A DNA stretch of 64,000 bases. It comes from Candidatus Sulfotelmatobacter sp. (GTDB lineage: Bacteria > Acidobacteriota > Terriglobia > Terriglobales > Acidobacteriaceae). Positions 1 through 64,000 of this stretch are shown here, piece after piece (position 1 is the first letter of the stretch; the number at the start of each line of letters is the position of its first letter). The notes below the pieces were generated by a model. The model was given only the letters and a program-made list of their open reading frames with translations. It was not told the origin of the DNA and did no database searches. Location of the stretch: the NCBI GenBank assembly GCA_025462865.1, contig JAOAPI010000099.1, positions 1 through 64,000 on the forward strand, given 5' to 3'. The position numbers were made by a program, and so were the translations under genes.

Positions 1-1531
1 CAATCCGCGCGTTCGTGCCGTCGGCCTGCATGACGTACAAAAGCGTCTGCCCGTGTTGCCGGACCGAAAATGCGATGGATCGTCCATCGGGAGCGATTGC
101 CGGGCCGCCAAAGATTCGCGCTCCCAGACCACTCCACAACTCCGTGCCAGTTCCGTTGGCAAGCTTCCAGATGCTCTCGCTCGTGCCCGTCGCAGAAACA
201 TACAGAAGATAATTTGGACCCAGTCGTGGGGAGAACCCGGTGCTGGTGGTTAGCGAGATTCGAGCAGCTGTCGACACTGCGGCGGGCGAATCAGGAATCC
301 GCAGACGCCAGAGTGTTCTCTTCGCACTTGCCAGCGTGCCAACCAGACGGCGACCGTCAGCGCTAGCCGCCAGCGACGTGTATCGGTCAAGCCCAGAAGT
401 TAGCCGGTGGGGGATGCGACGCTCGACGTCCATGGTATAAAGCCACGGACCAGAACCGTCGGGATCGCTAGCGAGATATATCAGCGTCCGCCGATCCAAT
501 AGGACCGGGTAACTCACGCGCCTGTTGTGCGAGGTGATCCGTTCAGGAGCTCCGCCAGCTGCGCTGATGCGCCAGATGTCCAATTTGTCTGGCAGCGAAC
601 CCTGGACGAAATAGATGAATGCGGCGTCGGGCGACCACAACGGAAAGTGAGAGTGGAGCCCTGCGGATGCTTCGAATATCTGCCGGCTCTCCGATCGAAC
701 GCCGCCGTCCGACACGAAGAGCGGGTCTCCAGGGCCTGGCGTGTGGTATGTGAGCCGTGAGCCGTCGTGCGACCAGTCGAACTCGGCCACGCCTTCAAGG
801 TATAGCCGCGGCTCGCCGCCCAAAGTAGGAACCGCCCAGATGCCGATGTCGTCCCGCTTCGAGCCACTTGGATTGCGAGCCCAAAACGTGACGAGAGATC
901 CGTCGGGCGAGAAACCCACGGTTCGGATCGATGGATTAACGAGTTCAGGAACACTCCCGTGGGTCAGGTTGTGGAACTCACCCGATCCGACCTGCGTAAC
1001 CCAGACGTCCATCTGTCCGTCACGGTCCGACAAAAACGCCACGAAATGGCCGTCACGAGACACCGCAGCGTCCTGTTCCACTCCCCCGAAATCCGAAACT
1101 GACTGAAATCGCGCGTTTGCGATGGGGCTTCGCCAAAAGTACTCCGTTCTCTGAAACCAAAGGCTTCCAACAATCGCGAGCGCGATTCCCCCCGCAGCCA
1201 GCGCCAAGACGAACCTCCTGGGTAGAGAGTTCGATGTCGCCAAGCGCAGCGGCGGTGGTGCTGTGGGATTTGGCGAGGCGGCATTGTTCCCATTCTCGTG
1301 CGTTGCTTTATGATTCCGGCCCCGCGCCCACTCATCCAATTCCGCGCGAGACGCGTAGACCGAGCCCATCCTGTCATGTTGGTGCCGGTGGACGGGCATC
1401 CCCTCTCGCTTTTCCCAGCGCTGAACAGTGGTCACGTCGCGGTTGAGGTGTGCCGCGATTTCCTTCCACGAATCCAGCCGGTCTCCAAGCGCCCTCTCGG
1501 ATGGCGGTGTGCCGAGGGATCGTTCGCCCAT
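1..1531 (-). CDS. HTH-transmembrane-PD40 beta-propeller protein (C-terminus off window)
   Basis: Reading the minus strand from an ATG at 1531 gives 510 uninterrupted codons that leave the left edge, so the C-terminus is missing. Residues about 20-70 form a MerR/excisionase-like helix-turn-helix (SWKEIAAHLN, TTVQRWEKREGMPVHRH, then DEWARGR). Residues about 105-126 are a hydrophobic membrane span. The rest is a run of WD40-like PD40 propeller repeats of the type FSPDGS, WSPDAAFIYF and IAPDGRSIAF, typical of TolB-like proteins. A GGAG/AGGAGA Shine-Dalgarno stretch precedes the ATG. The implied topology is a cytoplasmic DNA-binding head and a periplasmic propeller, as in CadC-like one-component sensors; this topology is inferred. 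A divergent small exported protein starts 203 bp away and is a possible target. Confidence 0.85.
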   Translation of the reverse strand, partial: MGERSLGTPPSERALGDRLDSWKEIAAHLNRDVTTVQRWEKREGMPVHRHQHDRMGSVYASRAELDEWARGRNHKATHENGNNAASPNPTAPPPLRLATSNSLPRRFVLALAAGGIALAIVGSLWFQRTEYFWRSPIANARFQSVSDFGGVEQDAAVSRDGHFVAFLSDRDGQMDVWVTQVGSGEFHNLTHGSVPELVNPSIRTVGFSPDGSLVTFWARNPSGSKRDDIGIWAVPTLGGEPRLYLEGVAEFDWSHDGSRLTYHTPGPGDPLFVSDGGVRSESRQIFEASAGLHSHFPLWSPDAAFIYFVQGSLPDKLDIWRISAAGGAPERITSHNRRVSYPVLLDRRTLIYLASDPDGSGPWLYTMDVERRIPHRLTSGLDRYTSLAASADGRRLVGTLASAKRTLWRLRIPDSPAAVSTAARISLTTSTGFSPRLGPNYLLYVSATGTSESIWKLANGTGTELWSGLGARIFGGPAIAPDGRSIAFSVRQHGQTLLYVMQADGTNARI

Positions 1532-1734
1532 CGCTCTCCTAACTCCGTCCGCAGTCGTGACGGACCCGGGAGCCCAAATTGTAGCCTCCTCTGCCAGCAA
1601 AGGCACGGCAAAACGCTGCATTCGACGGCAAAGTCGAAGAACGGTGCCTTACCGCTTGAAGGCACCTACCCATCTGTCCGAACGTGTCCGAGCGTCTCGA
1701 GTGACATCTCAAATTGAACATTGGAGGTCTTTTC

Positions 1735-2310
1735 ATGAAAAGCACAGCTTTCGGATGGACGGTGCTAACCATCGCGGTACTGGTACTGGCGGCGAGCGTC
1801 GGCGCGCTGGCTCAGACTTCGGCACAACCCACATTCAGCGGAGAGATTAATGCCTATTCGCCCCAAAGTACTGGCTCGACCGGTACAACTGGTCCGTATG
1901 AGATTCGAGGTCCATGGTCTTTGACGTTAGAAGGAAACTCAACGGCGAATTTTTCAACGGACTTGAACATGGAAGAGTCTGATGGTTGGTGCATAACCCA
2001 GAACGGCTCAAATTTTGATCCGGCCGCCAGGGGAGCCCATACTCACCATGTCACTCTCGTGAATGCCGTTGTCACGCAGATTACTAACGGATTTCAAATA
2101 AGCGGGTCGGCCACAATCATGAGTAACGGGACCATCTCGTCCAAACTTTCACCGTCAGTTTTGACTGTACAAATCACGGGCGGCACGGACCGGAAGTATT
2201 CCAATGTCACACTGACCTTTCAGACCCCAGCCTCCGATCATTTTGGAACTGAACCGGTCGCCGGGGTAGTTCGAAGCGTCAAGGTATCAGGCAGCAAGGC
2301 ACGAAAGTAA
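1735..2310 (+). CDS. Small exported protein of unknown function
   Basis: The product is 191 residues. The start is ATG 1735, seven bases after a GGAGG, rather than the in-frame TTG at 1714. Residues 1-26 are a clear Sec signal peptide ending in ALAQ, so the protein is exported to the periplasm or beyond. The mature part is rich in Ser, Thr, Gly and Asn, predicts as all-beta, and has one visible Cys (near a DGWCITQNGS stretch). I recognise no family. It is transcribed away from the HTH-propeller protein on the left and is followed by 147 bp without a gene before tRNA-Ala on the other strand. Codon use looks like its neighbours but is slightly less GC-rich. Confidence 0.75.
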   Translation: MKSTAFGWTVLTIAVLVLAASVGALAQTSAQPTFSGEINAYSPQSTGSTGTTGPYEIRGPWSLTLEGNSTANFSTDLNMEESDGWCITQNGSNFDPAARGAHTHHVTLVNAVVTQITNGFQISGSATIMSNGTISSKLSPSVLTVQITGGTDRKYSNVTLTFQTPASDHFGTEPVAGVVRSVKVSGSKARK

Positions 2311-2457
2311 ATGGAGAGGTTTAGTGGCGGGCGCAACCTGAATGCTGTAATTGATTGAACGACGCCAAGTCAAACCTACCGCCAGATGTCCCTGTGGAGA
2401 CCGGCCTTCCACATACTCTATGGCCAGGCTTGATTAAAACCCGATGGAACGAAGATT

Positions 2458-2533
<76 letters not shown>

Positions 2534-2563
2534 ACGAGGGATGGATTGCTGTTTTGTGAATCC

Positions 2564-2592
2564 ATTTTAACAGCCTTCTTGATCCGGACCAA
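2564..2592 (-). promoter_or_regulatory. Promoter of tRNA-Ala
   Basis: On the minus strand a -35 box TTGGTC (2592-2587) and a -10 box TAAAAT (2569-2564) are separated by 17 bp. The predicted transcription start is near 2557, about 24 nt before the mature tRNA 5' end. Confidence 0.65.
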
Positions 2593-2644
2593 CCTGCTTG
2601 TTTCGCATCAGTTACCAGAGTGGAAAAGCGTTAATCCAAAACAC

Positions 2645-2674
2645 TTGACGAACGCCCCGTCCGCGCGTCTAAGC
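2645..2674 (+). promoter_or_regulatory. Weak candidate promoter for the TonB-like gene
   Basis: TTGACG at 2645-2650 is followed after 18 bp by TCTAAG at 2669-2674; another -10-like TAGTAT sits at 2675-2680. The gene starts at 2709. The -10 match is poor, so this is tentative. Confidence 0.3.
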
Positions 2675-2708
2675 TAGTATGCGGGGTCACAGCCGGAGTT
2701 CGGTCTAG

Positions 2709-3413
2709 ATGTTTACCCAACTGAAATTCGAGACATGGAGAGGCCAGCGCAAGGTATTGGCGGCTTCGCTGGTGCTGCATGGCCTGCTGTTCGCCTGGTT
2801 GCTGCATGCTCCTGAGCCCCAGTTGCTGAATCCGACTTCGATCGCGCTCGGACACAACGGCAGAGTACTCACCCAAATATATTGGCCCTCTCAATCGCCC
2901 GACGACAGTTCCACGAATTCGTCTGACCGCGCAACTGAGATCTATCGTCATCAGCGGTTCGGTCACCAAAAACTTACCTGGAAGCCAATTTCCTCTCCGC
3001 CAAAACTGCCTATGCCGAGTGCTCCGATTCCTCCATCCGGAGTTGAGGACAACGCACAGACTGCAACGCTTTCACACCTTGGTCACGGCGCGCCTGCTGG
3101 ACTTCCCTACGGCACTCTGCCCGGAGGGCCGGTATATGGCGACGAAATTAGGCCCGCTCTGCCGGTCACTACCGCTGATCCGGTTGCTTATCCCTGGGAA
3201 CTATCTGACTCTGAGGGAAGGGTAGTCGTTGAGATCACGATCGATGAGCGTGGAGAAATCGTCCGCAAAACCGTTATTGAAAGTATGGGTTCCAAGCTTG
3301 ACCAGAAAGTTCTGGCTGCGCTTGAGAACTGGCATTTTCATCCCGCGACACATAATGGAGTCGCTATTGCGTCCAAGCAGGATGCTATCTTTCACTTCCG
3401 CGCCCGAGGCTAA
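2709..3413 (+). CDS. TonB-like energy transducer protein
   Basis: The product is 234 residues with the layout of a short TonB: one N-terminal membrane helix at residues about 16-33 (VLAASLVLHGLLFAWLL), a Pro/Ser-rich periplasmic linker at about 60-150 (PISSPPKLPMPSAPIPP), and a C-terminal TonB_C domain at about 160-234. That domain shows the usual GRVVVEITIDERGEIV strand pair and the ALENWHFHPA motif. TonB couples the inner-membrane proton motive force to outer-membrane receptors such as the one at 36894. No exbB or exbD lies next to it. A GGAG lies 11 bases before the ATG. Many acidobacteria carry several such paralogues, so which receptor it serves is unknown. Confidence 0.85.
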   Translation: MFTQLKFETWRGQRKVLAASLVLHGLLFAWLLHAPEPQLLNPTSIALGHNGRVLTQIYWPSQSPDDSSTNSSDRATEIYRHQRFGHQKLTWKPISSPPKLPMPSAPIPPSGVEDNAQTATLSHLGHGAPAGLPYGTLPGGPVYGDEIRPALPVTTADPVAYPWELSDSEGRVVVEITIDERGEIVRKTVIESMGSKLDQKVLAALENWHFHPATHNGVAIASKQDAIFHFRARG

Positions 3414-3450
3414 GACGGGCGGGCTCGTACTCCTCTTGCTGAACAGCCAC

Positions 3451-3456
3451 TATAAT
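3451..3456 (+). promoter_or_regulatory. -10 box placed for a leaderless ribA mRNA
   Basis: A perfect TATAAT ends six bases before the GTG start at 3463, and no Shine-Dalgarno fits in between. Transcription would begin at or next to the start codon. No convincing -35 is seen. Confidence 0.5.
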
Positions 3457-3462
3457 TAACTT

Positions 3463-4074
3463 GTGACCCCCAAAACAGTCCAGCCAATAGCCTCTGCCGA
3501 GTTTCCCACCCGCTGGGGCAAATTTCGGATTCACGGCTTTCGCGCCGCCGGTTCCGATGGGCACGAAATCGAAGAAGCTGTGGCTCTGGTCATGGGGGAT
3601 GTTCACACAGCCCCTCCGCTGGTGCGCGTTCATTCTCAATGCCTCACGGGCGACGTTTTCCACTCATTGCGTTGCGACTGCCGACAACAACTCGAAATGG
3701 CCCTTTCCATGATTCGGGATTTAGGCGCAGGCATCCTGATTTATGAGCAGCAGGAAGGCCGCGGCATAGGGCTCATGGCGAAATTGCAAGCTTATGAGTT
3801 GCAAGATGCCGGTCTTGATACGGTCGAGGCCAATGAGCGCCTCGGCTTCAAAGCCGACCAGCGCGATTTTGCATTGCCTGGCCAGATACTCAAGTCGTTG
3901 GGCGTTGGCAGAGTTCGCCTTCTCTCGAATAATCCCGAGAAAGTAGACGCTCTACAGCGAGCCGGCATTGAGGTTATAGAGCGCGTCCCTTGCGAAGTCG
4001 ATCCCAACCCGCACGCCGAAGAGTATCTCAAGACCAAGAAAGAGAAGCTCGGGCATCTCTTCAGCTCCCGGTAA
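3463..4074 (+). CDS. ribA: GTP cyclohydrolase II
   Basis: The product is 203 residues, a normal length for a stand-alone RibA. The enzyme opens GTP to 2,5-diamino-6-ribosylamino-pyrimidinone 5'-phosphate with loss of formate and pyrophosphate, the first step of riboflavin synthesis. The zinc site is complete: C60, C71 and C73 in SQCLTGDVFHSLRCDC. The nucleotide-binding QQEGRGIGL lies at about 96-104 and SNNPEKV at about 155-161. There is no fused DHBP synthase (RibB) domain and no other rib gene nearby. The GTG start has no Shine-Dalgarno but sits 6 nt after TATAAT. No FMN riboswitch is present. The gene is convergent with the DUF2520 gene, with only 19 bp between the stops. Confidence 0.93.
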   Translation: MTPKTVQPIASAEFPTRWGKFRIHGFRAAGSDGHEIEEAVALVMGDVHTAPPLVRVHSQCLTGDVFHSLRCDCRQQLEMALSMIRDLGAGILIYEQQEGRGIGLMAKLQAYELQDAGLDTVEANERLGFKADQRDFALPGQILKSLGVGRVRLLSNNPEKVDALQRAGIEVIERVPCEVDPNPHAEEYLKTKKEKLGHLFSSR

Positions 4075-4093
4075 GCTTTTGTCTTTCTGTAAT

Positions 4094-4999
4094 TCAAGCC
4101 TTAAGAACCTTCCGCAGCGCGGCGCGATTCTTCGCGGGTAGAGCGCCGAGTGCCGCCCGAGCCAGAACAATGTAAATTTCCTGAGCTCCCCGATCTTCCT
4201 GCAACGCTTTGAGATGCTTCTTCACTGTGTCCGCGTCTCCACGCACAAGGGGGCCGCTGAACGCTCCGGCGGCTCCAAGACGTGCATAGTTCGCCAGAGT
4301 TTGCTGGAGAATCGGAAGCATCCTTTCGCGGGCTGTCTTTCCTCTGACCCCAGCGGCCGCAGCGACATTTTCACTGGCGGCGAGCAACGCAGTCAGTAAC
4401 GGGGAAAGAAACATCCCCCAGGCGTGATAAGCCCCTTTTTGCTGCTTGCGAATGTTGAATGCAACGCCGCGCAGATCTCGCACAATGGAGCGTGCGATGA
4501 CCACAGCCTTGCGATCTCCCTCCAGTGCAAATGGAACGGTCGCAAGAGGCGGGCGCGCACCGTTCACGAATGTCATCAAGGGATGCACGGAAGCAACCGC
4601 GGCGCCTCGCCCACGCAGCACGTTGAGTTCGTCGCTGTTCAGGGCGCCGCTGGAGTGCAACGCCACTTTATTTTTCCAATCTGCCACCTCCAACAGCGAT
4701 TCTGCCGCGCCGGCAATCGCACTGTCGGGGACACAAAACCAGACAACCTGAGACTGTATCTTTGCCCGCACGCCTGTTACGGCCGATGCTCCCACCTGGC
4801 GCGCCAGCCGCCGAGCGCGCCGCAGCGACGCTCCCGAGCTGCGGGAGATGATCAGATCGATCCGGTATCCCGCCGCGTGCAAGGATGTGGCTAGCGCGCC
4901 AGCCAGATTTCCTGCGCCGACGATGGCGATACTCTGTCTCTTAAGAGCGCTTCCGGGCATGCCCGGGAGAATAGCAGAATCTTTAGCACTGTCTCGCAT
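4094..4999 (-). CDS. Rossmann-fold DUF2520 oxidoreductase-like protein
   Basis: The product is 301 residues from ATG 4999, or 288 from ATG 4960 (reading MPGSALKRQ). The second start has TATTCT seven bases before it and is a real alternative. An NAD(P)-binding Rossmann motif, IAIVGAGNLAGALA, opens the domain. The C-terminal half is the helical DUF2520 domain with the typical SSGAL, HPLMTF and KGAYHAWGMFLSPLLTAL segments. The family resembles ketopantoate reductase and F420-dependent NADP oxidoreductase; its substrate is not established. It lies back to back with the NUDIX gene (68 bp between starts) and is convergent with ribA. Confidence 0.8.
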   Translation of the reverse strand: MRDSAKDSAILPGMPGSALKRQSIAIVGAGNLAGALATSLHAAGYRIDLIISRSSGASLRRARRLARQVGASAVTGVRAKIQSQVVWFCVPDSAIAGAAESLLEVADWKNKVALHSSGALNSDELNVLRGRGAAVASVHPLMTFVNGARPPLATVPFALEGDRKAVVIARSIVRDLRGVAFNIRKQQKGAYHAWGMFLSPLLTALLAASENVAAAAGVRGKTARERMLPILQQTLANYARLGAAGAFSGPLVRGDADTVKKHLKALQEDRGAQEIYIVLARAALGALPAKNRAALRKVLKA

Positions 5000-5055
5000 C
5001 TACCTGATTCACTTTCCACCGATGAAGCCGGATCTTACGGGCGGATGCCGTGCTT

Positions 5056-5061
5056 TATATT
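5056..5061 (+). promoter_or_regulatory. -10-like box placed for a leaderless NUDIX mRNA
   Basis: TATATT ends six bases before ATG 5068. No Shine-Dalgarno is present and no strong -35 is visible. Confidence 0.4.
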
Positions 5062-5067
5062 GTTGTC

Positions 5068-5709
5068 ATGTCCAGATCGCTGAAGTCCAAGTCAAAGTCA
5101 GTTGCTTCTAATAAGCGCTCTCGCAGTAAGGCACGTGTAATTTCTTCCCGCACCGTGTATCGCGGGCCCGTCTTCTGGGTGACCACTGATGAAGTACAAG
5201 AGCCCGGAGGCGTCCGCGCTCGTCGCGATGTAATACATCACACCGGCTCGGTAGTTGTGCTAGCCGTCGATGAAACTGGCTCAGAGCCAGGGGTGCTGCT
5301 GGAGCGTCAATATCGCCACGCCGCCAAGGACTACCTTTGGGAGCTGCCCGCGGGACGCATTGATCGTGGTGAGAGGCCCCTTCCTGCGGCCAAACGCGAA
5401 CTGCTTGAGGAGACCGGATATACCGCCTCCCACTGGCGACGTATTCTCTACTTTTATGCCAGCCCAGGATTCGTGGCCGAAACCATGTCCGTGTACCTGG
5501 CTACAGGCCTCCGCGCTGGTACTGCCCAGCCTGAGGCCGACGAAATGGGACAGCTCCGCATGGTTCCTCTCCCTACGGCTCTCCGGATGGTATTGCGCGG
5601 TGCAGTTCGGGACGCCAAGACTATCGCGTCCGTCCTATGGCTCGATCACCAACTGGCGCATAAACATGGCCTCGGTGCTCCCCAATCAAAACGCAGAATG
5701 CCACGCTAG
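5068..5709 (+). CDS. NUDIX hydrolase, ADP-ribose pyrophosphatase type
   Basis: The product is 213 residues from ATG 5068; an in-frame GTG 18 bases upstream is less likely. The Nudix box is perfect: G-x5-E-x7-REL-x-EE-x-G (GRIDRGERP then AAKRELLEETGYT). The preceding LLERQYRHAAKDYLWELPAG is the usual signature of ADP-ribose or ADP-sugar pyrophosphatases, which split ADP-ribose to AMP and ribose 5-phosphate. The N-terminal 30 residues are Lys/Arg/Ser-rich and look disordered. The exact substrate within the NUDIX family cannot be fixed from sequence. Confidence 0.88.
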   Translation: MSRSLKSKSKSVASNKRSRSKARVISSRTVYRGPVFWVTTDEVQEPGGVRARRDVIHHTGSVVVLAVDETGSEPGVLLERQYRHAAKDYLWELPAGRIDRGERPLPAAKRELLEETGYTASHWRRILYFYASPGFVAETMSVYLATGLRAGTAQPEADEMGQLRMVPLPTALRMVLRGAVRDAKTIASVLWLDHQLAHKHGLGAPQSKRRMPR

Positions 5710-6034
5710 CCATTATTGGCGACGCGAGCGCAGCCGCTCTTCAGGGTGAGCCGAAGCTTGCCTGAGCGAAGCCGGAAGAAATCTCCGGCCAATACAGCGA
5801 GTTCGGGGGAAGCTTATCGCGAAATCCTCACCCGGCTGAAACGCCGCGCCTCGGATGCCGCCTGATTCGGGATGGCGTCTTCTGGATGAGAGTCGCGAAG
5901 TCAAACTGCACCATTACCCCCTTTTCCTCCAACCCTTCGCCTCGACACCCCATCTTATATCGCTACAAAATTCGGGTTATGCGGGCACGTCTTTGAGGCC
6001 CCCCAACTGAAGGGCGTGCTGAAGGAGGGGGTAG
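5710..6034 (+). other. 325-bp intergenic region with GC-rich inverted repeats
   Basis: No credible gene is seen. The left part (about 5723-5775) holds GCCGAAGC and GCGAAGCC arms and a CCGGA/TCCGG hairpin. It recalls dispersed acidobacterial repeats containing CGCTCAGG. The right part holds a candidate cold-shock promoter and a 5' leader. Confidence 0.5.
5942..5969 (+). promoter_or_regulatory. Candidate promoter of the first cold-shock gene
   Basis: TCGACA (5942-5947) and TACAAA (5964-5969) are 16 bp apart. This predicts a leader of about 58 nt before the GTG start. The leader contains a GCACG/CGTGC stem (about 5983-6020) just before the AAGGAGG ribosome-binding site. Confidence 0.4.
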
Positions 6035-6244
6035 GTGGAACGCTTGAAAGGAACGGTTAAGTGGTTCAATAACGCAAAGGGTTACGGATTTATCGGGCGC
6101 GCGGACGGCCCTGACGTTTTTGTGCATTACAGCGCGATTACTTCTGAGGGCTACAAAAGCCTACAGGAAGGCGATCCGGTAGAGTTTGAAATAGCCGAGG
6201 GGCAAAAAGGACCTCAGGCTGCAAACGTAGCTAAGAGCGCCTGA
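6035..6244 (+). CDS. Cold-shock domain protein (CspA family)
   Basis: The product is 69 residues, a single OB-fold cold-shock domain that binds single-stranded RNA or DNA and acts as an RNA chaperone. Both RNP motifs are intact: KGYGFIGR (RNP1) and DVFVHYSAI (RNP2), after the usual [11 protein letters not shown]. It starts at GTG 6035, after AAGGAGGGGGTAG. A second family member is encoded at 59699-59902. The rather acidic C-terminal strand (VEFEIAEG) differs from the paralogue. Confidence 0.95.
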
Positions 6245-6378
6245 TTTTTGGGTGAGATAAAAATTTAGCGCCGCGTGGCGATCAACCCGCCGCGCAGCCG
6301 AATACGCCGTCTTGTATTCCGACCGGGATCTGTCTCTCTCATTAGCCTTTGTGCGGAATCTTGTTTACTCTTTATTCC

Positions 6379-8124
6379 GTGGACAATAAGGCAATCGCCG
6401 GCATTCTCTACGAAACCGCGGATCTGCTGGAAATCGATTCCGCCGACTCTTTCCGCGTCCGATCCTATCGAAACGCCGCCCAAGCCATCGAAAACCTGTC
6501 TGAACAAATTAAGGAACTCATCAGCGAACCCAAAAGAGTGCTCGCCATTCCTGGAGTAGGCAAGGGCATGCTGATTAATCTCCAGGAGCTTTTCACTACC
6601 GGCAGCCTTACGGTGCAAGCCGAACTGCTCAAGAAATATCATCCGTCAATGCTGCAATTGTTGAAGATCCAGGGGCTGGGACCGAAGACGATTTCGCTGA
6701 TCTGGAGCGCCTACCAGGTATGCGACGTTGATGGCGTGGAAAAGCTGGCTCGCGAAGGTAAAATTCGCGAACTGCCCCGCATGGGTGAGAAACACGAACA
6801 AAAATTGCTGAAGGCGATTGAAGACTACCGGCGAATCTCCGGACGATTTCTCATTGATGCCGCCGAAGTCGAGGCGAAAAAACTCATCGACTATCTTGCA
6901 AAACTTCCCGGCATTGACCGGATCACCCCAGCCGGTTCCCTGCGCCGGGGACGCGAAACTGTGGGTGATCTCGACATTCTGATGACAGGGCAAGCCTGCT
7001 GCAGCGAAACCGAGCGCCAGCAGGCAGTGCAGTATGTTGCAAAGTACCCGCCGCTAATGAGCGTCATCGCGCAGGGCGACAACAAAATCAGTTTCCGCGT
7101 GCGCACCGATATGCAGGTGGATGTCCGCCTGCTCCCTCCGGAATCCTTTGGCGCGGCTATGCAGTACTTTACTGGATCAAAATCTCACAACGTAGCCCTT
7201 CGCCAGCGAGCTCTGAAACTCGGTTACACCCTGAACGAATACAGCCTTGCCGATCTCAAAACGGAAAAGGCGGTTGCCGGAAAAACCGAAGAAGAAATCT
7301 ATGCCAGGCTGAATCTCGACTACGTTCCGCCCGAATTGCGCGAGAACCTGGGCGAGATTGAGGCGGCGGAAAAACATGTGCTGCCAGTGCTGATTACCCA
7401 AGACGATCTTCAGGGTGACGCGCACATGCACACCGTGGAGACCGACGGCCGCAACACAATCGAAGAGATGGCCGATGCCGCAAAAGCTCACGGCTATAAG
7501 TACATGGCCATTACCGATCACTCCAAGAACCTTGCTTTCGCCAACGGTCTCGATGACGCTCGCGCAGTGGCGCACATCCGCCGTATTCGCGAGGCCAACG
7601 ACAAGATGGAGGGCATTACAATCTTCGCCGGGATCGAGGTGGACATCCTTGCCGATGGCGACCTCGATCTTTCCGACGATGTGCTGGCACAGATGGATAT
7701 CGTCATTGCCAGCGTACATTCAGTATTTAATCAGGAGCCCGCCAAAATGACGGATCGCCTGCTGAAGGCCATATCGAACCCGAATACTTCCCTCATCGGT
7801 CATCCCACGGGCCGCATTCAGCTCCGCCGCGATGCCTACCAATTTGATATGGACGCAGTATTGACGGCGGCCGCGAAGCACAAAGTTGCGATGGAGTTGA
7901 ACTCCTATCCCGACCGGCTCGATCTCAACGACGTTCACTTGCGTCAAGCAAAAAAGAGGGGCGTAAAGATCGTCATCAACACCGATTCCCATCACACGTC
8001 ACATTTAGACAAAATCCGCTATGGGATTCTGCAGGCACGCCGCGCCTGGCTGACCAAAGAAGATGTGCTGAACACCTTACCGGCCGCGGCATTCGCGAAG
8101 GCCATGAAGCATGAATGGAATTGA
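6379..8124 (+). CDS. polX: Family X DNA polymerase with PHP domain (PolX)
   Basis: The product is 581 residues from GTG 6379 (MDNKAIAGIL...), the start that aligns with other PolX proteins; an in-frame TTG at 6349 would add ten residues. The N-terminal lyase/fingers region (about 1-150) carries helix-hairpin-helix motifs such as IPGVGKG and IQGLGPKT. The palm has the two catalytic Asp in GDLDIL (about 197 and 199) and the third in MQVDVR. From about 340 the PHP domain has its metal-binding motifs DAHMHT, ITDHS, GIEVDIL, ASVHS, GHPTGR and NTDSHH. PolX fills short gaps in base-excision repair, and the PHP part acts as a 3'-5' exonuclease and AP endonuclease. No clear Shine-Dalgarno is seen. Confidence 0.92.
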   Translation: MDNKAIAGILYETADLLEIDSADSFRVRSYRNAAQAIENLSEQIKELISEPKRVLAIPGVGKGMLINLQELFTTGSLTVQAELLKKYHPSMLQLLKIQGLGPKTISLIWSAYQVCDVDGVEKLAREGKIRELPRMGEKHEQKLLKAIEDYRRISGRFLIDAAEVEAKKLIDYLAKLPGIDRITPAGSLRRGRETVGDLDILMTGQACCSETERQQAVQYVAKYPPLMSVIAQGDNKISFRVRTDMQVDVRLLPPESFGAAMQYFTGSKSHNVALRQRALKLGYTLNEYSLADLKTEKAVAGKTEEEIYARLNLDYVPPELRENLGEIEAAEKHVLPVLITQDDLQGDAHMHTVETDGRNTIEEMADAAKAHGYKYMAITDHSKNLAFANGLDDARAVAHIRRIREANDKMEGITIFAGIEVDILADGDLDLSDDVLAQMDIVIASVHSVFNQEPAKMTDRLLKAISNPNTSLIGHPTGRIQLRRDAYQFDMDAVLTAAAKHKVAMELNSYPDRLDLNDVHLRQAKKRGVKIVINTDSHHTSHLDKIRYGILQARRAWLTKEDVLNTLPAAAFAKAMKHEWN

Positions 8125-8165
8125 ACACCGGACCAGAGAGTACAATCCGAAACGCGAGAAGCCAT

Positions 8166-8771
8166 ATGCCTGATCAGGTTCCAGATCCTGTTTCGAGTCC
8201 CCCACCCTTGCCCGAGGGCGGCGTATCACCGGCCACGCCTTCCGGATCCACAATTAGCATCGGAGACGAGTTCGGCACTGCCAAGCGAAATCTTCCCCCG
8301 GTCAAAATTCTGCTGATAGCAACGGCTGGAATACTGATCATCGTGGGCATTGCCTCGTTTTTCCAACGCGCCAAACCGCAAGGCTCCGGATCACTCGACA
8401 ACGTAGCCGCAGTGGATCTCCCGGGACAAAATGCAGTTCTGGTGGCCCTCACCTTCACTCTGCAGAACTCCGGCAAGAAACCGCTATGGGTGCACAACGT
8501 CGAGGGAAAGCTACTGACCTCAAGCGGAGAGTCGAGCGGCGATGCAGTTTCCGCCATCGATTTCGATCGCTACTACCAGGCATTCCCTGCACTGAAGGCG
8601 AACGCGCAGGCCGCGCTCGCTCCCGAAGACAAACTGCAATCCGGCCAGCAGGTGAGGCGAACGGTAATGGTCAGCTTTCCCGTCACGCTCGACGCTTTCA
8701 ATCAGCGAAAATCCGTGAGCGTGGTGGTTCACCCATATGATCAACCAGTGCCGGTGGTTCTTAGCAAGTGA
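8166..8771 (+). CDS. Single-span membrane protein of unknown function
   Basis: The product is 201 residues from ATG 8166. An alternative ATG at 8115 overlaps the end of polX and would add 17 residues. A Pro-rich N-terminus (about 1-55) is followed by one membrane helix at about 57-76 (ILLIATAGILIIVGIASFF). The soluble domain has beta-strands typical of immunoglobulin-like folds (LVALTFTLQNSGKKPLWV, then RRTVMVSFP). I cannot name the family with certainty. It lies tightly behind polX and just before the lactonase, so the three may be co-transcribed. No enzymatic motif is visible. Confidence 0.65.
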   Translation: MPDQVPDPVSSPPPLPEGGVSPATPSGSTISIGDEFGTAKRNLPPVKILLIATAGILIIVGIASFFQRAKPQGSGSLDNVAAVDLPGQNAVLVALTFTLQNSGKKPLWVHNVEGKLLTSSGESSGDAVSAIDFDRYYQAFPALKANAQAALAPEDKLQSGQQVRRTVMVSFPVTLDAFNQRKSVSVVVHPYDQPVPVVLSK

Positions 8772-8824
8772 TGAGGACGGATATCTCTCTTCTGCGCGGG
8801 AATTCCAACCACGGTCGACTCGAA

Positions 8825-10012
8825 ATGACAAAATCAAAGTGCCGCACTTTTCGCTGGATTGCGCTGTTTCTTTTCACGGTCTCAACCTTTTGTGGTGGAG
8901 TACCTGCGGTCCATCACAAGAAGTATTTCATCTATGTAGGGACTTACACCGAAGCAGGCAGCGAGAGCAAAGGCATTTACGCTTATCGTTTTGATTCGGA
9001 CACCTCTCGGATCATTCCTCTCGGCCTGGCGGCGGAAACGGTCAACCCGTCTTTTCTCGCGGTGCACCCGAACCGACGCTTCATTTACGCGGTGAATGAG
9101 GTCAGCAATTACAAAGGCGAGAAGAGTGGAGCGGTCAGCTCTTTCGCAATTGAGCGAGCGACCGGAAAACTAACTCTGTTGAATCAAGTCGCATCCAGAG
9201 GCGGGGACCCCTGCCACATCAGCTTGGACAAGACTGGCAAACATGTTCTGGTGGCAAACTACGGAGGAGGGAGCATCGTGGTGTTCCGGTTACTCGGCGA
9301 CGGCCGCCTCGGGGAAGCCTCAGCCTTTGTACAGCACGTCGGCCACGGAGCGAATCCGCAACGCCAGGAAGCACCACATGCACATTCCATCGATGTCTCG
9401 CCAGACAACCGCTTCGCCATCGTGAATGATCTCGGCCTCGATGAGTCAAAAGTTTATAGCTTCGATAGCGCCACGGGTTCACTTGATGCCGGCAATGCGA
9501 AAGTCAACAACAGGATCGTCAAGGCCGAGCCAGGTGCTGGTCCCAGGCACTTCGCATTCCATCCCAATGGCAAGTTTGCCTATGTCCTAAACGAAATGGC
9601 TTCCACCGTTTCGGTCTTTCGCTACGATGCCGCTAAGGGTGAAATGCAGCCGCTACGAACGATCTCTTCTCTCCCCCACGATTTCTCAGGACACAGCGAA
9701 GCTGCTGAAATTCAGGTTCATCCCTCTGGCAAATTTTTATACGCCTCGAATCGCGGACACGACAGCATTGCGGTCTTCGCCATCGACAAAGACAAGGGTA
9801 CGGTGACGCCAATAGAATTCGTTTCGACGAAAGGTGAAAGCCCACGGCATTTCGAAATCGCTCCAAACGGCTCACTGCTTTTCGCCGCCAACGAAAAATC
9901 AGACAACATCGTTGTGTTCCGCCTCAACCCGCAAACGGGGCGATTAACACCCACAGGCAAAGTGTTGGAAGTTGCCCAGCCAGTTTGCGTGAAGTTCGTC
10001 GCAATAGATTAG
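8825..10012 (+). CDS. Exported lactonase-family seven-bladed propeller (6-phosphogluconolactonase-like)
   Basis: The product is 395 residues from ATG 8825 (MTKSKCRTF...), chosen because it yields a proper signal peptide (to about residue 28). ATGs at 8768 and 8771 are possible but spoil it. The body matches the YbhE/Pgl lactonase family: opening YFIYVGTYT, then repeated HPNRRFIYAVNE, LDKTGKHVLVANY, VSPDNRFAIVNDLG, HPNGKFAYVLNE and HPSGKFLYASNRG blades. The cytosolic enzyme hydrolyses 6-phosphogluconolactone. With a signal peptide this copy is probably periplasmic and may act on another lactone, which is inference. Convergent hairpins lie downstream. Confidence 0.85.
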   Translation: MTKSKCRTFRWIALFLFTVSTFCGGVPAVHHKKYFIYVGTYTEAGSESKGIYAYRFDSDTSRIIPLGLAAETVNPSFLAVHPNRRFIYAVNEVSNYKGEKSGAVSSFAIERATGKLTLLNQVASRGGDPCHISLDKTGKHVLVANYGGGSIVVFRLLGDGRLGEASAFVQHVGHGANPQRQEAPHAHSIDVSPDNRFAIVNDLGLDESKVYSFDSATGSLDAGNAKVNNRIVKAEPGAGPRHFAFHPNGKFAYVLNEMASTVSVFRYDAAKGEMQPLRTISSLPHDFSGHSEAAEIQVHPSGKFLYASNRGHDSIAVFAIDKDKGTVTPIEFVSTKGESPRHFEIAPNGSLLFAANEKSDNIVVFRLNPQTGRLTPTGKVLEVAQPVCVKFVAID

Positions 10013-10043
10013 AATTCGGATCGCGGGGAGTATGGAATCGCAG

Positions 10044-10139
10044 CCCCTTAAGGGGTCTCGGTGATGGATGAGGGTTCGGCATGCCTAAAGGCATGCCCGG
10101 ATACGCCCCTTGTTGCTCGAATGCCTTTTGCTAAGGCAT
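10044..10139. repeat. Cluster of three palindromes between convergent genes
   Basis: CCCCTTAAGGGG (10044-10055) is a perfect palindrome. GGCATGCC at 10078-10085 recurs at 10090-10097 across a TAAA spacer, forming an 8-bp stem. ATGCCTT (10121-10127) pairs with AAGGCAT (10133-10139). All three share the GGCAT theme, suggesting a REP-like element. It lies between the stops of the lactonase and DUF421 genes and may end transcription both ways. Confidence 0.6.
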
Positions 10140-10164
10140 GCTAAGAGCATCCCTTCATCCGATC

Positions 10165-10704
10165 CTATTGCTTTTTCTGAATGAATCTTCGTCGGACCAG
10201 ATGCGTGTTGGCGTCTGGTTTTATTTCGTCATATTTCATGCAACTGATCGAGCCATCGACCTCGAGCACCGCCAAGGCTACATCGTGCACACTTGCGATG
10301 CCGTGCTCGCGCAGAGCGCGTTGCAATTCGTCCAGGCTGACGTGCTCTTTCGCCATATGCATTACGTTTGCTTTTCCATCGTGAATCAAGAGGCTCGGTT
10401 CGCCTTGAACCACCCGCCGAAAGCCGCGGTTAGCGCCGGAAACAGTTCCGATAATGTAGTTCAACAATAACAGCGTAGAAGCCGCGATAACGCCGCCGAC
10501 TAACGACGTATCGGGCCCGGTCATGGCGTTCTGCACAGAGTTTGAAAGAAGCAGCAGCAGCGTCAGATCGAACGGCGTCATCTGCCCCACTTCGCGCTTA
10601 CCGCTGAGGCGCACACCAACCAGCACGACGAGATAAATTACGCTGGTGCGAAGCAGGATCTGTAACGCGACATGCGACCCTGCGGGAAAAAGCACTCCGT
10701 TCAA
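10165..10704 (-). CDS. DUF421 (YetF-like) membrane protein
   Basis: The product is 179 residues. Three membrane helices cover about residues 13-80 (LLRTSVIYLVVLVGVRL, MTPFDLTLLLLLSNSVQN, VIAASTLLLLNYIIGTV). They are followed by the cytoplasmic YetF C-terminal domain with GEPSLLIHDGK and the typical DELQRALREHGI...DVALAVLEVDGSISC. The function of the family is unknown; links to stress and spore physiology are reported for Bacillus relatives. The start is TTG 10704, overlapping the TGA of the upstream coiled-coil gene, so the two are translationally coupled. Confidence 0.85.
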   Translation of the reverse strand: MNGVLFPAGSHVALQILLRTSVIYLVVLVGVRLSGKREVGQMTPFDLTLLLLLSNSVQNAMTGPDTSLVGGVIAASTLLLLNYIIGTVSGANRGFRRVVQGEPSLLIHDGKANVMHMAKEHVSLDELQRALREHGIASVHDVALAVLEVDGSISCMKYDEIKPDANTHLVRRRFIQKKQ

Positions 10705-11516
10705 TTGGCCGTCACCGGCGTTGGCGAATTCTTGGGCGTGCTCAAATAACCGGTTGCTTTGTTTTTATCCACCGACCAAACGACTAATTCAAACAGTAAA
10801 TGATCCCGTCCCGAGTAAAACTGAATCGGTTCGGCGACGGTGCGATCCTTTTTCTCGATCGTCTTATCATCCGCACTTACATTCATGGTGTACTTGCCGC
10901 GCTTGGCGTCAGCCTTTCTGAGTTGAAGGCTTACCGTCGCCACCGGCTGCGGCTTTGCACCCTTAAGCAGCGTGAACTCATAGTAATTGCGGTCGCCTTT
11001 GTGCTTCAGCAACTCCAGGTCGTCGCGAGTGTGCGCAATCAGGCCGCTCTGCATTCCAAGGTCGCCCACAGCGCTTTGTAACTTCGCCTTGGTGGCTTCC
11101 AAATCCGCCCGGGTTGCGGCGACATCCGTCCTAACGCCACCCACATCGGTTCTCACTCCGGCAACTTCCCCGCTGACCTGCCCCATTTGCTCTTTTTGTT
11201 CCTTTTCCAATCTCGACTCGGCGGCTTTCTGTTGAGCCTGGAGTTGAGCGGCACGCTGCGTCAACTCCTTCTTGGTCATCCCAAGTCTTTGTCCCAGAGT
11301 CTCTTCTTGAGCTTCGTCAGATTGCAATCGCTTTTGCAGTTCCGCGACTTGCGCCTGGCTGGCTCCCAAATCTTTTGTAAGCTTCCCAACGCGCTGCTGA
11401 GTGGTCACATATCCATATACGGCTGCTGCGACACAAAGGACGGCCAGGAAAAGCAGCATCCACTTCCCTGCTGTCGATTGACTTTCCACATGCATTTGTT
11501 CAACTTCGTCTGACAT
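10701..11516 (-). CDS. Membrane-anchored coiled-coil protein of unknown function
   Basis: The product is 271 residues. A short cytoplasmic head is followed by a membrane helix at about 19-39 (MLLFLAVLCVAAAVYGYV). A long coiled coil runs from about 45 to 165, with several heptad blocks and a repeated GVRTDVGGVRTDVAATRADL stretch. A C-terminal beta-rich domain of about 85 residues follows (YYEFTLLKGAKPQPVATVSLQLRK in part). No known family is recognised. The gene overlaps the DUF421 gene by four bases, suggesting a joint role at the membrane. Upstream lies the divergent thiO gene. Confidence 0.75.
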   Translation of the reverse strand: MSDEVEQMHVESQSTAGKWMLLFLAVLCVAAAVYGYVTTQQRVGKLTKDLGASQAQVAELQKRLQSDEAQEETLGQRLGMTKKELTQRAAQLQAQQKAAESRLEKEQKEQMGQVSGEVAGVRTDVGGVRTDVAATRADLEATKAKLQSAVGDLGMQSGLIAHTRDDLELLKHKGDRNYYEFTLLKGAKPQPVATVSLQLRKADAKRGKYTMNVSADDKTIEKKDRTVAEPIQFYSGRDHLLFELVVWSVDKNKATGYLSTPKNSPTPVTAN

Positions 11517-11617
11517 GATTTCTCCGAAAGAGCGGTTTCGAATTGGGATTTGCTGAGTGATTCAGACAACATCAATATTATCAATTAGCTGTGGTAATGC
11601 CCAATTACATTCTTCTT

Positions 11618-11623
11618 TACAAT
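11618..11623 (+). promoter_or_regulatory. -10-like box placed for a leaderless thiO mRNA
   Basis: TACAAT ends six bases before ATG 11630, the same spacing as at ribA, NUDIX and the metallo-beta-lactamase gene. No clear -35 or Shine-Dalgarno is present. Confidence 0.4.
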
Positions 11624-11629
11624 GCTGGA

Positions 11630-12691
11630 ATGAAGAGTTGGGACGCGATCGTCATCGGCGGCGGCATCATTGGACTTTCCTTGTCGATCGAACTTCGGAA
11701 AGCCGGTGCTAAGGTTCTAGTCGTCGAACGCGGCGCGCCCGGTCGCGAAGCTTCGCGAGCCGCGGGCGGCATGCTGGTAGATTGTAGCCTCGAGACGCCC
11801 GCCGCGTTGCAGCCGCTGGCAACTGCCAGCGCGCGCATGTATCCGGAATTCGCCCATGAATTGCAGGTCGAGTCGGGGATGAGCGTTGATCTCCGCGATT
11901 ACGGAACCATTATTTTTCCGTCCTCCCCAGAAGCGGAACGCGCATTGCAAGACGCCGGATTGCCGCCCGTGCACCTAGCGGCGCTCGAACCGTCGTTAGC
12001 CGGGGACGACCGTCCCGCATTCTATTTGCAGGAACGTAGCGTCGATCCGCGCGGCCTTGTCGCCGCCGCGCTGCAAACCGCAAAACGACGCGGTGTGGAC
12101 ATATCGTCGGGTGAAACGGTTGTATCCGTGGACCAATCTGACGGGAGAGTCAGCGGCGTTACCACGCCTAAAACGTCGTTCCATGCGCCGAAAGTGATCA
12201 ACTGCGCGGGAGCATGGTCGGGACAGTTTGGTCCCCACCCTTTCCCCACACGTCCGGTGAAAGGCCAGATGCTTTGCCTCGCGATGCATCCCCGCGACCT
12301 GCTGAAACACGTAGTCCGCTCGCCAAATGTCTATCTGATCCCACGCAGCGATGGACGCCTGATCGTGGGCACAACTGTCGAAGAAAAAGGATTCGATAAA
12401 CAAACAGATGTAGCAACCATTAAACGTCTGCACAGAGATGCACTCGCGCTTCTCCCGAAACTTTCCGACGCGAGAATTCTGGAAGACTGGGCTGGTTTGC
12501 GTCCCGGAACTCCAGACGCATTACCAATCCTCGGCGAAACTGCCACATCCGGCTACTATGTCGCGACTGGACATTTCCGCGACGGCATTCTGCTCGCCCC
12601 GATTACAGCGAAGCTTATGGCGGAATTGATTAGTGGCACCGGCTGCAATTTCGACCTATCCCCATTTTCGCCAGCCAGATTTCAAATTTAG
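11630..12691 (+). CDS. thiO: FAD-dependent glycine oxidase (ThiO type)
   Basis: The product is 353 residues from ATG 11630; an in-frame GTG at 11591 would add 13 residues ahead of the FAD fold and is unlikely. The Rossmann motif DAIVIGGGIIGLSLS opens the protein, followed by VVERG and EASRAAGGML, typical of the D-amino-acid oxidase/ThiO family. The C-terminus has the WAGLRPGTPDALPILGE and GHFRDGILLAP motifs. ThiO oxidises glycine to iminoglycine for thiazole synthesis in thiamine biosynthesis. No thiS, thiG or other thiamine gene lies in the window, so a different amine substrate cannot be excluded. Confidence 0.85.
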   Translation: MKSWDAIVIGGGIIGLSLSIELRKAGAKVLVVERGAPGREASRAAGGMLVDCSLETPAALQPLATASARMYPEFAHELQVESGMSVDLRDYGTIIFPSSPEAERALQDAGLPPVHLAALEPSLAGDDRPAFYLQERSVDPRGLVAAALQTAKRRGVDISSGETVVSVDQSDGRVSGVTTPKTSFHAPKVINCAGAWSGQFGPHPFPTRPVKGQMLCLAMHPRDLLKHVVRSPNVYLIPRSDGRLIVGTTVEEKGFDKQTDVATIKRLHRDALALLPKLSDARILEDWAGLRPGTPDALPILGETATSGYYVATGHFRDGILLAPITAKLMAELISGTGCNFDLSPFSPARFQI

Positions 12692-12699
12692 AACCTTAT

Positions 12700-12717
12700 G
12701 TCTCTTCGCAAAGAGAC
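12700..12717. terminator. Weak hairpin after thiO
   Basis: GTCTCTT (12700-12706) pairs with AAGAGAC (12711-12717) across a four-base loop, 9 bp after the thiO stop. It lacks a T tract, so termination is uncertain. Confidence 0.3.
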
Positions 12718-12752
12718 GTGCCCGCGCCACCGTTCCTAGTGTTCCGTTCGGC

Positions 12753-12758
12753 TATACT
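12753..12758 (+). promoter_or_regulatory. Candidate -10 of the M20 peptidase gene
   Basis: TATACT lies 56 bp before ATG 12815. No good -35 is seen at the expected distance. Confidence 0.3.
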
Positions 12759-12814
12759 AGAATGTTTTTGCCGCGGCATTAGACCACCGTCACGCGTATC
12801 AGAAAGGATCACTC

Positions 12815-14191
12815 ATGGCTTCCCCGGCAGTCGATTTTGCCCGCAATAATCAGCAACGTTTCCTCAACGAACTCAAAGATCTGCTCCGCATTCCCAGCGT
12901 CAGTACGCTCGAGGAGCATAAGGCTGATGTGCAAAAAGCGGCCGAATTCGTAGCCAACGACCTGCGCCGCATAGGCATGGAAAATGTCGAGGTCATCCCA
13001 ACCAAAGGCCATCCTCTTCTCTATGCCGACTGGCTGCATGCCCCGGGCAAGCCTACCGTCCTCTGCTACGCACATTACGACGTGCAGCCGCCTGACCCTC
13101 TCGACGAATGGAAGACTCCGCCTTTCGATCCGACCGAACGCAACAACAACATTTACGCGCGTGGAGCAGTCGACGACAAAGGTCAGCTGTGGATGGAAGT
13201 GAAGGCTCTTGAATCGCTGATGAAATCCGGCAATGGCAAACTGCCCATCAACGTGAAAGTGATCTTCGAAGGCGAAGAAGAAGTTGGCGGCGAGTCGATC
13301 ACCGAGTATGTACGCAAGCAAAAAGCCAAGCTGAAGGCAGACTTCGCGCTGGTTTGCGATACCGAACTCTTCGCTCCAAACCTGCCTACACTGTGCGTCG
13401 GGCTGCGCGGCTTAGTCTATACCGAAATCGAAGCGGTCGGAGCGATGATCGATCTGCACTCGGGAGTGTATGGCGGCGCGGCGCCGAATCCATTTTTTGC
13501 TCTCATCGAGATCATCAGCAAGTTGAAAGATTCAAAGGGGAAAGTTCTCATTCCTGGTTTTTACAAGGGCGTGAAGGCGCCAAGCAAAGACGAACTCAAG
13601 GCCTGGAAGCGCCTGCCGTTCAATGAAGAGCACTACCGTAAAACTGAAGTCGGCTCAAAAGTTCTGACCGGCGAACCCGGCTATTCGGTTCTGTATCGCA
13701 CCTGGGCGCGGCCGACCCTGGAAGTCCACGGCATGCCCGGAGGATTCACCGCTGCCGGCGCGAAGACTGTGATCCCAGCCAAAGCAACCGCGAAAGTTTC
13801 AATGCGACTGGTGCCCAACCAGGACCCCGACGACATTCTGAAGCGCTACACGGCATTCGTGAAGAAGCTCACGCCCAAGGGCATCGAGACGAAAATCAAA
13901 GTTCACAGCAAAGGCCCGGCGAGCGTGGTCGGCACGGACAACCCCTATATCAAAGCAGCAACCGAAGCCCTACGCGACACTTTCAAGAAAGAAACGGTCT
14001 TCATCCGCAGCGGCGGATCCATTCCCATCGTCAATGATTTCTACCAGGCTTTGAAGATTCCCAGTGTGATGATGGGCTTCGGTCTGCCGGACGACAACCT
14101 GCACGCTCCCAACGAAAAGTTCCACATCCCGAACTTCCATCATGGGATCGAGACAATTTGTTTGTTCTTCGAGAAGCTGGGAGGAAAATAG
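12815..14191 (+). CDS. M20 family metallopeptidase (dipeptidase)
   Basis: The product is 458 residues, starting at ATG 12815 after AAAGGA. The di-zinc site of the M20 family is visible: the HYDVQPPDP motif with the first His and Asp (about 84-86), GAVDDKGQ, the catalytic Glu pair in FEGEEEVGG (about 150), CDTE, and a late His in the C-terminal HHGIETI segment. The closest type is the dipeptidase/CNDP-like branch (LPTLCVGLRGLVYTEIE). It hydrolyses dipeptides or N-acyl amino acids in the cytosol; there is no signal peptide. It stands alone, with convergent cytochrome P460 downstream. Confidence 0.9.
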   Translation: MASPAVDFARNNQQRFLNELKDLLRIPSVSTLEEHKADVQKAAEFVANDLRRIGMENVEVIPTKGHPLLYADWLHAPGKPTVLCYAHYDVQPPDPLDEWKTPPFDPTERNNNIYARGAVDDKGQLWMEVKALESLMKSGNGKLPINVKVIFEGEEEVGGESITEYVRKQKAKLKADFALVCDTELFAPNLPTLCVGLRGLVYTEIEAVGAMIDLHSGVYGGAAPNPFFALIEIISKLKDSKGKVLIPGFYKGVKAPSKDELKAWKRLPFNEEHYRKTEVGSKVLTGEPGYSVLYRTWARPTLEVHGMPGGFTAAGAKTVIPAKATAKVSMRLVPNQDPDDILKRYTAFVKKLTPKGIETKIKVHSKGPASVVGTDNPYIKAATEALRDTFKKETVFIRSGGSIPIVNDFYQALKIPSVMMGFGLPDDNLHAPNEKFHIPNFHHGIETICLFFEKLGGK

Positions 14192-14206
14192 CTTAGCTTC
14201 ACGCCG

Positions 14207-14815
14207 TTACTTCTGCTCCGGCGCATCAACTTCCTTCAGGTACGCAGCCGATAGCGTTCCTTTCGCTTTGGCGATCGGCAGCAGCGTCGGATAGAACTGC
14301 ACGAATGTAGTATCGACCGCCGCATGCTCAGCGTGGCAGGTATAGCAACTGGCAGTTGTCGGAGTCATTTTTGCAGTCTTGCCGTCGTCGAAACCGAAGA
14401 ATGCCCACTTCCCGGCAAACCGTGCTTCGTCCTTCACGTGTACTTCCACGCCCATTAATTCCGTCCCCTGGTAGTTCCCGCTTTTATTGATCGAACCTTT
14501 GTCTTGAGCGCCGCGCACCTCGAGCACCATCATGGTTTTGTCGGGCCAGGTTCCGGTTTCCACGAAGGCCTTGTAAGCCTCCGGATTCACAAACACATTG
14601 TCGAACATGTGATGCCCCATCTGCATTGCCGGGTTATAGCTCATGTCGAATCCCGAGGTCAGGTACACCCACTCGCGGTAGTGCTCAGGAAACCTAAGTT
14701 GAGCATCGGAAGTATATTCGGGCTTGGAACTAGTCGGAGTCGGGTACTGGCCGGTGGCTGCCGCGCATAGCAGAAGAACCGCCACGAGTAATAGGGTTTT
14801 AATTTTGCTGATCAT
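14207..14815 (-). CDS. Exported cytochrome P460 family protein
   Basis: The product is 202 residues from ATG 14815, whose Sec signal peptide runs to about residue 23 (MISKIKTLLLVAVLLLCAAA). One haem-c attachment motif, CYTCH, lies in the C-terminal third. It is preceded by the P460-type domain with FPEHYREWVYL, AYKAFVETGTWPDKTMMVLE and WAFFGFDDG. Family members include hydroxylamine-oxidising P460 and cytochrome c'-beta. The Lys that cross-links the P460 haem cannot be assigned by eye, so the protein could instead bind NO. It is divergent from the LytS-type kinase, starts 111 bp apart. Confidence 0.85.
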   Translation of the reverse strand: MISKIKTLLLVAVLLLCAAATGQYPTPTSSKPEYTSDAQLRFPEHYREWVYLTSGFDMSYNPAMQMGHHMFDNVFVNPEAYKAFVETGTWPDKTMMVLEVRGAQDKGSINKSGNYQGTELMGVEVHVKDEARFAGKWAFFGFDDGKTAKMTPTTASCYTCHAEHAAVDTTFVQFYPTLLPIAKAKGTLSAAYLKEVDAPEQK

Positions 14816-14926
14816 GCAGGCAGTATCTCTCTGCGCCGTCCGAATCCCTACGCCGTCCGCTGCAGCGGACAGCCGATTCACTGCATTGTTGCGCATCTGG
14901 CCATCCGCTGGAGTACGATTCTCCCA

Positions 14927-16039
14927 ATGCCCACCGCCCTAACCCGTTCTGAGCAGCCGCGATGGCCTTGGATCGCAGCCATCTGGTCCGGCATCGGACT
15001 CTTCGACGCTACTCAGACTGTCTTTGTTATGCGAGCCGAGGGTATGCACCATGCCTGGAGCCATCTGTTCATAAGCCTGCTTCTCTCCTGGCTGCCCTGG
15101 GCGTTGGCGACACCTCTCGTGCTACGGCTCAGCCGCCACTATCCACCAGCGCATTGGCGAAGGTTCTCCACTTGGGGTGCGCATATTGGCGCCTGCGCTG
15201 TCATCGGCCTGGTCTATGGCGGGTGGATCGCCTCGCTGGAGGAGTTACTGAACCCCTGGGCACAGTCTCCCGGGCCGGACCTGTTCATGCCTCTTTGGTT
15301 GCACAAGTTCTACAACAACCTGCTCTCGGACCTCATTCTTTATGGGGTCATCCTGCTGGTCAGCTACATGCTGGACTCCCGTGAGCGACTGGCTACGCAC
15401 CGAACGGAGACAGCCCGTCTCAACGAGCAGCTCTCGAAAGCACAGCTCAATGCCCTTCGCCGACAGATCGAGCCACACTTTCTATTCAATACGCTGAATG
15501 CCATTGCAGGATTGGTGCGCGAGAAACGAAACGATGCGGCCGTAAACATGATTGCAGGCCTCAGCGATTTTCTGCGCCGCGTCGTGCAAGATTCCGAGCG
15601 GCAACGGGTGCCGCTGGTAGAGGAATTGGAGTTTGCGCAGAAATATCTGGATATAGAAAAAGTACGATTCGCCGAACGTCTTCAGATCAGTGTGGATGTC
15701 CCCGGCGATTTGTTTCCCGCGCAGGTTCCCAGTCTGATTCTGCAGCCGATGGTGGAAAACGCTGTGAAGCACGGCATAGCCAAACGCGTCCAGGGCGGCG
15801 CCATCCGGATTGCCGCATCGCGCTCCAATGGGAAAATCACTCTCAGCGTACATAACAACGGTCCCAGCCTGCCTGCGGAGTGGGAGCAGACCCAGTCCGG
15901 CGTAGGCATGTCGAACGTCCGAACCCGCCTGCAAGGACTGTATGGAAGCGAATTCGAGTTGAGCTTGAAAAATGATGCTGCGGGGGGCGTAACAGCGTCA
16001 GTTTCCATACCCTTCACTTCCGCGCGACCGGGGGAGTGA
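14927..16039 (+). CDS. LytS/YehU-family sensor histidine kinase
   Basis: The product is 370 residues. About four hydrophobic helices occupy residues 14-150. They are followed by a short coiled coil and the His_kinase (PF06580) domain with the phospho-acceptor His184 in RQIEPHFLFNTLNAI. The ATP-binding domain shows ILQPMVENAVKHGI (N box) and SGVGMSNVRTRL (G box). Phosphate passes to the LytTR regulator encoded three bases downstream. No sensing domain other than the membrane helices is seen, so the signal is unknown. The start ATG lies seven bases after TACGAT and lacks a Shine-Dalgarno. Confidence 0.93.
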   Translation: MPTALTRSEQPRWPWIAAIWSGIGLFDATQTVFVMRAEGMHHAWSHLFISLLLSWLPWALATPLVLRLSRHYPPAHWRRFSTWGAHIGACAVIGLVYGGWIASLEELLNPWAQSPGPDLFMPLWLHKFYNNLLSDLILYGVILLVSYMLDSRERLATHRTETARLNEQLSKAQLNALRRQIEPHFLFNTLNAIAGLVREKRNDAAVNMIAGLSDFLRRVVQDSERQRVPLVEELEFAQKYLDIEKVRFAERLQISVDVPGDLFPAQVPSLILQPMVENAVKHGIAKRVQGGAIRIAASRSNGKITLSVHNNGPSLPAEWEQTQSGVGMSNVRTRLQGLYGSEFELSLKNDAAGGVTASVSIPFTSARPGE

Positions 16040-16042
16040 GCC

Positions 16043-16807
16043 GTGTGCCCGCAAGACTCTCCGACGCAGACCCGAACGAAGATTCGAATCCTCATTGTTG
16101 ACGACGAACCGCTCGCTCGCAGTAATCTTTCCGTTCTGTTGCGGCCTGATCCGGAGATCGAAATTGTCGGCGAATGCGGCTCCGGCGTCGACGCGCTGGA
16201 GAAGATCCGCTCCGCGCGGCCAGACCTACTGTTTCTTGATGTGCAAATGCCGGAGTGCGATGGCTTCGACATCCTCGAAATGCTGGGTGTGGATCTGCCT
16301 CCAGCCGTCGTCTTCGTCACTGCTTACGATCAATATGCGCTTCGGGCCTTTGAAGCTGGAGCGCTCGATTATCTTCTAAAGCCTTTCGACAACGCGCGCT
16401 TCGAGCGTGCTCTCGAACGTGCCAAGCAAGTTGTAAAGCGCGGCAAGGATGAGCCGAGAAAATTGGAACGCCTCGCGATCAAAAGCGTCGGACAGATTTT
16501 CTTTGTGAGAATCTCCGAGATCGATTGGATCGAAGCCGCCGACTACTACGCCTGCCTCCACGTTGGACCGCGGACGCACCTGTTGCGGCGCAGCATGGCC
16601 GACCTGGAAAAGGAGTTAGATCCGAAAATCTTCTGCCGCATCCACCGCTCGACCATCGTGAACCTTGCCCGCGTGGAACGGATGGAAATGAATGCCGATG
16701 GCGAATATGGAGTTTTGCTTGATAACGGCGCAAGCTTACGATTGAGCCGGCGCTACAGCAAAGAACTGCAGTCTCGCCTCGGAGTTGGCGAAGCGCATCC
16801 GTCTTAA
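16043..16807 (+). CDS. LytTR-family response regulator
   Basis: The product is 254 residues from GTG 16043. The receiver domain (about 12-130) has the acidic pair in LIVDDEPLA, phospho-acceptor Asp66 in LLFLDVQMPE, Thr in FVTAYD and Lys in DYLLKPFD. The C-terminal LytTR DNA-binding domain (about 150-250) has the usual DWIEAADYYACLHV, FCRIHRSTIVNL and RRYSKEL segments. It forms a two-gene operon with the kinase. LytTR regulators bind direct repeats upstream of a few targets; the divergent cytochrome P460 gene is a possible one, by position only. Confidence 0.94.
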   Translation: MCPQDSPTQTRTKIRILIVDDEPLARSNLSVLLRPDPEIEIVGECGSGVDALEKIRSARPDLLFLDVQMPECDGFDILEMLGVDLPPAVVFVTAYDQYALRAFEAGALDYLLKPFDNARFERALERAKQVVKRGKDEPRKLERLAIKSVGQIFFVRISEIDWIEAADYYACLHVGPRTHLLRRSMADLEKELDPKIFCRIHRSTIVNLARVERMEMNADGEYGVLLDNGASLRLSRRYSKELQSRLGVGEAHPS

Positions 16808-17159
16808 GAGTAAAGCTTGTTTTCGCATCTGGGGTCGTCTAGCATAATCCTGCTCTCGCGATTCTCCCACCTCGTGCTTCCCTCACCCAAAAACCAGGCT
16901 TGTGCTGCAATGTGTGTGCAACCCAGTGCGCTAGACCGTAAGGCCATACAATATATGGTGTTATATTGCTTGACCCCGGCCCTATTTCACCGTTACAGTT
17001 GCTCTAATTTGTGCCCGCCCTCTCCAGCCGAGGATGGAATTGAGCCGTTTTGGCATCTATCTGAAGGTGGAGGTATCGGCCTGGTAAACAGTCCGGCAAG
17101 CGACAAAACTGGCCGCTGGTCAGCAACCACTGGCCACCGCTTTTCCCAAGGAGTTCACG
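16808..17159 (+). other. 352-bp intergenic region before smc
   Basis: No gene or RNA was recognised. An AT-rich patch at about 16947-16968 (ACAATATATGG and TTATATTG) may hold -10 elements. The region ends in AAGGAG just before the TTG start of smc. Confidence 0.5.
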
Positions 17160-20100
17160 TTGCTTAAATTGAAGCGGCTACAGATTCTTGGCTTTAAGTC
17201 TTTTTGCGACCGCACCGACCTTAAATTTCATGGGGACGGAGTGGCTGCCATCATCGGACCCAACGGTTGCGGGAAGTCGAATATTGCCGACGCCATCTCC
17301 TGGGTGCTGGGCGAGCAGTCGGCCAAGACCCTGCGCGGATCGCGCATGGAAGATGTGATCTTCGCCGGCACGCGCGACCGCAAGCCTACGGGTATGGCCG
17401 AGGTGTCGCTGACGCTAATCGATCCCGAAGAATATCCCGGCGCTGACGCCGATGCGCCTACCGAGATCGATATCCAGGACGATTTGCCTAGCGCTGCCCA
17501 GGTCTTGAAAAACGCAGCCGATCCATCTGCTTTCGATCAGCCCGACAGAAATTGGGATGAAGACGCTATTCGCGCCCGCGCCGCTGAAGAAACCGAGCGC
17601 GCGGTGGAAGATGCTCAACCGGGCAAGAACGAAGAAGTAGAAATTTCGCGTTCAAAAGTAACGACGATCGCAGTCGCCTTCCCCGAAGACGAACCTGTAT
17701 TCGCGTTGCCGTCGGGCTCGCTCGCAACCGTCACGCCGATTTCTTCGGCGGCAGTGATTGCGGCGCCTCAAGTCGTACTCAAAATCCGCCGCCGCAAGTT
17801 CAATCAGCAGCAGTTTCACGCGGGCGAAATCGTCGTGACGCGTCGACTGTTCCGCTCGGGGGACAGCGAATATCTGCTGAATGGAAAGCTCTGCCGGCTA
17901 CGCGATATTCAGGAACTCTTCATGGGCACCGGCCTTGGACCCGAGACCTACGCTCTCATCGAGCAGGGACGCATCGGCCAGATTCTCAGCAGCCGTCCCA
18001 CCGACCGTCGCGCTATTCTTGAAGAAGCCGCCGGAATCACGAAATTCAAGACGAAGAAACGCCTGGCCGAGGCCCGCCTTGAAGACGCCAAACTGAATCT
18101 CGCCCGCATCAACGACATTTTTGACGAAGTCACGCGCCAGATGAATTCGCTGAAGCGTCAAGCCTCGAAGGCCGAGCGCTATGCGAAGTTACGTGACGAG
18201 ATGCGTGCCGAACTGCGTGTCGTCCTGGCCAGCAAGTTCGCCGCGATCGATCAAGAGAATACCGAACTTGACTCTCAACTCAACGCGCTAGCCGAGGACA
18301 TGCAACATGGCACTGAAGCCCTCCAGCAACTCGAAGCCGAGCATGGCGAGGGAACCGAACGCGGCTATGCCATCGAGGCTGAGCTTCGCGAGAATCGTGA
18401 CCGCTTGAGCCAACTCGCAATGGAGATTGATCGTGCGCATGCACGTCGGCGTCACAATGGTGAACGATGCGCCGAGCTCGTGGTTCGTTCCGCCTCAGCC
18501 GAAGCGGAATTGGCCCAGGCACGTCATCGCCTGACTTCGCTGGAGGCTGAGCGCGATTCAAATCGGCAGGTGCTTGAATCCGCTGCCGCCGATGTGGCTG
18601 CCGCTCAACACGAGCTGGTGTTATCGCAGCAGGAAGCCGCCGCCGCGACCACAGCACTCTCCGATCTCGAACGCCAGCAGGAAGGGTCTCGCGTCGCTAT
18701 TTTTGAAACGGTTTCATCACTTTCACGGCTTCGCAACCAGCTTGCCCAAGCCGAGGAGCGCCTTGCGGGCGCGGACCGGGAAGCTTTCCGTCTGCAAGCT
18801 GAAATTAGCAATGCAAATGTTCAGGTGGAAACTTTCGGCGGCCAGCGTGGGCAATTCGCCCTGGAATTCGAAACCGTTACGCAGCGCGTTGCTGGAATCA
18901 CCGAAGAAATCAGCCAGCTTCGGCAGCTGATCGAAACGAGTCGACTCAAAGAAGCCAAATCGAAGACTACCCTCGACGTTCTTCGCGCCGAATTTGCCAC
19001 TGCTCTCGGCAAGAAAGGATCTCTTGAGGCAGTGATCGCCGAACATGGCTACTCCACGGAATCGGTACGCCGCCTGTTCCAGTCAGGAGTGATGCAGAGC
19101 GGCCTGGCACCGGTCGGGGTGCTCGCGGACTTTCTTGAGGTCGAGCCGCGCTTTGAGCGTGTCGTGGAGGACTTCCTGCGCGACGAATTGAACTACATCG
19201 TGGTCAAGTCATGGGACGCCGCTGATGAAGGTCTGCGGCTGCTGCGCAGCGATGTAGACGGACGTGCGACCTTCCTGGTTCATCCCGAGGATTCGCAGGC
19301 GAAGTTCTCTTTTATTGTCGACGAAGCGGCGCACTGCGCTCCGCCAAGCGCTTCCATCGTTCCTCTGAAACACACGATTCGCGTTCTCGACGGCTTCGGA
19401 AAGTCTCTGGAAGTGATTCTGCCTAAGCTGCGTGACGGTTATATCGTTCCCGGCGTCGACACTGCGCGCGGGCTCGCACTCGAAAATCCGGACGCATTCT
19501 TCCTCTCACAATCCGGAGAATGCTTCCACAACGTCACCGTAACTGGCGGCAAACAGCGAGCAGAAGGTCCGCTTTCGATGAAGCGTGAACTCCGCGAGGT
19601 TCTCCGCCAGCTTGAAGATATGGAGCGCGCCCTTCGTGAAGAAGAGATGCGAGTACTCTCGCTTGGTCGCGAGATTAAGGAGTTCACTTCAATTCTTGAA
19701 CGTCTTGAAGCCGAAAAGCGCGAGGCCGAACATCAGTCAATGACTTCAGGCCACATGCTGCAGCAGCTCGATTCGGAAATGGCACGCGTCACAGAACGCA
19801 TGAGGGTTTCACAAGCTGAATTGCAGCGGCTTGCCGCAGAGCGCGACGAACAGCAAGCGGCCATAATCGCCCAGCAGGCGGAAATCACCGTGCTCGAACA
19901 GACTGGGGTCCGGCTGGAGCAGCAAATCGCGGCGGCTCAGGAATCTCTTACCGCCTTGCGACAACGTCGCGAAGACGCAGCCCAAGCCAGCTCGCAACGC
20001 CTGGCTCGTGTCGCCGCGCTCGAAGAGCGCCACCGTTCGGCCACGACAGTTCTCGGACGCATTGAATCTTTGTTTATCGAAATGAACGAGCGTGTCTATG

Positions 20101-21113
20101 CGCTCGTCTCAAACATAGAATCCGCATCCGCGGAGAAACTGCAGCGCGAGACCGAAAATCTACAACTCCAGCAGCAAGCCGCCGACTTTGAAGCCGAGCG
20201 CAATGCGGGCCAGGCCCGCGAAGGTCTTCTGCAATTTGAGAAAGACCAACTTCGTGCTCGCCTCTCCGAGATTGACGAACTTCTGCGAAATGCCCGGCAA
20301 CTCCTCGATCAGGCCCGCGACCGCCGCGGCGAGCTGCAGGCAGCCGCCGCCAAGCTGCAGGCCGATGCCACCTACATGGCCGAGACTTGCCTCAACGAGT
20401 TGGGACTGGAACGCGCAGTGCTGCTGGCTGATTCAACAATCGTCAGCGTTGCCGGGGAACAGCTCGCAGTACGCGATCAGGCTTATCGTGAGATGCGCGC
20501 GAAGTTGGAAAACATGGGCCCGGTAAACATGATGGCGCTGGAAGAATATCGCGAAACCGCCGAGCGTCACACGTTCTTGGACGCCCAGCGCAAAGATCTC
20601 ATCTCATCCATCGAGAACACCAGCGCCACGATTCGCGAGATCGATGAAGTCTCACGGCAGAAATTTGAGGAAGCGTTCGCCAAGATCAACGATAATTTCC
20701 AGGCCACGTTTAAGAAGCTCTTCGGCGGCGGCCACGCTTTCATGAAGCTGACGGATGAGGAAAACTCCGCCGACAGCGGAATAGACGTAGTGGCCTCACC
20801 TCCCGGCAAGCGATTGCAAAGCGTATTGTTGCTCTCAGGAGGCGAGAAAGCTCTAACTGCCCTAGCCTTGCTGGTTGGCATCTTCCAGTTCACGCCCAGC
20901 CCGTTCTGCATCCTCGATGAAGTTGACGCCCCGCTCGACGAGGCGAACATTGGCCGCTTCACTGAGCTCGTGAAGGAGATGAGTATTAAGACCCAGTTCG
21001 TGCTCATCACGCATAGCAAGAAGACGATGAGCATCGCGCCGGTGCTCTACGGCGTCACCATGCAAGAGCCCGGCGTTTCGAAACTGGTCTCAGTTCGCTT
21101 CGGCGCGGCGTAG
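17160..21113 (+). CDS. smc: Chromosome segregation protein SMC
   Basis: The product is 1317 residues, longer than the usual 1150-1200. The start is TTG 17160 after AAGGAGTTCACG. Walker A is GPNGCGKSN (33-41). The signature LLLSGGEKALTALAL is at about 1221 and Walker B PFCILDEVDAPLDEAN at about 1247-1262. Two long coiled coils flank the hinge at about 645-790 (GLAPVGVLADFLEV...). SMC forms the condensin-like ring with ScpA and ScpB and organises the origin region; neither partner is in the window. Residues about 93-222 contain an extra acidic, Ala/Pro-rich insertion within the N-terminal ATPase lobe, after MAEVSLTLID and before EIVVTRRLFRSG. Confidence 0.95.
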   Translation: MLKLKRLQILGFKSFCDRTDLKFHGDGVAAIIGPNGCGKSNIADAISWVLGEQSAKTLRGSRMEDVIFAGTRDRKPTGMAEVSLTLIDPEEYPGADADAPTEIDIQDDLPSAAQVLKNAADPSAFDQPDRNWDEDAIRARAAEETERAVEDAQPGKNEEVEISRSKVTTIAVAFPEDEPVFALPSGSLATVTPISSAAVIAAPQVVLKIRRRKFNQQQFHAGEIVVTRRLFRSGDSEYLLNGKLCRLRDIQELFMGTGLGPETYALIEQGRIGQILSSRPTDRRAILEEAAGITKFKTKKRLAEARLEDAKLNLARINDIFDEVTRQMNSLKRQASKAERYAKLRDEMRAELRVVLASKFAAIDQENTELDSQLNALAEDMQHGTEALQQLEAEHGEGTERGYAIEAELRENRDRLSQLAMEIDRAHARRRHNGERCAELVVRSASAEAELAQARHRLTSLEAERDSNRQVLESAAADVAAAQHELVLSQQEAAAATTALSDLERQQEGSRVAIFETVSSLSRLRNQLAQAEERLAGADREAFRLQAEISNANVQVETFGGQRGQFALEFETVTQRVAGITEEISQLRQLIETSRLKEAKSKTTLDVLRAEFATALGKKGSLEAVIAEHGYSTESVRRLFQSGVMQSGLAPVGVLADFLEVEPRFERVVEDFLRDELNYIVVKSWDAADEGLRLLRSDVDGRATFLVHPEDSQAKFSFIVDEAAHCAPPSASIVPLKHTIRVLDGFGKSLEVILPKLRDGYIVPGVDTARGLALENPDAFFLSQSGECFHNVTVTGGKQRAEGPLSMKRELREVLRQLEDMERALREEEMRVLSLGREIKEFTSILERLEAEKREAEHQSMTSGHMLQQLDSEMARVTERMRVSQAELQRLAAERDEQQAAIIAQQAEITVLEQTGVRLEQQIAAAQESLTALRQRREDAAQASSQRLARVAALEERHRSATTVLGRIESLFIEMNERVYALVSNIESASAEKLQRETENLQLQQQAADFEAERNAGQAREGLLQFEKDQLRARLSEIDELLRNARQLLDQARDRRGELQAAAAKLQADATYMAETCLNELGLERAVLLADSTIVSVAGEQLAVRDQAYREMRAKLENMGPVNMMALEEYRETAERHTFLDAQRKDLISSIENTSATIREIDEVSRQKFEEAFAKINDNFQATFKKLFGGGHAFMKLTDEENSADSGIDVVASPPGKRLQSVLLLSGGEKALTALALLVGIFQFTPSPFCILDEVDAPLDEANIGRFTELVKEMSIKTQFVLITHSKKTMSIAPVLYGVTMQEPGVSKLVSVRFGAA

Positions 21114-21326
21114 TTCAGTTTCAAATCCGGTGCAGCCCATGCAGCGACCGCCGCCTCGGCTGTCCGGCTGAAACAAGGAAGCCGAGCAAGGAACTTCGAT
21201 GGCGGGGTGGTATCTTCCGTAATCTTTCTAGCTCATGCCGCACTGTGTACTCTCAACCTAAGCCATAGCTAGGCTGATTTTTTCACGGAGCTACTTTCTA
21301 GGTTCCGGAAGGACGCCATCGTCTCA

Positions 21327-22535
21327 ATGTCTTCCCCTACAAATGCTATTCCGAATGCAGTTCCTTCCGCGGTGAGCGCAGCCAGCGCCCCGGCACCCGC
21401 AGCTGCGCCAATTTCAACTCCTGCGCTGCTGACGGCCATGCTAAGAACTTCACCGAAGATCAGCGATCTGTTTTTTTCGCCCGGCAAGCCACCGCTCGTG
21501 GAAATTAGCGGGAAACTGGCCCCCGCCGGGGCCACACGCGCGCTTTCGAGTGAGGACACGCGTCGCATTGCGACCGACCTCATCGGCAACAACCCGCACG
21601 CCACTGATAATTTGAAGGAACTCGGTTCCTGCGATGTCTCCTACAGTTTGCCCGGCGCACATCGATTTCGGGTCAACATCTTTATGCAGCGCGGTTCCTG
21701 TGCTGTTGTGATGCGGGTAATTCCCAGCAAGGTACCGGATTTCGACGCTCTGAATTTGCCTGCAGAATTGGGAAAGATTGTCGGCCTGCGCAATGGAATC
21801 GTGCTGGTCACCGGTCCGACCGGCTCTGGCAAGTCCTCCACTCTCGCAGCCATCATCGATAGAATTAATAAAGAGCAGTCTTATCACGTTCTCACGATCG
21901 AAGATCCTATCGAGTTCTTGCATCCGCACAAGAACTGCATAGTGAATCAACGCGAATTGCACAGCGATACCCCGAGTTTTGCCCTCGCCTTAAGGGCAGC
22001 ACTCCGTCAGGCTCCCAAGGTGATTCTCGTCGGGGAGATGCGAGACAAAGAAACAATCGAAATCGCGATGGAAGCGGCAGAAACTGGTCACCTGGTGCTC
22101 TCCACGCTGCATACGATCGATGCCTCCAAGACAGTTGAGAGAATCGTTGGTGTGTTCCCGATGGCCGAGCAGCATACCCTTCGGAACCGCCTGGCGAAGA
22201 GCTTTCGCTACATCATTTCTCAGCGACTGGTTCCTCGTAAAGATGGGACTGGGCGAGTAGCCGTACTTGAAATATTGAAGTCCACTCTGCGCACGCGGGA
22301 GTACGTTGAAAGAGGCGAAGCAGACGGCAAAACCTTGCTGGATGCCATGCGTGTCGGCGACCAGGAGGGCATGCAGCATTTTGACGGCAACATCGAGAGG
22401 CTTATCCGCGAAGGGGTCATCGATCTGGACACGGGACTGGCGTATGCCACCAATGCCAGCAACCTTCAGCTGGATTTGTCCGATCTTGCAGCTCCCTCAC
22501 CGCCCGATCCTCTGCTCGAGACCAGCGCCACATAG
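21327..22535 (+). CDS. PilT/PilU-family type IV pilus retraction ATPase
   Basis: The product is 402 residues. An Ala/Pro-rich N-terminal tail (about 1-35) is followed by the PAS-like N domain and the secretion ATPase core. That core has Walker A TGPTGSGKSS (about 160-169), the Asp box IEDPIEFLH, Walker B-like VILVGEMRD (about 232-240) and the His box TGHLVLSTLHT. The C-terminal RLVPRKDGTGRVAVLEIL is typical of PilT. It powers retraction of type IV pili from the cytoplasmic side. No other pil gene is adjacent. The nearest AAGGA is 15 bases before the ATG, so the start is a little uncertain. Confidence 0.9.
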   Translation: MSSPTNAIPNAVPSAVSAASAPAPAAAPISTPALLTAMLRTSPKISDLFFSPGKPPLVEISGKLAPAGATRALSSEDTRRIATDLIGNNPHATDNLKELGSCDVSYSLPGAHRFRVNIFMQRGSCAVVMRVIPSKVPDFDALNLPAELGKIVGLRNGIVLVTGPTGSGKSSTLAAIIDRINKEQSYHVLTIEDPIEFLHPHKNCIVNQRELHSDTPSFALALRAALRQAPKVILVGEMRDKETIEIAMEAAETGHLVLSTLHTIDASKTVERIVGVFPMAEQHTLRNRLAKSFRYIISQRLVPRKDGTGRVAVLEILKSTLRTREYVERGEADGKTLLDAMRVGDQEGMQHFDGNIERLIREGVIDLDTGLAYATNASNLQLDLSDLAAPSPPDPLLETSAT

Positions 22536-22859
22536 ATAGCACTTCTCAGGGTCAATACCGGCTGAGTCGAGGCCACGCACTATGGTGAAAGTGCCTCCGC
22601 TCGGCTATTCAAAGTTGTACGAACAGGTTTAGCCAAACAGCCTGTCAAATCCATCCGCGAGTTTTCCACGCCCATCCTCAGCTTTTCCACAGCGCGCCGA
22701 CCGAAACCAGCCTACCAGTGGTCACTTCGGCGTACCATCGACGGCCAACGTTTTCCGTGTCAATAGGATACGGTCCTGCCTCCGGCCACAATCTCTTTCG
22801 TTGACAAAAATTTCTGACAGTCTAGAATACGCCACGCTGCTTACCTGTAAAATTTCCAT
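22536..22859 (+). other. 324-bp intergenic region before purC
   Basis: No gene is seen. It contains an ACAGG/CCTGT inverted repeat (about 22623-22644), two DnaA-box-like sequences in the same orientation (TTTTCCACG at 22662-22670 and TTTTCCACA at 22683-22691), and the purC promoter at its right end. Confidence 0.5.
22801..22828 (+). promoter_or_regulatory. Promoter of purC
   Basis: A perfect -35 TTGACA (22801-22806), a 16-bp spacer and -10 TAGAAT (22823-22828) form one of the best sigma70-type promoters in the window. The leader to ATG 22860 is about 25 nt and has no strong Shine-Dalgarno. No purine riboswitch fits in it. Confidence 0.75.
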
Positions 22860-23771
22860 ATGAACTCTAATCTTCTCGATTCCGTAATCCTACAAACTGA
22901 TTTCCCAGATCTGCGGCTCCATGCCAGCGGCAAGGTTCGTGATGTTTACCAGTTGGACGAAGACCGCCTTTTGTTCGTGGCCACTGACCGCATCTCGGCA
23001 TTCGACTACGTTCTGGCAACCGGCATCCCTCACAAGGGGCGCGTTCTTAGCCAGATTTCACTGTTCTGGTTCGACTTTCTTGGGGACATCGTTCCCAACC
23101 ACGTCCTCACTGCGGACGTAGAGCGATATCCCGAAGCGTTGCAAAAGTATGCCGACCAGTTACGGGGCCGCTCGATGATCGTGCAGCGCGCGGAAATGTT
23201 TCCGGTCGAGTGCGTTGTGCGCGGCTACATTTCAGGCTCGGCATGGAAGGAATATCAGGCTAGCGGCAAAGTCTGTGGCATCGATTTGCCATCTGGATTG
23301 CGTGAATCCGACGCCTTCCCGGAGCCCATCTTCACTCCGGCCACGAAGGCGGTAAGCGGCCACGATGAGAACATTCCGTTTTCCAGAATGTGCGAAATCG
23401 TGGGCACGGAGTCGGCCAGCCACCTGCGCGACCTGACTCTCCGGATCTATAAGAAAGCTGCCGCTTACGCACGCCAACGCGGTATTATCATCGCCGACAC
23501 GAAATTTGAGTTTGGACGCACGGCTCAAGGAATCACGCTGGCGGATGAGGTGCTCACCCCGGATTCTTCCCGCTTCTGGCCCGCCGACAAGTACACGCCG
23601 GGAAGTCCTCAGGAGTCCTACGACAAGCAATACGTTCGAGATTATCTGGAACAGATTCGCTGGAACAAGCAACCGCCCGCTCCAGCTCTGCCGACCGAGG
23701 TCGCCAGCGGGACCAGTGAAAAGTATCTCGATGCTTACTTGCAGATCACCGGTCGCAAGCTGGATGTATAG
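22860..23771 (+). CDS. purC: Phosphoribosylaminoimidazole-succinocarboxamide synthase
   Basis: The product is 303 residues, the longer PurC form seen in many bacteria and in yeast Ade1. It joins aspartate to CAIR with ATP to give SAICAR in purine synthesis. Family motifs are in order: GKVRDVYQLD, LFVATDRISAFDYVL, IPHKGRVLSQIS, VECVVRGYISGSAWKEY, the signature FTPATKA, IIIADTKFEFG and LADEVLTPDSSRFWP. No other pur gene is near. It is followed 39 bp later by the cvpA-like gene; cvpA is often linked to purine genes, which supports joint transcription. Confidence 0.96.
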   Translation: MNSNLLDSVILQTDFPDLRLHASGKVRDVYQLDEDRLLFVATDRISAFDYVLATGIPHKGRVLSQISLFWFDFLGDIVPNHVLTADVERYPEALQKYADQLRGRSMIVQRAEMFPVECVVRGYISGSAWKEYQASGKVCGIDLPSGLRESDAFPEPIFTPATKAVSGHDENIPFSRMCEIVGTESASHLRDLTLRIYKKAAAYARQRGIIIADTKFEFGRTAQGITLADEVLTPDSSRFWPADKYTPGSPQESYDKQYVRDYLEQIRWNKQPPAPALPTEVASGTSEKYLDAYLQITGRKLDV

Positions 23772-23810
23772 GAGCGGAATCGCCTTCACGAACGCGGCGA
23801 GGAGAGTAGC

Positions 23811-24359
23811 GTGACCCCGGCAGATTGGCTGATTGTCGCGGTTGTGCTGCTTAACGTGCTATTAGCCGCCATGCACGGTTTTTTTGCAGAGGCTTTAAGC
23901 ATGGCTGGATTGGTGGTTGGTTACATCGTTGCCGCCTGGCGGTATCAGCGCCTGGCGATCTGGTTCATGTCGTTCTTGAAGTCGGACTTGCTAGCTCAGA
24001 TTTTTGGCTTTCTCGCCATCTTTTTTACGGTGTTGATTGTTTTCAGCATCGCGGGCAGGCTTGCGCGGAAGCTGATGAAGGCGGCCGGACTGACCGGGTT
24101 TGACCGTTTTCTGGGCGGCTTGCTGGGGTTGGTAAAGGGCGGGTTGGTGGTCGCCGTTGTCTTAATGGGACTAACCGCATTCGCCCCCACGTCGCAAATG
24201 CTGGAAAAGTCGACATTGGCGCCATATTTTCTAGTGGTGGGCCGCGCGGCTATCTGGGTTGCGCCTTCGGAGTTACGGGCTCGCTTTTATGAAGGACTGG
24301 ATTTTCTGCATCGGGCACCCAAGGATTTGACCAGTACCCCGGCTCCCAAGTCGAAATAG
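23811..24359 (+). CDS. CvpA family membrane protein
   Basis: The product is 182 residues from GTG 23811, after GAGGAGAGTAGC. Four membrane helices cover about residues 5-125, with the family pattern DWLIVAVVLLNVLLAAMHGFF, then FDRFLGGLLGLVKGGLVVAV. CvpA is needed for colicin V export in E. coli, and relatives act in envelope homeostasis; the molecular role is open. The C-terminal tail is Pro/Lys-rich and cytoplasmic. The gene lies between purC and a Fis-like gene on the same strand. Confidence 0.87.
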   Translation: MTPADWLIVAVVLLNVLLAAMHGFFAEALSMAGLVVGYIVAAWRYQRLAIWFMSFLKSDLLAQIFGFLAIFFTVLIVFSIAGRLARKLMKAAGLTGFDRFLGGLLGLVKGGLVVAVVLMGLTAFAPTSQMLEKSTLAPYFLVVGRAAIWVAPSELRARFYEGLDFLHRAPKDLTSTPAPKSK

Positions 24360-24415
24360 TCGCCGGGCGAGTACGCAGCTAAATAAAAAGAATTGGACGA
24401 AGAGAGAGAGCTACC

Positions 24416-24694
24416 GTGAAAGATCAATTGGAAGCACTAATTCTGCAGATGTACAAAAGCAACATCCTCTATTCCGAAGGGGTGCGCGAATTCAAAAAAC
24501 GTTTCATCCTAACCGTGCTCCAGGAAAACAAGGGCAATCAGTGCCGAGCCGCCCGCGAATTGGGGATGCATCGCAATACGCTGAGCAGGACTATCGACGA
24601 ACTCAAAATCGATATCCGCCAGCTGCGTGACGGAGCCAAGCGGCCGCCCCGCAGCGCGCGGTTCTTGTCCGTCGAAAAGAAGGCGGTGCGTTAA
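24416..24694 (+). CDS. Small Fis-type helix-turn-helix DNA-binding protein
   Basis: The product is 92 residues from GTG 24416, after GAAGAGAGAGAG. The C-terminal half is a Fis/NtrC-type HTH (RFILTVLQENKGNQCRAARE, then LGMHRNTLSRTIDEL), as found at the end of sigma54 activators but here on its own. The first 30 residues form an amphipathic helix likely used for dimerisation. It is probably a nucleoid-associated or local regulator. A strong bidirectional terminator lies 70 bp downstream. The basic tail (KRPPRSARFLSVEKKAVR) may add DNA affinity. Confidence 0.85.
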   Translation: MKDQLEALILQMYKSNILYSEGVREFKKRFILTVLQENKGNQCRAARELGMHRNTLSRTIDELKIDIRQLRDGAKRPPRSARFLSVEKKAVR

Positions 24695-24762
24695 CCGACC
24701 GATCGCTCCCGGAACCATGCATTCATCTTCTCTAAAGCAAAAACAGATCTAAAGCAAAAACA

Positions 24763-24790
24763 AAAGGCAGCCCTTGCGGGCTGCCTTTTT
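24763..24790. terminator. Strong bidirectional terminator
   Basis: GGCAGCCC (24766-24773), loop TTGC, GGGCTGCC (24778-24785), then TTTTT, with AAAA on the other flank. It serves both the Fis-like gene and the convergent exported TPR gene. Confidence 0.92.
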
Positions 24791-24809
24791 GTACGAAATG
24801 CCACTCGCA

Positions 24810-26204
24810 CTAATGAGCGGCTGGTTTGTGATGAACCGGAGCCTTCTTGGCCGGGGTCGGGCTCGCGGCTTTGAGCAATTTTCCCTTCTCCATAGTCATC
24901 ATGAAGGGGCTCGGAGTGTAGGATGCCGGCTCGCCTTGGAAGTCCAGACTGGCGCCCTCTTTTGGGATAAGCCGCAAGGGAACTTTTTCTTCGAAGGTCA
25001 GCGTAATATCTGCCTTCTTCGCCTCAATGTCATCCGAACTACCGGCAATATCGAACTCTGTTGCGGTAGCCTTGATGACTGTTCCGTTCATCTGTACAGC
25101 CTTGCCCTTGATCGCATTCCACACGATGTCCTGGTCTTCCTTGGACCCGTTGGTGAATACGAATTGCCATTCCGCGAAATTCATTTCCTCAGGCTTCTTG
25201 GTGGTCACCAGGTTATGAACTTGCTCCGCTGGAGAAGGCGCGGGCTTGATCGCAAACCCAGCGGGAGGAGTGGCGCTGGCCTTGGCTTGTGCCAGCACGT
25301 CAGTCCATCCATCTTCCCCGCCGTGATATTTGACGTACTGGCCCTTGGCATATTTCTCGATCTGCGCCTGATACTGAGGATTCGGTGCGACAGTAGAAGC
25401 ACGGGCAGCGAACCAGATGGCGTTTATCGGATCGGGAGTGACTTTCGGATCCGGCGGGGTCGGCCCGGCATAGGCCAACGCCAGGGGATAGACCACACTG
25501 AAATCCTTCTGCGAGTCCGGGCTGCTGTCGACGGCCAGGCGCAAAGCCTTTCGAGCGGTCTCATAGTCCTTGTCGGTAAGAGCAGCGATGCCGATGGCCG
25601 CGTTGAAAATTCCGGTCATCTGATCCTTCATCTTCTGAAAATCAGCGTCCGGAGTACCCTCGGGCTTGGTAAATTTTGGCAGACAGTCCAATCCCATCTG
25701 CCCATACTTCTTGGCATCGGCCAGATCCTGCTTGGCATTGGGGTCGCCACCTTGAGCCTTCAATCGATCAAAGAATGCCAGCAACGCCATGGCTCGCACG
25801 TTGCAAGGATCGGCCGCTACCAGTTTCATGGCCGTATCGATTGTTTTCTGCTGGTTATTGGTCTGCTGGTAGTCCTGCATCAGAGTCTGCAGCGCGGAAA
25901 TCTTCATCACGCTGTTGGGATACTGCGCCATGAAGGCTTCAAGGCCGCTGATCTGCGCCGCTGGGTCCTTTTGTTGAATCGCGCCCACGTACGCGTTGTA
26001 CTCGGCGGGATCCTTAATTACTGGAGCTTGGGCCGGGGCGGCAGCTGGGGCTTGACCAGGCGCAGCGGCCGGAGTTTGAGCCGGCACCGCACCCGGTTGG
26101 GCCGGTGCTGCTTGCCCCTGTGGTGGTTGCGCAGGCTTGGTGGCGTCCTGGGCGGCTGCCAATGCAGCAACCCCAAGCACAACCGTAACCAGAATCTTTT
26201 TCAT
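24810..26204 (-). CDS. Exported TPR-like protein with Pro/Ala-rich linker
   Basis: The product is 464 residues, starting at ATG 26204 after AAGGAG. A signal peptide ends near residue 18 (LAAAQ). Residues about 20-62 are a low-complexity Pro/Ala/Gln linker (PAAAPGQAPAAAPAQAP). Helical TPR-like repeats follow from about 65 to 300 (GLEAFMAQYPNSVMKISALQ, DYETARKALRLAVDSSPDS). A beta domain at about 340-435 has KGKAVQMNGTVIKATATEFD and LTFEEKVPLRL, and a basic His/Lys tail ends the protein. It is likely periplasmic or envelope-bound. Such proteins are common in acidobacteria and their function is unknown. Confidence 0.8.
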   Translation of the reverse strand: MKKILVTVVLGVAALAAAQDATKPAQPPQGQAAPAQPGAVPAQTPAAAPGQAPAAAPAQAPVIKDPAEYNAYVGAIQQKDPAAQISGLEAFMAQYPNSVMKISALQTLMQDYQQTNNQQKTIDTAMKLVAADPCNVRAMALLAFFDRLKAQGGDPNAKQDLADAKKYGQMGLDCLPKFTKPEGTPDADFQKMKDQMTGIFNAAIGIAALTDKDYETARKALRLAVDSSPDSQKDFSVVYPLALAYAGPTPPDPKVTPDPINAIWFAARASTVAPNPQYQAQIEKYAKGQYVKYHGGEDGWTDVLAQAKASATPPAGFAIKPAPSPAEQVHNLVTTKKPEEMNFAEWQFVFTNGSKEDQDIVWNAIKGKAVQMNGTVIKATATEFDIAGSSDDIEAKKADITLTFEEKVPLRLIPKEGASLDFQGEPASYTPSPFMMTMEKGKLLKAASPTPAKKAPVHHKPAAH

Positions 26205-26298
26205 CAGTGTATGGCTCCTTGGCCTTTGAGAATCAAAATCTTAGGAAACAATATGCCTTGCTCTGCAAGACGACGGACCCGCACTTCGGGTTTGCCGG

Positions 26299-26327
26299 AT
26301 TATATGTACCTCTTGTTCCGAAGGCAA
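26299..26327 (-). promoter_or_regulatory. Promoter of the exported TPR gene
   Basis: On the minus strand TTGCCT (26327-26322) and TATAAT (26304-26299) are 17 bp apart. The predicted leader is about 90 nt long before the AAGGAG site and ATG 26204. Confidence 0.55.
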
Positions 26328-26440
26328 GCAACTTTCCAGTCGGTCCCTCCGCCATTGTATAAGATGCATATGTTGCACCTTGCGGATAGCCGCGAATTAG
26401 GCTCTCGCGAGGCACTTCAGCTTGAAACGAGGCATTGCTC

Positions 26441-27175
26441 ATGAATACAGTTCCAGCAGAAAGTCAGCCCCTTGCTGGGCAAGTGACGGTTATTACCGGG
26501 GCGGGCCGCGGCATTGGTGAAGCGATTGCGCGCCAATTGTCGAGTTTAGGCGCGACCGCAGTTTTATGCGGACGCACACGGGGCGCCCTCGACGCTACGG
26601 CCACGGCGATTGCGCAATCTGGTGGGAAAGCGGAGGCCCTCGTTTGCGATGTGACCAGTCTTCAGTCGGTAGAGGCGGCCGCCAAGCATGTTGAGTCCTC
26701 GTTCGGTCGCGTGGACATTCTGGTTAATAACGCCGGCATTGGCGGATTTGGCGGCCCTCTGCACCAGCTTCCACCCGACTCCTGGGATCAGATCCTGAAC
26801 ACGAATTTGCGCGGAGTCTACTACACGACGCGTGCCTTCGCTCCCATGATGATCCGTGCCCGCTCCGGCCACATCATCAATATTTCGTCGCTGGCGGGAA
26901 AGAATGCCCTGCCGAACGGCGCAGCTTATGCCGCTTCGAAATGGGGATTGAACGGACTGAGCTACTCAATGGCGGAAGAACTGCGCGGCCACAACATTCG
27001 CGTAGCGGTGGTCTGCCCCGGCTCAACCAATACCGACCTGAGCCCTCATGCTGGAAAGGATCAGTCGAAAATGCTGCAACCGGAAGACATTGCACATGCC
27101 GTCTCTGCGCTAGTGACGCAGGCTCCGCAATCATTTATCAGCGAGATTCTGCTGCGGCCCACACAGAAGCCCTGA
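26441..27175 (+). CDS. Short-chain dehydrogenase/reductase (SDR)
   Basis: The product is 244 residues from ATG 26441. Classical SDR motifs are complete: cofactor-binding TGAGRGIGEAIA, CDVTS, NNAGIGG, a catalytic Ser in NISSLAG and YAASK with catalytic Tyr and Lys, then CPGSTNTDLS. The closest type is the 3-oxoacyl-[ACP] reductase-like group, but substrate cannot be assigned. The Arg after the first Gly-rich turn and CGRTRG favour NADP(H), an inference. It is convergent with the Zn-ribbon gene, with 17 bp between the stops. Confidence 0.88.
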   Translation: MNTVPAESQPLAGQVTVITGAGRGIGEAIARQLSSLGATAVLCGRTRGALDATATAIAQSGGKAEALVCDVTSLQSVEAAAKHVESSFGRVDILVNNAGIGGFGGPLHQLPPDSWDQILNTNLRGVYYTTRAFAPMMIRARSGHIINISSLAGKNALPNGAAYAASKWGLNGLSYSMAEELRGHNIRVAVVCPGSTNTDLSPHAGKDQSKMLQPEDIAHAVSALVTQAPQSFISEILLRPTQKP

Positions 27176-27192
27176 CCTTCGCGTTCTGGGAT

Positions 27193-27630
27193 TCACTTCT
27201 TGAATAGATTTTCAAAAGCCTGCCGCGCGTCGCTGGGCCGCAGGCTGGCTGGCGTCGAGGTTTCCTTCTCACGAGTGACACGGATTTCGTAAAACGTGCA
27301 ATCGTTGCGCGCGTCTTTCTTCGGTACTCGTTCCTTTATCGGCTGCATGCACTCGAAACGGCTGCCGGGATCAAAATACATACACTGCTTGCACGAATGC
27401 AGTTCAAAGCCGCACTTGGGGCAGAGCCCGGTCGGCGGAATCGCCTGCAGCACCGTCCCACACTGGGCGCAACGGGAGACGGCGCGAGTCCCCGGCATAT
27501 TCACGGGCTTTGGCCCCATGCTGTAGTCTCTCTTGGCTGGCGGCGGGGCCGGCTTTTCTCGCGGTTCGCCGCGCGGCTTCGCCTCGCGGTCGCGATCCTG
27601 ATATCCATGCTGACGATATTTTGCTGCCAC
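27193..27630 (-). CDS. Cysteine-rich zinc-ribbon protein of unknown function
   Basis: The product is 145 residues from GTG 27630, after GGGGAGGCTCA. A basic Pro-rich N-terminus (about 1-50) precedes a double zinc ribbon: CAQC with CPKC (about 54-74), then CKQCMYFDPGSRFECMQP and a last Cys in NDCTFYE (about 80-110). The second block, with an aromatic acidic spacer, recalls acidobacterial proteins of unknown role. The C-terminal ARQAFENLFKK helix is conserved in style. It could bind nucleic acid or act as a metal-stabilised adaptor. No partner is obvious from the neighbours. Confidence 0.75.
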   Translation of the reverse strand: MAAKYRQHGYQDRDREAKPRGEPREKPAPPPAKRDYSMGPKPVNMPGTRAVSRCAQCGTVLQAIPPTGLCPKCGFELHSCKQCMYFDPGSRFECMQPIKERVPKKDARNDCTFYEIRVTREKETSTPASLRPSDARQAFENLFKK

Positions 27631-27803
27631 TGAGCCTCCCCACCCGCTGGCGTATTGTCTCGCCGGCAGCCGCTTACGGCAAGTCTCGATTAAACATCAG
27701 GTCATTCAGGTTCCAAAAAAGGAACAACTTGCGGACTCATTTCTTTGTTGACTTGAGATCGACAAATCTTGAGCACGCCGTCCTCATTAACTCTCACCCT
27801 CGT

Positions 27804-27809
27804 TACAAT
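27804..27809 (+). promoter_or_regulatory. -10-like box placed for a leaderless metallo-beta-lactamase mRNA
   Basis: TACAAT ends six bases before ATG 27816. The intervening GAGAAC is too short and too close to act as a normal Shine-Dalgarno. Confidence 0.4.
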
Positions 27810-27815
27810 GAGAAC

Positions 27816-28448
27816 ATGATTCATGAAATCTTTCCGGTTGGGCCACTACAGTGTAACTGCTCAATCATTGGCGACGACAATACTCGCGAAGCGATGGTCA
27901 TCGATCCCGGCGATGACATAGAGGACGTCCTCGCCCTGCTGGGCAAGCATAATCTGCAAGTCAAGCAGATCGTGATTACACACGCCCACATCGACCATGT
28001 GGGGGGAGCCATGAAGCTGCGCGCGGCCACCGGAGCACCAATCCTGCTCAACCAGAACGACTATGCGCTGCTGAAAATGCTAGACGTCCAAGCTGCATGG
28101 ATCGGCGTGGCCGCGCCCGGCGTTGTCGAGATCGACCAAAGCGTGAGCACAGGCGATACGGTCAAGGCCGGCGCGCATGCAGCCAGCATTCTGCACACGC
28201 CGGGGCACACCGAAGGCAGCATCTGCCTTTACTTCCCTGCCGAGAAAACTCTAATCGCCGGCGATACCCTTTTCGCTGGCTCAATTGGCCGGACTGACCT
28301 TCCTGGCGGCTCGATGCAGAAGATCATGCAATCGCTGCACGGCACCGTCCTCGCTTTACCGGATGAAACCGTAGTCGTGCCCGGCCATGGCCCCATCACT
28401 ACCATTGGAGAAGAGCGGCAAAGCAATCCTTTTCTGACCAAGCGATGA
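27816..28448 (+). CDS. Metallo-beta-lactamase fold hydrolase (glyoxalase II-like, YcbL type)
   Basis: The product is 210 residues from ATG 27816 (MIHEIFPVGPLQCN), the start that fits the family; the upstream open frame is not coding. The di-metal site is complete: THAHIDHVGG (about 53-61), LHTPGHTEGS, GDTLFAGSIGRTD and VVPGHGP. The NCSIIGDDNTREAMVIDPGD opening and short length match YcbL/GloB-like enzymes, which hydrolyse S-lactoylglutathione or related thioesters. There is no C-terminal glyoxalase II recognition domain, so the true substrate is open. It is convergent with an aminotransferase gene, 9 bp apart. Confidence 0.9.
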   Translation: MIHEIFPVGPLQCNCSIIGDDNTREAMVIDPGDDIEDVLALLGKHNLQVKQIVITHAHIDHVGGAMKLRAATGAPILLNQNDYALLKMLDVQAAWIGVAAPGVVEIDQSVSTGDTVKAGAHAASILHTPGHTEGSICLYFPAEKTLIAGDTLFAGSIGRTDLPGGSMQKIMQSLHGTVLALPDETVVVPGHGPITTIGEERQSNPFLTKR

Positions 28449-28457
28449 GCAACATCG

Positions 28458-29627
28458 TTACGGATTCATCGTTGCAAATATTCGCTGCAGTGCTTCCGCA
28501 AATTCCTCTCTCCGTGTGATCAGACTCAGTACTAGGTAGCCGTCGCTGGGAAAATCATAGAAGTGCCCGGGATGCAGCAGTACGGATTTCCGGCGTAGGA
28601 GTTCTACCGCCAACTCCTCGTCGGTCTGGGTAACGGGTACGCGCAAGACTGCATACCATCCGCCCTCTACAATTAAACGCTGACACGTCGTTTGCGCGGC
28701 AAGCTGCCGGTCGAGCTCTTTCAGATTCGCCAGTACACGATCCAGCAATTGTTGCTGAATGCTCTTTCGTTGCTCCAGTAATACGGGTGTAGCCAACTGG
28801 ATGGGAGCGTTCATGGAGAGATAGGTGTCGGAGATTATCTCCAGGCGCGATTCTGCCGCTTCAACCTCCGCGCCGGGGCCGCTGGTGGCCACCCATGCCA
28901 CCTTCATTTGGGGCAGCGCCGAGATCTTCGACACTCCACTTAGCGTGAATGTCAGCACATCCGGGTTGGCGGCAAAACTTTGTCGTGCGGCACCATCGTG
29001 AGCGTAGTCAAGAAAAACTTCATCGGCAATGAGCGCGAGTCCATGTTCGCCGCAAAAACGATTGAGAAACTTCTGTTCGTTGGGATGTACGAACGAGCCC
29101 GTCGGATTATTGGGATGAACCACAACAACCCCGCGCGTGCGTTCGGTTGTCATTTTCTGCAGCGACGGAAAATCCATCTGCCAACCGTGGTCGTAAATAA
29201 GCGGATACGGCACAAGTTTCACATCCTGCAGGTCAGCCAGAAATTCAAATAAAGGATAGCTCGGCTTCGGGACCAACAGCTCATCGCCCGGATTGCAGAG
29301 TAGACGCAACACAAACGAATAGCCTTCGCTGGTGCTGGTAGTGAGAATCAGTCGCTCGGAATCGAGGTTGTGAATACCGTGCGCAGCCCGGTAGTACTCC
29401 GCAACCGCGGCACGTGCGCTGGCCAGCCCCTTAGGCTGCGGATCGTAATCAAGCGCCTGCGGCGAGGCGAGCGATTGTAGAATTCGTGCCTCGTCATAGA
29501 ACAACCCAGCCCGCGTTGGATTCGAAAGTGTTAGATCGAGTACTCTCGCGCCGCCCGATCGAACCTCGTCGAGCGTCTCGGACAGGCGATTGCGCGTGAG
29601 CTTCCAGTTGGTGCGATCAGAGAACAT
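28458..29627 (-). CDS. Class I/II pyridoxal-phosphate aminotransferase
   Basis: The product is 389 residues from ATG 29627; an in-frame TTG at 29651 would add eight residues. The fold-type I motifs are present: LTLSNPT near the N-terminus, TSTSEGYS, PKPSYPLFE, HPNNPTGSF, ADEVFLDYAH and the Schiff-base Lys in SGVSKISALPQMKVAW. The SGxSKxxxLPQxK form is typical of the branch including putative alanine and aromatic aminotransferases. Amino-acid specificity cannot be told. It has no operon partner: it converges with the metallo-beta-lactamase gene and diverges from the kinase gene. Confidence 0.88.
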   Translation of the reverse strand: MFSDRTNWKLTRNRLSETLDEVRSGGARVLDLTLSNPTRAGLFYDEARILQSLASPQALDYDPQPKGLASARAAVAEYYRAAHGIHNLDSERLILTTSTSEGYSFVLRLLCNPGDELLVPKPSYPLFEFLADLQDVKLVPYPLIYDHGWQMDFPSLQKMTTERTRGVVVVHPNNPTGSFVHPNEQKFLNRFCGEHGLALIADEVFLDYAHDGAARQSFAANPDVLTFTLSGVSKISALPQMKVAWVATSGPGAEVEAAESRLEIISDTYLSMNAPIQLATPVLLEQRKSIQQQLLDRVLANLKELDRQLAAQTTCQRLIVEGGWYAVLRVPVTQTDEELAVELLRRKSVLLHPGHFYDFPSDGYLVLSLITRREEFAEALQRIFATMNP

Positions 29628-29862
29628 CTCGGTCCACTTGCACTTTATCAAGGATCAGGCGCTTAGCGGAGCCAAAGGACCCGGATGTTTTCGGCTGGCC
29701 TGCTTCCGGATGGAACCTCCGATCTTTGCCGTTCGGACTTGATACCTCGTGTTGGAGTTGCGAACGATAATCGCGACCTTCCGGTTCTGAAAAAATCGGC
29801 TGGGTGTATGATCGGTGCCATTCCGCACACTGGAGCCCGCAACGTCATCCAGAATGCCTTTT

Positions 29863-31908
29863 ATGAATATTGCCGCAGGCACTCATATCAGGCATTATGA
29901 AATTCTTTCCGCGTTGGGCGCTGGCGGTATGGGAGAGGTCTACCTGGCTGAGGACAAGCGGCTGGGCCGCAAAGTTGCCATAAAATTCCTGCCGGCAAAT
30001 GTCGCCACGGATGATCGAGCCAAAGAGCGCTTGCTGAGAGAAGCCCGCACCGCAGCGACCCTTGATCACCCAAACATATGCGCCATCTATGAGGTCGACG
30101 AGGAGGGCGGCTACATCGTCTTACAGTACGTCGAGGGCCAGACATTGGCTTCGAGCCTGAAGCGTGGGGCGGCGGAGGTACGCGAAGCGCTTGCGATTGC
30201 GTTCCAGATTGCCGAAGCCCTGCACGAAGCGCACAGTCGCGGCATCATTCACCGCGACATCAAACCCGAAAACATAATGCTCACCACCCGCCGGCAGGTG
30301 AAGGTGCTCGATTTCGGTCTGGCAAAGGTGTTGCGCGATCCCGCCATTCTCGAAAACGATGAGGTGACCGGCAGCATGTTGAGCATGCCGGGAACGGTAA
30401 TGGGCACCGTGCCCTACATGTCGCCCGAACAAGTGCGCGGCGACCAGTTGGATATTCGCACCGATATCTTCAGCTTTGGCACGGTGCTTTATGAAATGCT
30501 GAGTGGCCGGCGGCCCTTCGAGGCAAGGAGTACGGCTGAAGTCATCTCCGCCATTCTGACCAGGGACCCTGCCCCCCTTTCAGGCCTTGGCCTCACCGAC
30601 AGCGGCGAGGAGAGTCTCTTACGAAAATGCCTGGAGAAGGATGCTGCGCTGCGGTACCAAACAATGGGAGAGCTAATATCTGACCTGGAGCAAATCCGGC
30701 GTGCATACGACAGTGACAGTATCAGGGCCGAGATCGAAAGTGCCCCTCGGAAACTGAAGCCGGCAATCACCGGCACTAAGGGAAGCGGCTTTCGCGTCCC
30801 TCGACTCTGGATTCTAACCATCGCCGCATTGGCGGCCGCGGCAGCCGTGTATTTGTTGTCGTTTCGAAATCAGAAGGGCTCGCCTGCATCGGCAGCCCAC
30901 ACGCCCAACGCCGTGGCCTACGACGCCTACGTGCGCGGCAAGGTGAATGTCAGCAGCGAGAATCCGGCCGATAACGAGGCCGCGATCCAACTGTTTGAGC
31001 AGGCGACAGTCGCTGATCCAAACTTTGCCGCCGCCTATGCCGAACTGGCCCGCGCCTATAGCATCAAAGCGCGTTTTTTTGCTCCCGTGCCAGAGAAGAA
31101 AAAGTTGAATGAGGAAGCCGAAGTAGGTGTAGAAAAAGCGCTCGCACTCGATCCTAATCTTGCCGAGGGCTATTTTGCTCGTGGTCTGATCCTATGGACG
31201 CCCTATAAGCGCTTCCCTCACGAACGTGCGGTTCAGTCCTACAAACGCGCTCTGGAATTGAATCCCAATCTCGATGAAGCGCACCACCAGTTGGGATTTG
31301 TCTACTTGCACATCGGGCTTCTCGACAAGGGTCAACAGGAAATCGAAAAAGCGCTGGCCATCAATCCGGGCAATACTTTGGCTCGATATCGCCTGGGCGT
31401 CATCAACATGTGCCGGGCCAAATACGAAGAAGCGTTTCAGATCTTTAATACCACCCCGCTGGAAAAGAGCCCTTCGCTGCTGGCATCCTATACCTCAACA
31501 GCTTTATTCCGGCTGGGGCGAAGCGCGGAAGCCTCGGCGATCATCGAGCAATTCTTTAAAGACTATCCGAAAGACGAAGGCGGACTGGTAACCAGCGTCA
31601 AGGCCATGATGCTGGCCAAGGCTGGAAAGAACCGCGAAGCCGAAGACGCGATTCAGCGCGCAATTGATATCGGCCGAGGTTACGCCCACTTTCATCACAC
31701 CTCGTATAACATCGCTACAGCTTATGCGCTTATGAATAAGCCGGATCCGGCGCTCAAGTGGCTGGAGGTGACTGCGGACGAGGGCTTCCCTTGTTACCCG
31801 CTTTTTGACGGTGATACTAACTTGGACAGCCTAAGAAAAGACGCGCGTTTTGTTTCCATGATGGCGAACTTAAAACAGCAGTGGCAGCATTTTGATGCCA
31901 CTTTATGA
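29863..31908 (+). CDS. Ser/Thr protein kinase with transmembrane span and TPR domain
   Basis: The product is 681 residues from ATG 29863 (MNIAAGTHIRHYEIL); a GTG at 29815 is in frame but less likely. The kinase domain (about 11-285) is intact: LGAGGMGEVYLA, Lys41 in VAIKFL, HRDIKPENIML, DFGLAK, and SPEQVRG in place of APE. One membrane helix lies at about 314-331 (LWILTIAALAAAAAVYLL). About seven TPR-like repeats fill the extracytoplasmic part (LDPNLAEGYFARGLILW, LNPNLDEAHHQLGFVYLHIG, INPGNTLARYRLGVINM). Such Hanks-type kinase-TPR receptors are abundant in acidobacteria. The target is unknown and no phosphatase is adjacent. Confidence 0.92.
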   Translation: MNIAAGTHIRHYEILSALGAGGMGEVYLAEDKRLGRKVAIKFLPANVATDDRAKERLLREARTAATLDHPNICAIYEVDEEGGYIVLQYVEGQTLASSLKRGAAEVREALAIAFQIAEALHEAHSRGIIHRDIKPENIMLTTRRQVKVLDFGLAKVLRDPAILENDEVTGSMLSMPGTVMGTVPYMSPEQVRGDQLDIRTDIFSFGTVLYEMLSGRRPFEARSTAEVISAILTRDPAPLSGLGLTDSGEESLLRKCLEKDAALRYQTMGELISDLEQIRRAYDSDSIRAEIESAPRKLKPAITGTKGSGFRVPRLWILTIAALAAAAAVYLLSFRNQKGSPASAAHTPNAVAYDAYVRGKVNVSSENPADNEAAIQLFEQATVADPNFAAAYAELARAYSIKARFFAPVPEKKKLNEEAEVGVEKALALDPNLAEGYFARGLILWTPYKRFPHERAVQSYKRALELNPNLDEAHHQLGFVYLHIGLLDKGQQEIEKALAINPGNTLARYRLGVINMCRAKYEEAFQIFNTTPLEKSPSLLASYTSTALFRLGRSAEASAIIEQFFKDYPKDEGGLVTSVKAMMLAKAGKNREAEDAIQRAIDIGRGYAHFHHTSYNIATAYALMNKPDPALKWLEVTADEGFPCYPLFDGDTNLDSLRKDARFVSMMANLKQQWQHFDATL

Positions 31909-31957
31909 GCGAGGCGCCACCGCCGCCGAGTGGAATACTCAGAGGAAAACACCTTGC

Positions 31958-33070
31958 TCAGGACTTTCCGAATGCCTCTTTATTCACGACGTAAGGCATC
32001 TTGGTGACATCCCCGCCGTAATTCCCTTCGAGTACGTCAATCAGTCCCTGCACGCAGCGTCCTGCCATGCCCTTGTTGGGATCGGTGGAGAGACGCGTGA
32101 TGCGGCCGGCGCTGGCGAAATGCGGCATAAGACGAAGGCGGTCGGCAATGTCCGGGTCGCGAAGTGGGGAGTCTACGGGCAGCGGTTCCTTCTCGTATAC
32201 ATCAAGGGCCGCGCCGGCAATCCAGTTCTCGCGCAACGCTTTCACCAGCGCGGCTTCGTCAATCACTGGGCCACGCGAGTCGTTGACTAAAAAGGCTGTC
32301 GGCTTCATCAGCTTCAACGTCTGTTCGTTGAACAAATGATACGTAGGCGTAGTGCTTTCCCCTCGACGCAACAGAGGTACATGCACGCTGACGAAATCAG
32401 CATGACGAAGCGCTTCTTCAAACGTCACATACTTAATCCAATTCTTTTCTCGGGAAATTCCGCGGGCGTGGCGCAAATCCATGGTTTCTTGAATGGCCTT
32501 GATGTAATCGTGATTCTCGTAGGCCGGGTCGTAGCACAACATGTTCATATCAAAACCGGCGCACTTCTTGATCATGGCAAGGCCGATACGCCCGGTGCCG
32601 ATAATCGCGATGGTCTTGCCAGTCACTTCGTCGCCCAGAAACGGCAAATATGGATGCCAGTATCCCCATTGGTTTTCGCGGGTGAGGTGCTCAGCGGACC
32701 ACATCTTGCGCGCCAGCATGCCGAGCATGAAGAAAGCAAATTCCGCGGTGGCTTCAGTCAGAACGTCTGCTGTGTGAGTGAAAGGAATCTTGTAGCGGTT
32801 GGCATCGGCCCGGTTGATGTTGTCGAAGCCGACCGCAATCTGCGCAATGACTTTGAGCGAGCTTTTTCCGGCTTCGAAAACCTCGGCGTCAATGGGGTCG
32901 CGCAGCGTAGTGATCAAGCCGTCGATACCGGATCTGGCCTTGTCGATAATCAGACTTTTCGGCGGCGCTTCGGGCTGCGGATAGACCTCAACTTCGTAGC
33001 CGCGGTTACGTAGGAGGTCAATGGCTTCTCCAATGTCACAGGTAGCAAAAACACGGAATTTCTTACTCAT
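31958..33070 (-). CDS. D-isomer-specific 2-hydroxyacid dehydrogenase
   Basis: The product is 370 residues, starting at ATG 33070 after GGAAAG. The NAD-binding domain has IAIIGTGRIGLAMIKKC (about 147-163). The catalytic triad is visible: Arg in VNDSRGPVIDEAAL, Glu in DVYEKEPL and His in LMPHFASAG. The family includes glyoxylate/hydroxypyruvate reductases and phosphoglycerate dehydrogenase. An insert after the NAD-binding motif (HDYIKAIQETMDLRHARG) makes it longer than usual. It is the last gene of a three-gene operon with a split-barrel flavoprotein and an aminotransferase, which hints at a 2-oxoacid/amino-acid pathway. Confidence 0.88.
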   Translation of the reverse strand: MSKKFRVFATCDIGEAIDLLRNRGYEVEVYPQPEAPPKSLIIDKARSGIDGLITTLRDPIDAEVFEAGKSSLKVIAQIAVGFDNINRADANRYKIPFTHTADVLTEATAEFAFFMLGMLARKMWSAEHLTRENQWGYWHPYLPFLGDEVTGKTIAIIGTGRIGLAMIKKCAGFDMNMLCYDPAYENHDYIKAIQETMDLRHARGISREKNWIKYVTFEEALRHADFVSVHVPLLRRGESTTPTYHLFNEQTLKLMKPTAFLVNDSRGPVIDEAALVKALRENWIAGAALDVYEKEPLPVDSPLRDPDIADRLRLMPHFASAGRITRLSTDPNKGMAGRCVQGLIDVLEGNYGGDVTKMPYVVNKEAFGKS

Positions 33071-33097
33071 GAATGTCTTTCCAGTGCGCGCGCCATA

Positions 33098-33613
33098 TTA
33101 GAACGTCCAACGCGTCGACTTGCCTACGAAGTCCTTTTCCCACAAGCCGAATACCACGCTTGGACACACTGCGAAGACCGGTTCTTTCATGGAAAGGATT
33201 TCCTTCTCCATTCCCCCCATATCAAATTTATATTTGCGCTCGTAGACTGGAAGGAACTTGCGGCGCGCCGACAGATCGGCAATCTCAGCAACGCCTTCGA
33301 CGACGACCGCTTCGTCTGCGTCCTCTGTGCACATCACACACTTCTTATTTTTTGCGAGGTTACGCGCTTTCCGGGACTTGCTGCCCGTACTGAAGAGGAA
33401 GCGTCCATCCTGCCACAGGCCCCAGACGACCATGGTGTGCGGGGAACCATCGGGCTTCACGGTGGTGATCCAGTAGTTGTGCGATTTCTTCAGACGTTCG
33501 TCGGCCCATTTCCAGGGAAGCAGGCCTTTACTGCCGGCGGGCAATCCGTAGCCTGGCATGTGCGGACGGCTAGCCTTGGGGTTTGATGTTTGAATGTTCT
33601 TCTTTGCTGGCAT
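33098..33613 (-). CDS. Pyridoxamine 5'-phosphate oxidase-like split-barrel flavoprotein
   Basis: The product is 171 residues from ATG 33613; a longer open frame to 33664 would overlap the preceding aminotransferase gene. The FMN-binding split barrel shows NYWITTVKPDGSPHTMVVWGLW, FLFSTGSKSRKARNLAKN and AVVVEGVAEI, typical of the general PNPOx-like/F420-binding group rather than true PdxH. It may bind FMN or F420 and act as a small-molecule reductase. It lies 29 bp after the aminotransferase stop and 27 bp before the dehydrogenase start, so all three are probably one transcript. Confidence 0.8.
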   Translation of the reverse strand: MPAKKNIQTSNPKASRPHMPGYGLPAGSKGLLPWKWADERLKKSHNYWITTVKPDGSPHTMVVWGLWQDGRFLFSTGSKSRKARNLAKNKKCVMCTEDADEAVVVEGVAEIADLSARRKFLPVYERKYKFDMGGMEKEILSMKEPVFAVCPSVVFGLWEKDFVGKSTRWTF

Positions 33614-33642
33614 GAAGCTTTCAGACGACAGCCGAGTCGATG

Positions 33643-34833
33643 TTAGAGATTTTTCTGCGTCCACTGGTCGATGCGATCCAGCGCCTGCTGCAGATTCTCC
33701 AATGAATTGGCCACGCTGAAACGCAGGTGGCCTTCACCGAACTCGCCAAATGCCGTCCCCGACAGCGCCGCCACGCCTGCCTGCTCCAACAGAGCGTCCG
33801 CGAGCGGTTTCGACTTCCATCCCGTGTTCGTGATGTTTGGGAAAACGTAGAACGCGCCTTTCGGCATGCGGCAGGAGAATCCTTTGATCTTATTCAACCC
33901 GGCTACGAACACGTCGCGACGGTGCTTGAACTCCGCGCACATGTGATCGACCGAACTTTGGTCGCCGCGCAGCGCTTCGATGCCCGCTATTTGCGTGAAG
34001 CTGGCCGTGCAGGAATTGGAATTTGTCATCAGCCGGGTGATGTGCGCTGCCAAATCCGGGCGCATCACACCGTAGCCCATCCGCCACCCCGTCATGGCAT
34101 AGGTCTTCGAGAATCCGTCAAGCAAAATGGTGCGCTCCTGCATCCCGGGCACCGACATGATCGAAAAATGTTCCCCTTCAAAAAGCAACCGGCTATAAAT
34201 TTCATCCGACATAACCGGAATATTCCGGTCCCCAATTATCTTCGCCACTTGCTCCACATCCTTCCGCTGCATCACGCCCCCGGTCGGATTGTGCGGCGAA
34301 TTCAGAATAATGAGCCTGGTGCGGTCTGTGACGAGTGCCGACAATTCGTTTACATCCACGGAGAAATCGCGGTCCTCGCGGAGTCGAACCGGCACAGCCT
34401 TGCCACCGACGTAACGAATCATCGACTCGTAAATCGGGAAACCGGGGTTTGGATAAATTACCTCATCTCCTTCATCAATTAGCGCGAGCATCGTGAAGAA
34501 AATGATTGGCTTTCCCCCAGGAACGACCACTACTTCCTCGGGAGAAACTCTCACACCGCGAGTCCGACTGACATACTCCGCAATAGTCTGGCGCAGCTCG
34601 GGCAAACCGGCGGAGGGACCGTAGTGGGTCCAACCTTTGTGCAGCGCGTCAACCGCAGCTTCAACCACGTTCGATGGAGTGTCGAAATCAGGCTCGCCGA
34701 TTTCCAGGTGAATGATGCTCTTGCCTTGACGCTCGAGCGCCCGCGCTTTGTTCAGCACTTCGAAGGCAGTTTCCGTACCCAGTCGCGACATGCGCCTGGC
34801 CAGTTGCAATTCGTGTTGTGTAGTTGGTGACAT
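33643..34833 (-). CDS. Class I aminotransferase (AspC/AlaA-like)
   Basis: The product is 396 residues from ATG 34833 (MSPTTQHELQL). Fold-type I landmarks are present: HLEIGEPDFDTP, GWTHYGPSAGLPELR, NSPHNPTGG, SDEIYSRLLF and the Schiff-base Lys in DGFSKTYAMTGWRMGYG, with a C-terminal Arg in LRFSVANS. This matches the I-gamma group, which includes aspartate and alanine aminotransferases. It heads the operon with the split-barrel flavoprotein and the 2-hydroxyacid dehydrogenase. The ATG has no Shine-Dalgarno; TATAAT sits about 24 bp upstream. It is unlike the aminotransferase at 28458, so not a recent duplicate. Confidence 0.9.
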   Translation of the reverse strand: MSPTTQHELQLARRMSRLGTETAFEVLNKARALERQGKSIIHLEIGEPDFDTPSNVVEAAVDALHKGWTHYGPSAGLPELRQTIAEYVSRTRGVRVSPEEVVVVPGGKPIIFFTMLALIDEGDEVIYPNPGFPIYESMIRYVGGKAVPVRLREDRDFSVDVNELSALVTDRTRLIILNSPHNPTGGVMQRKDVEQVAKIIGDRNIPVMSDEIYSRLLFEGEHFSIMSVPGMQERTILLDGFSKTYAMTGWRMGYGVMRPDLAAHITRLMTNSNSCTASFTQIAGIEALRGDQSSVDHMCAEFKHRRDVFVAGLNKIKGFSCRMPKGAFYVFPNITNTGWKSKPLADALLEQAGVAALSGTAFGEFGEGHLRFSVANSLENLQQALDRIDQWTQKNL

Positions 34834-34857
34834 AAGTGCGGACCGACCAAACTGCAA

Positions 34858-34863
34858 ATTATA
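34858..34863 (-). promoter_or_regulatory. -10 box of the aminotransferase operon
   Basis: A perfect TATAAT on the minus strand predicts a leader of about 17 nt before ATG 34833. The -35 region (about TCGAAA) is poor. Confidence 0.45.
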
Positions 34864-34976
34864 CGCCGGGCAAGGCAGCGTTTCGAGAGGTGCGGAGGCA
34901 TGCCTGGTTTTCAAGTGCAGTGCCCGCAAGAATTGCGGCAACACTAGCCGACCAAAGTAATTTGAATGGGTAAGTT

Positions 34977-35954
34977 CTACTCGGAGACGCTATGCTCTTC
35001 GTTCTGCGCTCGCAGAACGCGGTCGACAGAGTAGGGAGCACGGTTGCGCGGTTCGTGATAGTGGCGAACTTGCATTTCACCCAGCAATCCAATCGCGAGC
35101 AAGTTTAAGCCGCCAAGCAATAGTCCCAGAACCAGCATCATCATTGGACCATGCGAAGCCATTACATCAACATGGCGAAGGAATTTTTCCGCGCCCAGCC
35201 ACACGACCAGGGCGCTGCCTCCAAACATACTGAGCAGGCCGAAAGTTCCAAAGAAGTGCAGCGGACGCGAAAGATAGCGCAGCAGGAAGCGAATCGTTAT
35301 GAGGTCGAAGAAAACGCGGAAGGTGCGGGAGATGCCATAATGCGACACTCCGCGCTCACGGTTGACGTTGCGGATTGGCACTTCGCAAATGGACGCGCCA
35401 TACCATGACGCCAGCGCCGGGATAAACCGGTGCAACTCACCGTAGAGTGGAACTTGTTCCAGTATCTCGCGGCGATAGGCCTTGAAGGTGGTGCCAAAGT
35501 CGTGGATGTCGACTCCACTGAGCTTCGCCATGAGCCAGTTCGCGATGCGGGAAGGAATACGGCGCATCCAGAAGTTATCGATTCGAACCTTGCGCCAGCC
35601 GCTTACGATATCGTACCCAGCCGCAATTTTTTCCAGAAACATCGGAATGTCGGCGGGATCGTGCTGCAGATCACCGTCCATCGCGATGATGTATTCTCCG
35701 CGGGCGTGATCGAAACCCGCGGCTAAACCGGCGGTTTGACCGAAATTGCGGCGAAGTTTTACCACAGTTACCCGGCTATCGACAGCCGCAATTTCGCGCA
35801 ACATGGCAAACGTGTGATCGCTCGATCCGTCATCCACCAGCACGATTTCGAACGTCTCGGCAGCGGCTTCCATCACCGCCTTCAGACGGTCGTAGAGATC
35901 AGTGACGTTCTCCTGCTCGTTGTGCAGGGGGACCACTATGGAGTATTTGGGCAC
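34977..35954 (-). CDS. Polyprenyl-phosphate-type family 2 glycosyltransferase (GtrB/ArnC-like)
   Basis: The product is 325 residues from GTG 35954 (reading MPKYSIVVPLHNEQENV); the open frame extends upstream but is not coding. The GT2 domain (about 1-225) has VLVDDGSSDHT, the metal-binding DGDLQHDP and SGWRKVRIDNF. Two membrane helices lie near the C-terminus (about 235-255 and 275-300). This layout fits enzymes that move a sugar from a nucleotide to undecaprenyl phosphate at the inner membrane (GtrB, ArnC). The sugar is unknown and no flippase or O-antigen gene is adjacent. No Shine-Dalgarno precedes the GTG. Confidence 0.88.
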   Translation of the reverse strand: MPKYSIVVPLHNEQENVTDLYDRLKAVMEAAAETFEIVLVDDGSSDHTFAMLREIAAVDSRVTVVKLRRNFGQTAGLAAGFDHARGEYIIAMDGDLQHDPADIPMFLEKIAAGYDIVSGWRKVRIDNFWMRRIPSRIANWLMAKLSGVDIHDFGTTFKAYRREILEQVPLYGELHRFIPALASWYGASICEVPIRNVNRERGVSHYGISRTFRVFFDLITIRFLLRYLSRPLHFFGTFGLLSMFGGSALVVWLGAEKFLRHVDVMASHGPMMMLVLGLLLGGLNLLAIGLLGEMQVRHYHEPRNRAPYSVDRVLRAQNEEHSVSE

Positions 35955-35963
35955 AGTCTTTTT

Positions 35964-35969
35964 ATTATA
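35964..35969 (-). promoter_or_regulatory. -10 box close to the glycosyltransferase start
   Basis: TATAAT on the minus strand ends nine bases before GTG 35954, predicting a leaderless or nearly leaderless mRNA. A weak TTGGCA lies about 20 bp further upstream. Confidence 0.4.
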
Positions 35970-36055
35970 TAGCGCCAAGTGTTCGCCGTATGCCAATTTA
36001 TCGCCGGTACGTAACCGACGGGTAACCGATTTCCATCCCTGAAAGGAGCATCCGT

Positions 36056-36114
36056 AGAGACGTAGCTTGCCACGTCTTGCCGCCAGCAAGTAAGACGTTG
36101 CAAGCAAGATCTCT
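36056..36114. repeat. REP-like imperfect inverted repeat
   Basis: About 59 bp bounded by AGAGA and TCTCT, with GACGT and GCAAG motifs repeated in both arms (GACGTAGCTTGCCACGTC is itself a hairpin). It lies between the glycosyltransferase start and the small coiled-coil gene and looks like a dispersed intergenic repeat. Confidence 0.55.
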
Positions 36115-36139
36115 GTGACAGAGCTGAGGATAAGAACGG

Positions 36140-36391
36140 TCAGCCCTGCTCTTTCAATTTGAGCCGGGACTTGTTTTCTTCCATGAATTTCTTCAGATCC
36201 TCTGCCGTGCCCAACAGCCGATTCCACTGCTCGTAGTACAACGTCACCGGAAAGCGTCCCAGTCCATAAACGCTGACGCCGCCTTTTTCGCCGACCTTGA
36301 AGATCAGGTCGCCGCTGCGTTTCTTGGTGTCGACTTCTTTCTCCAACTGCGATAAACGGGCTTTTAGTTCTTCATACGTCGGTTCTGACAT
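36140..36391 (-). CDS. Small coiled-coil protein of unknown function
   Basis: The product is 83 residues from ATG 36391, after AAGAGGAAACGC; the open frame upstream is not coding. Residues 4-24 form a heptad-like helix (YEELKARLSQLEKEV). A short beta segment follows, GDLIFKVGEKGGVSVYGLGR, then FPVTLYYEQWNRLLG and a charged C-terminal helix. Similar small proteins annotated only as hypothetical occur in several phyla. No signal peptide or membrane span is present. It is divergent from the metal-motif peptide gene. Confidence 0.72.
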   Translation of the reverse strand: MSEPTYEELKARLSQLEKEVDTKKRSGDLIFKVGEKGGVSVYGLGRFPVTLYYEQWNRLLGTAEDLKKFMEENKSRLKLKEQG

Positions 36392-36538
36392 GCGTTTCCT
36401 CTTCTGAAAAATTTGATGGCTGCCTGACACGCTCAAGCGGGACAAACAAAACAATCCACTCCATAGTAACTTGTCGCGCATTGCCTTGTGCATGCAACCG
36501 TTATAGTCTGGAAAGAATCTAGCCCATTGCAGGAACTT

Positions 36539-36808
36539 ATGCGGGTTACTCTTCGATGGTTGACGTGGCTCTGCCTGTCCTTGATGTTGTGGACGGCGGT
36601 GGCGGAGTCTACTCACAACCACCCGAACAAGACCGCATCGGCCTCATGCTCGATTTGCGTTGCAGCACATAGCACCGCGCCTTCGACCAACATCCATCAA
36701 GCCCGCCCGGTTTTTGCCGCGATCGGCTTGCTGCACGAAGAAGAACTCATTGCGAAAGCCCGGTTCAGTGTTTTTGATCTGGGCATTCGTGGCCCTCCTG
36801 CCGTTTAG
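36539..36808 (+). CDS. Small exported DUF2946-like protein with HxH and CxxC motifs
   Basis: The product is 89 residues from ATG 36539, after AGGAACTT. A signal peptide of about 23 residues (LRWLTWLCLSLMLWTAVA) precedes HNHP and CSICVAAH, a His/Cys set that could bind a metal such as copper. The arrangement resembles DUF2946, often found beside TonB-dependent receptors. It starts 355 bp before, and ends 85 bp before, the receptor gene on the same strand, so co-transcription is plausible. The family match is from memory and not certain. Confidence 0.65.
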   Translation: MRVTLRWLTWLCLSLMLWTAVAESTHNHPNKTASASCSICVAAHSTAPSTNIHQARPVFAAIGLLHEEELIAKARFSVFDLGIRGPPAV

Positions 36809-36893
36809 GGATTCTGACAGATCAAAGATCAAAGCTCCGGCATTACAGCCGGTCGATCCCTATTCACCCTTTTTACGATTTCAGGAGGAGTTC

Positions 36894-39599
36894 ATGCGTA
36901 CTTCATTCAAATGGCGATTCAGGGCCATACTTGCGGTCATCTTCTTTGCCGCTTCCGTCGCGGCCCAATCGGTGGGAAATTCTGGATCAATCAACGGCAG
37001 CGTAGTCGATCCCACGGGTGCGGTTGTCCCCAACGCCAAGGTACAAATCCGTAATCCCGTGAGCGGCTTTGATCGTTCCACTACCACGGACAACGCGGGA
37101 AGATTTGCCTTCACCAACGTTCCTTTCAATCCCTACCACCTGACCATAACTGCCAGCGGCTTCTCGTCCTCCGCACGAGACGTGGAGCCTCGCTCATCGG
37201 TTCCAGTGAATGTTGCCATTACTCTCAAGGTTTTGGGCTCGACTACGCAGGTGACGGTGGAAGCTGAAGGCGGGGACTTGGTCGAGAACGATCCCACTTT
37301 CCACACCGACGTAGACAGGAACCTGTTCGATAAGCTTCCGCTGGAAAGCGCTTCATCGTCCGTCAGTTCGCTCGTAACGCTCGCGACGCCGGGTATTTCT
37401 GCCGACTCCAATGGGCTATTTCACGGATTGGGCGATCACGCGGAGAATTCATTTTCGGTTGATGGACAACCGATTACCGATCAGCAGAGCAAGGTATTCT
37501 CCAACCAAATTCCACTGGATTCAATTCAGTCGATGGAAGTCATTTCCGGAGCGCCGCCCGCCGAATACGGCGATAAGACCAGCATCGTGATCAACGTAAC
37601 CACAAGGTCGGGCCAGGGGGAAACTACACCGCATGGCACCGTCTCAACCTCCTACGGTTCATTTGGGACTTCCAATGTGATGGCTGATCTGGCCTATGGC
37701 GGCCAGAAATGGGGGAACTTTATTTCGGTAAGCGGATTGAACAGCGGGCGATTCCTTGATCCACCAGAGTTCACCGTGATGCACGACAAGGGTAATGAGG
37801 AAAATCTATTCGACCGCGTGGATTACCAGCTCAGTGGCACTGATTCGGTTCACCTGAATTTCGGCTACACGCGTTCCTGGTTCCAAACACCTAATACATT
37901 CGACACCCAGAACGCGACGGCCTGGAATTGTGTCGTGGTCTGCAACGGCGGTCTCGACCCGAACGGCAATGTCGTAGGGCCAGCGGATCAGCGTTCGCAA
38001 ATCAAAACCTTTAACATTGCACCCTCGTGGACCCGCTTGCTCAGTTCAAACGCGGTGTTCACCCTCGGCGCTTTTGTTCGCCGGGATCAATTCAACTACT
38101 ACCCGAGCGGCAACCCTTTTGCTGATCTTGGCCCGACCAATCTCCAAAGAGAGACCGTGGGACAGAATCGCAAACTGACCAATGCCGGACTTCGGTCGGA
38201 TGTTTCCTATGTCAAAGGAATTCACAACCTGAAGCTAGGGGCCGTCTATCAGCAAACGTTCCTCGATGAGCAGGACACTCTAGGTATCATCGATCCCACG
38301 TTGCTTTCCTCGAGCTTCGGCTGTCCGAATGGGAATCCGGCGCCCGACCCTTGCGCTGTTCTCCCGCCTTTTGATCTGACGACCGGCGGTGGCTTGTTCA
38401 CCTTCAACGGACACACCGACGTGAAGGAACTCGCACTATACGTGCGAGACAACATCACTAAGGGAAATTGGTCTTTCAATGTCGGGTTGCGTGGCGATTT
38501 CTATAACGGCCTAACCACGCACAAAGAAGCGGAGCCCAGGCTCGGCGTCGCATACAACATCAAGAAGACGAATACAGTTCTTCGCGCGTCGTATGCGCGA
38601 GTGCTAGAAACTCCATTCAATGAGAATCTGGTCCTCTCCAGCATCGGGTGCGGCAATAGCGTTTTGAATCCGCTGCTGGGTTGCACGGTCTCAGGCGTAA
38701 CGCCATTTGCTCCGGGCTGGCGCAATGAATTCCACGCCGGAATCCAGCAGGCCTTCGGTCGGTATGTGGTCTTTTCTGGTGAGTACATCTGGAAGTACAC
38801 GCACAACGCCTACGACTTCAGCATCCTGGGGAATACTCCGATCACCTTTCCCATTGAGTGGGAGAGGTCGAAGATCCCCGGATACGCCGGACGCGTAAGC
38901 GTGCCGAACTTCCACGGATTCTCCGCGTTGGCTGTTTTCTCCAGCGTAGCAGCGCGGTTCTTCACGCCTCAGATCGGCGGAGCGGGCGCCGTGCCCGCTG
39001 TCGCGCTAGGTTCAACGACTTCTACTCCGTTTCGAATCGACCACGACGAGAAATTCAATCTAACGACACACATTCAATACCAGCCATGGAAAGCCGGCCC
39101 GTGGTTCGGCTTCAACTGGCGCTACGACAGCGGTCTGGTGGCAGGCCAAACGCCTTGTTTCGGCGGCAATTGCTCTCAGACCACGGTCGATTCCACTGGG
39201 GCTCCGGCGGTCGCCCTGACGGACTCGTTCGGAACTCCGCTGACCGCAGATCAGGAATTTGAAGCTGGACTCTTCTGCGGATCGCAACGCGCGACGCCGA
39301 CGGTTGCATTGCCGAATCCCTGTCCTTTGTCGCAATACGGATCGACTCTGTTAAATATCCCTAAACCGAACACGGAAAACGACGACAAGAATCCACCGCG
39401 GATTGCCGCTCGAAGTCTCTTCGATCTTTCTATCGGCCATGACAATCTTTTCCACGGCGATGAGTACAAAGTGAGTCTGCAATTGACGGCCATCAATATA
39501 ACCAACAACTATGCGCTGTACAACTTTCTTTCCACCTTCAGCGGGACGCACTACGTCACCCCGCGGGCACTAACAGCGCAGATCGGTTTCCACTTCTAG
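36894..39599 (+). CDS. TonB-dependent receptor, Oar-like, with carboxypeptidase-regulatory-like domain
   Basis: The product is 901 residues from ATG 36894, after AGGAGGAG. A signal peptide ends at about residue 24 (ASVAAQ). A carboxypeptidase-regulatory-like (CarboxypepD_reg) domain follows at about 30-115 (SINGSVVDPTGAVVPNAKVQ, DNAGRFAFTNVP). The plug domain is at about 120-245 (SFSVDGQPITDQQSK, then MEVISGAPPAEYGDKTS). The remainder is a beta-barrel ending in QIGFHF with the terminal Phe expected of outer-membrane proteins. It takes up a ligand using TonB energy. The neighbouring metal-motif peptide hints at a metal ligand. A strong terminator follows. Confidence 0.93.
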   Translation: MRTSFKWRFRAILAVIFFAASVAAQSVGNSGSINGSVVDPTGAVVPNAKVQIRNPVSGFDRSTTTDNAGRFAFTNVPFNPYHLTITASGFSSSARDVEPRSSVPVNVAITLKVLGSTTQVTVEAEGGDLVENDPTFHTDVDRNLFDKLPLESASSSVSSLVTLATPGISADSNGLFHGLGDHAENSFSVDGQPITDQQSKVFSNQIPLDSIQSMEVISGAPPAEYGDKTSIVINVTTRSGQGETTPHGTVSTSYGSFGTSNVMADLAYGGQKWGNFISVSGLNSGRFLDPPEFTVMHDKGNEENLFDRVDYQLSGTDSVHLNFGYTRSWFQTPNTFDTQNATAWNCVVVCNGGLDPNGNVVGPADQRSQIKTFNIAPSWTRLLSSNAVFTLGAFVRRDQFNYYPSGNPFADLGPTNLQRETVGQNRKLTNAGLRSDVSYVKGIHNLKLGAVYQQTFLDEQDTLGIIDPTLLSSSFGCPNGNPAPDPCAVLPPFDLTTGGGLFTFNGHTDVKELALYVRDNITKGNWSFNVGLRGDFYNGLTTHKEAEPRLGVAYNIKKTNTVLRASYARVLETPFNENLVLSSIGCGNSVLNPLLGCTVSGVTPFAPGWRNEFHAGIQQAFGRYVVFSGEYIWKYTHNAYDFSILGNTPITFPIEWERSKIPGYAGRVSVPNFHGFSALAVFSSVAARFFTPQIGGAGAVPAVALGSTTSTPFRIDHDEKFNLTTHIQYQPWKAGPWFGFNWRYDSGLVAGQTPCFGGNCSQTTVDSTGAPAVALTDSFGTPLTADQEFEAGLFCGSQRATPTVALPNPCPLSQYGSTLLNIPKPNTENDDKNPPRIAARSLFDLSIGHDNLFHGDEYKVSLQLTAINITNNYALYNFLSTFSGTHYVTPRALTAQIGFHF

Positions 39600-39612
39600 G
39601 GGATCGATTCAA

Positions 39613-39647
39613 CCAAAAGGCGGCCGGAATTTCGGCCGCCTTTTTTC
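39613..39647 (+). terminator. Rho-independent terminator after the TonB receptor
   Basis: GGCGGCCGAA (39619-39628) pairs with TTCGGCCGCC (39631-39640), followed by six T. An AAAA flank allows function in both directions. Confidence 0.92.
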
Positions 39648-39782
39648 TTTCCTGCGACAGCGAAAAACGGCAAAATTGTAAATCAGTGTAAAACGTCGGC
39701 AACCGTCCTGAGGATGTGAGCCCGCCTGGTAGAATGACGACACCTCTTCCAAGGATTGCGGGATTCTTTTCAGGAGAAATAC

Positions 39783-40562
39783 TTGAAGATAAACCTTCTC
39801 GCCCGGGCGATCATGGCCTTATTCTGCTTAACTCTTATTTCTCTTTTCTCTCGGGCGCAGGAGAATACACCTCCACCGCCAGCGAAGCAGAAGGACAAAG
39901 CAGCACAGGGCGTGAGCGTTCCAGACAAGAATGCGGGAACTTCAAACGATCGGCTTTTCTATACTCTGCCGAATTTTCTAAGCTTGGAAAATGGAGGGCA
40001 GGTTCCTCCCCTCACCACCGCACAGAAATTCAAAGTTGTGGCCCGTGGTTCGTTCGATCCCGTGGTTTATCCCTGGTACGGTTTCCTGGCGGCAATCAGT
40101 CAGGCGGAGAACAGCGAGCCGGGCTACGGACAGGGCTGGGGAGGCTACGGTAAGCGCTACGGTGCGGCCTTTGCGGACGGAACGATCGAGAATTTTATAA
40201 CCGGGGCGATCCTCCCCTCGGCGCTACATCAGGATCCGAGATATTTCCAACTAGGCCATGGGAGTTTCATGCATCGCAGCCTCTACGCCATCAGTCGCAA
40301 CCTTGTCACCCGCACCGATTCTGGCGGTGAGCAATTCAACTATTCCGAAATTGTTGGCGGAGGGATGTCGGCCTTCATTTCCACGTACAGCTACCATCCC
40401 AGCGCGGACAAGACAGTTTCGAATGCTCTTAGCGTATGGGCAACCCAATACGCCTACGACACAATCACCATCGTGGTGAAAGAATTCTGGCCCGACATTC
40501 ATCGCAAGTTGTCGCACAAGAACCAGGTCGAGGCGCCCGCGGCTGTCAGTGCCAAGCCTTAG
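39783..40562 (+). CDS. Exported acidobacterial protein of unknown function
   Basis: The product is 259 residues from TTG 39783, placed just after AGGAGAAATAC; an upstream in-frame TTG at 39756 is less likely. A signal peptide ends near residue 26 (LFSRAQE). A Pro/Lys linker precedes a domain with many Gly and aromatic residues: PLTTAQKFKVVARGSFDPVV, YGKRYGAAFADGTIENF, LHQDPRYFQLGHGSFMHR and SYHPS. The pattern recurs in exported acidobacterial proteins, possibly outer-membrane associated. No catalytic motif is seen. The gene follows the receptor terminator, so it is transcribed separately. Confidence 0.75.
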   Translation: MKINLLARAIMALFCLTLISLFSRAQENTPPPPAKQKDKAAQGVSVPDKNAGTSNDRLFYTLPNFLSLENGGQVPPLTTAQKFKVVARGSFDPVVYPWYGFLAAISQAENSEPGYGQGWGGYGKRYGAAFADGTIENFITGAILPSALHQDPRYFQLGHGSFMHRSLYAISRNLVTRTDSGGEQFNYSEIVGGGMSAFISTYSYHPSADKTVSNALSVWATQYAYDTITIVVKEFWPDIHRKLSHKNQVEAPAAVSAKP

Positions 40563-40597
40563 GACACGCCGCTGCCTGAAATCTTTCCTAGTCAAAC

Positions 40598-41581
40598 ATG
40601 AAGATTCTGGTTACAGGTAGCAGCGGCCATTTGGGCGAAGGCCTGGTTCGAACGTTGAAAGAACAGAACCGCGAGCTCATCAGCATCGATCTCGTTCCCT
40701 CCGAGTTCACTACCGACGTTGGCTCCATCGTTGATCGTTCTTTCGTCAAACGATGCATGCAGGGGGTGGGCTGTGTGATTCACACTGCGACCTTGCACAA
40801 ACCTCACGTCGGCACGCACACGCGGCAAAGCTTCGTCGATACCAACGTCACGGGCACCCTCAATCTTTTAGAAGAAGCCAAACTTGCTGGTGTTCATTCG
40901 TTTATTTTCACCAGCACCACCAGTGCATTCGGCAGCGCGCTTACGCCGCCAGATGGAAGTCCGGCTGCCTGGGTGACTGAAACGGTGAAGACCGTTCCCC
41001 GAAATATCTATGGAGTGACCAAGACAGCGGCGGAAGACCTCTGCGAGTTATTTCACCGCAAACATCGGCTTGCCTGCGTGATCCTGAGAACGTCTCGTTT
41101 TTTCCCTGAACAGGATGATCGCAAAGAGACAAGACAGTTTTACGACGATGGGAACGTTAATGCGAATGAATTTCTTTACCGGCGGGTAGATCTCGAAGAC
41201 GTTGTAACCGCCCATCTGTTGGCGGTTGAAAAGGCGCCTGCGATCGGTTTCGGCCGCTACATTGTGAGCGCCACCACGCCCTTTACTGGCGACGATCTGG
41301 CCGATCTGCGCGACAACGCGCCAGTCGTGGTGAAGCGAAGAGTTCCGGGGTATGAAGCTGAGTACGCCCGCCGTGGCTGGAAGATGTTTCCGGGCATCGA
41401 CAGAGTGTACGTGAACGCCCTGGCCCGCCATGAACTAGGGTGGCGACCTCGATACGATTTCAGTTACGTTCTAGAACGGTTGATAGCGGAGGAGGATCCA
41501 CGCAGCCCTCTCGCTCGCACCGTGGGATCGAAGGGCTACCATTCGGAAACATTCACCGAAGGCCCTTACCCAACTGAGTAG
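40598..41581 (+). CDS. NAD-dependent epimerase/dehydratase family protein
   Basis: The product is 327 residues. The extended SDR fold is shown by VTGSSGHLGEGLV (about 5-17), HTATLHKPHV, NVTGTLNLLEEAK, FTSTTSAFG and the YGVTK catalytic pair (about 133-137). It probably acts on a nucleotide sugar or related substrate, which cannot be named. The C-terminal GWRPRYDFSYVLERL is typical of the family. It starts 36 bp after the exported-protein gene on the same strand without a clear Shine-Dalgarno. It is convergent with the PPDK_N fusion gene, 23 bp apart. Confidence 0.87.
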   Translation: MKILVTGSSGHLGEGLVRTLKEQNRELISIDLVPSEFTTDVGSIVDRSFVKRCMQGVGCVIHTATLHKPHVGTHTRQSFVDTNVTGTLNLLEEAKLAGVHSFIFTSTTSAFGSALTPPDGSPAAWVTETVKTVPRNIYGVTKTAAEDLCELFHRKHRLACVILRTSRFFPEQDDRKETRQFYDDGNVNANEFLYRRVDLEDVVTAHLLAVEKAPAIGFGRYIVSATTPFTGDDLADLRDNAPVVVKRRVPGYEAEYARRGWKMFPGIDRVYVNALARHELGWRPRYDFSYVLERLIAEEDPRSPLARTVGSKGYHSETFTEGPYPTE

Positions 41582-41604
41582 CTTTCCCCGGCGAAATATT
41601 TGCA

Positions 41605-44595
41605 TCACCGAGTTGCCGCCGTTGTTATCTCCGGCTTAAGAATGATTCCCTGGCTGCTTCGACTGTTCATTACTACTCGCATTGGCACACCGAAGCGAAG
41701 GTGACGGACGCATCCATCTTCTTCCACCGCGGTTTGTTCGCTCAGCCATCGCCAATCGATTGAGCCTTCTCCGGCATCGGGATTCACCGTAAAGTAACCA
41801 ATCTGGAACGCTGTGAGGTTTTGGAAGAAATGGCTGCCTTGCGAAGGGGTGACGCGGAAGTCGCGGAAGCCTGCCTCAACAATCACGCGCGCGCCAGAGA
41901 TTTCGTCCCACTCCACGGGAATCCCGAGCCACGGGTCATTCGATCCCCATCGGCCCACACCAATCAGGAGATACGGCCGGTTCTCGCCGCTGAGCAGGCC
42001 ATTGAAATGGGCCACGGCTTTGGCCACTTCCTGGCTGCGGCCACGATCGAAACGCTGGGAGTCAACGACTACCACGTCGTACAAGTTCTCGATGCGGCCG
42101 TTGCCGAGAACCTTGTTGCTTTGGCAAAGTAATCGTTGCGGATCCATTTTATCGAGCGACAAATCCTGATGATCGCGCGAAAGAGTCAGCGGACGGACTT
42201 GCAAGAAACCGAACTCGGCCACTTCGCCTGCAGCTTGCGGCAGACGAACCGCGAACTCGATCTCTACAGGAATACCAAGAGCGTCTTCCCCAGCTTTTAC
42301 CAAGGTCTCAAGGATTGTTGCCAGGGGAAAGAATCCGTGTTTCAGCATGGGAGCGAAGCTGACAATCCGGACTCCCGGACGGCTCACTCCGTCATACACC
42401 GCCTGGTTATCCACCGAGTAAGTCGAACCGACCGGAGAAAGCGTTCCGTCCGCCTCGGCCGCGTCCAGGCTGAATCGCATTTCGTGAAGATGCCCGGGGC
42501 CTCCCTGCGGAACTCCATTCAACGCGAGAGCCCAGAATTCGGTTTGTGAATTCGCCAGAATGTCCTCTACCGATGAAAATTGCAGCAGGTTTTGCGGATA
42601 GCGCGGGCAGAAGGTCAGGCACTTTCCGCCATCGACCACGGCCCTTCCTAACCCTAGAGCAACGGCGGCGATTCCATCGGAAAACTTCATGGGCGCTACC
42701 GGATAGAAATTGTGCGATCGCACGACTCCTGAGAAATCGGGGTAGAAGCGGTCTCCATGCGCGGTGCCCACGAGCCGCTGAACAATCACCGCCATCTTTT
42801 CTTCTTCCAGGCGATATGGCGTGGCACGCACATAGGCCTTGGCGTGGCGGCTGAAGGTAGAGGCATAAACGCGTTTGATAGCGTCGATTAATTCCGCGAG
42901 CCGCACGCTGAGATCTGCTGACTGATTCCCCAGCATGAAAGTCTCATAGACTCCCGTAAAAGGCTGGTACTGCGAGTCTTCAAGAAGGCTTGAAGAGCGC
43001 ACTGCAAGCGGATATTCGACCTGCTCCAGGAAGGCTTTCAAGTCCTGTTGCAGCTTAGTCGAGAGCGGCGCGGCCAGGAATTTTTGCAGGATCTCGGCAT
43101 CGTCCTCGCATTGCAACGCGAAATCGAGCAGGTTGTTCTCTGTCATGAATTGGTCGAAAGCATCGGTGCCGAGGACCAGAGCCGGAGGCACCGCGATGCG
43201 AATGCCGGAAAAGTGCCGCGCGATGCGGTTCTTGCGCAGGAGATGGCGAATAAAAGCCAGCCCCCGCGCCTTGCCGCCCAGCGAACCCGCACCGATGCGC
43301 AAGAAACTTGATTCCGCCGGCTTGAATGTATCGGCATTGAAGTCCCCGATCAGGAGTTCACTCTGTTCGCGGCGGTAGTCGTTGATGGATTCGATCAGGT
43401 CGCTGCGCAGGTGCTCCGGGCCGGAAAAGTCAGAGACCTTGCGCGGACGCAACTTCGCGGCCAAAGCAAACTCGGTCCGCGCCATCAGCCAATGTGAGAA
43501 GTGGTTGCTCTGGGCGTGATAGGTGAGGCTTTCGGCAGGAACCGTCTGCAACTGTTCCTCGAGCTGGTTCAAGTCTTTGGCGCGACCCACTTCCGTCAAA
43601 TCCGGAAGACGAAAAACGAAGTCTCCAAAACCGAAATGCTCTGTGAGCAGCCGGCGCAAATCTTTCAGCAGGGTGGGCGACCGCTTTCGAAGAAAGGAAT
43701 ATCCCTGCGCCAGCGCCCGGGGACGAAACTCGGTGCGGCTGGTTTGCAGCACTACTGGCACATCCGCTACCAGAGCCTTCATCAGCCGGGCCAGCTCAAA
43801 ACCAGCATCTGGATTGAGTCTTCCCTCCCATGGAAATTCCACGTCGGAGACTAAGCCGAATAGAAAATCCCGGTACTCCTGTACCAATTGCGCCGCATCT
43901 TCAAAGTTTGAACTCAACAGAATCTTCGGGCGGGCCTGCATCCGCACCAGCTTGTGCGCAACGTTAATGCCTTCCTGAATCACGCGGCGCGACTGCTTGA
44001 TCAGCTCGGTATAAATCACCGGCAAAAACGAAGAGTAGTAACGGATGTTATCTTCGACCACCAGCAACACCGGCACTCCCATCGCCCGTGTGTCATGCAG
44101 GACGTTGCGCTTGTCCTCGATGTACTTCACGATGGCGATGAGAATGCGCGCATTCCCCTGCCAGAGAAAAATGCGTTCGATATCGGTAACCGGATTGCGG
44201 CTGATGAAGTTCTTGACCTCCCGGTAGTCGTAGGCCAGCACCACCACAGGGACATCCAGGCCTGCAAGCTTTACTTCGCGCGCTAATTGCGCGGCACTCA
44301 TATCACCGACGGCAAGATTCGTCACGATCAAGTTAAAGCGCGGCTGCGAGCGCGCCAGTTCTAGCGCCTCACCGCAACTCGAAACGTGCGTGATGCCCGG
44401 AATCTGCTGGAGGTTGAGTTCGAGAGATTCATCGATCAAGAGCTCGTTGAGGCGTCCGTCTTCGCGAAGAATAAAAGAATCGTAGAGGCTGGAGACCAGA
44501 AGGATGTTCTGGACTTTGAACGGCATCAGGTTGTCGAATCCCTCAAGGCGCGCTTCGGCGTCGAGAAGGGGCTCGGCAATGATGCGGGTGGTCAT
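41605..44595 (-). CDS. Tandem receiver-like domains fused to a PEP/pyruvate-binding (PPDK_N) domain
   Basis: The product is 996 residues. Residues about 27-160 look like a degenerate receiver (the acceptor position reads LIVTNLAVGD, with Asn for Asp). Residues about 172-330 form a second receiver with acidic VVEDN, probable phospho-acceptor Asp251 in LVSDVEF, VVLQTS, and a Lys in FLRKRSP. From about 425 to 800 is a PPDK_N nucleotide-binding domain (SLGGKARGLAFI, LAVRSSSLLEDSQYQPFTGVY, ending FLQVRPL). The last 190 residues (IGVGRWGSNDPWLGIPVEWD) are conserved in such fusions but uncharacterised. The swivelling phospho-His domain and the PEP-binding barrel of PEP synthase are absent, so PEP synthesis is unlikely. 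Confidence 0.82.
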   Translation of the reverse strand: MTTRIIAEPLLDAEARLEGFDNLMPFKVQNILLVSSLYDSFILREDGRLNELLIDESLELNLQQIPGITHVSSCGEALELARSQPRFNLIVTNLAVGDMSAAQLAREVKLAGLDVPVVVLAYDYREVKNFISRNPVTDIERIFLWQGNARILIAIVKYIEDKRNVLHDTRAMGVPVLLVVEDNIRYYSSFLPVIYTELIKQSRRVIQEGINVAHKLVRMQARPKILLSSNFEDAAQLVQEYRDFLFGLVSDVEFPWEGRLNPDAGFELARLMKALVADVPVVLQTSRTEFRPRALAQGYSFLRKRSPTLLKDLRRLLTEHFGFGDFVFRLPDLTEVGRAKDLNQLEEQLQTVPAESLTYHAQSNHFSHWLMARTEFALAAKLRPRKVSDFSGPEHLRSDLIESINDYRREQSELLIGDFNADTFKPAESSFLRIGAGSLGGKARGLAFIRHLLRKNRIARHFSGIRIAVPPALVLGTDAFDQFMTENNLLDFALQCEDDAEILQKFLAAPLSTKLQQDLKAFLEQVEYPLAVRSSSLLEDSQYQPFTGVYETFMLGNQSADLSVRLAELIDAIKRVYASTFSRHAKAYVRATPYRLEEEKMAVIVQRLVGTAHGDRFYPDFSGVVRSHNFYPVAPMKFSDGIAAVALGLGRAVVDGGKCLTFCPRYPQNLLQFSSVEDILANSQTEFWALALNGVPQGGPGHLHEMRFSLDAAEADGTLSPVGSTYSVDNQAVYDGVSRPGVRIVSFAPMLKHGFFPLATILETLVKAGEDALGIPVEIEFAVRLPQAAGEVAEFGFLQVRPLTLSRDHQDLSLDKMDPQRLLCQSNKVLGNGRIENLYDVVVVDSQRFDRGRSQEVAKAVAHFNGLLSGENRPYLLIGVGRWGSNDPWLGIPVEWDEISGARVIVEAGFRDFRVTPSQGSHFFQNLTAFQIGYFTVNPDAGEGSIDWRWLSEQTAVEEDGCVRHLRFGVPMRVVMNSRSSQGIILKPEITTAATR

Positions 44596-44685
44596 GGAGC
44601 TGTCCTGTCAGCCGACGTACGGGTTCCGCATCGTAAGTAGCTAATGGAATTGCCGCCATGTCTGATTATCATAAACAGAGAACCG

Positions 44686-44928
44686 TTACCACGAGCCAAA
44701 CTCCGACTTCGCTTGTGCTTCTGTAATCTTTACGAACTCTCCTGGACCTCCTCCGTGCATCTCTGAATGCGGGAAATACTCCTTCCAGAACTCACCCGTC
44801 TGCGGATTCTTCCACAATACTGTCCAATTCACACTGTCGATCTTGAGTTGGACAAGATTTTGCTCTGTGCCAAGGCTGGTCCCCCGTTCCCGCTTAGCAG
44901 TGTTGGATGTGTTGTCGGCATTACTCAC
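44686..44928 (-). CDS. Imm27-like small protein (possible orphan immunity protein)
   Basis: The product is 80 residues from GTG 44928. The C-terminal half, WTVLWKNPQTGEFWKEYFP then SEMHGGGPGEFVKI, matches my recollection of the Imm27 immunity family (W-x-L...NP-x-T-G-x-FWE-x-x-YP-x-SE-x-HGGGP). Imm27 proteins neutralise polymorphic toxins, but many homologues stand alone. No toxin gene is adjacent: the neighbours are the PPDK_N fusion and gdhA. The N-terminus is short, polar and probably disordered. The family call is from pattern memory. Confidence 0.55.
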   Translation of the reverse strand: MSNADNTSNTAKRERGTSLGTEQNLVQLKIDSVNWTVLWKNPQTGEFWKEYFPHSEMHGGGPGEFVKITEAQAKSEFGSW

Positions 44929-44958
44929 GGGGATATCCTAGTTGACGGGAGAACAGAT

Positions 44959-45060
44959 GCGGGGTGGAACTCATCCACCCCGCCTTGCCGAGACTGCAAG
45001 CACACCGGGCTTCGCCCGGCTGGACAGCCCATTCGACTGCGCTCAGGGCAGGCTCGGGGT
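44959..45060. repeat. Hairpin-rich intergenic element
   Basis: GCGGGGTGGA (44959-44968) and TCCACCCCGC (44974-44983) form a perfect 10-bp stem with a five-base loop. A CCGGGC-TTC-GCCCGG hairpin follows, then TTCGACTGCGCTCAGGGCAG, a motif seen in dispersed repeats of related genomes. It lies after the gdhA stop and before the Imm27-like gene. Confidence 0.55.
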
Positions 45061-45084
45061 GCTGTCTCCCACCATATTTCCTCT

Positions 45085-46533
<1,449 letters not shown>

Positions 46534-46629
46534 TTACTCCCAGCCTTTGAAAGGATACGCCTGTTGGGTTCAGAAAGAACTAGTTCAGCGCTGGGAAAGA
46601 ATGGCCGAGGCGGCTGGCCCGGTAAGGAC

Positions 46630-47880
46630 TTACAGGATCCTCTCGTGGGTGTAGCCGTTGGCGCCCAGGGCGGAAATCAATTCCGCGATGTGCTCGGGAC
46701 CGCGCGTCTCCATGGTGATGTCGATGGCGGTGTCTCCCAGATTTACATTATGGTAGGCGCGGTCATAGGAGGTCTCCACAATGTTGGCGCGATGCTCAGC
46801 GAGAATGCCGGTAAGCCGGTACAGGGCTCCGGGATAGTCGGGAAGATGCACACGCAGCCGTACCAGCCGTCCATCTTTGACGAGGCCGCGTTCGATGATG
46901 CGTGCGAGCAACGTTACATCAATGTTCCCGCCGCTAACCACCACGGCAATTTTTTTTCGCTCGTGATCCTTGATCATTGGGATCCGGCGATTGACAAGCG
47001 CCGCCAGAGCCGCAGCACCGGCCCCTTCAGCGAGGATTTTTTCGCGTTCCAGCAGCAGCAGAACGGCGTTAGCAATCTCTTCTTCTTCAACCGTGACCAC
47101 TTCGTCCACATATTTCTGGATCAGTGGAAGCGTATGGTCGCCCGCCCGCCGTACCGCGATTCCATCCGCGATTGTTACCGCTGAAGGCAGGGTCACTGGT
47201 TTGCCCTCCGATAGTGCAGCCTTCACCGATGGCAACCGTGCCGGTTGAACTCCGATAACCTGGATGCGGGGATTGGTTTCTTTCAGCGCGCACCCAATAC
47301 CCCCAATGAGCCCTCCGCCGCCAATGGGCACGATGACAGCTTCAAGGTCGGAAAGCTGCTCCAGCAGCTCAAGCCCAAGAGTTCCCTGCCCGGCGATGAC
47401 TGCATCGTCGTTGAACGCATGGACGAACGTGAGATGTTGTTGCGTACTGAGCCGAAGGGCTTCCGCGTAGGCCTCATCGTAATTCGCACCATGAAGCACA
47501 ACATCGCCGCCGTATCCCCGCGTTGCCGAAACCTTGATTAACGGGGTCGCCAGCGGCATCACGATTTTTGCCCGGATACCCAGGTTAGAAGCGTGGTAGG
47601 CGACGGCTTGTGCATGGTTTCCCGCTGAGGCTGCGATCACTCCTTGCGATCGCTCTTCAGCGGTCAGACTCAACAGCTTATTCAGCGCCCCTCGCTCTTT
47701 GTAGGCGCCAGTTCGCTGCCGGTTCTCCAGTTTCAAATAGACATCGTTGCCGGTAAGTTCGGAAAACGTTTCGGACCTGGTGCACGGAGATACGTGAATC
47801 GATTTTCGAATGCGGACGAGAGCGGACTGAATTTCGGAGAGTGTGACCATTCGTGAGCTATTCTGCGGTGAAGTCGCCAT
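46630..47880 (-). CDS. ilvA: Threonine ammonia-lyase (threonine deaminase) with ACT domain
   Basis: The product is 416 residues from ATG 47880 (ATTGAGG upstream). The PLP Lys61 lies in RTGAYKERGALN. The glycine-rich phosphate loop is VPIGGGGLIGGIG, with SAGNHAQAVA and AEGAGAAALAAL. It converts threonine to 2-oxobutyrate and ammonia. A single ACT-like domain (about 335-416, LRVHLPDYPGALYRLTGIL) makes it the shorter TdcB/IlvA2-type enzyme rather than the 514-residue E. coli IlvA with two ACT modules. It may serve isoleucine synthesis or threonine breakdown. It is divergent from gltB, with 149 bp between starts. Confidence 0.9.
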   Translation of the reverse strand: MATSPQNSSRMVTLSEIQSALVRIRKSIHVSPCTRSETFSELTGNDVYLKLENRQRTGAYKERGALNKLLSLTAEERSQGVIAASAGNHAQAVAYHASNLGIRAKIVMPLATPLIKVSATRGYGGDVVLHGANYDEAYAEALRLSTQQHLTFVHAFNDDAVIAGQGTLGLELLEQLSDLEAVIVPIGGGGLIGGIGCALKETNPRIQVIGVQPARLPSVKAALSEGKPVTLPSAVTIADGIAVRRAGDHTLPLIQKYVDEVVTVEEEEIANAVLLLLEREKILAEGAGAAALAALVNRRIPMIKDHERKKIAVVVSGGNIDVTLLARIIERGLVKDGRLVRLRVHLPDYPGALYRLTGILAEHRANIVETSYDRAYHNVNLGDTAIDITMETRGPEHIAELISALGANGYTHERIL

Positions 47881-48029
47881 TCTACCTCAATAAAAATCTC
47901 CGCCCGGGCACCATACCAGAAGGGTCTGAGTGGACACTTACGATCGCGCGAGGATGACGCAAAAAAATCCATCGGTTGCATCAAAATTGACGATTGTACT
48001 TCGGCGATGATTCCGATTAGACAAGTAGT

Positions 48030-51000
48030 ATGGCGGAGAGTCGCCTTACCTTCTCGAACGATCATGACGCGTGTGGTGTGGGCTTCATCGCGCAACTGGG
48101 CGGACCCGCGTCGCATGCCGTGGTTGAGCGTGGAGTCAGCGCGCTAAAGCGACTGGCTCATCGCGGAGGTGTGGATGCCGATGGCCGCAGTGGCGATGGC
48201 GCCGGCTTGCTGGTCTCGATCCCCAAGGCTTTCTTTCGCAAAGCCGCGCACCTTGATGGGATCGAGCTGCCCGAAGAATTTGGCATCGGCATGGTGTTTC
48301 TTCAGCCTGGCAGTGAGAGCAGCGCGCTGGAAGCCGTTCGCGCCACCGTTTCGAAATACGATCTCTCATTTCTTGGCTGGCGCACGGTGCCGACCAACGC
48401 TTCGATTCTCGGACCGCGCTCACGCGATTCCCTGCCCCTTGTCAGGCAATGCTTTGTAGCGCCGAGTGGGAAATCCTCAAATTTAGAATCATCCGATTTT
48501 GAATTGCAGCTCTTTCGCCTGCGCCATGAACTCGAAACTATTTCTGATTCCGGTTACTACTGCTCGTTGTCGGCGCGAACGATCGTTTACAAAGGATTGC
48601 TCACGCCAGAGCAGCTTGTTCCCTTCTACCCTGATTTAAGCAGCGCTGAGTTTGCCAGCTCGTTTGTAATTTTTCATCAGCGGTACTCCACGAACACGCA
48701 ACCCAGTTGGTCATTGGCGCAGCCCTTTCGTTTCGTTGCTCACAATGGCGAGATCAACACCATCAGCAGTAATCGGCGGTGGTTTCAAGCGCGCGAGAAG
48801 GCGCTGCAGAGTCAGCTCGGGCTCGCGAATCGAACCAGTCTGCTACAGCCGGGCATGAGCGACTCGGCTAGTTTTGATAATGCACTGGAAGCAATGGTGC
48901 GGAGCGGCTCAAACGTGGCTGAATCCGCATTACGCCTGGTGCCTCCAGCATGGGAATACGACGAACATGTCGATCCTAGTTTGGGGCAATTTCTCGCACA
49001 AAATGCATCTGAGCAGGAACCCTGGGACGGACCGGCAGCGTTGATTTTCAGCGACGGCCAGGTCGTGGGCGCGAAGCTCGACCGAAACGGCCTGCGGCCG
49101 CTGCGCTATACGCTCACGTCGGATGGATTGCTCATCGTGGGTTCTGAAGTCGGCATTACGGATCTTTCCGATAAGCAGGTCATAGAGCGACAGCGGCTGG
49201 GTCCTGGTGAAATGCTGATTGCCGATCTCGCGAGCGGGACTTTCTTCCGTCCCCACGAAGCTGGCCGCCTGGTTCACGCGCGGCACACTTCGGGCACGGG
49301 TACTGTTATTCGTCCGGAGAACGCAGCCGAGCCTCTAACTGACGACGCCAACCGTTTGATGGCGGCCTTTGGCTGGACAGAAGACCAGTTCCGGATGCTC
49401 TTCCAGCCACTGATGGAACACGGTCAGGAGCCACTTTGGAGCATGGGTGACGACGCTCCGCCGGCGTTTCTTTCGAGTCTCCCGCGGCCTCTCTGGGACT
49501 ATTGCAAGCAACGTTTCGCCCAGGTCACCAATCCGCCGATTGATCCCCTGCGTGAGAGCCACGTCATGTCGCTCGACGTGTATTTGGATCAGAATACGAA
49601 ACTAAATTCTCCGTTGCTTGATGCTGGTCAGATGTCCGTGATTGCAGAAGCGCTGCCATGCCATTGCATCGACATTACGTTCGAAGCGGCCGGAGGAATT
49701 GACGCCGCGCGTGATGTTTTAGACCATATCCGCGAAGAAGCGAGAGCTGCGGTGGCGTCTCAAACTGCAGCCGTCGTGCTGAGCGATCATGACCTTAGCG
49801 ACAAAAGGGCGGCTCTTCCTGCGCTGCTGGCCGTTTCGGCCGCCTGGCGAGCCATGGTCGAAGCCGGCGCATGGAATGTTCCACTCATCGTGAAAACTGG
49901 ACAGGTGCTCGATACTCACCATGTCGCGCTGCTGGTAGCTGCTGGTGCGAGTGCGGTGTTTCCTTATCTAGCAATGAGTCTGGCCGCGCGGGCCGACCTC
50001 AACGGCCCCGCCCGTTATCGGGCCGCGATTGAAAAAGGTTTGCGAAAAGTGCTAGCTCGCATGGGCATTTCCACCGTGAGCAGCTACCGCAATAGCCAGA
50101 TATTCGAAACCATCGGCCTCGATCCCGCCGTTTGCGATGAATTCTTTGAAGATGCCGGCCACACGCTTGGCGGGAAAGGTCTGAATGACCTTCTTGCCGA
50201 CAGCATTGCGTGTCATGCCTCCGCTTTCCGATCTTCCGCGCTGGAATTTCGTGATGCGGGCTTGTATCGCTTTCGCCACAATGGTGAGCAGCATGCAAGT
50301 TCGCCGGAACTGGTGAGGCGAATGCATCGCTACATCAAGTCCCCGACTGAGGCAAATCAGAAATCTTTGTCGGCGCTGTCGGAGGAAAGAAAAACTGTTG
50401 CCGTACGCGACTTGTTGGAATTTCGTCCGGCAGAGCCAGTACCTTTGGACGAAGTTGAAAGCGAGGTCTCGCTACTCAGCCGGTTTAGCACGCAGGCAAT
50501 GTCGCTCGGCGCCATTTCCCCGGAAGTCCATCAGACTTTGGCTATCGCCATGAATCGCTTGGGAGGACGCAGCAATACTGGCGAAGGTGGAGAAGATCCA
50601 AGCATCTATTACGATCGGCCAGAAGCCAACAACCGGGTGAAGCAGGTGGCGTCTGCGCGGTTCGGTGTGACCGCGGAATACCTGGTGCATGCCGATGAAA
50701 TCGAGATCAAGATGGCGCAGGGCTCGAAGCCCGGCGAAGGCGGACAGCTCCCTTCCGCGAAGGTCACGCCTTACATTGCGCGGCTGCGGCACGCTATAGC
50801 CGGAACTTCACTGATTTCTCCTCCACCGCACCATGACATCTACAGCATCGAGGACCTTGCGCAATTGATTTACGATTTGCGCGCCGTGAACCCGAATGCC
50901 CGCATTGGAGTCAAGCTGGTTTCCAGTTCCGGAGTGGGCGTAATCGCTACTGGCGTCGCCAAGGCTGGCGCCGATGTAATCACCATCAGCGGTCACGACG

Positions 51001-52382
51001 GCGGCACCGGAGCATCCCCGCTCACCTCAATCAAGAACACAGGCCTGCCTTGGGAAATTGGTTTGCGGGATGCTCACACGGCGCTGGTGCGGGCGGGGCT
51101 TCGTGCGCGAGTTAGATTGCGCGTGGATGGCGGGCTCAAGTTTGCCCGTGATGTCGTGGTCGCGGCGCTGCTGGGTGCCGAGGAATTCGGCTTCGGAACC
51201 GCCGCCCTGCTGGCCGTGGGCTGTGTTATGGCGCGGCAGTGTCACCTCAACACGTGCCCTGTGGGTATTGCAACGCAGGATGAAACGCTGCGCGCTCGTT
51301 TCGCCGGAAAGCCCGAGATGGTGGAAACATTTTTCCGCGGGCTGGCGGCGGACGTTCGCCAATTGCTTGCGACCATGGGCGTGGGATCGGTTGATGAAGT
51401 TCTGGGCGCCGTCGACCGGTTAAGGCCGCGCTCCGCGGATGCGGAACAAAGCGTCTCGGCACTCTTGCGACCCATCCTCGAACCGCCCGCGCAATTCGAC
51501 TGTCCCCACGAGGACAGCGGCGCGCTGCACGCTGAACTGAATCGCGTGGTGGACGATTTGGAATCGCTCTCTCTCCGTCCCTATCAATTTGCCATCACCA
51601 ATGAGGATCGAGCCGTGGGCGCGCATTTCAGTGGCGAAGTCCTGCGTCGAATGGATCGCTCAACCTTGGAGATGACCGGCGTGGATTGTGAATTTGTTGG
51701 CACCGCGGGGCAAAGCTTTGGCGCGTTTCTTATCTCAGGGGCCAACTTTCGATTGATTGGCGAAGCCAACGACTATGTGGGGAAAGGACTGTGCGGTGGC
51801 AGCATCGCTATCAGCGCTCAGGCGGATGCCTCCGAACGCGGAGACGTTCTCGTAGGGAACACCGTGCTCTATGGCGCTACCTCGGGTGAGCTATTCGTTG
51901 CTGGCCGGGCGGGAGAGCGATTCGCGGTGCGCAACAGCGGCGCCCTTGCCGTCGTTGAGGGGGTGGGCCGTCACGGTTGCGAATACATGACCGCTGGCGT
52001 CGTGTTGATTCTTGGCCCGGCGGGCAGCAACCTGGGTGCGGGAATGACTGGCGGCCTCTCTTATCTCCTTTGCAAAGACGCCGAGAATTCGGTGAATCAG
52101 GATCTGATGAACCGCGATTCCGTCCGATTTGCCGCGCTCGAAGCTCGGGAAGAGCAATGGCTTCGCTGCATTCTTCACCGCCACGTTCAACTCACGGGAA
52201 GTCCACGGGCGGCTGACTTCCTCTCCTATTCCGCGCTGCCGCTACTGCGGGTTGAACCCGTGCTGCCTCCGTGCTCCGTGGAAGAGACCTGGGCGCCCAT
52301 TCTTGCGCGCCTTGCAGCCGAGGAAGCACGCAGCTTCGGACGCGACAAGATTCTCGCTTCCGAAAGACCGGTCGTTCAGTGA
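48030..52382 (+). CDS. gltB: Glutamate synthase, large subunit
   Basis: The product is 1450 residues. It makes glutamate from glutamine and 2-oxoglutarate. The class II glutaminase domain (about 15-400) begins at Cys15 in DACGVGFIAQ, so a 14-residue propeptide must be removed to expose the nucleophile. The central domain, FMN-binding synthase domain (SRFSTQAMSLGAIS, SGHDGGTGASPLTS) and GXGXG domain (about 1190-1440) follow. The 3Fe-4S ligands are Cys1065, Cys1071 and Cys1076 (C-x5-C-x4-C). The small subunit gene gltD is not adjacent; a LysR gene follows instead. Electron supply therefore comes from a partner elsewhere or from ferredoxin. Confidence 0.95.
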   Translation: MAESRLTFSNDHDACGVGFIAQLGGPASHAVVERGVSALKRLAHRGGVDADGRSGDGAGLLVSIPKAFFRKAAHLDGIELPEEFGIGMVFLQPGSESSALEAVRATVSKYDLSFLGWRTVPTNASILGPRSRDSLPLVRQCFVAPSGKSSNLESSDFELQLFRLRHELETISDSGYYCSLSARTIVYKGLLTPEQLVPFYPDLSSAEFASSFVIFHQRYSTNTQPSWSLAQPFRFVAHNGEINTISSNRRWFQAREKALQSQLGLANRTSLLQPGMSDSASFDNALEAMVRSGSNVAESALRLVPPAWEYDEHVDPSLGQFLAQNASEQEPWDGPAALIFSDGQVVGAKLDRNGLRPLRYTLTSDGLLIVGSEVGITDLSDKQVIERQRLGPGEMLIADLASGTFFRPHEAGRLVHARHTSGTGTVIRPENAAEPLTDDANRLMAAFGWTEDQFRMLFQPLMEHGQEPLWSMGDDAPPAFLSSLPRPLWDYCKQRFAQVTNPPIDPLRESHVMSLDVYLDQNTKLNSPLLDAGQMSVIAEALPCHCIDITFEAAGGIDAARDVLDHIREEARAAVASQTAAVVLSDHDLSDKRAALPALLAVSAAWRAMVEAGAWNVPLIVKTGQVLDTHHVALLVAAGASAVFPYLAMSLAARADLNGPARYRAAIEKGLRKVLARMGISTVSSYRNSQIFETIGLDPAVCDEFFEDAGHTLGGKGLNDLLADSIACHASAFRSSALEFRDAGLYRFRHNGEQHASSPELVRRMHRYIKSPTEANQKSLSALSEERKTVAVRDLLEFRPAEPVPLDEVESEVSLLSRFSTQAMSLGAISPEVHQTLAIAMNRLGGRSNTGEGGEDPSIYYDRPEANNRVKQVASARFGVTAEYLVHADEIEIKMAQGSKPGEGGQLPSAKVTPYIARLRHAIAGTSLISPPPHHDIYSIEDLAQLIYDLRAVNPNARIGVKLVSSSGVGVIATGVAKAGADVITISGHDGGTGASPLTSIKNTGLPWEIGLRDAHTALVRAGLRARVRLRVDGGLKFARDVVVAALLGAEEFGFGTAALLAVGCVMARQCHLNTCPVGIATQDETLRARFAGKPEMVETFFRGLAADVRQLLATMGVGSVDEVLGAVDRLRPRSADAEQSVSALLRPILEPPAQFDCPHEDSGALHAELNRVVDDLESLSLRPYQFAITNEDRAVGAHFSGEVLRRMDRSTLEMTGVDCEFVGTAGQSFGAFLISGANFRLIGEANDYVGKGLCGGSIAISAQADASERGDVLVGNTVLYGATSGELFVAGRAGERFAVRNSGALAVVEGVGRHGCEYMTAGVVLILGPAGSNLGAGMTGGLSYLLCKDAENSVNQDLMNRDSVRFAALEAREEQWLRCILHRHVQLTGSPRAADFLSYSALPLLRVEPVLPPCSVEETWAPILARLAAEEARSFGRDKILASERPVVQ

Positions 52383-52428
52383 TCCCACCTGATCCTCGTT
52401 TCTCATCCTGCACTGAACCAATGTTCGC

Positions 52429-52434
52429 TATAAT
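52429..52434 (+). promoter_or_regulatory. -10 box of the LysR gene
   Basis: A perfect TATAAT lies 14 bases before ATG 52449, giving a very short leader. The -35 region is poor. Confidence 0.45.
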
Positions 52435-52448
52435 CTCCGATTAACCGC

Positions 52449-53363
52449 ATGGATTTCGATCAGCTCATCACATTTTTGGAAGTTGCCCGTCAAGGCAGCT
52501 TCTCACGCGCCGGAGAGAAAGTCTTCCGTTCGCAATCGGCCGTTAGCGCGCAGATTCGCCAACTCGAACAGGAGTACGGCGACCGTCTGCTTGATCGCTC
52601 GGGCAAGACCGTCAAGCTAACTCCTGCCGGTCAAGTCTTTCACGACTACGCGGTGCGCATGAAAAAGCTGCGCGACGAATCGCTCGTGGCCGTAGCCGAC
52701 CATGGCCACACGCCGCGCGGAACGCTGCTGGTGGGTGCCAACGAAGCCACCTGTCTTTACGTTCTGCCTGAAGTTTTCGGGGAATACTGCCGCAAATATC
52801 CCGACGTGCAGATCAGCATCTATCGCAATTTCACTTATAAGATCGTCGAGAAGATAGAGAATGGCTCTCTCGATGTGGGTATAGTTAGTCTTCCAGTGCA
52901 GTCTCCCAGTTTGAAGGTACAACCCATATTTCGCGACCGTTTGATGCTGATGGTGAGCCCCAAGAATCCTCTCGCCAAGCTGAAATCGGCGCACATCAGC
53001 GAGGTGGTAAAACATCCTCTGCTGCTGCCGAAGACCGGCCACACCCGCAGGCTGCTGGATAAACTGTTTCGCGAATACAACACCGAGCTTAAGGTCAGGA
53101 TGGAACTACCCAGCATTGGAATGATCAAGAGCTTCGTTGCCGCGGACCTGGGCATCTCACTGATCAGCGCGTCCTTCGCGCGGGATGAAGTTTCCGCAGG
53201 CAGGGTAAAACTGGTGGAACTGGAAGGGGCTGAACTGTGGCGTGAACTCGGACTCGCATATCGTCGCGACCGCACTCTATCCGTTGCCACCAAGACATTC
53301 GTGACAGTGGTGCGCCAGCTCTCAGAGCTTTTGAAGAAAACGGATGCGCCGAGTCACAAGTAA
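52449..53363 (+). CDS. LysR-family transcriptional regulator
   Basis: The product is 304 residues. The winged HTH (about 1-62) is typical: FLEVARQGSFSRAGEKVFRS, SQSAVSAQIRQLEQEYGDRL and LDRSGKTVKLTPAG. The substrate-binding domain (about 90-300) starts at GTLLVGANEATCLYVLP. It lies 66 bp after gltB on the same strand and is convergent with the sulfur operon, with 7 bp between stops. It could therefore be a GltC-like regulator of glutamate synthase or a CysB/CysL-like regulator of sulfite reduction; position alone cannot decide. No Shine-Dalgarno is seen. Confidence 0.92.
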   Translation: MDFDQLITFLEVARQGSFSRAGEKVFRSQSAVSAQIRQLEQEYGDRLLDRSGKTVKLTPAGQVFHDYAVRMKKLRDESLVAVADHGHTPRGTLLVGANEATCLYVLPEVFGEYCRKYPDVQISIYRNFTYKIVEKIENGSLDVGIVSLPVQSPSLKVQPIFRDRLMLMVSPKNPLAKLKSAHISEVVKHPLLLPKTGHTRRLLDKLFREYNTELKVRMELPSIGMIKSFVAADLGISLISASFARDEVSAGRVKLVELEGAELWRELGLAYRRDRTLSVATKTFVTVVRQLSELLKKTDAPSHK

Positions 53364-53370
53364 AAGCGCC

Positions 53371-54087
53371 TTAGGCATCCGCTTCCGGTGGAACAGTTTG
53401 TGGTTGAATAATGTGCAGTCCGCATTCCGTCTTCGATGATCCGGACCAACGCCCCGCCCTCGGGTCTTCTCCAAGCCTCACTGCCCGCGTGCAATGAGTG
53501 CAACCGATGCTTGGATAGCTGCGCTCATGCAGCACATTGAAAGGCACGTCATGGTCGCGAATGTACTGCCAGACCTGTTTAGAATTCCAGTCGGCGATCG
53601 GATTAATCTTCACTAACCCGAATTTCTCGTCCCACTCGACTTTGCCCGCGCCGGCTCGCGCCGCGGTTTGATCGCGCCGTATGCTTGTGATCCAGGCCCG
53701 TAGTTCATCCAGTTTGCGTCGCAGGGGCTCAACTTTGCGAAGGTTGCAGCATTGGTCGGGGTTTCGTTGCCAGAGCGCCGGACCGTGGACTCGTTCCTGC
53801 TCCTCCGGCGATGCCAGGGGATAGACTTTTTCAATCGCGATGCCGTATCTCTGCTCGACTTGGTCCATCAGATTGTAGGTTTCTGGAAAAAGAAATTCAG
53901 TGTCCAGCGTGAACAACCGAAAATTCTTGCGCACCCGGGACGCAATATCGATCAGCGCCATCCCTTCAGCTCCGAATGCGGAGGAGATCGCCACCGTGTT
54001 TCCGAATCTCTCGAAAGCCCACTCGAGCACCCGTTCAGGCTTCCAAGACTCCGCAGCGATCTGTAGTTCTCCAACTTCGTCTCTCAT
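53371..54087 (-). CDS. cysH: Assimilatory adenylylsulfate (APS) reductase
   Basis: The product is 238 residues. It reduces APS (or PAPS) to sulfite with thioredoxin. The 4Fe-4S cysteines that mark the APS-reducing branch are all present: Cys113-Cys114 in DQCCNLRKV and Cys196/Cys199 in GCTHC. The catalytic Cys222 is in KTECGLH. The P-loop-like region reads SSAFGAEGM, followed by FTLDTEFLFPETY. Its ATG overlaps the end of the SUMT gene by four bases, making it the last gene of the operon. No ATP sulfurylase gene is in the window. Confidence 0.94.
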   Translation of the reverse strand: MRDEVGELQIAAESWKPERVLEWAFERFGNTVAISSAFGAEGMALIDIASRVRKNFRLFTLDTEFLFPETYNLMDQVEQRYGIAIEKVYPLASPEEQERVHGPALWQRNPDQCCNLRKVEPLRRKLDELRAWITSIRRDQTAARAGAGKVEWDEKFGLVKINPIADWNSKQVWQYIRDHDVPFNVLHERSYPSIGCTHCTRAVRLGEDPRAGRWSGSSKTECGLHIIQPQTVPPEADA

Positions 54088-54914
54088 GCCAAGGGCTCCT
54101 CATTTGGCCGCACACTTTCAGCCGGCAAAAACTGAGTTTGCGAGAATCCGGTTCCGAGGTCGTGGTTCAGCACCGGAACGGTCACGATGTCTTCAGCTAA
54201 ATTCTGAGCGGCAAGCTTTACTACCTCACCTACGACCAGCAAGGTTGGAGATGCCAGCCGGGGTGCCCCATGCAGATCTGAAACAGTAGTGCGATATATC
54301 CTCTGCTTGGAAGTTGTCGCACGAGAAATAACTGCGCAAGGAGTGTCGTCCGCAAATCCCGCGCGCATGAGCCTGCCGGAAATTTCGCGGTAATTCTGGC
54401 CTGGCATATAAATCACAAGAGTGGCCTGCTCCGCCGCAAACTTGCTCCATTCGGCGTCATCGTTACCAACGGCCCGATTGCCTGTCGCCAGCACGAGCGT
54501 CGACGATGCATGCCGATGCGTAAGCGGAATGCCAGCTGCCGCCGCCGCTCCCAGTGCCGATGTCACGCCAGGAACGATCTCGTATTCAATGTTCGATCGT
54601 CGCAACGCTTCGATTTCTTCGCCGGCCCGACCGAAAATCAGGGGATCCCCGCTTTTCAAGCGAACTACTTGCCGTCCTGAAGACGCCAACGTCACCATCA
54701 GAAAGTTAATTTCCTCCTGCCGGACAGTTTTCGTCCCGCAACGCTTGCCCACGTTCCGGATTTCAGCAGCCGGCGAAATCAATTGCAGGATTTCCGGAGA
54801 AACCAGATCGTCGTGCAGCACCACATCGGCTCCGCGCAACAACCGCAGAGCTTTCACTGTAAGTAATTCGGGATCACCCGGCCCCGCTCCGACCAAATAC
54901 ACCTTGCCATTCAT
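54084..54914 (-). CDS. cobA: Uroporphyrinogen-III C-methyltransferase (SUMT)
   Basis: The product is 276 residues. It methylates uroporphyrinogen III twice with SAM to give precorrin-2, the siroheme precursor. Motifs of the tetrapyrrole methylase family are present: VYLVGAGPGDPELLTVKAL, VVLHDDLVSPEIL, VRLKSGDPLIFGRAGEE, VPGVTSALGAAAAAGIPLTHR and PTLLVVGEVV. It overlaps the upstream precorrin-2 dehydrogenase gene and the downstream cysH gene by four bases each. The last 30 residues beyond the domain have no recognised role. Siroheme made here feeds the reductase encoded first in the operon. Confidence 0.93.
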   Translation of the reverse strand: MNGKVYLVGAGPGDPELLTVKALRLLRGADVVLHDDLVSPEILQLISPAAEIRNVGKRCGTKTVRQEEINFLMVTLASSGRQVVRLKSGDPLIFGRAGEEIEALRRSNIEYEIVPGVTSALGAAAAAGIPLTHRHASSTLVLATGNRAVGNDDAEWSKFAAEQATLVIYMPGQNYREISGRLMRAGFADDTPCAVISRATTSKQRIYRTTVSDLHGAPRLASPTLLVVGEVVKLAAQNLAEDIVTVPVLNHDLGTGFSQTQFLPAESVRPNEEPLA

Positions 54915-55555
54915 ACAGTTACGCTCCTGTCATTTCTTGCCGACTCTTTTTCCGATTCTTCCTTTGACTGTTTTGCCAACGCGGCGTGCAGCGCCTCACG
55001 GCTCGCCAGCGAAAGCAGCAAATCGCGTTTGCGTTGCTTGTCAAGATCGCTGGCCAGCACAAGCCGCCGGGTCTCTCCCAGCTCCGCAACCCACTGGGCA
55101 TATCCCGGACCAAACTGCCGCTCCAACTGTTGTCGAAGCTTTTGAGCCAAGGATGGGCTCTGTCCGCTCGTCGAGATTGCAATCTGTAGATCGCCTCGTC
55201 GCACCACCGCTGGATAATAAAAGTCGCAGTACTCGGGATCGTCCACCACGTTGCAGAGCACTCCTCGCCGCTGTGCTTCCCGATAAATCAAACCGTTGAG
55301 GGAACGAGACGCCGTGGCCACGATTGCCAAAAACGTTCCATCAAGATCGGACTCGGCGAATGCGCGTATCTCAAGGGTGACATTGCCGGCCTTCGCCCAC
55401 GCGTGTACTGTCCCCGTCGCATCCAGAGCAACCACGTGGAGGCGTGCTCCGGTGTCGATGAGCCCTCCGATCTTGGGCTCTCCAATCTTTCCGGCTCCGA
55501 CCACAAGGCATCGTCTGCCTTCCAGTTTCATAAACATTGGGAACAAGCTGCTCAC
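54911..55555 (-). CDS. Precorrin-2 dehydrogenase / sirohydrochlorin ferrochelatase (CysG N-terminal / Met8 type)
   Basis: The product is 214 residues from GTG 55555, after AGGAGAAATA. It oxidises precorrin-2 with NAD and can insert iron to give siroheme. The Rossmann motif reads CLVVGAGKIGEPKIGGLIDTG; further marks are NVVDDPEYCDFYYPAVVRRG and ISTSGQSPSLAQKLRQQLE. In E. coli CysG this domain is fused to SUMT; here the two are separate overlapping genes. It starts 17 bp after the reductase stop. A highly charged tail (KEESEKESARN) is unusual but short. Confidence 0.92.
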   Translation of the reverse strand: MSSLFPMFMKLEGRRCLVVGAGKIGEPKIGGLIDTGARLHVVALDATGTVHAWAKAGNVTLEIRAFAESDLDGTFLAIVATASRSLNGLIYREAQRRGVLCNVVDDPEYCDFYYPAVVRRGDLQIAISTSGQSPSLAQKLRQQLERQFGPGYAQWVAELGETRRLVLASDLDKQRKRDLLLSLASREALHAALAKQSKEESEKESARNDRSVTV

Positions 55556-55572
55556 TATTTCTCCTGTTCGGC

Positions 55573-57276
55573 TCAGCCTTCTACTCCACTCGGCACGCGT
55601 CCCTCGGGCAGATCGCGAGCGACTGCCTCCACGAACTCTCCTGCCAGAAAATTCCGCAGGTCGGTGTCGCTGTGACGCGAGAAAAACTGCCGCAGATTTT
55701 CACCGGTCGTGCCGTCCGCCAGATACCTGCGCAGCAACCGCTCGATGGCCTCAGGAACCTCAGTGGCCGCGCAGCGATAGCCCACAGGCCTTGCGATTGA
55801 CTGATGCAGACCCAGCGCACCGCCCAGGCAGAAGTAATACGCATCTACCATCTGCCCGTTGACCTTGATCTTCTTGCCTTCGATTCCAATGTCGGCGATC
55901 CAGTGCTGCCCGCAACTGTTGGGGCAGCCGGTGACGTGCAGTTTTAAGTGCTGATCGAACCCAGGCAGACGCTCTTCCAATTCCTCCACCAGCCAGCGCG
56001 AAAAACTTTTCGTCTCGGTGATGGCGAGTTTGCAGAATTCCGTACCGCTGCAGGCGACTGCGCCGCGCCAAAAAGGAGATCCGCTCACCGGGAGACCAAT
56101 CGCGCCCAACTCCTTTGCAAGGTCGTCCGCCTGGAGACGAGGCACGTTGACGATCAGCAGGTTTTGCATGTTGGTGGTGCGCAGTTCGCCGCTGGCAAAG
56201 CGATCGGCCAGATCGGCAGCGGCGTGCATTTGCTCAGGCGTAATCCGGCCACGCAGAACCGTTGCCCCTACATAGCAGTACCCGGATTGTTTCTGCGGAT
56301 GAATTCCGATGTGATCGCGGTAGACGTCTGCGGGCGGCTGCTCCGGTTCGGCAGGGTCCAGCTGAAATCCCAGCCGGCGTTCCAACTCCGATTGAAAATG
56401 CTCAACCGTCCAGCCGTGCCTGAGGAAGAGAAACTTCAGCCGCGCCCGTTCGCGGTGTTCGCGCAATTGATCGGAGTCCCGAAATAACTCGGCCACTCCC
56501 CTGATCACTGGAAGGACCTGGTTCCAGCGAACGAAGGCATTCAGGGGCGCGCCCAAGTAGGGCTCGGTAGAAAGTCCGCCACCCACACGCAAGGCAAAAC
56601 CAATCTCAGGTTTCCCTCGAACCACGCGCTGCATCGCAGTCAGTCCCACATCGTTGATCTCCGGATACGGGCACCAGACGCGGCATCCCGTGATGGAAAT
56701 CTTGAACTTGCGCGGCAAGTTGTAGAACTCGGTATTCCCTGCCAGCATGCGATCCGCTTCCAGCGCCAGAGACGAAGCATCGCAGATCTCATCCGCGTCT
56801 ACCCCGGCTACTGGGCAGCCAGTAATGTTGCGCGTAACATCGCCGCAAGACCCTGTCGTGTTAAGTCCGACGCGCCATAGCTCCTCCAATACTTCCGGAA
56901 GCGCCTCAATCGTGACCCAGTGCAGTTGAATATTCTGCCGCACCGTGAGGTCGGCGGTGCTCCGCGCGTAACGCTGTGTGAGAGTAGCGATGGTTCGCAG
57001 TTGGTCGGATCGCAACAGGCCGTTGGGAATTCGAATTCGCAGCATGAAGAACGGCAATGCCTTGCCCTGACCATCCTTGCCGCCGACTACTCCAGCGCCA
57101 TCGCCCTGCGTGTAAACTCCCCACCAGCGGAAGTAGGTCCCGATCCACTCCGGCGGAATCGAGTCGAACCCCTCTCGTGCAAATCGGCGAATCTCGGCCA
57201 ACCCGTCCCACGGGTTCATGGCCCGTTTCAGGCGTTCTGACTTTTGAGCTTTGGTTTCTTTGACAGCATTTTCCAT
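55573..57276 (-). CDS. Ferredoxin-type sulfite (or nitrite) reductase, sirohaem 4Fe-4S
   Basis: The product is 567 residues from ATG 57276. Two reductase half-repeats are visible, with RQNIQLHWVTIE and GDVTRNITGCPVAGVD in the first. The coupled cluster/sirohaem ligands are Cys409 and Cys415 (ACSGTEFC) and Cys451 and Cys455 (TGCPNSCGQHW). It reduces sulfite to sulfide, or nitrite to ammonia, taking electrons from ferredoxin; no flavoprotein partner (CysJ) is present. The siroheme and cysH genes behind it argue for sulfite. A leader ORF and terminator lie directly in front, suggesting attenuation. Co-transcribed genes follow at 17 bp and with 4-base overlaps. Confidence 0.93.
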   Translation of the reverse strand: MENAVKETKAQKSERLKRAMNPWDGLAEIRRFAREGFDSIPPEWIGTYFRWWGVYTQGDGAGVVGGKDGQGKALPFFMLRIRIPNGLLRSDQLRTIATLTQRYARSTADLTVRQNIQLHWVTIEALPEVLEELWRVGLNTTGSCGDVTRNITGCPVAGVDADEICDASSLALEADRMLAGNTEFYNLPRKFKISITGCRVWCPYPEINDVGLTAMQRVVRGKPEIGFALRVGGGLSTEPYLGAPLNAFVRWNQVLPVIRGVAELFRDSDQLREHRERARLKFLFLRHGWTVEHFQSELERRLGFQLDPAEPEQPPADVYRDHIGIHPQKQSGYCYVGATVLRGRITPEQMHAAADLADRFASGELRTTNMQNLLIVNVPRLQADDLAKELGAIGLPVSGSPFWRGAVACSGTEFCKLAITETKSFSRWLVEELEERLPGFDQHLKLHVTGCPNSCGQHWIADIGIEGKKIKVNGQMVDAYYFCLGGALGLHQSIARPVGYRCAATEVPEAIERLLRRYLADGTTGENLRQFFSRHSDTDLRNFLAGEFVEAVARDLPEGRVPSGVEG

Positions 57277-57290
57277 AACGATTTCCGCGC

Positions 57291-57330
57291 AAAAAGAAAA
57301 ACCCACCGCCAGATGCTCTCTGGCGGTGGG
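57291..57330 (-). terminator. Attenuator terminator ahead of the sulfite reductase gene
   Basis: On the minus strand CCCACCGCCAGA (57330-57319) pairs perfectly with TCTGGCGGTGGG (57313-57302) across loop GAGCA, followed by TTTTTCTTTTT. It ends 15 bp before the ATG of the reductase, so it would stop transcription before the operon unless prevented. Confidence 0.93.
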
Positions 57331-57431
57331 CGATAAGTGCTGACGATGCTATGAAATTTCTAAGTCAGCAGCCTCCCTGCGCCAGAGCACACGCATGCAC
57401 AACAACAACATGCACATATACAAATCTGGCG
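57318..57431 (-). promoter_or_regulatory. Competing RNA segments of a transcription attenuator
   Basis: Three of four segments lie here on the minus strand; the fourth is the 3' arm of the terminator. Segment 1 is CGCCAGA (57431-57425), just before the leader ORF. Segment 2 is CTCTGGCG (57387-57380), inside it. Segment 3 is CGCCAGAG (57325-57318), the 5' arm of the terminator. Segment 4 is TCTGGCG (57313-57307). Pairing 1:2 leaves 3:4 free to terminate. Pairing 2:3 blocks termination. This is the classical layout for translation-coupled attenuation. Confidence 0.75.
57349..57417 (-). CDS. Sulfur-amino-acid-rich leader peptide (attenuator ORF)
   Basis: A 22-codon ORF starts at ATG 57417 and stops at TAG 57351-57349. 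It begins MCMLLLCM: two Cys and three Met among its first eight residues. The rest reads RVLWRREAADLEIS. It lies about 40 nt after the predicted transcription start and ends 18 bp before the terminator stem. Segment 2 of the attenuator is inside codons 11-13. Ribosomes waiting for Cys-tRNA (or Met) near codon 2 would cover segment 1 and free segment 2. No strong Shine-Dalgarno is seen, which is the weak point. Confidence 0.65.
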   Translation of the reverse strand: MCMLLLCMRVLWRREAADLEIS

Positions 57432-57461
57432 AGGATTGCTGAAATTAGTCATACTTTTTAG

Positions 57462-57490
57462 ATAGTAGGTTGGTCCATCGAGCGAGTCAA
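57462..57490 (-). promoter_or_regulatory. Promoter of the sulfur-assimilation operon
   Basis: On the minus strand TTGACT (57490-57485) and TACTAT (57467-57462) are separated by exactly 17 bp. Transcription would start near 57455, giving a leader RNA of about 180 nt before the reductase ATG. Confidence 0.65.
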
Positions 57491-57585
57491 CCACTTTTCT
57501 ACAGGCTTGGATGCATACTTTCGATCAGATGCATCAAAATTTTGCGATGCTCTTCCCGGCAGTAGTTACTCCGACCACGGTTCGA

Positions 57586-57834
57586 TCAAGCAGCTTTCGT
57601 GATCTTCGCCCTCAAACCTTGAAGAACGGTGGCCGGCAGCCGGAGGACTCGAACCTTCAAATCCTTCTTCGTGGTTACACGGACGGCGATGCCATCCGCA
57701 TCTGGAAACGGATCTGAAACCACTTCAAATTCCTCTCCATAAAGGCGGACGCGCTCAGACGCCGCATATCCGAGGTGCTTGACGCGCTCACAGATTTCCG
57801 AAACCAAAGAAGACTCAGAATTATGACTGGTCAT
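57586..57834 (-). CDS. Small protein of unknown function
   Basis: The product is 82 residues from ATG 57834. It has an N-terminal helix (SEICERVKHLGYAASERVRL) and a beta-rich centre (YGEEFEVVSDPFPDADGIAVRV, in part) with basic residues toward the end (TKKDLKVRVLRLP). Charge and composition are those of a real soluble protein. TATAAT lies nine bases upstream of the ATG, suggesting a near-leaderless mRNA. I recognise no family. It is upstream of, and on the same strand as, the sulfur operon, but separated from it by that operon's own promoter. Confidence 0.6.
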   Translation of the reverse strand: MTSHNSESSLVSEICERVKHLGYAASERVRLYGEEFEVVSDPFPDADGIAVRVTTKKDLKVRVLRLPATVLQGLRAKITKAA

Positions 57835-57843
57835 AATATGGGG

Positions 57844-57849
57844 ATTATA
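57844..57849 (-). promoter_or_regulatory. -10 box near the start of the small hypothetical gene
   Basis: A perfect TATAAT on the minus strand ends nine bases before ATG 57834; no good -35 is seen. Confidence 0.4.
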
Positions 57850-57955
57850 GCCCCCTAACGAAGAGAGATGCCGAGTGTTCTGTCTAGGAGACTACCCGCA
57901 AAAGAAAATTACGGTAAAACGCACTCTAATCACTAAGATGACCATTCCGGGGTTT

Positions 57956-58471
57956 TCATGAAAATCTCTTGACACCACTATTGCTTTCCTCGGCCGCTCT
58001 GATCGGTTCGACGTTTGCCGCTTCCGGCCTTTTCCGGTCGCCAGCAGGCTTGACCGCATGAATGCTGACGGCTTGCTCCAGCTGTGTCATCAGAGTTTGA
58101 AGGTTCTCTTCGCCAGTATCGAGGACCTTGCGCAGCTCAGCGCCGGCCTTAATAGCCTGCTCATACGCATTTCGAGCTTTGGTGAGGAGCGGAAGCTGTT
58201 CAATGAACGCCGTGGCACTCTTGGCGAACTCGTTCAGAGCTTCTGTGTAAGTTGCCATGGTGGGCGCCGAGGTCAGGTTGGATGACGAAGGCGATGGCGG
58301 ACGGTCGTCCTTCGCAGCGCCTTTTTGCGATCCGGCTGCGAAATTCCATTTTTCGAACTGGCTATCCACCAAAGATTCGTCCGGTTCGTTGCCGAGCGCC
58401 TCCAACTCAGTGGTCTGCTTCGAGGCGAACTCCGACTGCGCTCCCACGTCATCATTCAGCTTTTTCCACAT
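57956..58471 (-). CDS. Helical protein of unknown function
   Basis: The product is 171 residues from ATG 58471, nine bases after AAGGAG. A GTG three codons upstream is too close to the Shine-Dalgarno. The first 75 residues are polar and low in predicted structure (ending in a PPSPSSSN segment). Residues about 75-140 form long amphipathic helices, probably coiled coil (ALNEFAKSATAFIEQLPLL, EENLQTLMTQLEQAV). There is no signal peptide, membrane span or catalytic motif. It is encoded 139 bp downstream of tRNA-Gly on the same strand. Family unknown. Confidence 0.65.
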   Translation of the reverse strand: MWKKLNDDVGAQSEFASKQTTELEALGNEPDESLVDSQFEKWNFAAGSQKGAAKDDRPPSPSSSNLTSAPTMATYTEALNEFAKSATAFIEQLPLLTKARNAYEQAIKAGAELRKVLDTGEENLQTLMTQLEQAVSIHAVKPAGDRKRPEAANVEPIRAAEESNSGVKRFS

Positions 58472-58609
58472 TCTTTTCACTCCTTATGGATGTTCATCTT
58501 GGCGGGGCGGCGCGCAGGTTGCCATTATGAACCGGCCCGTCGAGAAGATCAACTTCAGCACAAAGAAGACGACTGCGCAGAGTCTCCTCAACCTAACTTG
58601 TTGAAAAGA

Positions 58610-58684
58610 TGGAGCGGGAGACCGGGATCGAACCGGCGACATCCAGCTTGGGAAGCTGGCGTTCTACCGCTGAACTACTCCCGC
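58610..58684 (-). tRNA. tRNA-Gly (anticodon CCC), CCA encoded
   Basis: The minus strand gives acceptor GCGGGAG/CTCCCGC, a short D arm TTC/GAA, anticodon stem CCAGC/GCTGG with loop TTCCCAA (anticodon CCC), and T arm GCCGG/CCGGT with loop TTCGATC. The discriminator is T and CCA is encoded at 58612-58610. It decodes GGG glycine codons. Confidence 0.97.
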
Positions 58685-58722
58685 TCACTGGCAGATAGGC
58701 AAGATCCACCCGAAACACCCAA

Positions 58723-58751
58723 AGAATAGCACCCGTGGACACGATAGACAA
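58723..58751 (-). promoter_or_regulatory. Promoter of tRNA-Gly, overlapping the start of the HugZ-like gene
   Basis: On the minus strand TTGTCT (58751-58746) and TATTCT (58728-58723) are 17 bp apart; transcription would begin about 32 nt before the tRNA. The -35 lies inside the first codons of the opposite-strand HugZ-like gene. Confidence 0.6.
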
Positions 58752-59616
58752 TCTGTCCCACGATCAACGGGTCGATACGGGACCATGCGAACAGCCTGTT
58801 AGACTGCCTTCAGGTCATAAATTGTCTTCCTCATCAAGCAGAAAGCACGCCGGACCGGCCGTCGGCGATCAGCCTACGGTTCCAGAGCCCACGTTTTCGG
58901 AGCGCGCCCGCACTTTGGTCCACATGGGCCGCATTGGCAGCCTTTCCACTCTCTCCCGTAAGCAGCTCGGATTCCCCTTCGGATCGGTGATGCCGTACGG
59001 GCTTGACGCACGCGGGCGTCCCATATTCTTAATCAGCACGATGGCGATGCACACGCAAAATCTACAAGCAGATTCGCGCGCCAGTTTGCTGGTAACCCAA
59101 CCTGATGCCAGCGGAGACCCACTCGGAGCTTCGCGCGTTACGTTAATTGGGAATGCCCAGATCATTCCCGAGCCAGAAGTTGGGGATGCACGTGGGCTCT
59201 ACCTGGAGCGTTACGCCAACGCCAAATACTGGGTGGACTTCGAAGACTTCTATTTTTATCGGATGGATGTGCTGGACGTGTACTACGTGGGCGGCTTTGG
59301 GGTAATGGGCTGGGTTCAGGTTTCAGATTACGACTCGGCACAGCCGGACCCGCTAGCCGATGCCGCGGCCGGCATTATCGAACACATGAATACCGACCAC
59401 AAAGATGCGCTCGTCCTTCTGGCGCGTTCCTTTGGGGGGATCGAATCCCAGGAGGCGGCGATGACCGCGGTGGATCGTCTTGGATTTCAAGTTCGCCTGA
59501 AGATGCCGGACGGAATGAAGGGCGCCCGCATTGGCTTTCTCCGAGAAGTGAGTAATCCCGGAGATGCCCGCAAAGTGCTGGTGGAGATGGTACAGCAGGC
59601 GCGTCAGAAACCCTGA
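58735..59616 (+). CDS. HugZ-like haem-utilisation protein (split-barrel plus DUF2470)
   Basis: The product is 293 residues from GTG 58735. After a polar N-terminal tail of about 50 residues comes a PNPOx-like split barrel (about 55-195: ARTLVHMGRIGSLSTLSRK, FPFGSVMPYGLDARGRPIFLI in part, ASLLVTQPDASGDPLGASRV). A C-terminal DUF2470 domain follows (about 205-290: IIEHMNTDHKDALVLLAR). This pairing is typical of HugZ/HutZ proteins that bind or degrade haem, and of plant chloroplast relatives. The start lacks a Shine-Dalgarno and could lie further in. No haem-uptake genes are adjacent. Confidence 0.85.
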   Translation: MDTIDNLSHDQRVDTGPCEQPVRLPSGHKLSSSSSRKHAGPAVGDQPTVPEPTFSERARTLVHMGRIGSLSTLSRKQLGFPFGSVMPYGLDARGRPIFLISTMAMHTQNLQADSRASLLVTQPDASGDPLGASRVTLIGNAQIIPEPEVGDARGLYLERYANAKYWVDFEDFYFYRMDVLDVYYVGGFGVMGWVQVSDYDSAQPDPLADAAAGIIEHMNTDHKDALVLLARSFGGIESQEAAMTAVDRLGFQVRLKMPDGMKGARIGFLREVSNPGDARKVLVEMVQQARQKP

Positions 59617-59644
59617 ATGCAGGGCCGGGGGGATACCCAAAGGA

Positions 59645-59678
59645 AAATGCCCGAAACTCTTTCGAGTCTCGGGCATTT
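59645..59678. terminator. Bidirectional terminator between the HugZ-like and cold-shock genes
   Basis: AATGCCCGA (59646-59654) pairs with TCGGGCATT (59669-59677), and inner ACTC with GAGT around loop TTTC. Short A and T tracts flank both sides. It lies between two convergent genes. Confidence 0.85.
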
Positions 59679-59698
59679 GTTGTTACTCAGAAAGCGGC

Positions 59699-59902
59699 TT
59701 AGACAGCCTGGACGTTCTCCGCTTGCCAGCCTTTGGGGCCTTTGGTCACGTCAAACTGCACGGTTTGGCCTTCCTGCAGGCTGCGGAAGCCGCCAGCCTG
59801 GATCGCGGAGAAATGCACGAAAACGTCTTCGCCATTCTGACGGCTGATAAAGCCATAGCCCTTGGCGTCGTTAAACCACTTCACTGTTCCTTGTTCTGCC
59901 AT
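59699..59902 (-). CDS. Cold-shock domain protein (CspA family), second copy
   Basis: The product is 67 residues. RNP1 KGYGFISR and RNP2 DVFVHFSAI are intact within the usual [11 protein letters not shown] frame. The typical C-terminal strand [16 protein letters not shown] is closer to the CspA consensus than the copy at 6035. It binds single-stranded RNA as a chaperone. The start is ATG 59902 with an AGGA further upstream. Its promoter predicts a long 5' leader of about 115 nt, as is usual for cold-regulated csp genes. Confidence 0.95.
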
Positions 59903-60024
59903 TGTTGGTAGTCCTATTCTTGTTTCTTTAGATTGTGCTGAGAAGATTCGCTGCTAGTGAGGGGGTGACGCTGGTTGGCGATACCGACCTTCAATTGCTT
60001 GTGAGTCAAACTTAGCTGGTTTTA

Positions 60025-60054
60025 ATTGTACACCAGAAGTCAAGAGCTTGCCAA
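60025..60054 (-). promoter_or_regulatory. Promoter of the second cold-shock gene
   Basis: On the minus strand TTGGCA (60054-60049) and TACAAT (60030-60025) are 18 bp apart. The predicted leader of about 115 nt could fold differently with temperature, as known for csp mRNAs. Confidence 0.5.
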
Positions 60055-60116
60055 AGAATGTTTGTAAATGCCATTTCCCAGCCGCCGATAGCTATTTAGT
60101 GGCACAATACTGGGCC

Positions 60117-62129
60117 ATGTTCAAGCTTCGCCGTCTCGCCCCTTCCATTGCCTTTCTCGCCGTCTCCCTGTTCTTCACAGCAGACGTCCTTGCCCTGCAA
60201 ACGCTTCGTTACTCCATCGTGAGCAATAGTAGGAATGCCGGAACCGAGGTAGACAATTACAGCGCCGACGGACATATCGACTCCACCTTCGAGTTCAACG
60301 ATCGTGGCCGCGGCCCGAAGATCGAAGCTCACTATGTTATTGCCGCCGACGGAGCACCGGCGCGGACCGACGTAACCGGCAACGACTACCTTAAGGCACC
60401 GGTGGACGAACATTTCTCAGTGGAAGCCGGAGTCGGCCGGTGGAAGAGTATTTCCGAGAGCGGAAAGGGACCTACGCCTAGCTTCTAGATCAGCAATAAC
60501 GGACCAGCCAGCGAATTAGCCCTCTTGGCGAGCGCGCTTTTGAAGGCAAACGGAGCTCCGGTCAGACTGTTTCCGGCGGGTGAGGCCAAGCTAGAGAAGA
60601 TGACGGATGTAATAGTCGATAGCCACGGCCGAAAAATGCACGTGACTGAGTATGGGATCACTGGACTTTCCTACGATCCACAAACGGTTTGGCTGGACGA
60701 TGATCAGCATTTTTTCGCCATCCCCGGCAAGTGGTTCGCATTCCTCAGAGAGGGATGGGAGGATACGAATAACCAGCTCTACGCCCTCGACCGTAAGGCC
60801 CAGGATGCACGCTACGAACGGCTGGCGACCGAGTTGGCTTCGCACCCGAAACATCCTCTTGCCATCGAGCATGTCCGGCTATTCGACTCTGAACAGGCCG
60901 CGATTCGGGAAAACCAGACCGTTGTCATCCAAGGGGATCGCGTGTCGGCCGTAGGCCCATCAGCCGCGGTGAGTGTTCCCAGGGATGCTGACGTTATCGA
61001 TGGAACCGGCAAGACGCTAGTCCCCGGTTTGTTCGACATGCATGCTCATGCCCAGGCCCTGGACGGGATTTTGAACATAGCCAGCGGCGTGACCACGGTT
61101 CGCGATATGGGCAATGACATCGACGAGCTCCGCCATCTGCAAGACCAGTGGGACAGCGGCACAACCATCGGTCCGCACGTGTGGAAGTCCGGCTTTATCG
61201 ACGGACACGGCCCATTCCAGGCCCCGACCGGTCTCTACGCAGATACCGCGGAGCAGGCGCAAGCCGCGGTGACTCGCTATGCCGATCTGGGCTACATCCA
61301 GATCAAGCTCTACAGCTCGCTCAAGCCTGAGTTTGTGTCCGGAATCGCGAAGGCTGCCCACAGCCGCGGGCTGCGCATGAGTGGACATATTCCAAACGGC
61401 ATAACCGCGAGCCAGTTTGTGGAAGACGGCGCCGACGAAATACAGCACATCAACTTCATCTTCCTGAACTTTCTCGCCGCAAAAGTAAAAGACACGCGCA
61501 CTCCGGAACGCTTCACGGCTGTCGGGGACAATGCGGCGAAACTGGATCTGCAGTCCAAAGAGGTCAGTGATTTTGTCGCGTTGCTGCTTCAGCATCACAC
61601 CACAGTCGATGTGACGCTGGCCACCTTTGAGGGTATGTTCACGGGCCGGCCGGGAAAGGTTTCTCCAGATTATGCGCCGGTGCTGAATCGGCTGCCCGCA
61701 CAAGTTCAACGCGGCGCCTATTCGGGCGGTCTCCCGGTAACTGAATCGAACGATCAACTCTACAAAGATTCCTACGGGGCGATGCTGCGGATGACCAAGC
61801 GAATGTACGATGCCGGCATTCCGGTCCTCGCAGGAACCGACGCAACGGCGGGGATCATGCTTCATCGCGAATTGGAGCTCGAAGTGGAAGCCGGAATTCC
61901 GCCGGCAAAGGCCTTGCAGATCGCAACCTTCAACGCCGCAAGATTGCTAAAGCAGGACAAGGAAGTAGGCTCCATTGCGGCGGGAAAACGAGCCGACTTG
62001 GTGCTCGTAGAGGGAAATCCTGCTGAACATATTAGCGACATTCGCCGTTGCCGCCTGGTGATGAAGGATGGAGTGGTCTACAAGAGCGCCGACCTTTATA
62101 GCGCGGTCGGCATCAAGCCGGCGGATTAG
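60117..62129 (+). pseudogene. Exported amidohydrolase broken by one in-frame TAG
   Basis: A single frame runs from ATG 60117 to 62129 (671 codons), broken only by TAG at 60486-60488 (codon 124). A signal peptide ends near residue 23 (ADVLALQ). The sequence flows across the stop: GPTPSF, stop, ISNNGPASELALLASALLKA. Relatives, from memory, have AFY followed by S-x-NG here, so TAC or TAT probably changed to TAG. The amidohydrolase domain is otherwise whole: LVPGLFDMHAHAQ, SGVTTVRDMGND, IKLYSS, SGHIPNG, GTDA, and IAAGKRADLVLVEGNP. It would be a metal-dependent imidazolonepropionase-like hydrolase in the periplasm. Sequencing error, recent pseudogene or readthrough are all possible. Confidence 0.85.
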
Positions 62130-62135
62130 AGTCGT

Positions 62136-62297
62136 TCATTCCGAGTATCCGTCAGAATTGTCATCGTCCTCTTCGTCGTCCGGATCTTCGTCGTCGTCAT
62201 CCTCTTCGTCGTCGTTTTCCCGTTGCTCACGCAGTTGGGCAGCGGTAGCCACTGTGCGATCAGTCGGGTCGACGAATGCTGGTCCGATTGTACTCAT
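62136..62297 (-). CDS. Very acidic 53-residue protein
   Basis: A short ORF from ATG 62297 (AGGA seven bases upstream) to TGA 62138-62136. Residues 1-28 read as a normal soluble segment (MSTIGPAFVDPTDRTVATAA then QLREQREN). Residues 29-47 are almost only Asp and Glu, and the end is SDGYSE. The opposite strand is a meaningless poly-Ser frame. Acidic tails can bind basic proteins or metals. The gene is convergent with the broken amidohydrolase, with only 6 bp between stops. Family unknown. Confidence 0.5.
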   Translation of the reverse strand: MSTIGPAFVDPTDRTVATAAQLREQRENDDEEDDDDEDPDDEEDDDNSDGYSE

Positions 62298-62536
62298 CCC
62301 GTAATCCTACACCTCACAACATTCCGGCGACGTCCATGCAATCGCACCCGGAGCAGCACAAGGCTTACTGCTAACAACATCGCGTTGTTCCCATTTTGAA
62401 ACCAGGGCTGGCTTTGTATCTGTATTTTGCAAGTTTCAAGTGGACAGAGAATTATTTCCTGATTAACTTGACCCACACTCGAGTCATTACGTCACAGCAA
62501 TTAGTGGCGTTATGGCTTCGAGCAAAGAGGTAGATT

Positions 62537-63106
62537 TTGGGAAACTTCTACACGGACATGATCTTCCCCGACGCACGCTTCGACTCGGTAAGTCGTATCG
62601 CCGATCCTTCGCTGCTTGAACCCATGACCCGGCAACTTGTGGAAGGATTGATCGTGTCAGCCCAACAAATGGGAATCGAAGTAATGATCTACGAAACTTA
62701 TCGCAGTCAGGAACGCCAGCAGGCCCTGTTCAACAATGGCGCCACCAGGCTTCGCACTGTGGGCGTGCATCACTATGGTCTGGCCTGTGACATAGTTCGC
62801 GTGGTGAGCGGAGAGCCTTCGTGGAAGGGTGATTTCGCCTTCCTTGGACAGCTCGCCCACAGTAGCGGGCTCATCTGGGGCGGCGACTGGGGCGCTCCCA
62901 ATATTAAGCACACCTTCGTCGACAGCGTGCATGTGCAGCGATGCACGGTCGCCAGACAAGGGGACCTCTTTGCCGGCGCCTGGTTTCCCGACCAAACCTA
63001 CAATCCTAACGAAGACGTGCAACATCTTTTTAACGCAACGAAAAAGCAACCGACCAAATCCACTGCAACAGCCGGTAGATCGGAAACAAACAGCAAACCG
63101 GCCTGA
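62537..63106 (+). CDS. M15-type peptidoglycan peptidase (VanY/endolysin-like)
   Basis: The product is 189 residues from TTG 62537, after AGAGGTAGAT. The peptidase M15 zinc-site pattern is visible: YETYRSQERQQALFNNGATR, VGVHHYGLACDIV (His and Asp ligands) and IWGGDWGAPNIKH, then VDSVHVQ with the last His. Such enzymes cut L-Ala-D-Glu or D-Ala bonds in peptidoglycan. It has no signal peptide, as in phage T5-type endolysins, but no holin or other phage gene is near. The C-terminal 35 residues are polar and Lys/Thr/Ser-rich. Confidence 0.82.
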   Translation: MGNFYTDMIFPDARFDSVSRIADPSLLEPMTRQLVEGLIVSAQQMGIEVMIYETYRSQERQQALFNNGATRLRTVGVHHYGLACDIVRVVSGEPSWKGDFAFLGQLAHSSGLIWGGDWGAPNIKHTFVDSVHVQRCTVARQGDLFAGAWFPDQTYNPNEDVQHLFNATKKQPTKSTATAGRSETNSKPA

Positions 63107-63238
63107 CGCCTTCCCCGCCCTGAGCTGCCGCGCAGCAGTTTACGCTTTTCGGATAATGATTCTGCGCAGAATTCCGGCCGCATCGATTAGTATGATCGGT
63201 TCCAATTTCATTATCCCAGCTCTAAGGACATCGTCGAC

Positions 63239-64000
63239 ATGCCGAGAAAAAGTGCGAAGCCTGCCGCCAACCGCCGTCTGTTTCTTAAAACTGCTCTTTG
63301 CGGTAGTGCAGCCGCAGCGCTAGCGGCGCCTTATCCAGCGCTCGGAGCCGCGCGCGAAATTACGGCCGCGGTTCCCGTTCCTGACGTGAAGACTTTCGAG
63401 CTCGATGAAATCACCATCGCAGATTTGCAGGATGGAATGAAATCTGGCAAGTTCACGGCCCGTTCATTAGTAGAAAAGTACTCTGCGAGGATCCATGAGA
63501 TCGACAAGCAAGGTCCATCCATTAACGCCATCATCGAAATGAACCCCGACGCGGAATCCATTGCCGAGGGTCTCGACCGGGAACGCAAAGCCAAAGGTCC
63601 GCGCGGACCAATGCATGGGATTCCCGTGCTGATCAAAGACAACATCGATACCGCCGATAAGATGATGACCACCGCCGGATCGCTTGCTCTACTCGGCTCA
63701 AAGCCGCTGCAAGATTCTTACGTGGCGCAGAAACTTCGCGGCGCCGGAGCCGTGATCCTCGGCAAAACTAATCTGAGCGAGTGGGCGAATATTCGCTCCA
63801 GCCACTCCGTCAGCGGATGGAGCGGCCGCGGCGGACTTACCAGGAACCCTTACGCGCTTGATCGCAACCCTTGCGGCTCGAGCTCCGGCACGGGCGCGGG
63901 AATATCCGCCAACCTGTGCGCAGTTGGCATCGGCACGGAAACGGACGGATCCATCGTCTGCCCATCATCCTCGAACGGGCTGACCGGAATTAAGCCGACC
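63239..64000 (+). CDS. Tat-exported amidase (C-terminus off window)
   Basis: From ATG 63239 (AAGGA ten bases upstream) the frame is open for 254 codons to the right edge. A twin-arginine signal, NRRLFLKTALCGSAAAALAA, spans about residues 11-30. The amidase-signature domain follows: catalytic Lys133 in GIPVLIKDNID, cis-Ser region NPCGSSSGTGAG (about 210-221) and probable nucleophile Ser238 in GTETDGSIVCP. The family hydrolyses amides in the periplasm, and some members are Glu-tRNA amidotransferase-like. The Tat signal argues for a secreted amidase with a disulfide-poor fold. The substrate is unknown. Confidence 0.9.
   Translation, partial: MPRKSAKPAANRRLFLKTALCGSAAAALAAPYPALGAAREITAAVPVPDVKTFELDEITIADLQDGMKSGKFTARSLVEKYSARIHEIDKQGPSINAIIEMNPDAESIAEGLDRERKAKGPRGPMHGIPVLIKDNIDTADKMMTTAGSLALLGSKPLQDSYVAQKLRGAGAVILGKTNLSEWANIRSSHSVSGWSGRGGLTRNPYALDRNPCGSSSGTGAGISANLCAVGIGTETDGSIVCPSSSNGLTGIKPT

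Follow-up and report, generated by a model that had tools for sequence, protein, structure and literature searches.

The stretch ahead of the sulfite reductase-siroheme-CysH operon of Candidatus Sulfotelmatobacter sp. carries a promoter-like site, a short Cys-rich ORF and a hairpin, which raises the question of whether these parts together form a switch that reads the supply of cysteine. The original prediction, made on the 64,000-nt stretch of DNA analysed here (the window), answered with an attenuator that follows the logic of the trp and his leaders. Of the components of that logic, a leader with Cys codons, a predicted intrinsic terminator, an antiterminator that excludes it (Table 1) and an effect of ribosome position (in silico) are found at this locus. 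We put the probability that the element is a Cys-specific ribosome-mediated transcription attenuator at about 90%, with conservation of the leader and a recoding test carrying the main weight of the case.

The predicted promoter TTGACT-N17-TACTAT and the short leader ORF are present on the minus strand at the places given for them. The leader ATG follows the -10 box by 9 nt, and 29 nt separate the stop codon from the 12-bp hairpin. On both strands of the window, the leader is the sole stop-to-stop frame of 10-70 amino acids with at least 7 Cys in 12 codons, and 50 dinucleotide shuffles of the entire window reached a maximum of 6. The leader peptide matched no Pfam family. Downstream, the hemoprotein encoded by the first structural gene has as its best NCBIfam match PRK09566, a ferredoxin-nitrite reductase, under the cut-off of that model. 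Because CysH lies in the operon and a Cys leader precedes it, we argue for reading this NirA-like protein as an assimilatory sulfite reductase and not as a nitrite reductase, a choice to which the element lends support.

Table 1. Features of the leader region and the operon, in coordinates of the window.
Feature	Position	Strand	Basis or remark
Promoter-like site, TTGACT (57490-57485)-N17-TACTAT (57467-57462)	57462-57490	minus	read from sequence
Leader ORF, 30 codons, MTNFSNPRQICICACCCCACVCSGAGRLLT, 8 Cys; ATG 57452, stop TAG 57362-57360	57360-57452	minus	
Cys tract, codons 11-22, 8 Cys codons (6 UGU, 2 UGC); putative sensing element	57387-57422	minus	
Segment 1 (UCAGCA 57442-57437 plus UCCUCGCCAGA 57435-57425), predicted 5' arm of the 1:2 protector helix	57425-57442	minus	folding only
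Segment 2 (CUCUGGCG-CA-GGGAGG-C-UGCUGAC), partner of segment 1 or segment 3	57364-57387	minus	
Segment 3 (GUCAGCACUU...CCC..CGCCAGAG), antiterminator 3' arm, overlaps terminator 5' arm	57318-57344	minus	
Terminator hairpin 3:4, CCCACCGCCAGA/TCTGGCGGTGGG, 12 bp without mismatch, loop GAGCA	57302-57330	minus	
T tract TTTTTCTTTTT	57291-57301	minus	T-rich in every row of genus alignment A1
First structural gene, siroheme sulfite/nitrite-reductase family hemoprotein	55573-57276	minus	Pfam NIR_SIR and NIR_SIR_ferr
Siroheme synthase N-terminal-type dehydrogenase	54911-55555	minus	TIGR01470 over cut-off
Uroporphyrinogen-III C-methyltransferase	54084-54914	minus	TIGR01469 over cut-off
APS/PAPS reductase CysH	53371-54087	minus	NF002537 and TIGR00434 over cut-off

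The four short segments on which the original prediction was built lie on the minus strand at CGCCAGA 57431-57425, CTCTGGCG 57387-57380, CGCCAGAG 57325-57318 and TCTGGCG 57313-57307. The perfect 12-bp terminator was likewise confirmed, and 14 nt lie between the end of its T tract and the reductase ATG (57276). The proposed 1:2, 2:3 and 3:4 pairings exist in folding, but the lengths first given for them were too short: 1:2 comprises UCAGCA as well as UCCUCGCCAGA, and 2:3 is lengthened by GGGAGG and UGCUGAC, the antiterminator amounting to 21 pairs in the source genome. In the predicted folds, antiterminator and terminator both need segment 3, so that each excludes the other. The 200-nt region as a whole folds better than its shuffles (z -3.87), with 1 of 200 equally good.

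Conservation was examined in the genus, where the set comprised 37 genomes (own included), 33 of them with the reductase, which in one is split over two contigs. One locus, on a contig that begins 50 nt upstream of the reductase, was dropped, leaving 32 readable loci. Leaders with at least 3 Cys in 12 codons occur at 32/32 and with at least 4 at 30/32, and the terminator caller gives -15 kcal/mol or better for all 32; these and the following counts come from related sequences and are not independent. A leader-profile match at E<1e-7 was obtained in 37 of 45 genus genomes. Among the eight others, G001, G012, G025 and G032 have no reductase gene, the sequences of G021 and G005 are truncated close to the leader, and the rest are G062 and G063.

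Named loci extend the picture. Eighty were collected: 57 readable ones labelled Acidobacteriota, 18 with the labels Rokubacteria, Methylomirabilota or Actinomycetota, and 5 unreadable ones (four short, one masked). Over all sets of loci, L024, L036, L069, L087 (labelled Eremiobacterota), L090 and L109 were dropped for too little upstream DNA. At the 57 Acidobacteriota-labelled loci, at least 3 Cys were counted in 55, at least 4 in 51, and at least 3 together with a terminator of -15 kcal/mol or better in 54. These loci overlap the genus set, and among the 39 with a leader end absent from it, 35 have at least 4 Cys and 34 have both at least 4 Cys and a terminator. The leader is absent or doubtful at L103 and L105, and L079 has 4 Cys with only a weak hairpin. 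L050, a seeming counterexample with a terminator and no leader, was ruled out, the leader stretch being masked with N. The sister loci L014 and L016 keep only 3 Cys codons in the leader, with tail and terminator unchanged.

The 18 loci labelled Rokubacteria, Methylomirabilota or Actinomycetota served as controls: none has at least 4 Cys and one has 3. Half of them (9/18) also have a called hairpin of -15 kcal/mol or better before the gene, so a terminator by itself cannot tell the groups apart; what separates them is the leader and not the hairpin. Three Cys codons alone say little in their turn, because single shuffles of upstream regions reach 3-5. Six of the Rokubacteria- or Methylomirabilota-labelled loci (L083, L100, L106, L107, L108 and L117) show hairpins of -25 to -34 kcal/mol with T-rich 3' flanks shortly before the reductase and no Cys leader. 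These may be terminators of upstream units or another type of control.

Covariation was assessed in a genus alignment of 30 leaders (A1), which does without L029 and L032 on account of a missing start region, or a contig-end cut plus frame-shift. In L029 (G031:C297) the stretch carrying the -10 box and leader start, present in its close relative L027, is lacking, through deletion or an assembly fault. Compensatory changes had been expected in all four segments. They are clear in the terminator, where 94.9% of cells are paired, 3 pairs show double changes (2/500 shuffles do as well) and the score is reached by 0/500 shuffles and no slid control. The antiterminator is weakly supported: 81.7% of cells are paired (5/500 shuffles; slid controls 34-52%), the 5 double-change pairs are matched by 183/500 shuffles, and the score of 0.086 by 14/500, with one slid control at 0.088. 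Covariation does not support the 1:2 protector at all (76.3% paired, slid controls 41-53%, 273/500 shuffles with pairing as high), and since none is seen there, it is folding that suggests this helix. From the genus alignment RNAalifold recovered the terminator but neither the antiterminator nor the complete 1:2 helix, a partial recovery as expected because the folds are alternatives. The CTGGC columns of segment 2 are invariant or nearly so in A1, and one subclade, viewed by eye in the alignment, suggests a shifted 1:2 register with CUUCGCGC facing GCGCGGGG. The original prediction had named absence of the leader and of compensatory stem changes in relatives as grounds for giving it up; the leader stands at 32/32 genus loci and the terminator covaries.

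Pairing beside the conserved core was scored over 11 offsets in 57 distinct leaders with CTGGC/GCCAG anchors, 15 anchorless loci being dropped. Outside the genus, it exceeded swaps at -1 (23/30, p 0.009), -2 (21/30, p 0.028) and -4 (23/30, p 0.001), values uncorrected for kinship and for the number of offsets; the other eight offsets gave no excess over swaps. At 4 of 5 loci the compensated base beside the core also pairs within the terminator. In 29/71, the best helix between tail and segment 3 is better than that of at least 95% of shuffled tails.

A phylum draw of 297 genomes contained the reductase at E<=1e-90 in 36; own and G013 were set aside, and 35 upstream regions were taken from 34 genomes, G339 giving two. 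Within the same family, 18/26 regions have at least 4 Cys and 23/26 at least 3, all 23 with hairpin and T tract, although 18 of the 23 fall short of -15 kcal/mol in hairpin strength and at L211 the hairpin overlaps the leader. The remaining three, L217, L218 and L220, are same-family reductase genes with neither leader nor terminator; two belong to genus g24 and one is the second copy in G339. Outside the family, leader and hairpin were found at 1/9 loci (L230), and 8/9 are without a leader or doubtful. At L230 (G094:C178), of a more distant family, the reductase contains one in-frame TGA and is preceded by a Cys-rich leader (MNMYDFRTLRCCCSCPCLL...) and by a hairpin of -26 kcal/mol with T tract. 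Ten order- and class-level loci were mixed, with 3-7 Cys at eight of family f2 (one with no hairpin, one with a weak one) and two doubtful at class level. The leader profile matched 10/247 genomes of the phylum at E<=0.01, strongly only in two of the same genus. It is too specific for divergent leaders, which were therefore sought upstream of orthologous genes.

The start of the leader lies close to its predicted promoter. By a simple rule, 59 of 93 distinct leaders have a -35/-10 pair, and in 58 of the 59 the first in-frame start follows the -10 box by 5-13 nt, mostly by 7 or 9-11 nt. The rule counts from the first start lying 4 nt or more past the -10 box and is biased to short distances; it is the tightness of the spread that matters. 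The other 34/93 have no promoter by the rule, which in some lies beyond the stretch searched. Under a looser rule, the distance is 10 nt in L012 and 23 nt in L022, and L022 is also the one genus leader in 30 preceded by an SD-like tetramer. Because the start lies 5-13 nt past the -10 box, the mRNA is probably leaderless or nearly so.

Codon use sets the leader apart from neighbouring genes. Cys codons in the 30 genus leaders are TGT 148 : TGC 80, against TGT 7 : TGC 37 in eight genes of the window (Fisher 2e-9, on related sequences), and 161 : 87 in a wider leader set. Codons 15 and 16 are TGT in 25/25 of the A1 genus leaders (30 in all) that have the standard length of 30 codons and a stop. 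The UGU bias may give higher sensitivity, or may merely keep the tract unstructured.

The effect of ribosome position was modelled with a footprint that reaches 16 nt upstream and 12 nt downstream from the first base of the A-site codon. With L001 folded up to the terminator loop, an A site at Cys codon 11, 15 or 18 leads to 2:3, and one at the stop codon leads to 1:2 behind the ribosome. The claim that stalling at the first Cys codon promotes 2:3 is borne out in silico, antiterminator pairing exceeding the stop state by more than 0.1 in 29/30 genus leaders. That a ribosome at the stop favours the terminator also holds in footprint folding, but not by the route proposed. The stop codon starts 18 nt downstream of CTCTGGCG, which this footprint leaves uncovered; the ribosome covers GGGAGGCUGCUGAC of the antiterminator, and CTCTGGCG is instead taken by segment 1. 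Mean antiterminator pairing over the 30 leaders is 0.69 at the first Cys codon, 0.33 at the stop and 0.47 ribosome-free, with pairing at Cys above ribosome-free in 17/30. In 13 of the 30, the leader in the window among them (0.76 vs 0.77), preference for the antiterminator is about equally strong in the ribosome-free and the stalled transcript, and a low uninduced level would therefore need translation or the order of folding.

Recoding separated the RNA from its peptide. Forty synonymous recodings, peptide unchanged, were made for each of 30 genus and 41 other leaders, chosen for at least 4 Cys (or genus membership), a called terminator and a pickable start; the 41 include at least two named copies of genus loci (L052, L074). 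Pairing in the Cys state fell from 0.69 to 0.41 in the genus set, and to 0.49 in the others, and the stop state stayed nearly constant (0.33 vs 0.34 and 0.42 vs 0.40, respectively). The native Cys-minus-stop difference is greater than 0.1 in 29/30 genus and 36/41 other leaders, and beats at least 90% of recodings in only 21/30 and 15/41. Since synonymous recoding lowers pairing in the Cys state, selection appears, in these models, to act on the RNA over and above the encoded peptide, an effect that is clear in the mean and not at every locus.

From the sequence parts and how they are conserved, from codon use and from folding predictions, we infer a mechanism in which the leader is translated from a leaderless start and termination in vivo answers to cysteine. 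Transcription would begin a few bases ahead of the leader AUG, with ribosome loading at or near the 5' end. When Cys-tRNA is scarce, the ribosome would stall in the Cys codons and mask segment 1, whereupon segment 2 could pair with segment 3, the terminator would be blocked and the sulfite reductase-siroheme-CysH operon transcribed. With ample Cys-tRNA, the ribosome would reach the stop codon and cover the inner half of segment 2, and segment 1 would pair with the outer half. Segment 3 would then be free for segment 4, and transcription would end at the T tract.

Other accounts of the same parts must be weighed against attenuation of transcription. The Cys leader might gate the ribosome-binding site of the structural gene at the level of translation, in the mycobacterial style, with an incidental hairpin. 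A Cys run and a near-leaderless start are indeed common to the mycobacterial elements, but here the covarying hairpin and its T tract end at 57291 and leave the start region of the reductase (57290-57274) outside, and the strong terminator is called at every readable genus locus; we regard this account as improbable. We give no more credit to the idea that the nascent peptide is itself the sensor, metal binding or oxidation stalling the ribosome regardless of Cys-tRNA supply. Cys-rich peptides are able to bind metal, and the tract contains CxC and CCCC. However, the spacing and order of Cys vary widely (CCCCCC in L034, CICCCC in L085, CCxxxCCxC in L089), a pattern that fits codons better than a binding site, and the downstream genes, partly on general knowledge, provide sulfide for cysteine.

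Direct sensing of a small molecule or tRNA by a riboswitch or T-box deserves a thought because sulfur genes of Firmicutes are often under S-box or T-box control. Yet an Rfam scan of positions 57180-57620 with E up to 10 was negative, and a conserved ORF fills most of the region; the whole window yielded only two tRNAs at gathering level. Such a sensor is very improbable. It is scarcely credible, finally, that an unregulated terminator of the upstream unit stands beside a chance Cys-rich frame. Intrinsic terminators are common, as the hairpins at half the control loci illustrate, but the density of Cys against shuffles, the conservation of the leader, the promoter-like site directly before it and the drop in antiterminator pairing on recoding all speak against coincidence.

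A Cys-specific transcription attenuator has both familiar and unfamiliar traits. Ribosome-mediated transcription attenuators govern the enterobacterial trp, his, leu, ilv and thr operons. The element shares with them a leader ORF of regulatory codons, the 2:3 and 3:4 pairings, in folding also a 1:2 pairing, and a predicted intrinsic terminator before the first structural gene. It differs in the amino acid apparently sensed, cysteine, in a start ~5-13 nt from the -10 box with little or no 5' UTR, in an antiterminator that extends inward across the stop-codon region, and in its occurrence in Acidobacteriota.

Polycysteine leaderless short ORFs of mycobacteria were reportedly described by Canestrari et al. 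in 2020. According to the accessible parts of other papers, they act by translation attenuation (PMC13236596, PMC9031893), and six were analysed in M. tuberculosis (PMC9094748). Like them, the acidobacterial leader is a short ORF with runs of Cys codons, probably leaderless, before genes of cysteine metabolism. As far as those excerpts go, the outputs differ, translation attenuation there and a conserved intrinsic terminator here, and so do copy numbers, several loci there and one strong copy per genome here. The mycobacterial type is marked by sequestration of the ribosome-binding site with no intrinsic terminator; here a conserved terminator and T tract precede the start region of the reductase. 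With a terminator as the output that is conserved, the element falls outside the mycobacterial translational kind.

Cys leader peptides upstream of cys genes, including cbs in B. longum, were reported in Actinobacteria by Seliverstov et al. 2005 (PMC1262725), and in the portion of that paper available no conserved terminator hairpins accompany them and Rho is suggested. On that portion, both groups have runs of Cys codons upstream of cys genes, and only the acidobacterial one has the terminator. The leuA and ilv leader peptides of Streptomyces lividans are, in the sections available, leaderless, as is probably the case here, and carry codons of the regulated amino acids, which are branched-chain, the leucine-rich leader having no typical terminator (PMC8079986). 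That part of the paper, with a partial table, contains no Cys leader. Naville and Gautheret 2010 remark, as far as the accessible text shows, that attenuators of acidobacteria have no functions assigned to them. The literature searched, which largely comprised openly accessible text and partial sources, yielded no account of a Cys attenuator combined with an intrinsic terminator. For one acidobacterial attenuator, the sequences now point to a likely signal (cysteine), mechanism and target operon.

On balance, we lean towards a broader reading: a clade-wide acidobacterial Cys sensor that couples a leaderless poly-Cys ORF to a three-state intrinsic terminator, with 5'-end loading and a run of the less-used UGU setting timing and sensitivity, and that would be the transcriptional equivalent, separately evolved, of the polycysteine attenuators by which mycobacteria control translation. 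The element is kept over dozens of genomes of different species, some assembled in one or few contigs, and makes a case for studying attenuation on leaderless mRNA.

Other copies were sought in the own genome, where TGYTGYTGYTGY has 68 matches and the reversed pattern 32. A filter for short Cys-rich ORFs around the TGYTGYTGYTGY matches passed 12 rows, one being the leader itself and two the same place; three of the 12 were viewed by eye with their surroundings, and none resembled a leader plus terminator. With the leader profile, the own genome showed a single strong match, and none of the 45 genus genomes had two at E<1e-7. The own genome thus offers no evidence for a multi-operon network, although divergent leaders could escape the profile.

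Two further observations concern the surroundings of the operon. A LysR-family regulator at 52449-53363 (plus strand) faces it and reached no curated cut-off among the 25 of 56 NCBIfam matches listed. Upstream of the -35 box, at 57510-57525 (minus strand), lies a block like ATCGAAAnTATnCATC that recurs, by eye, in many genus loci and is perhaps a site for an activator or an UP element.
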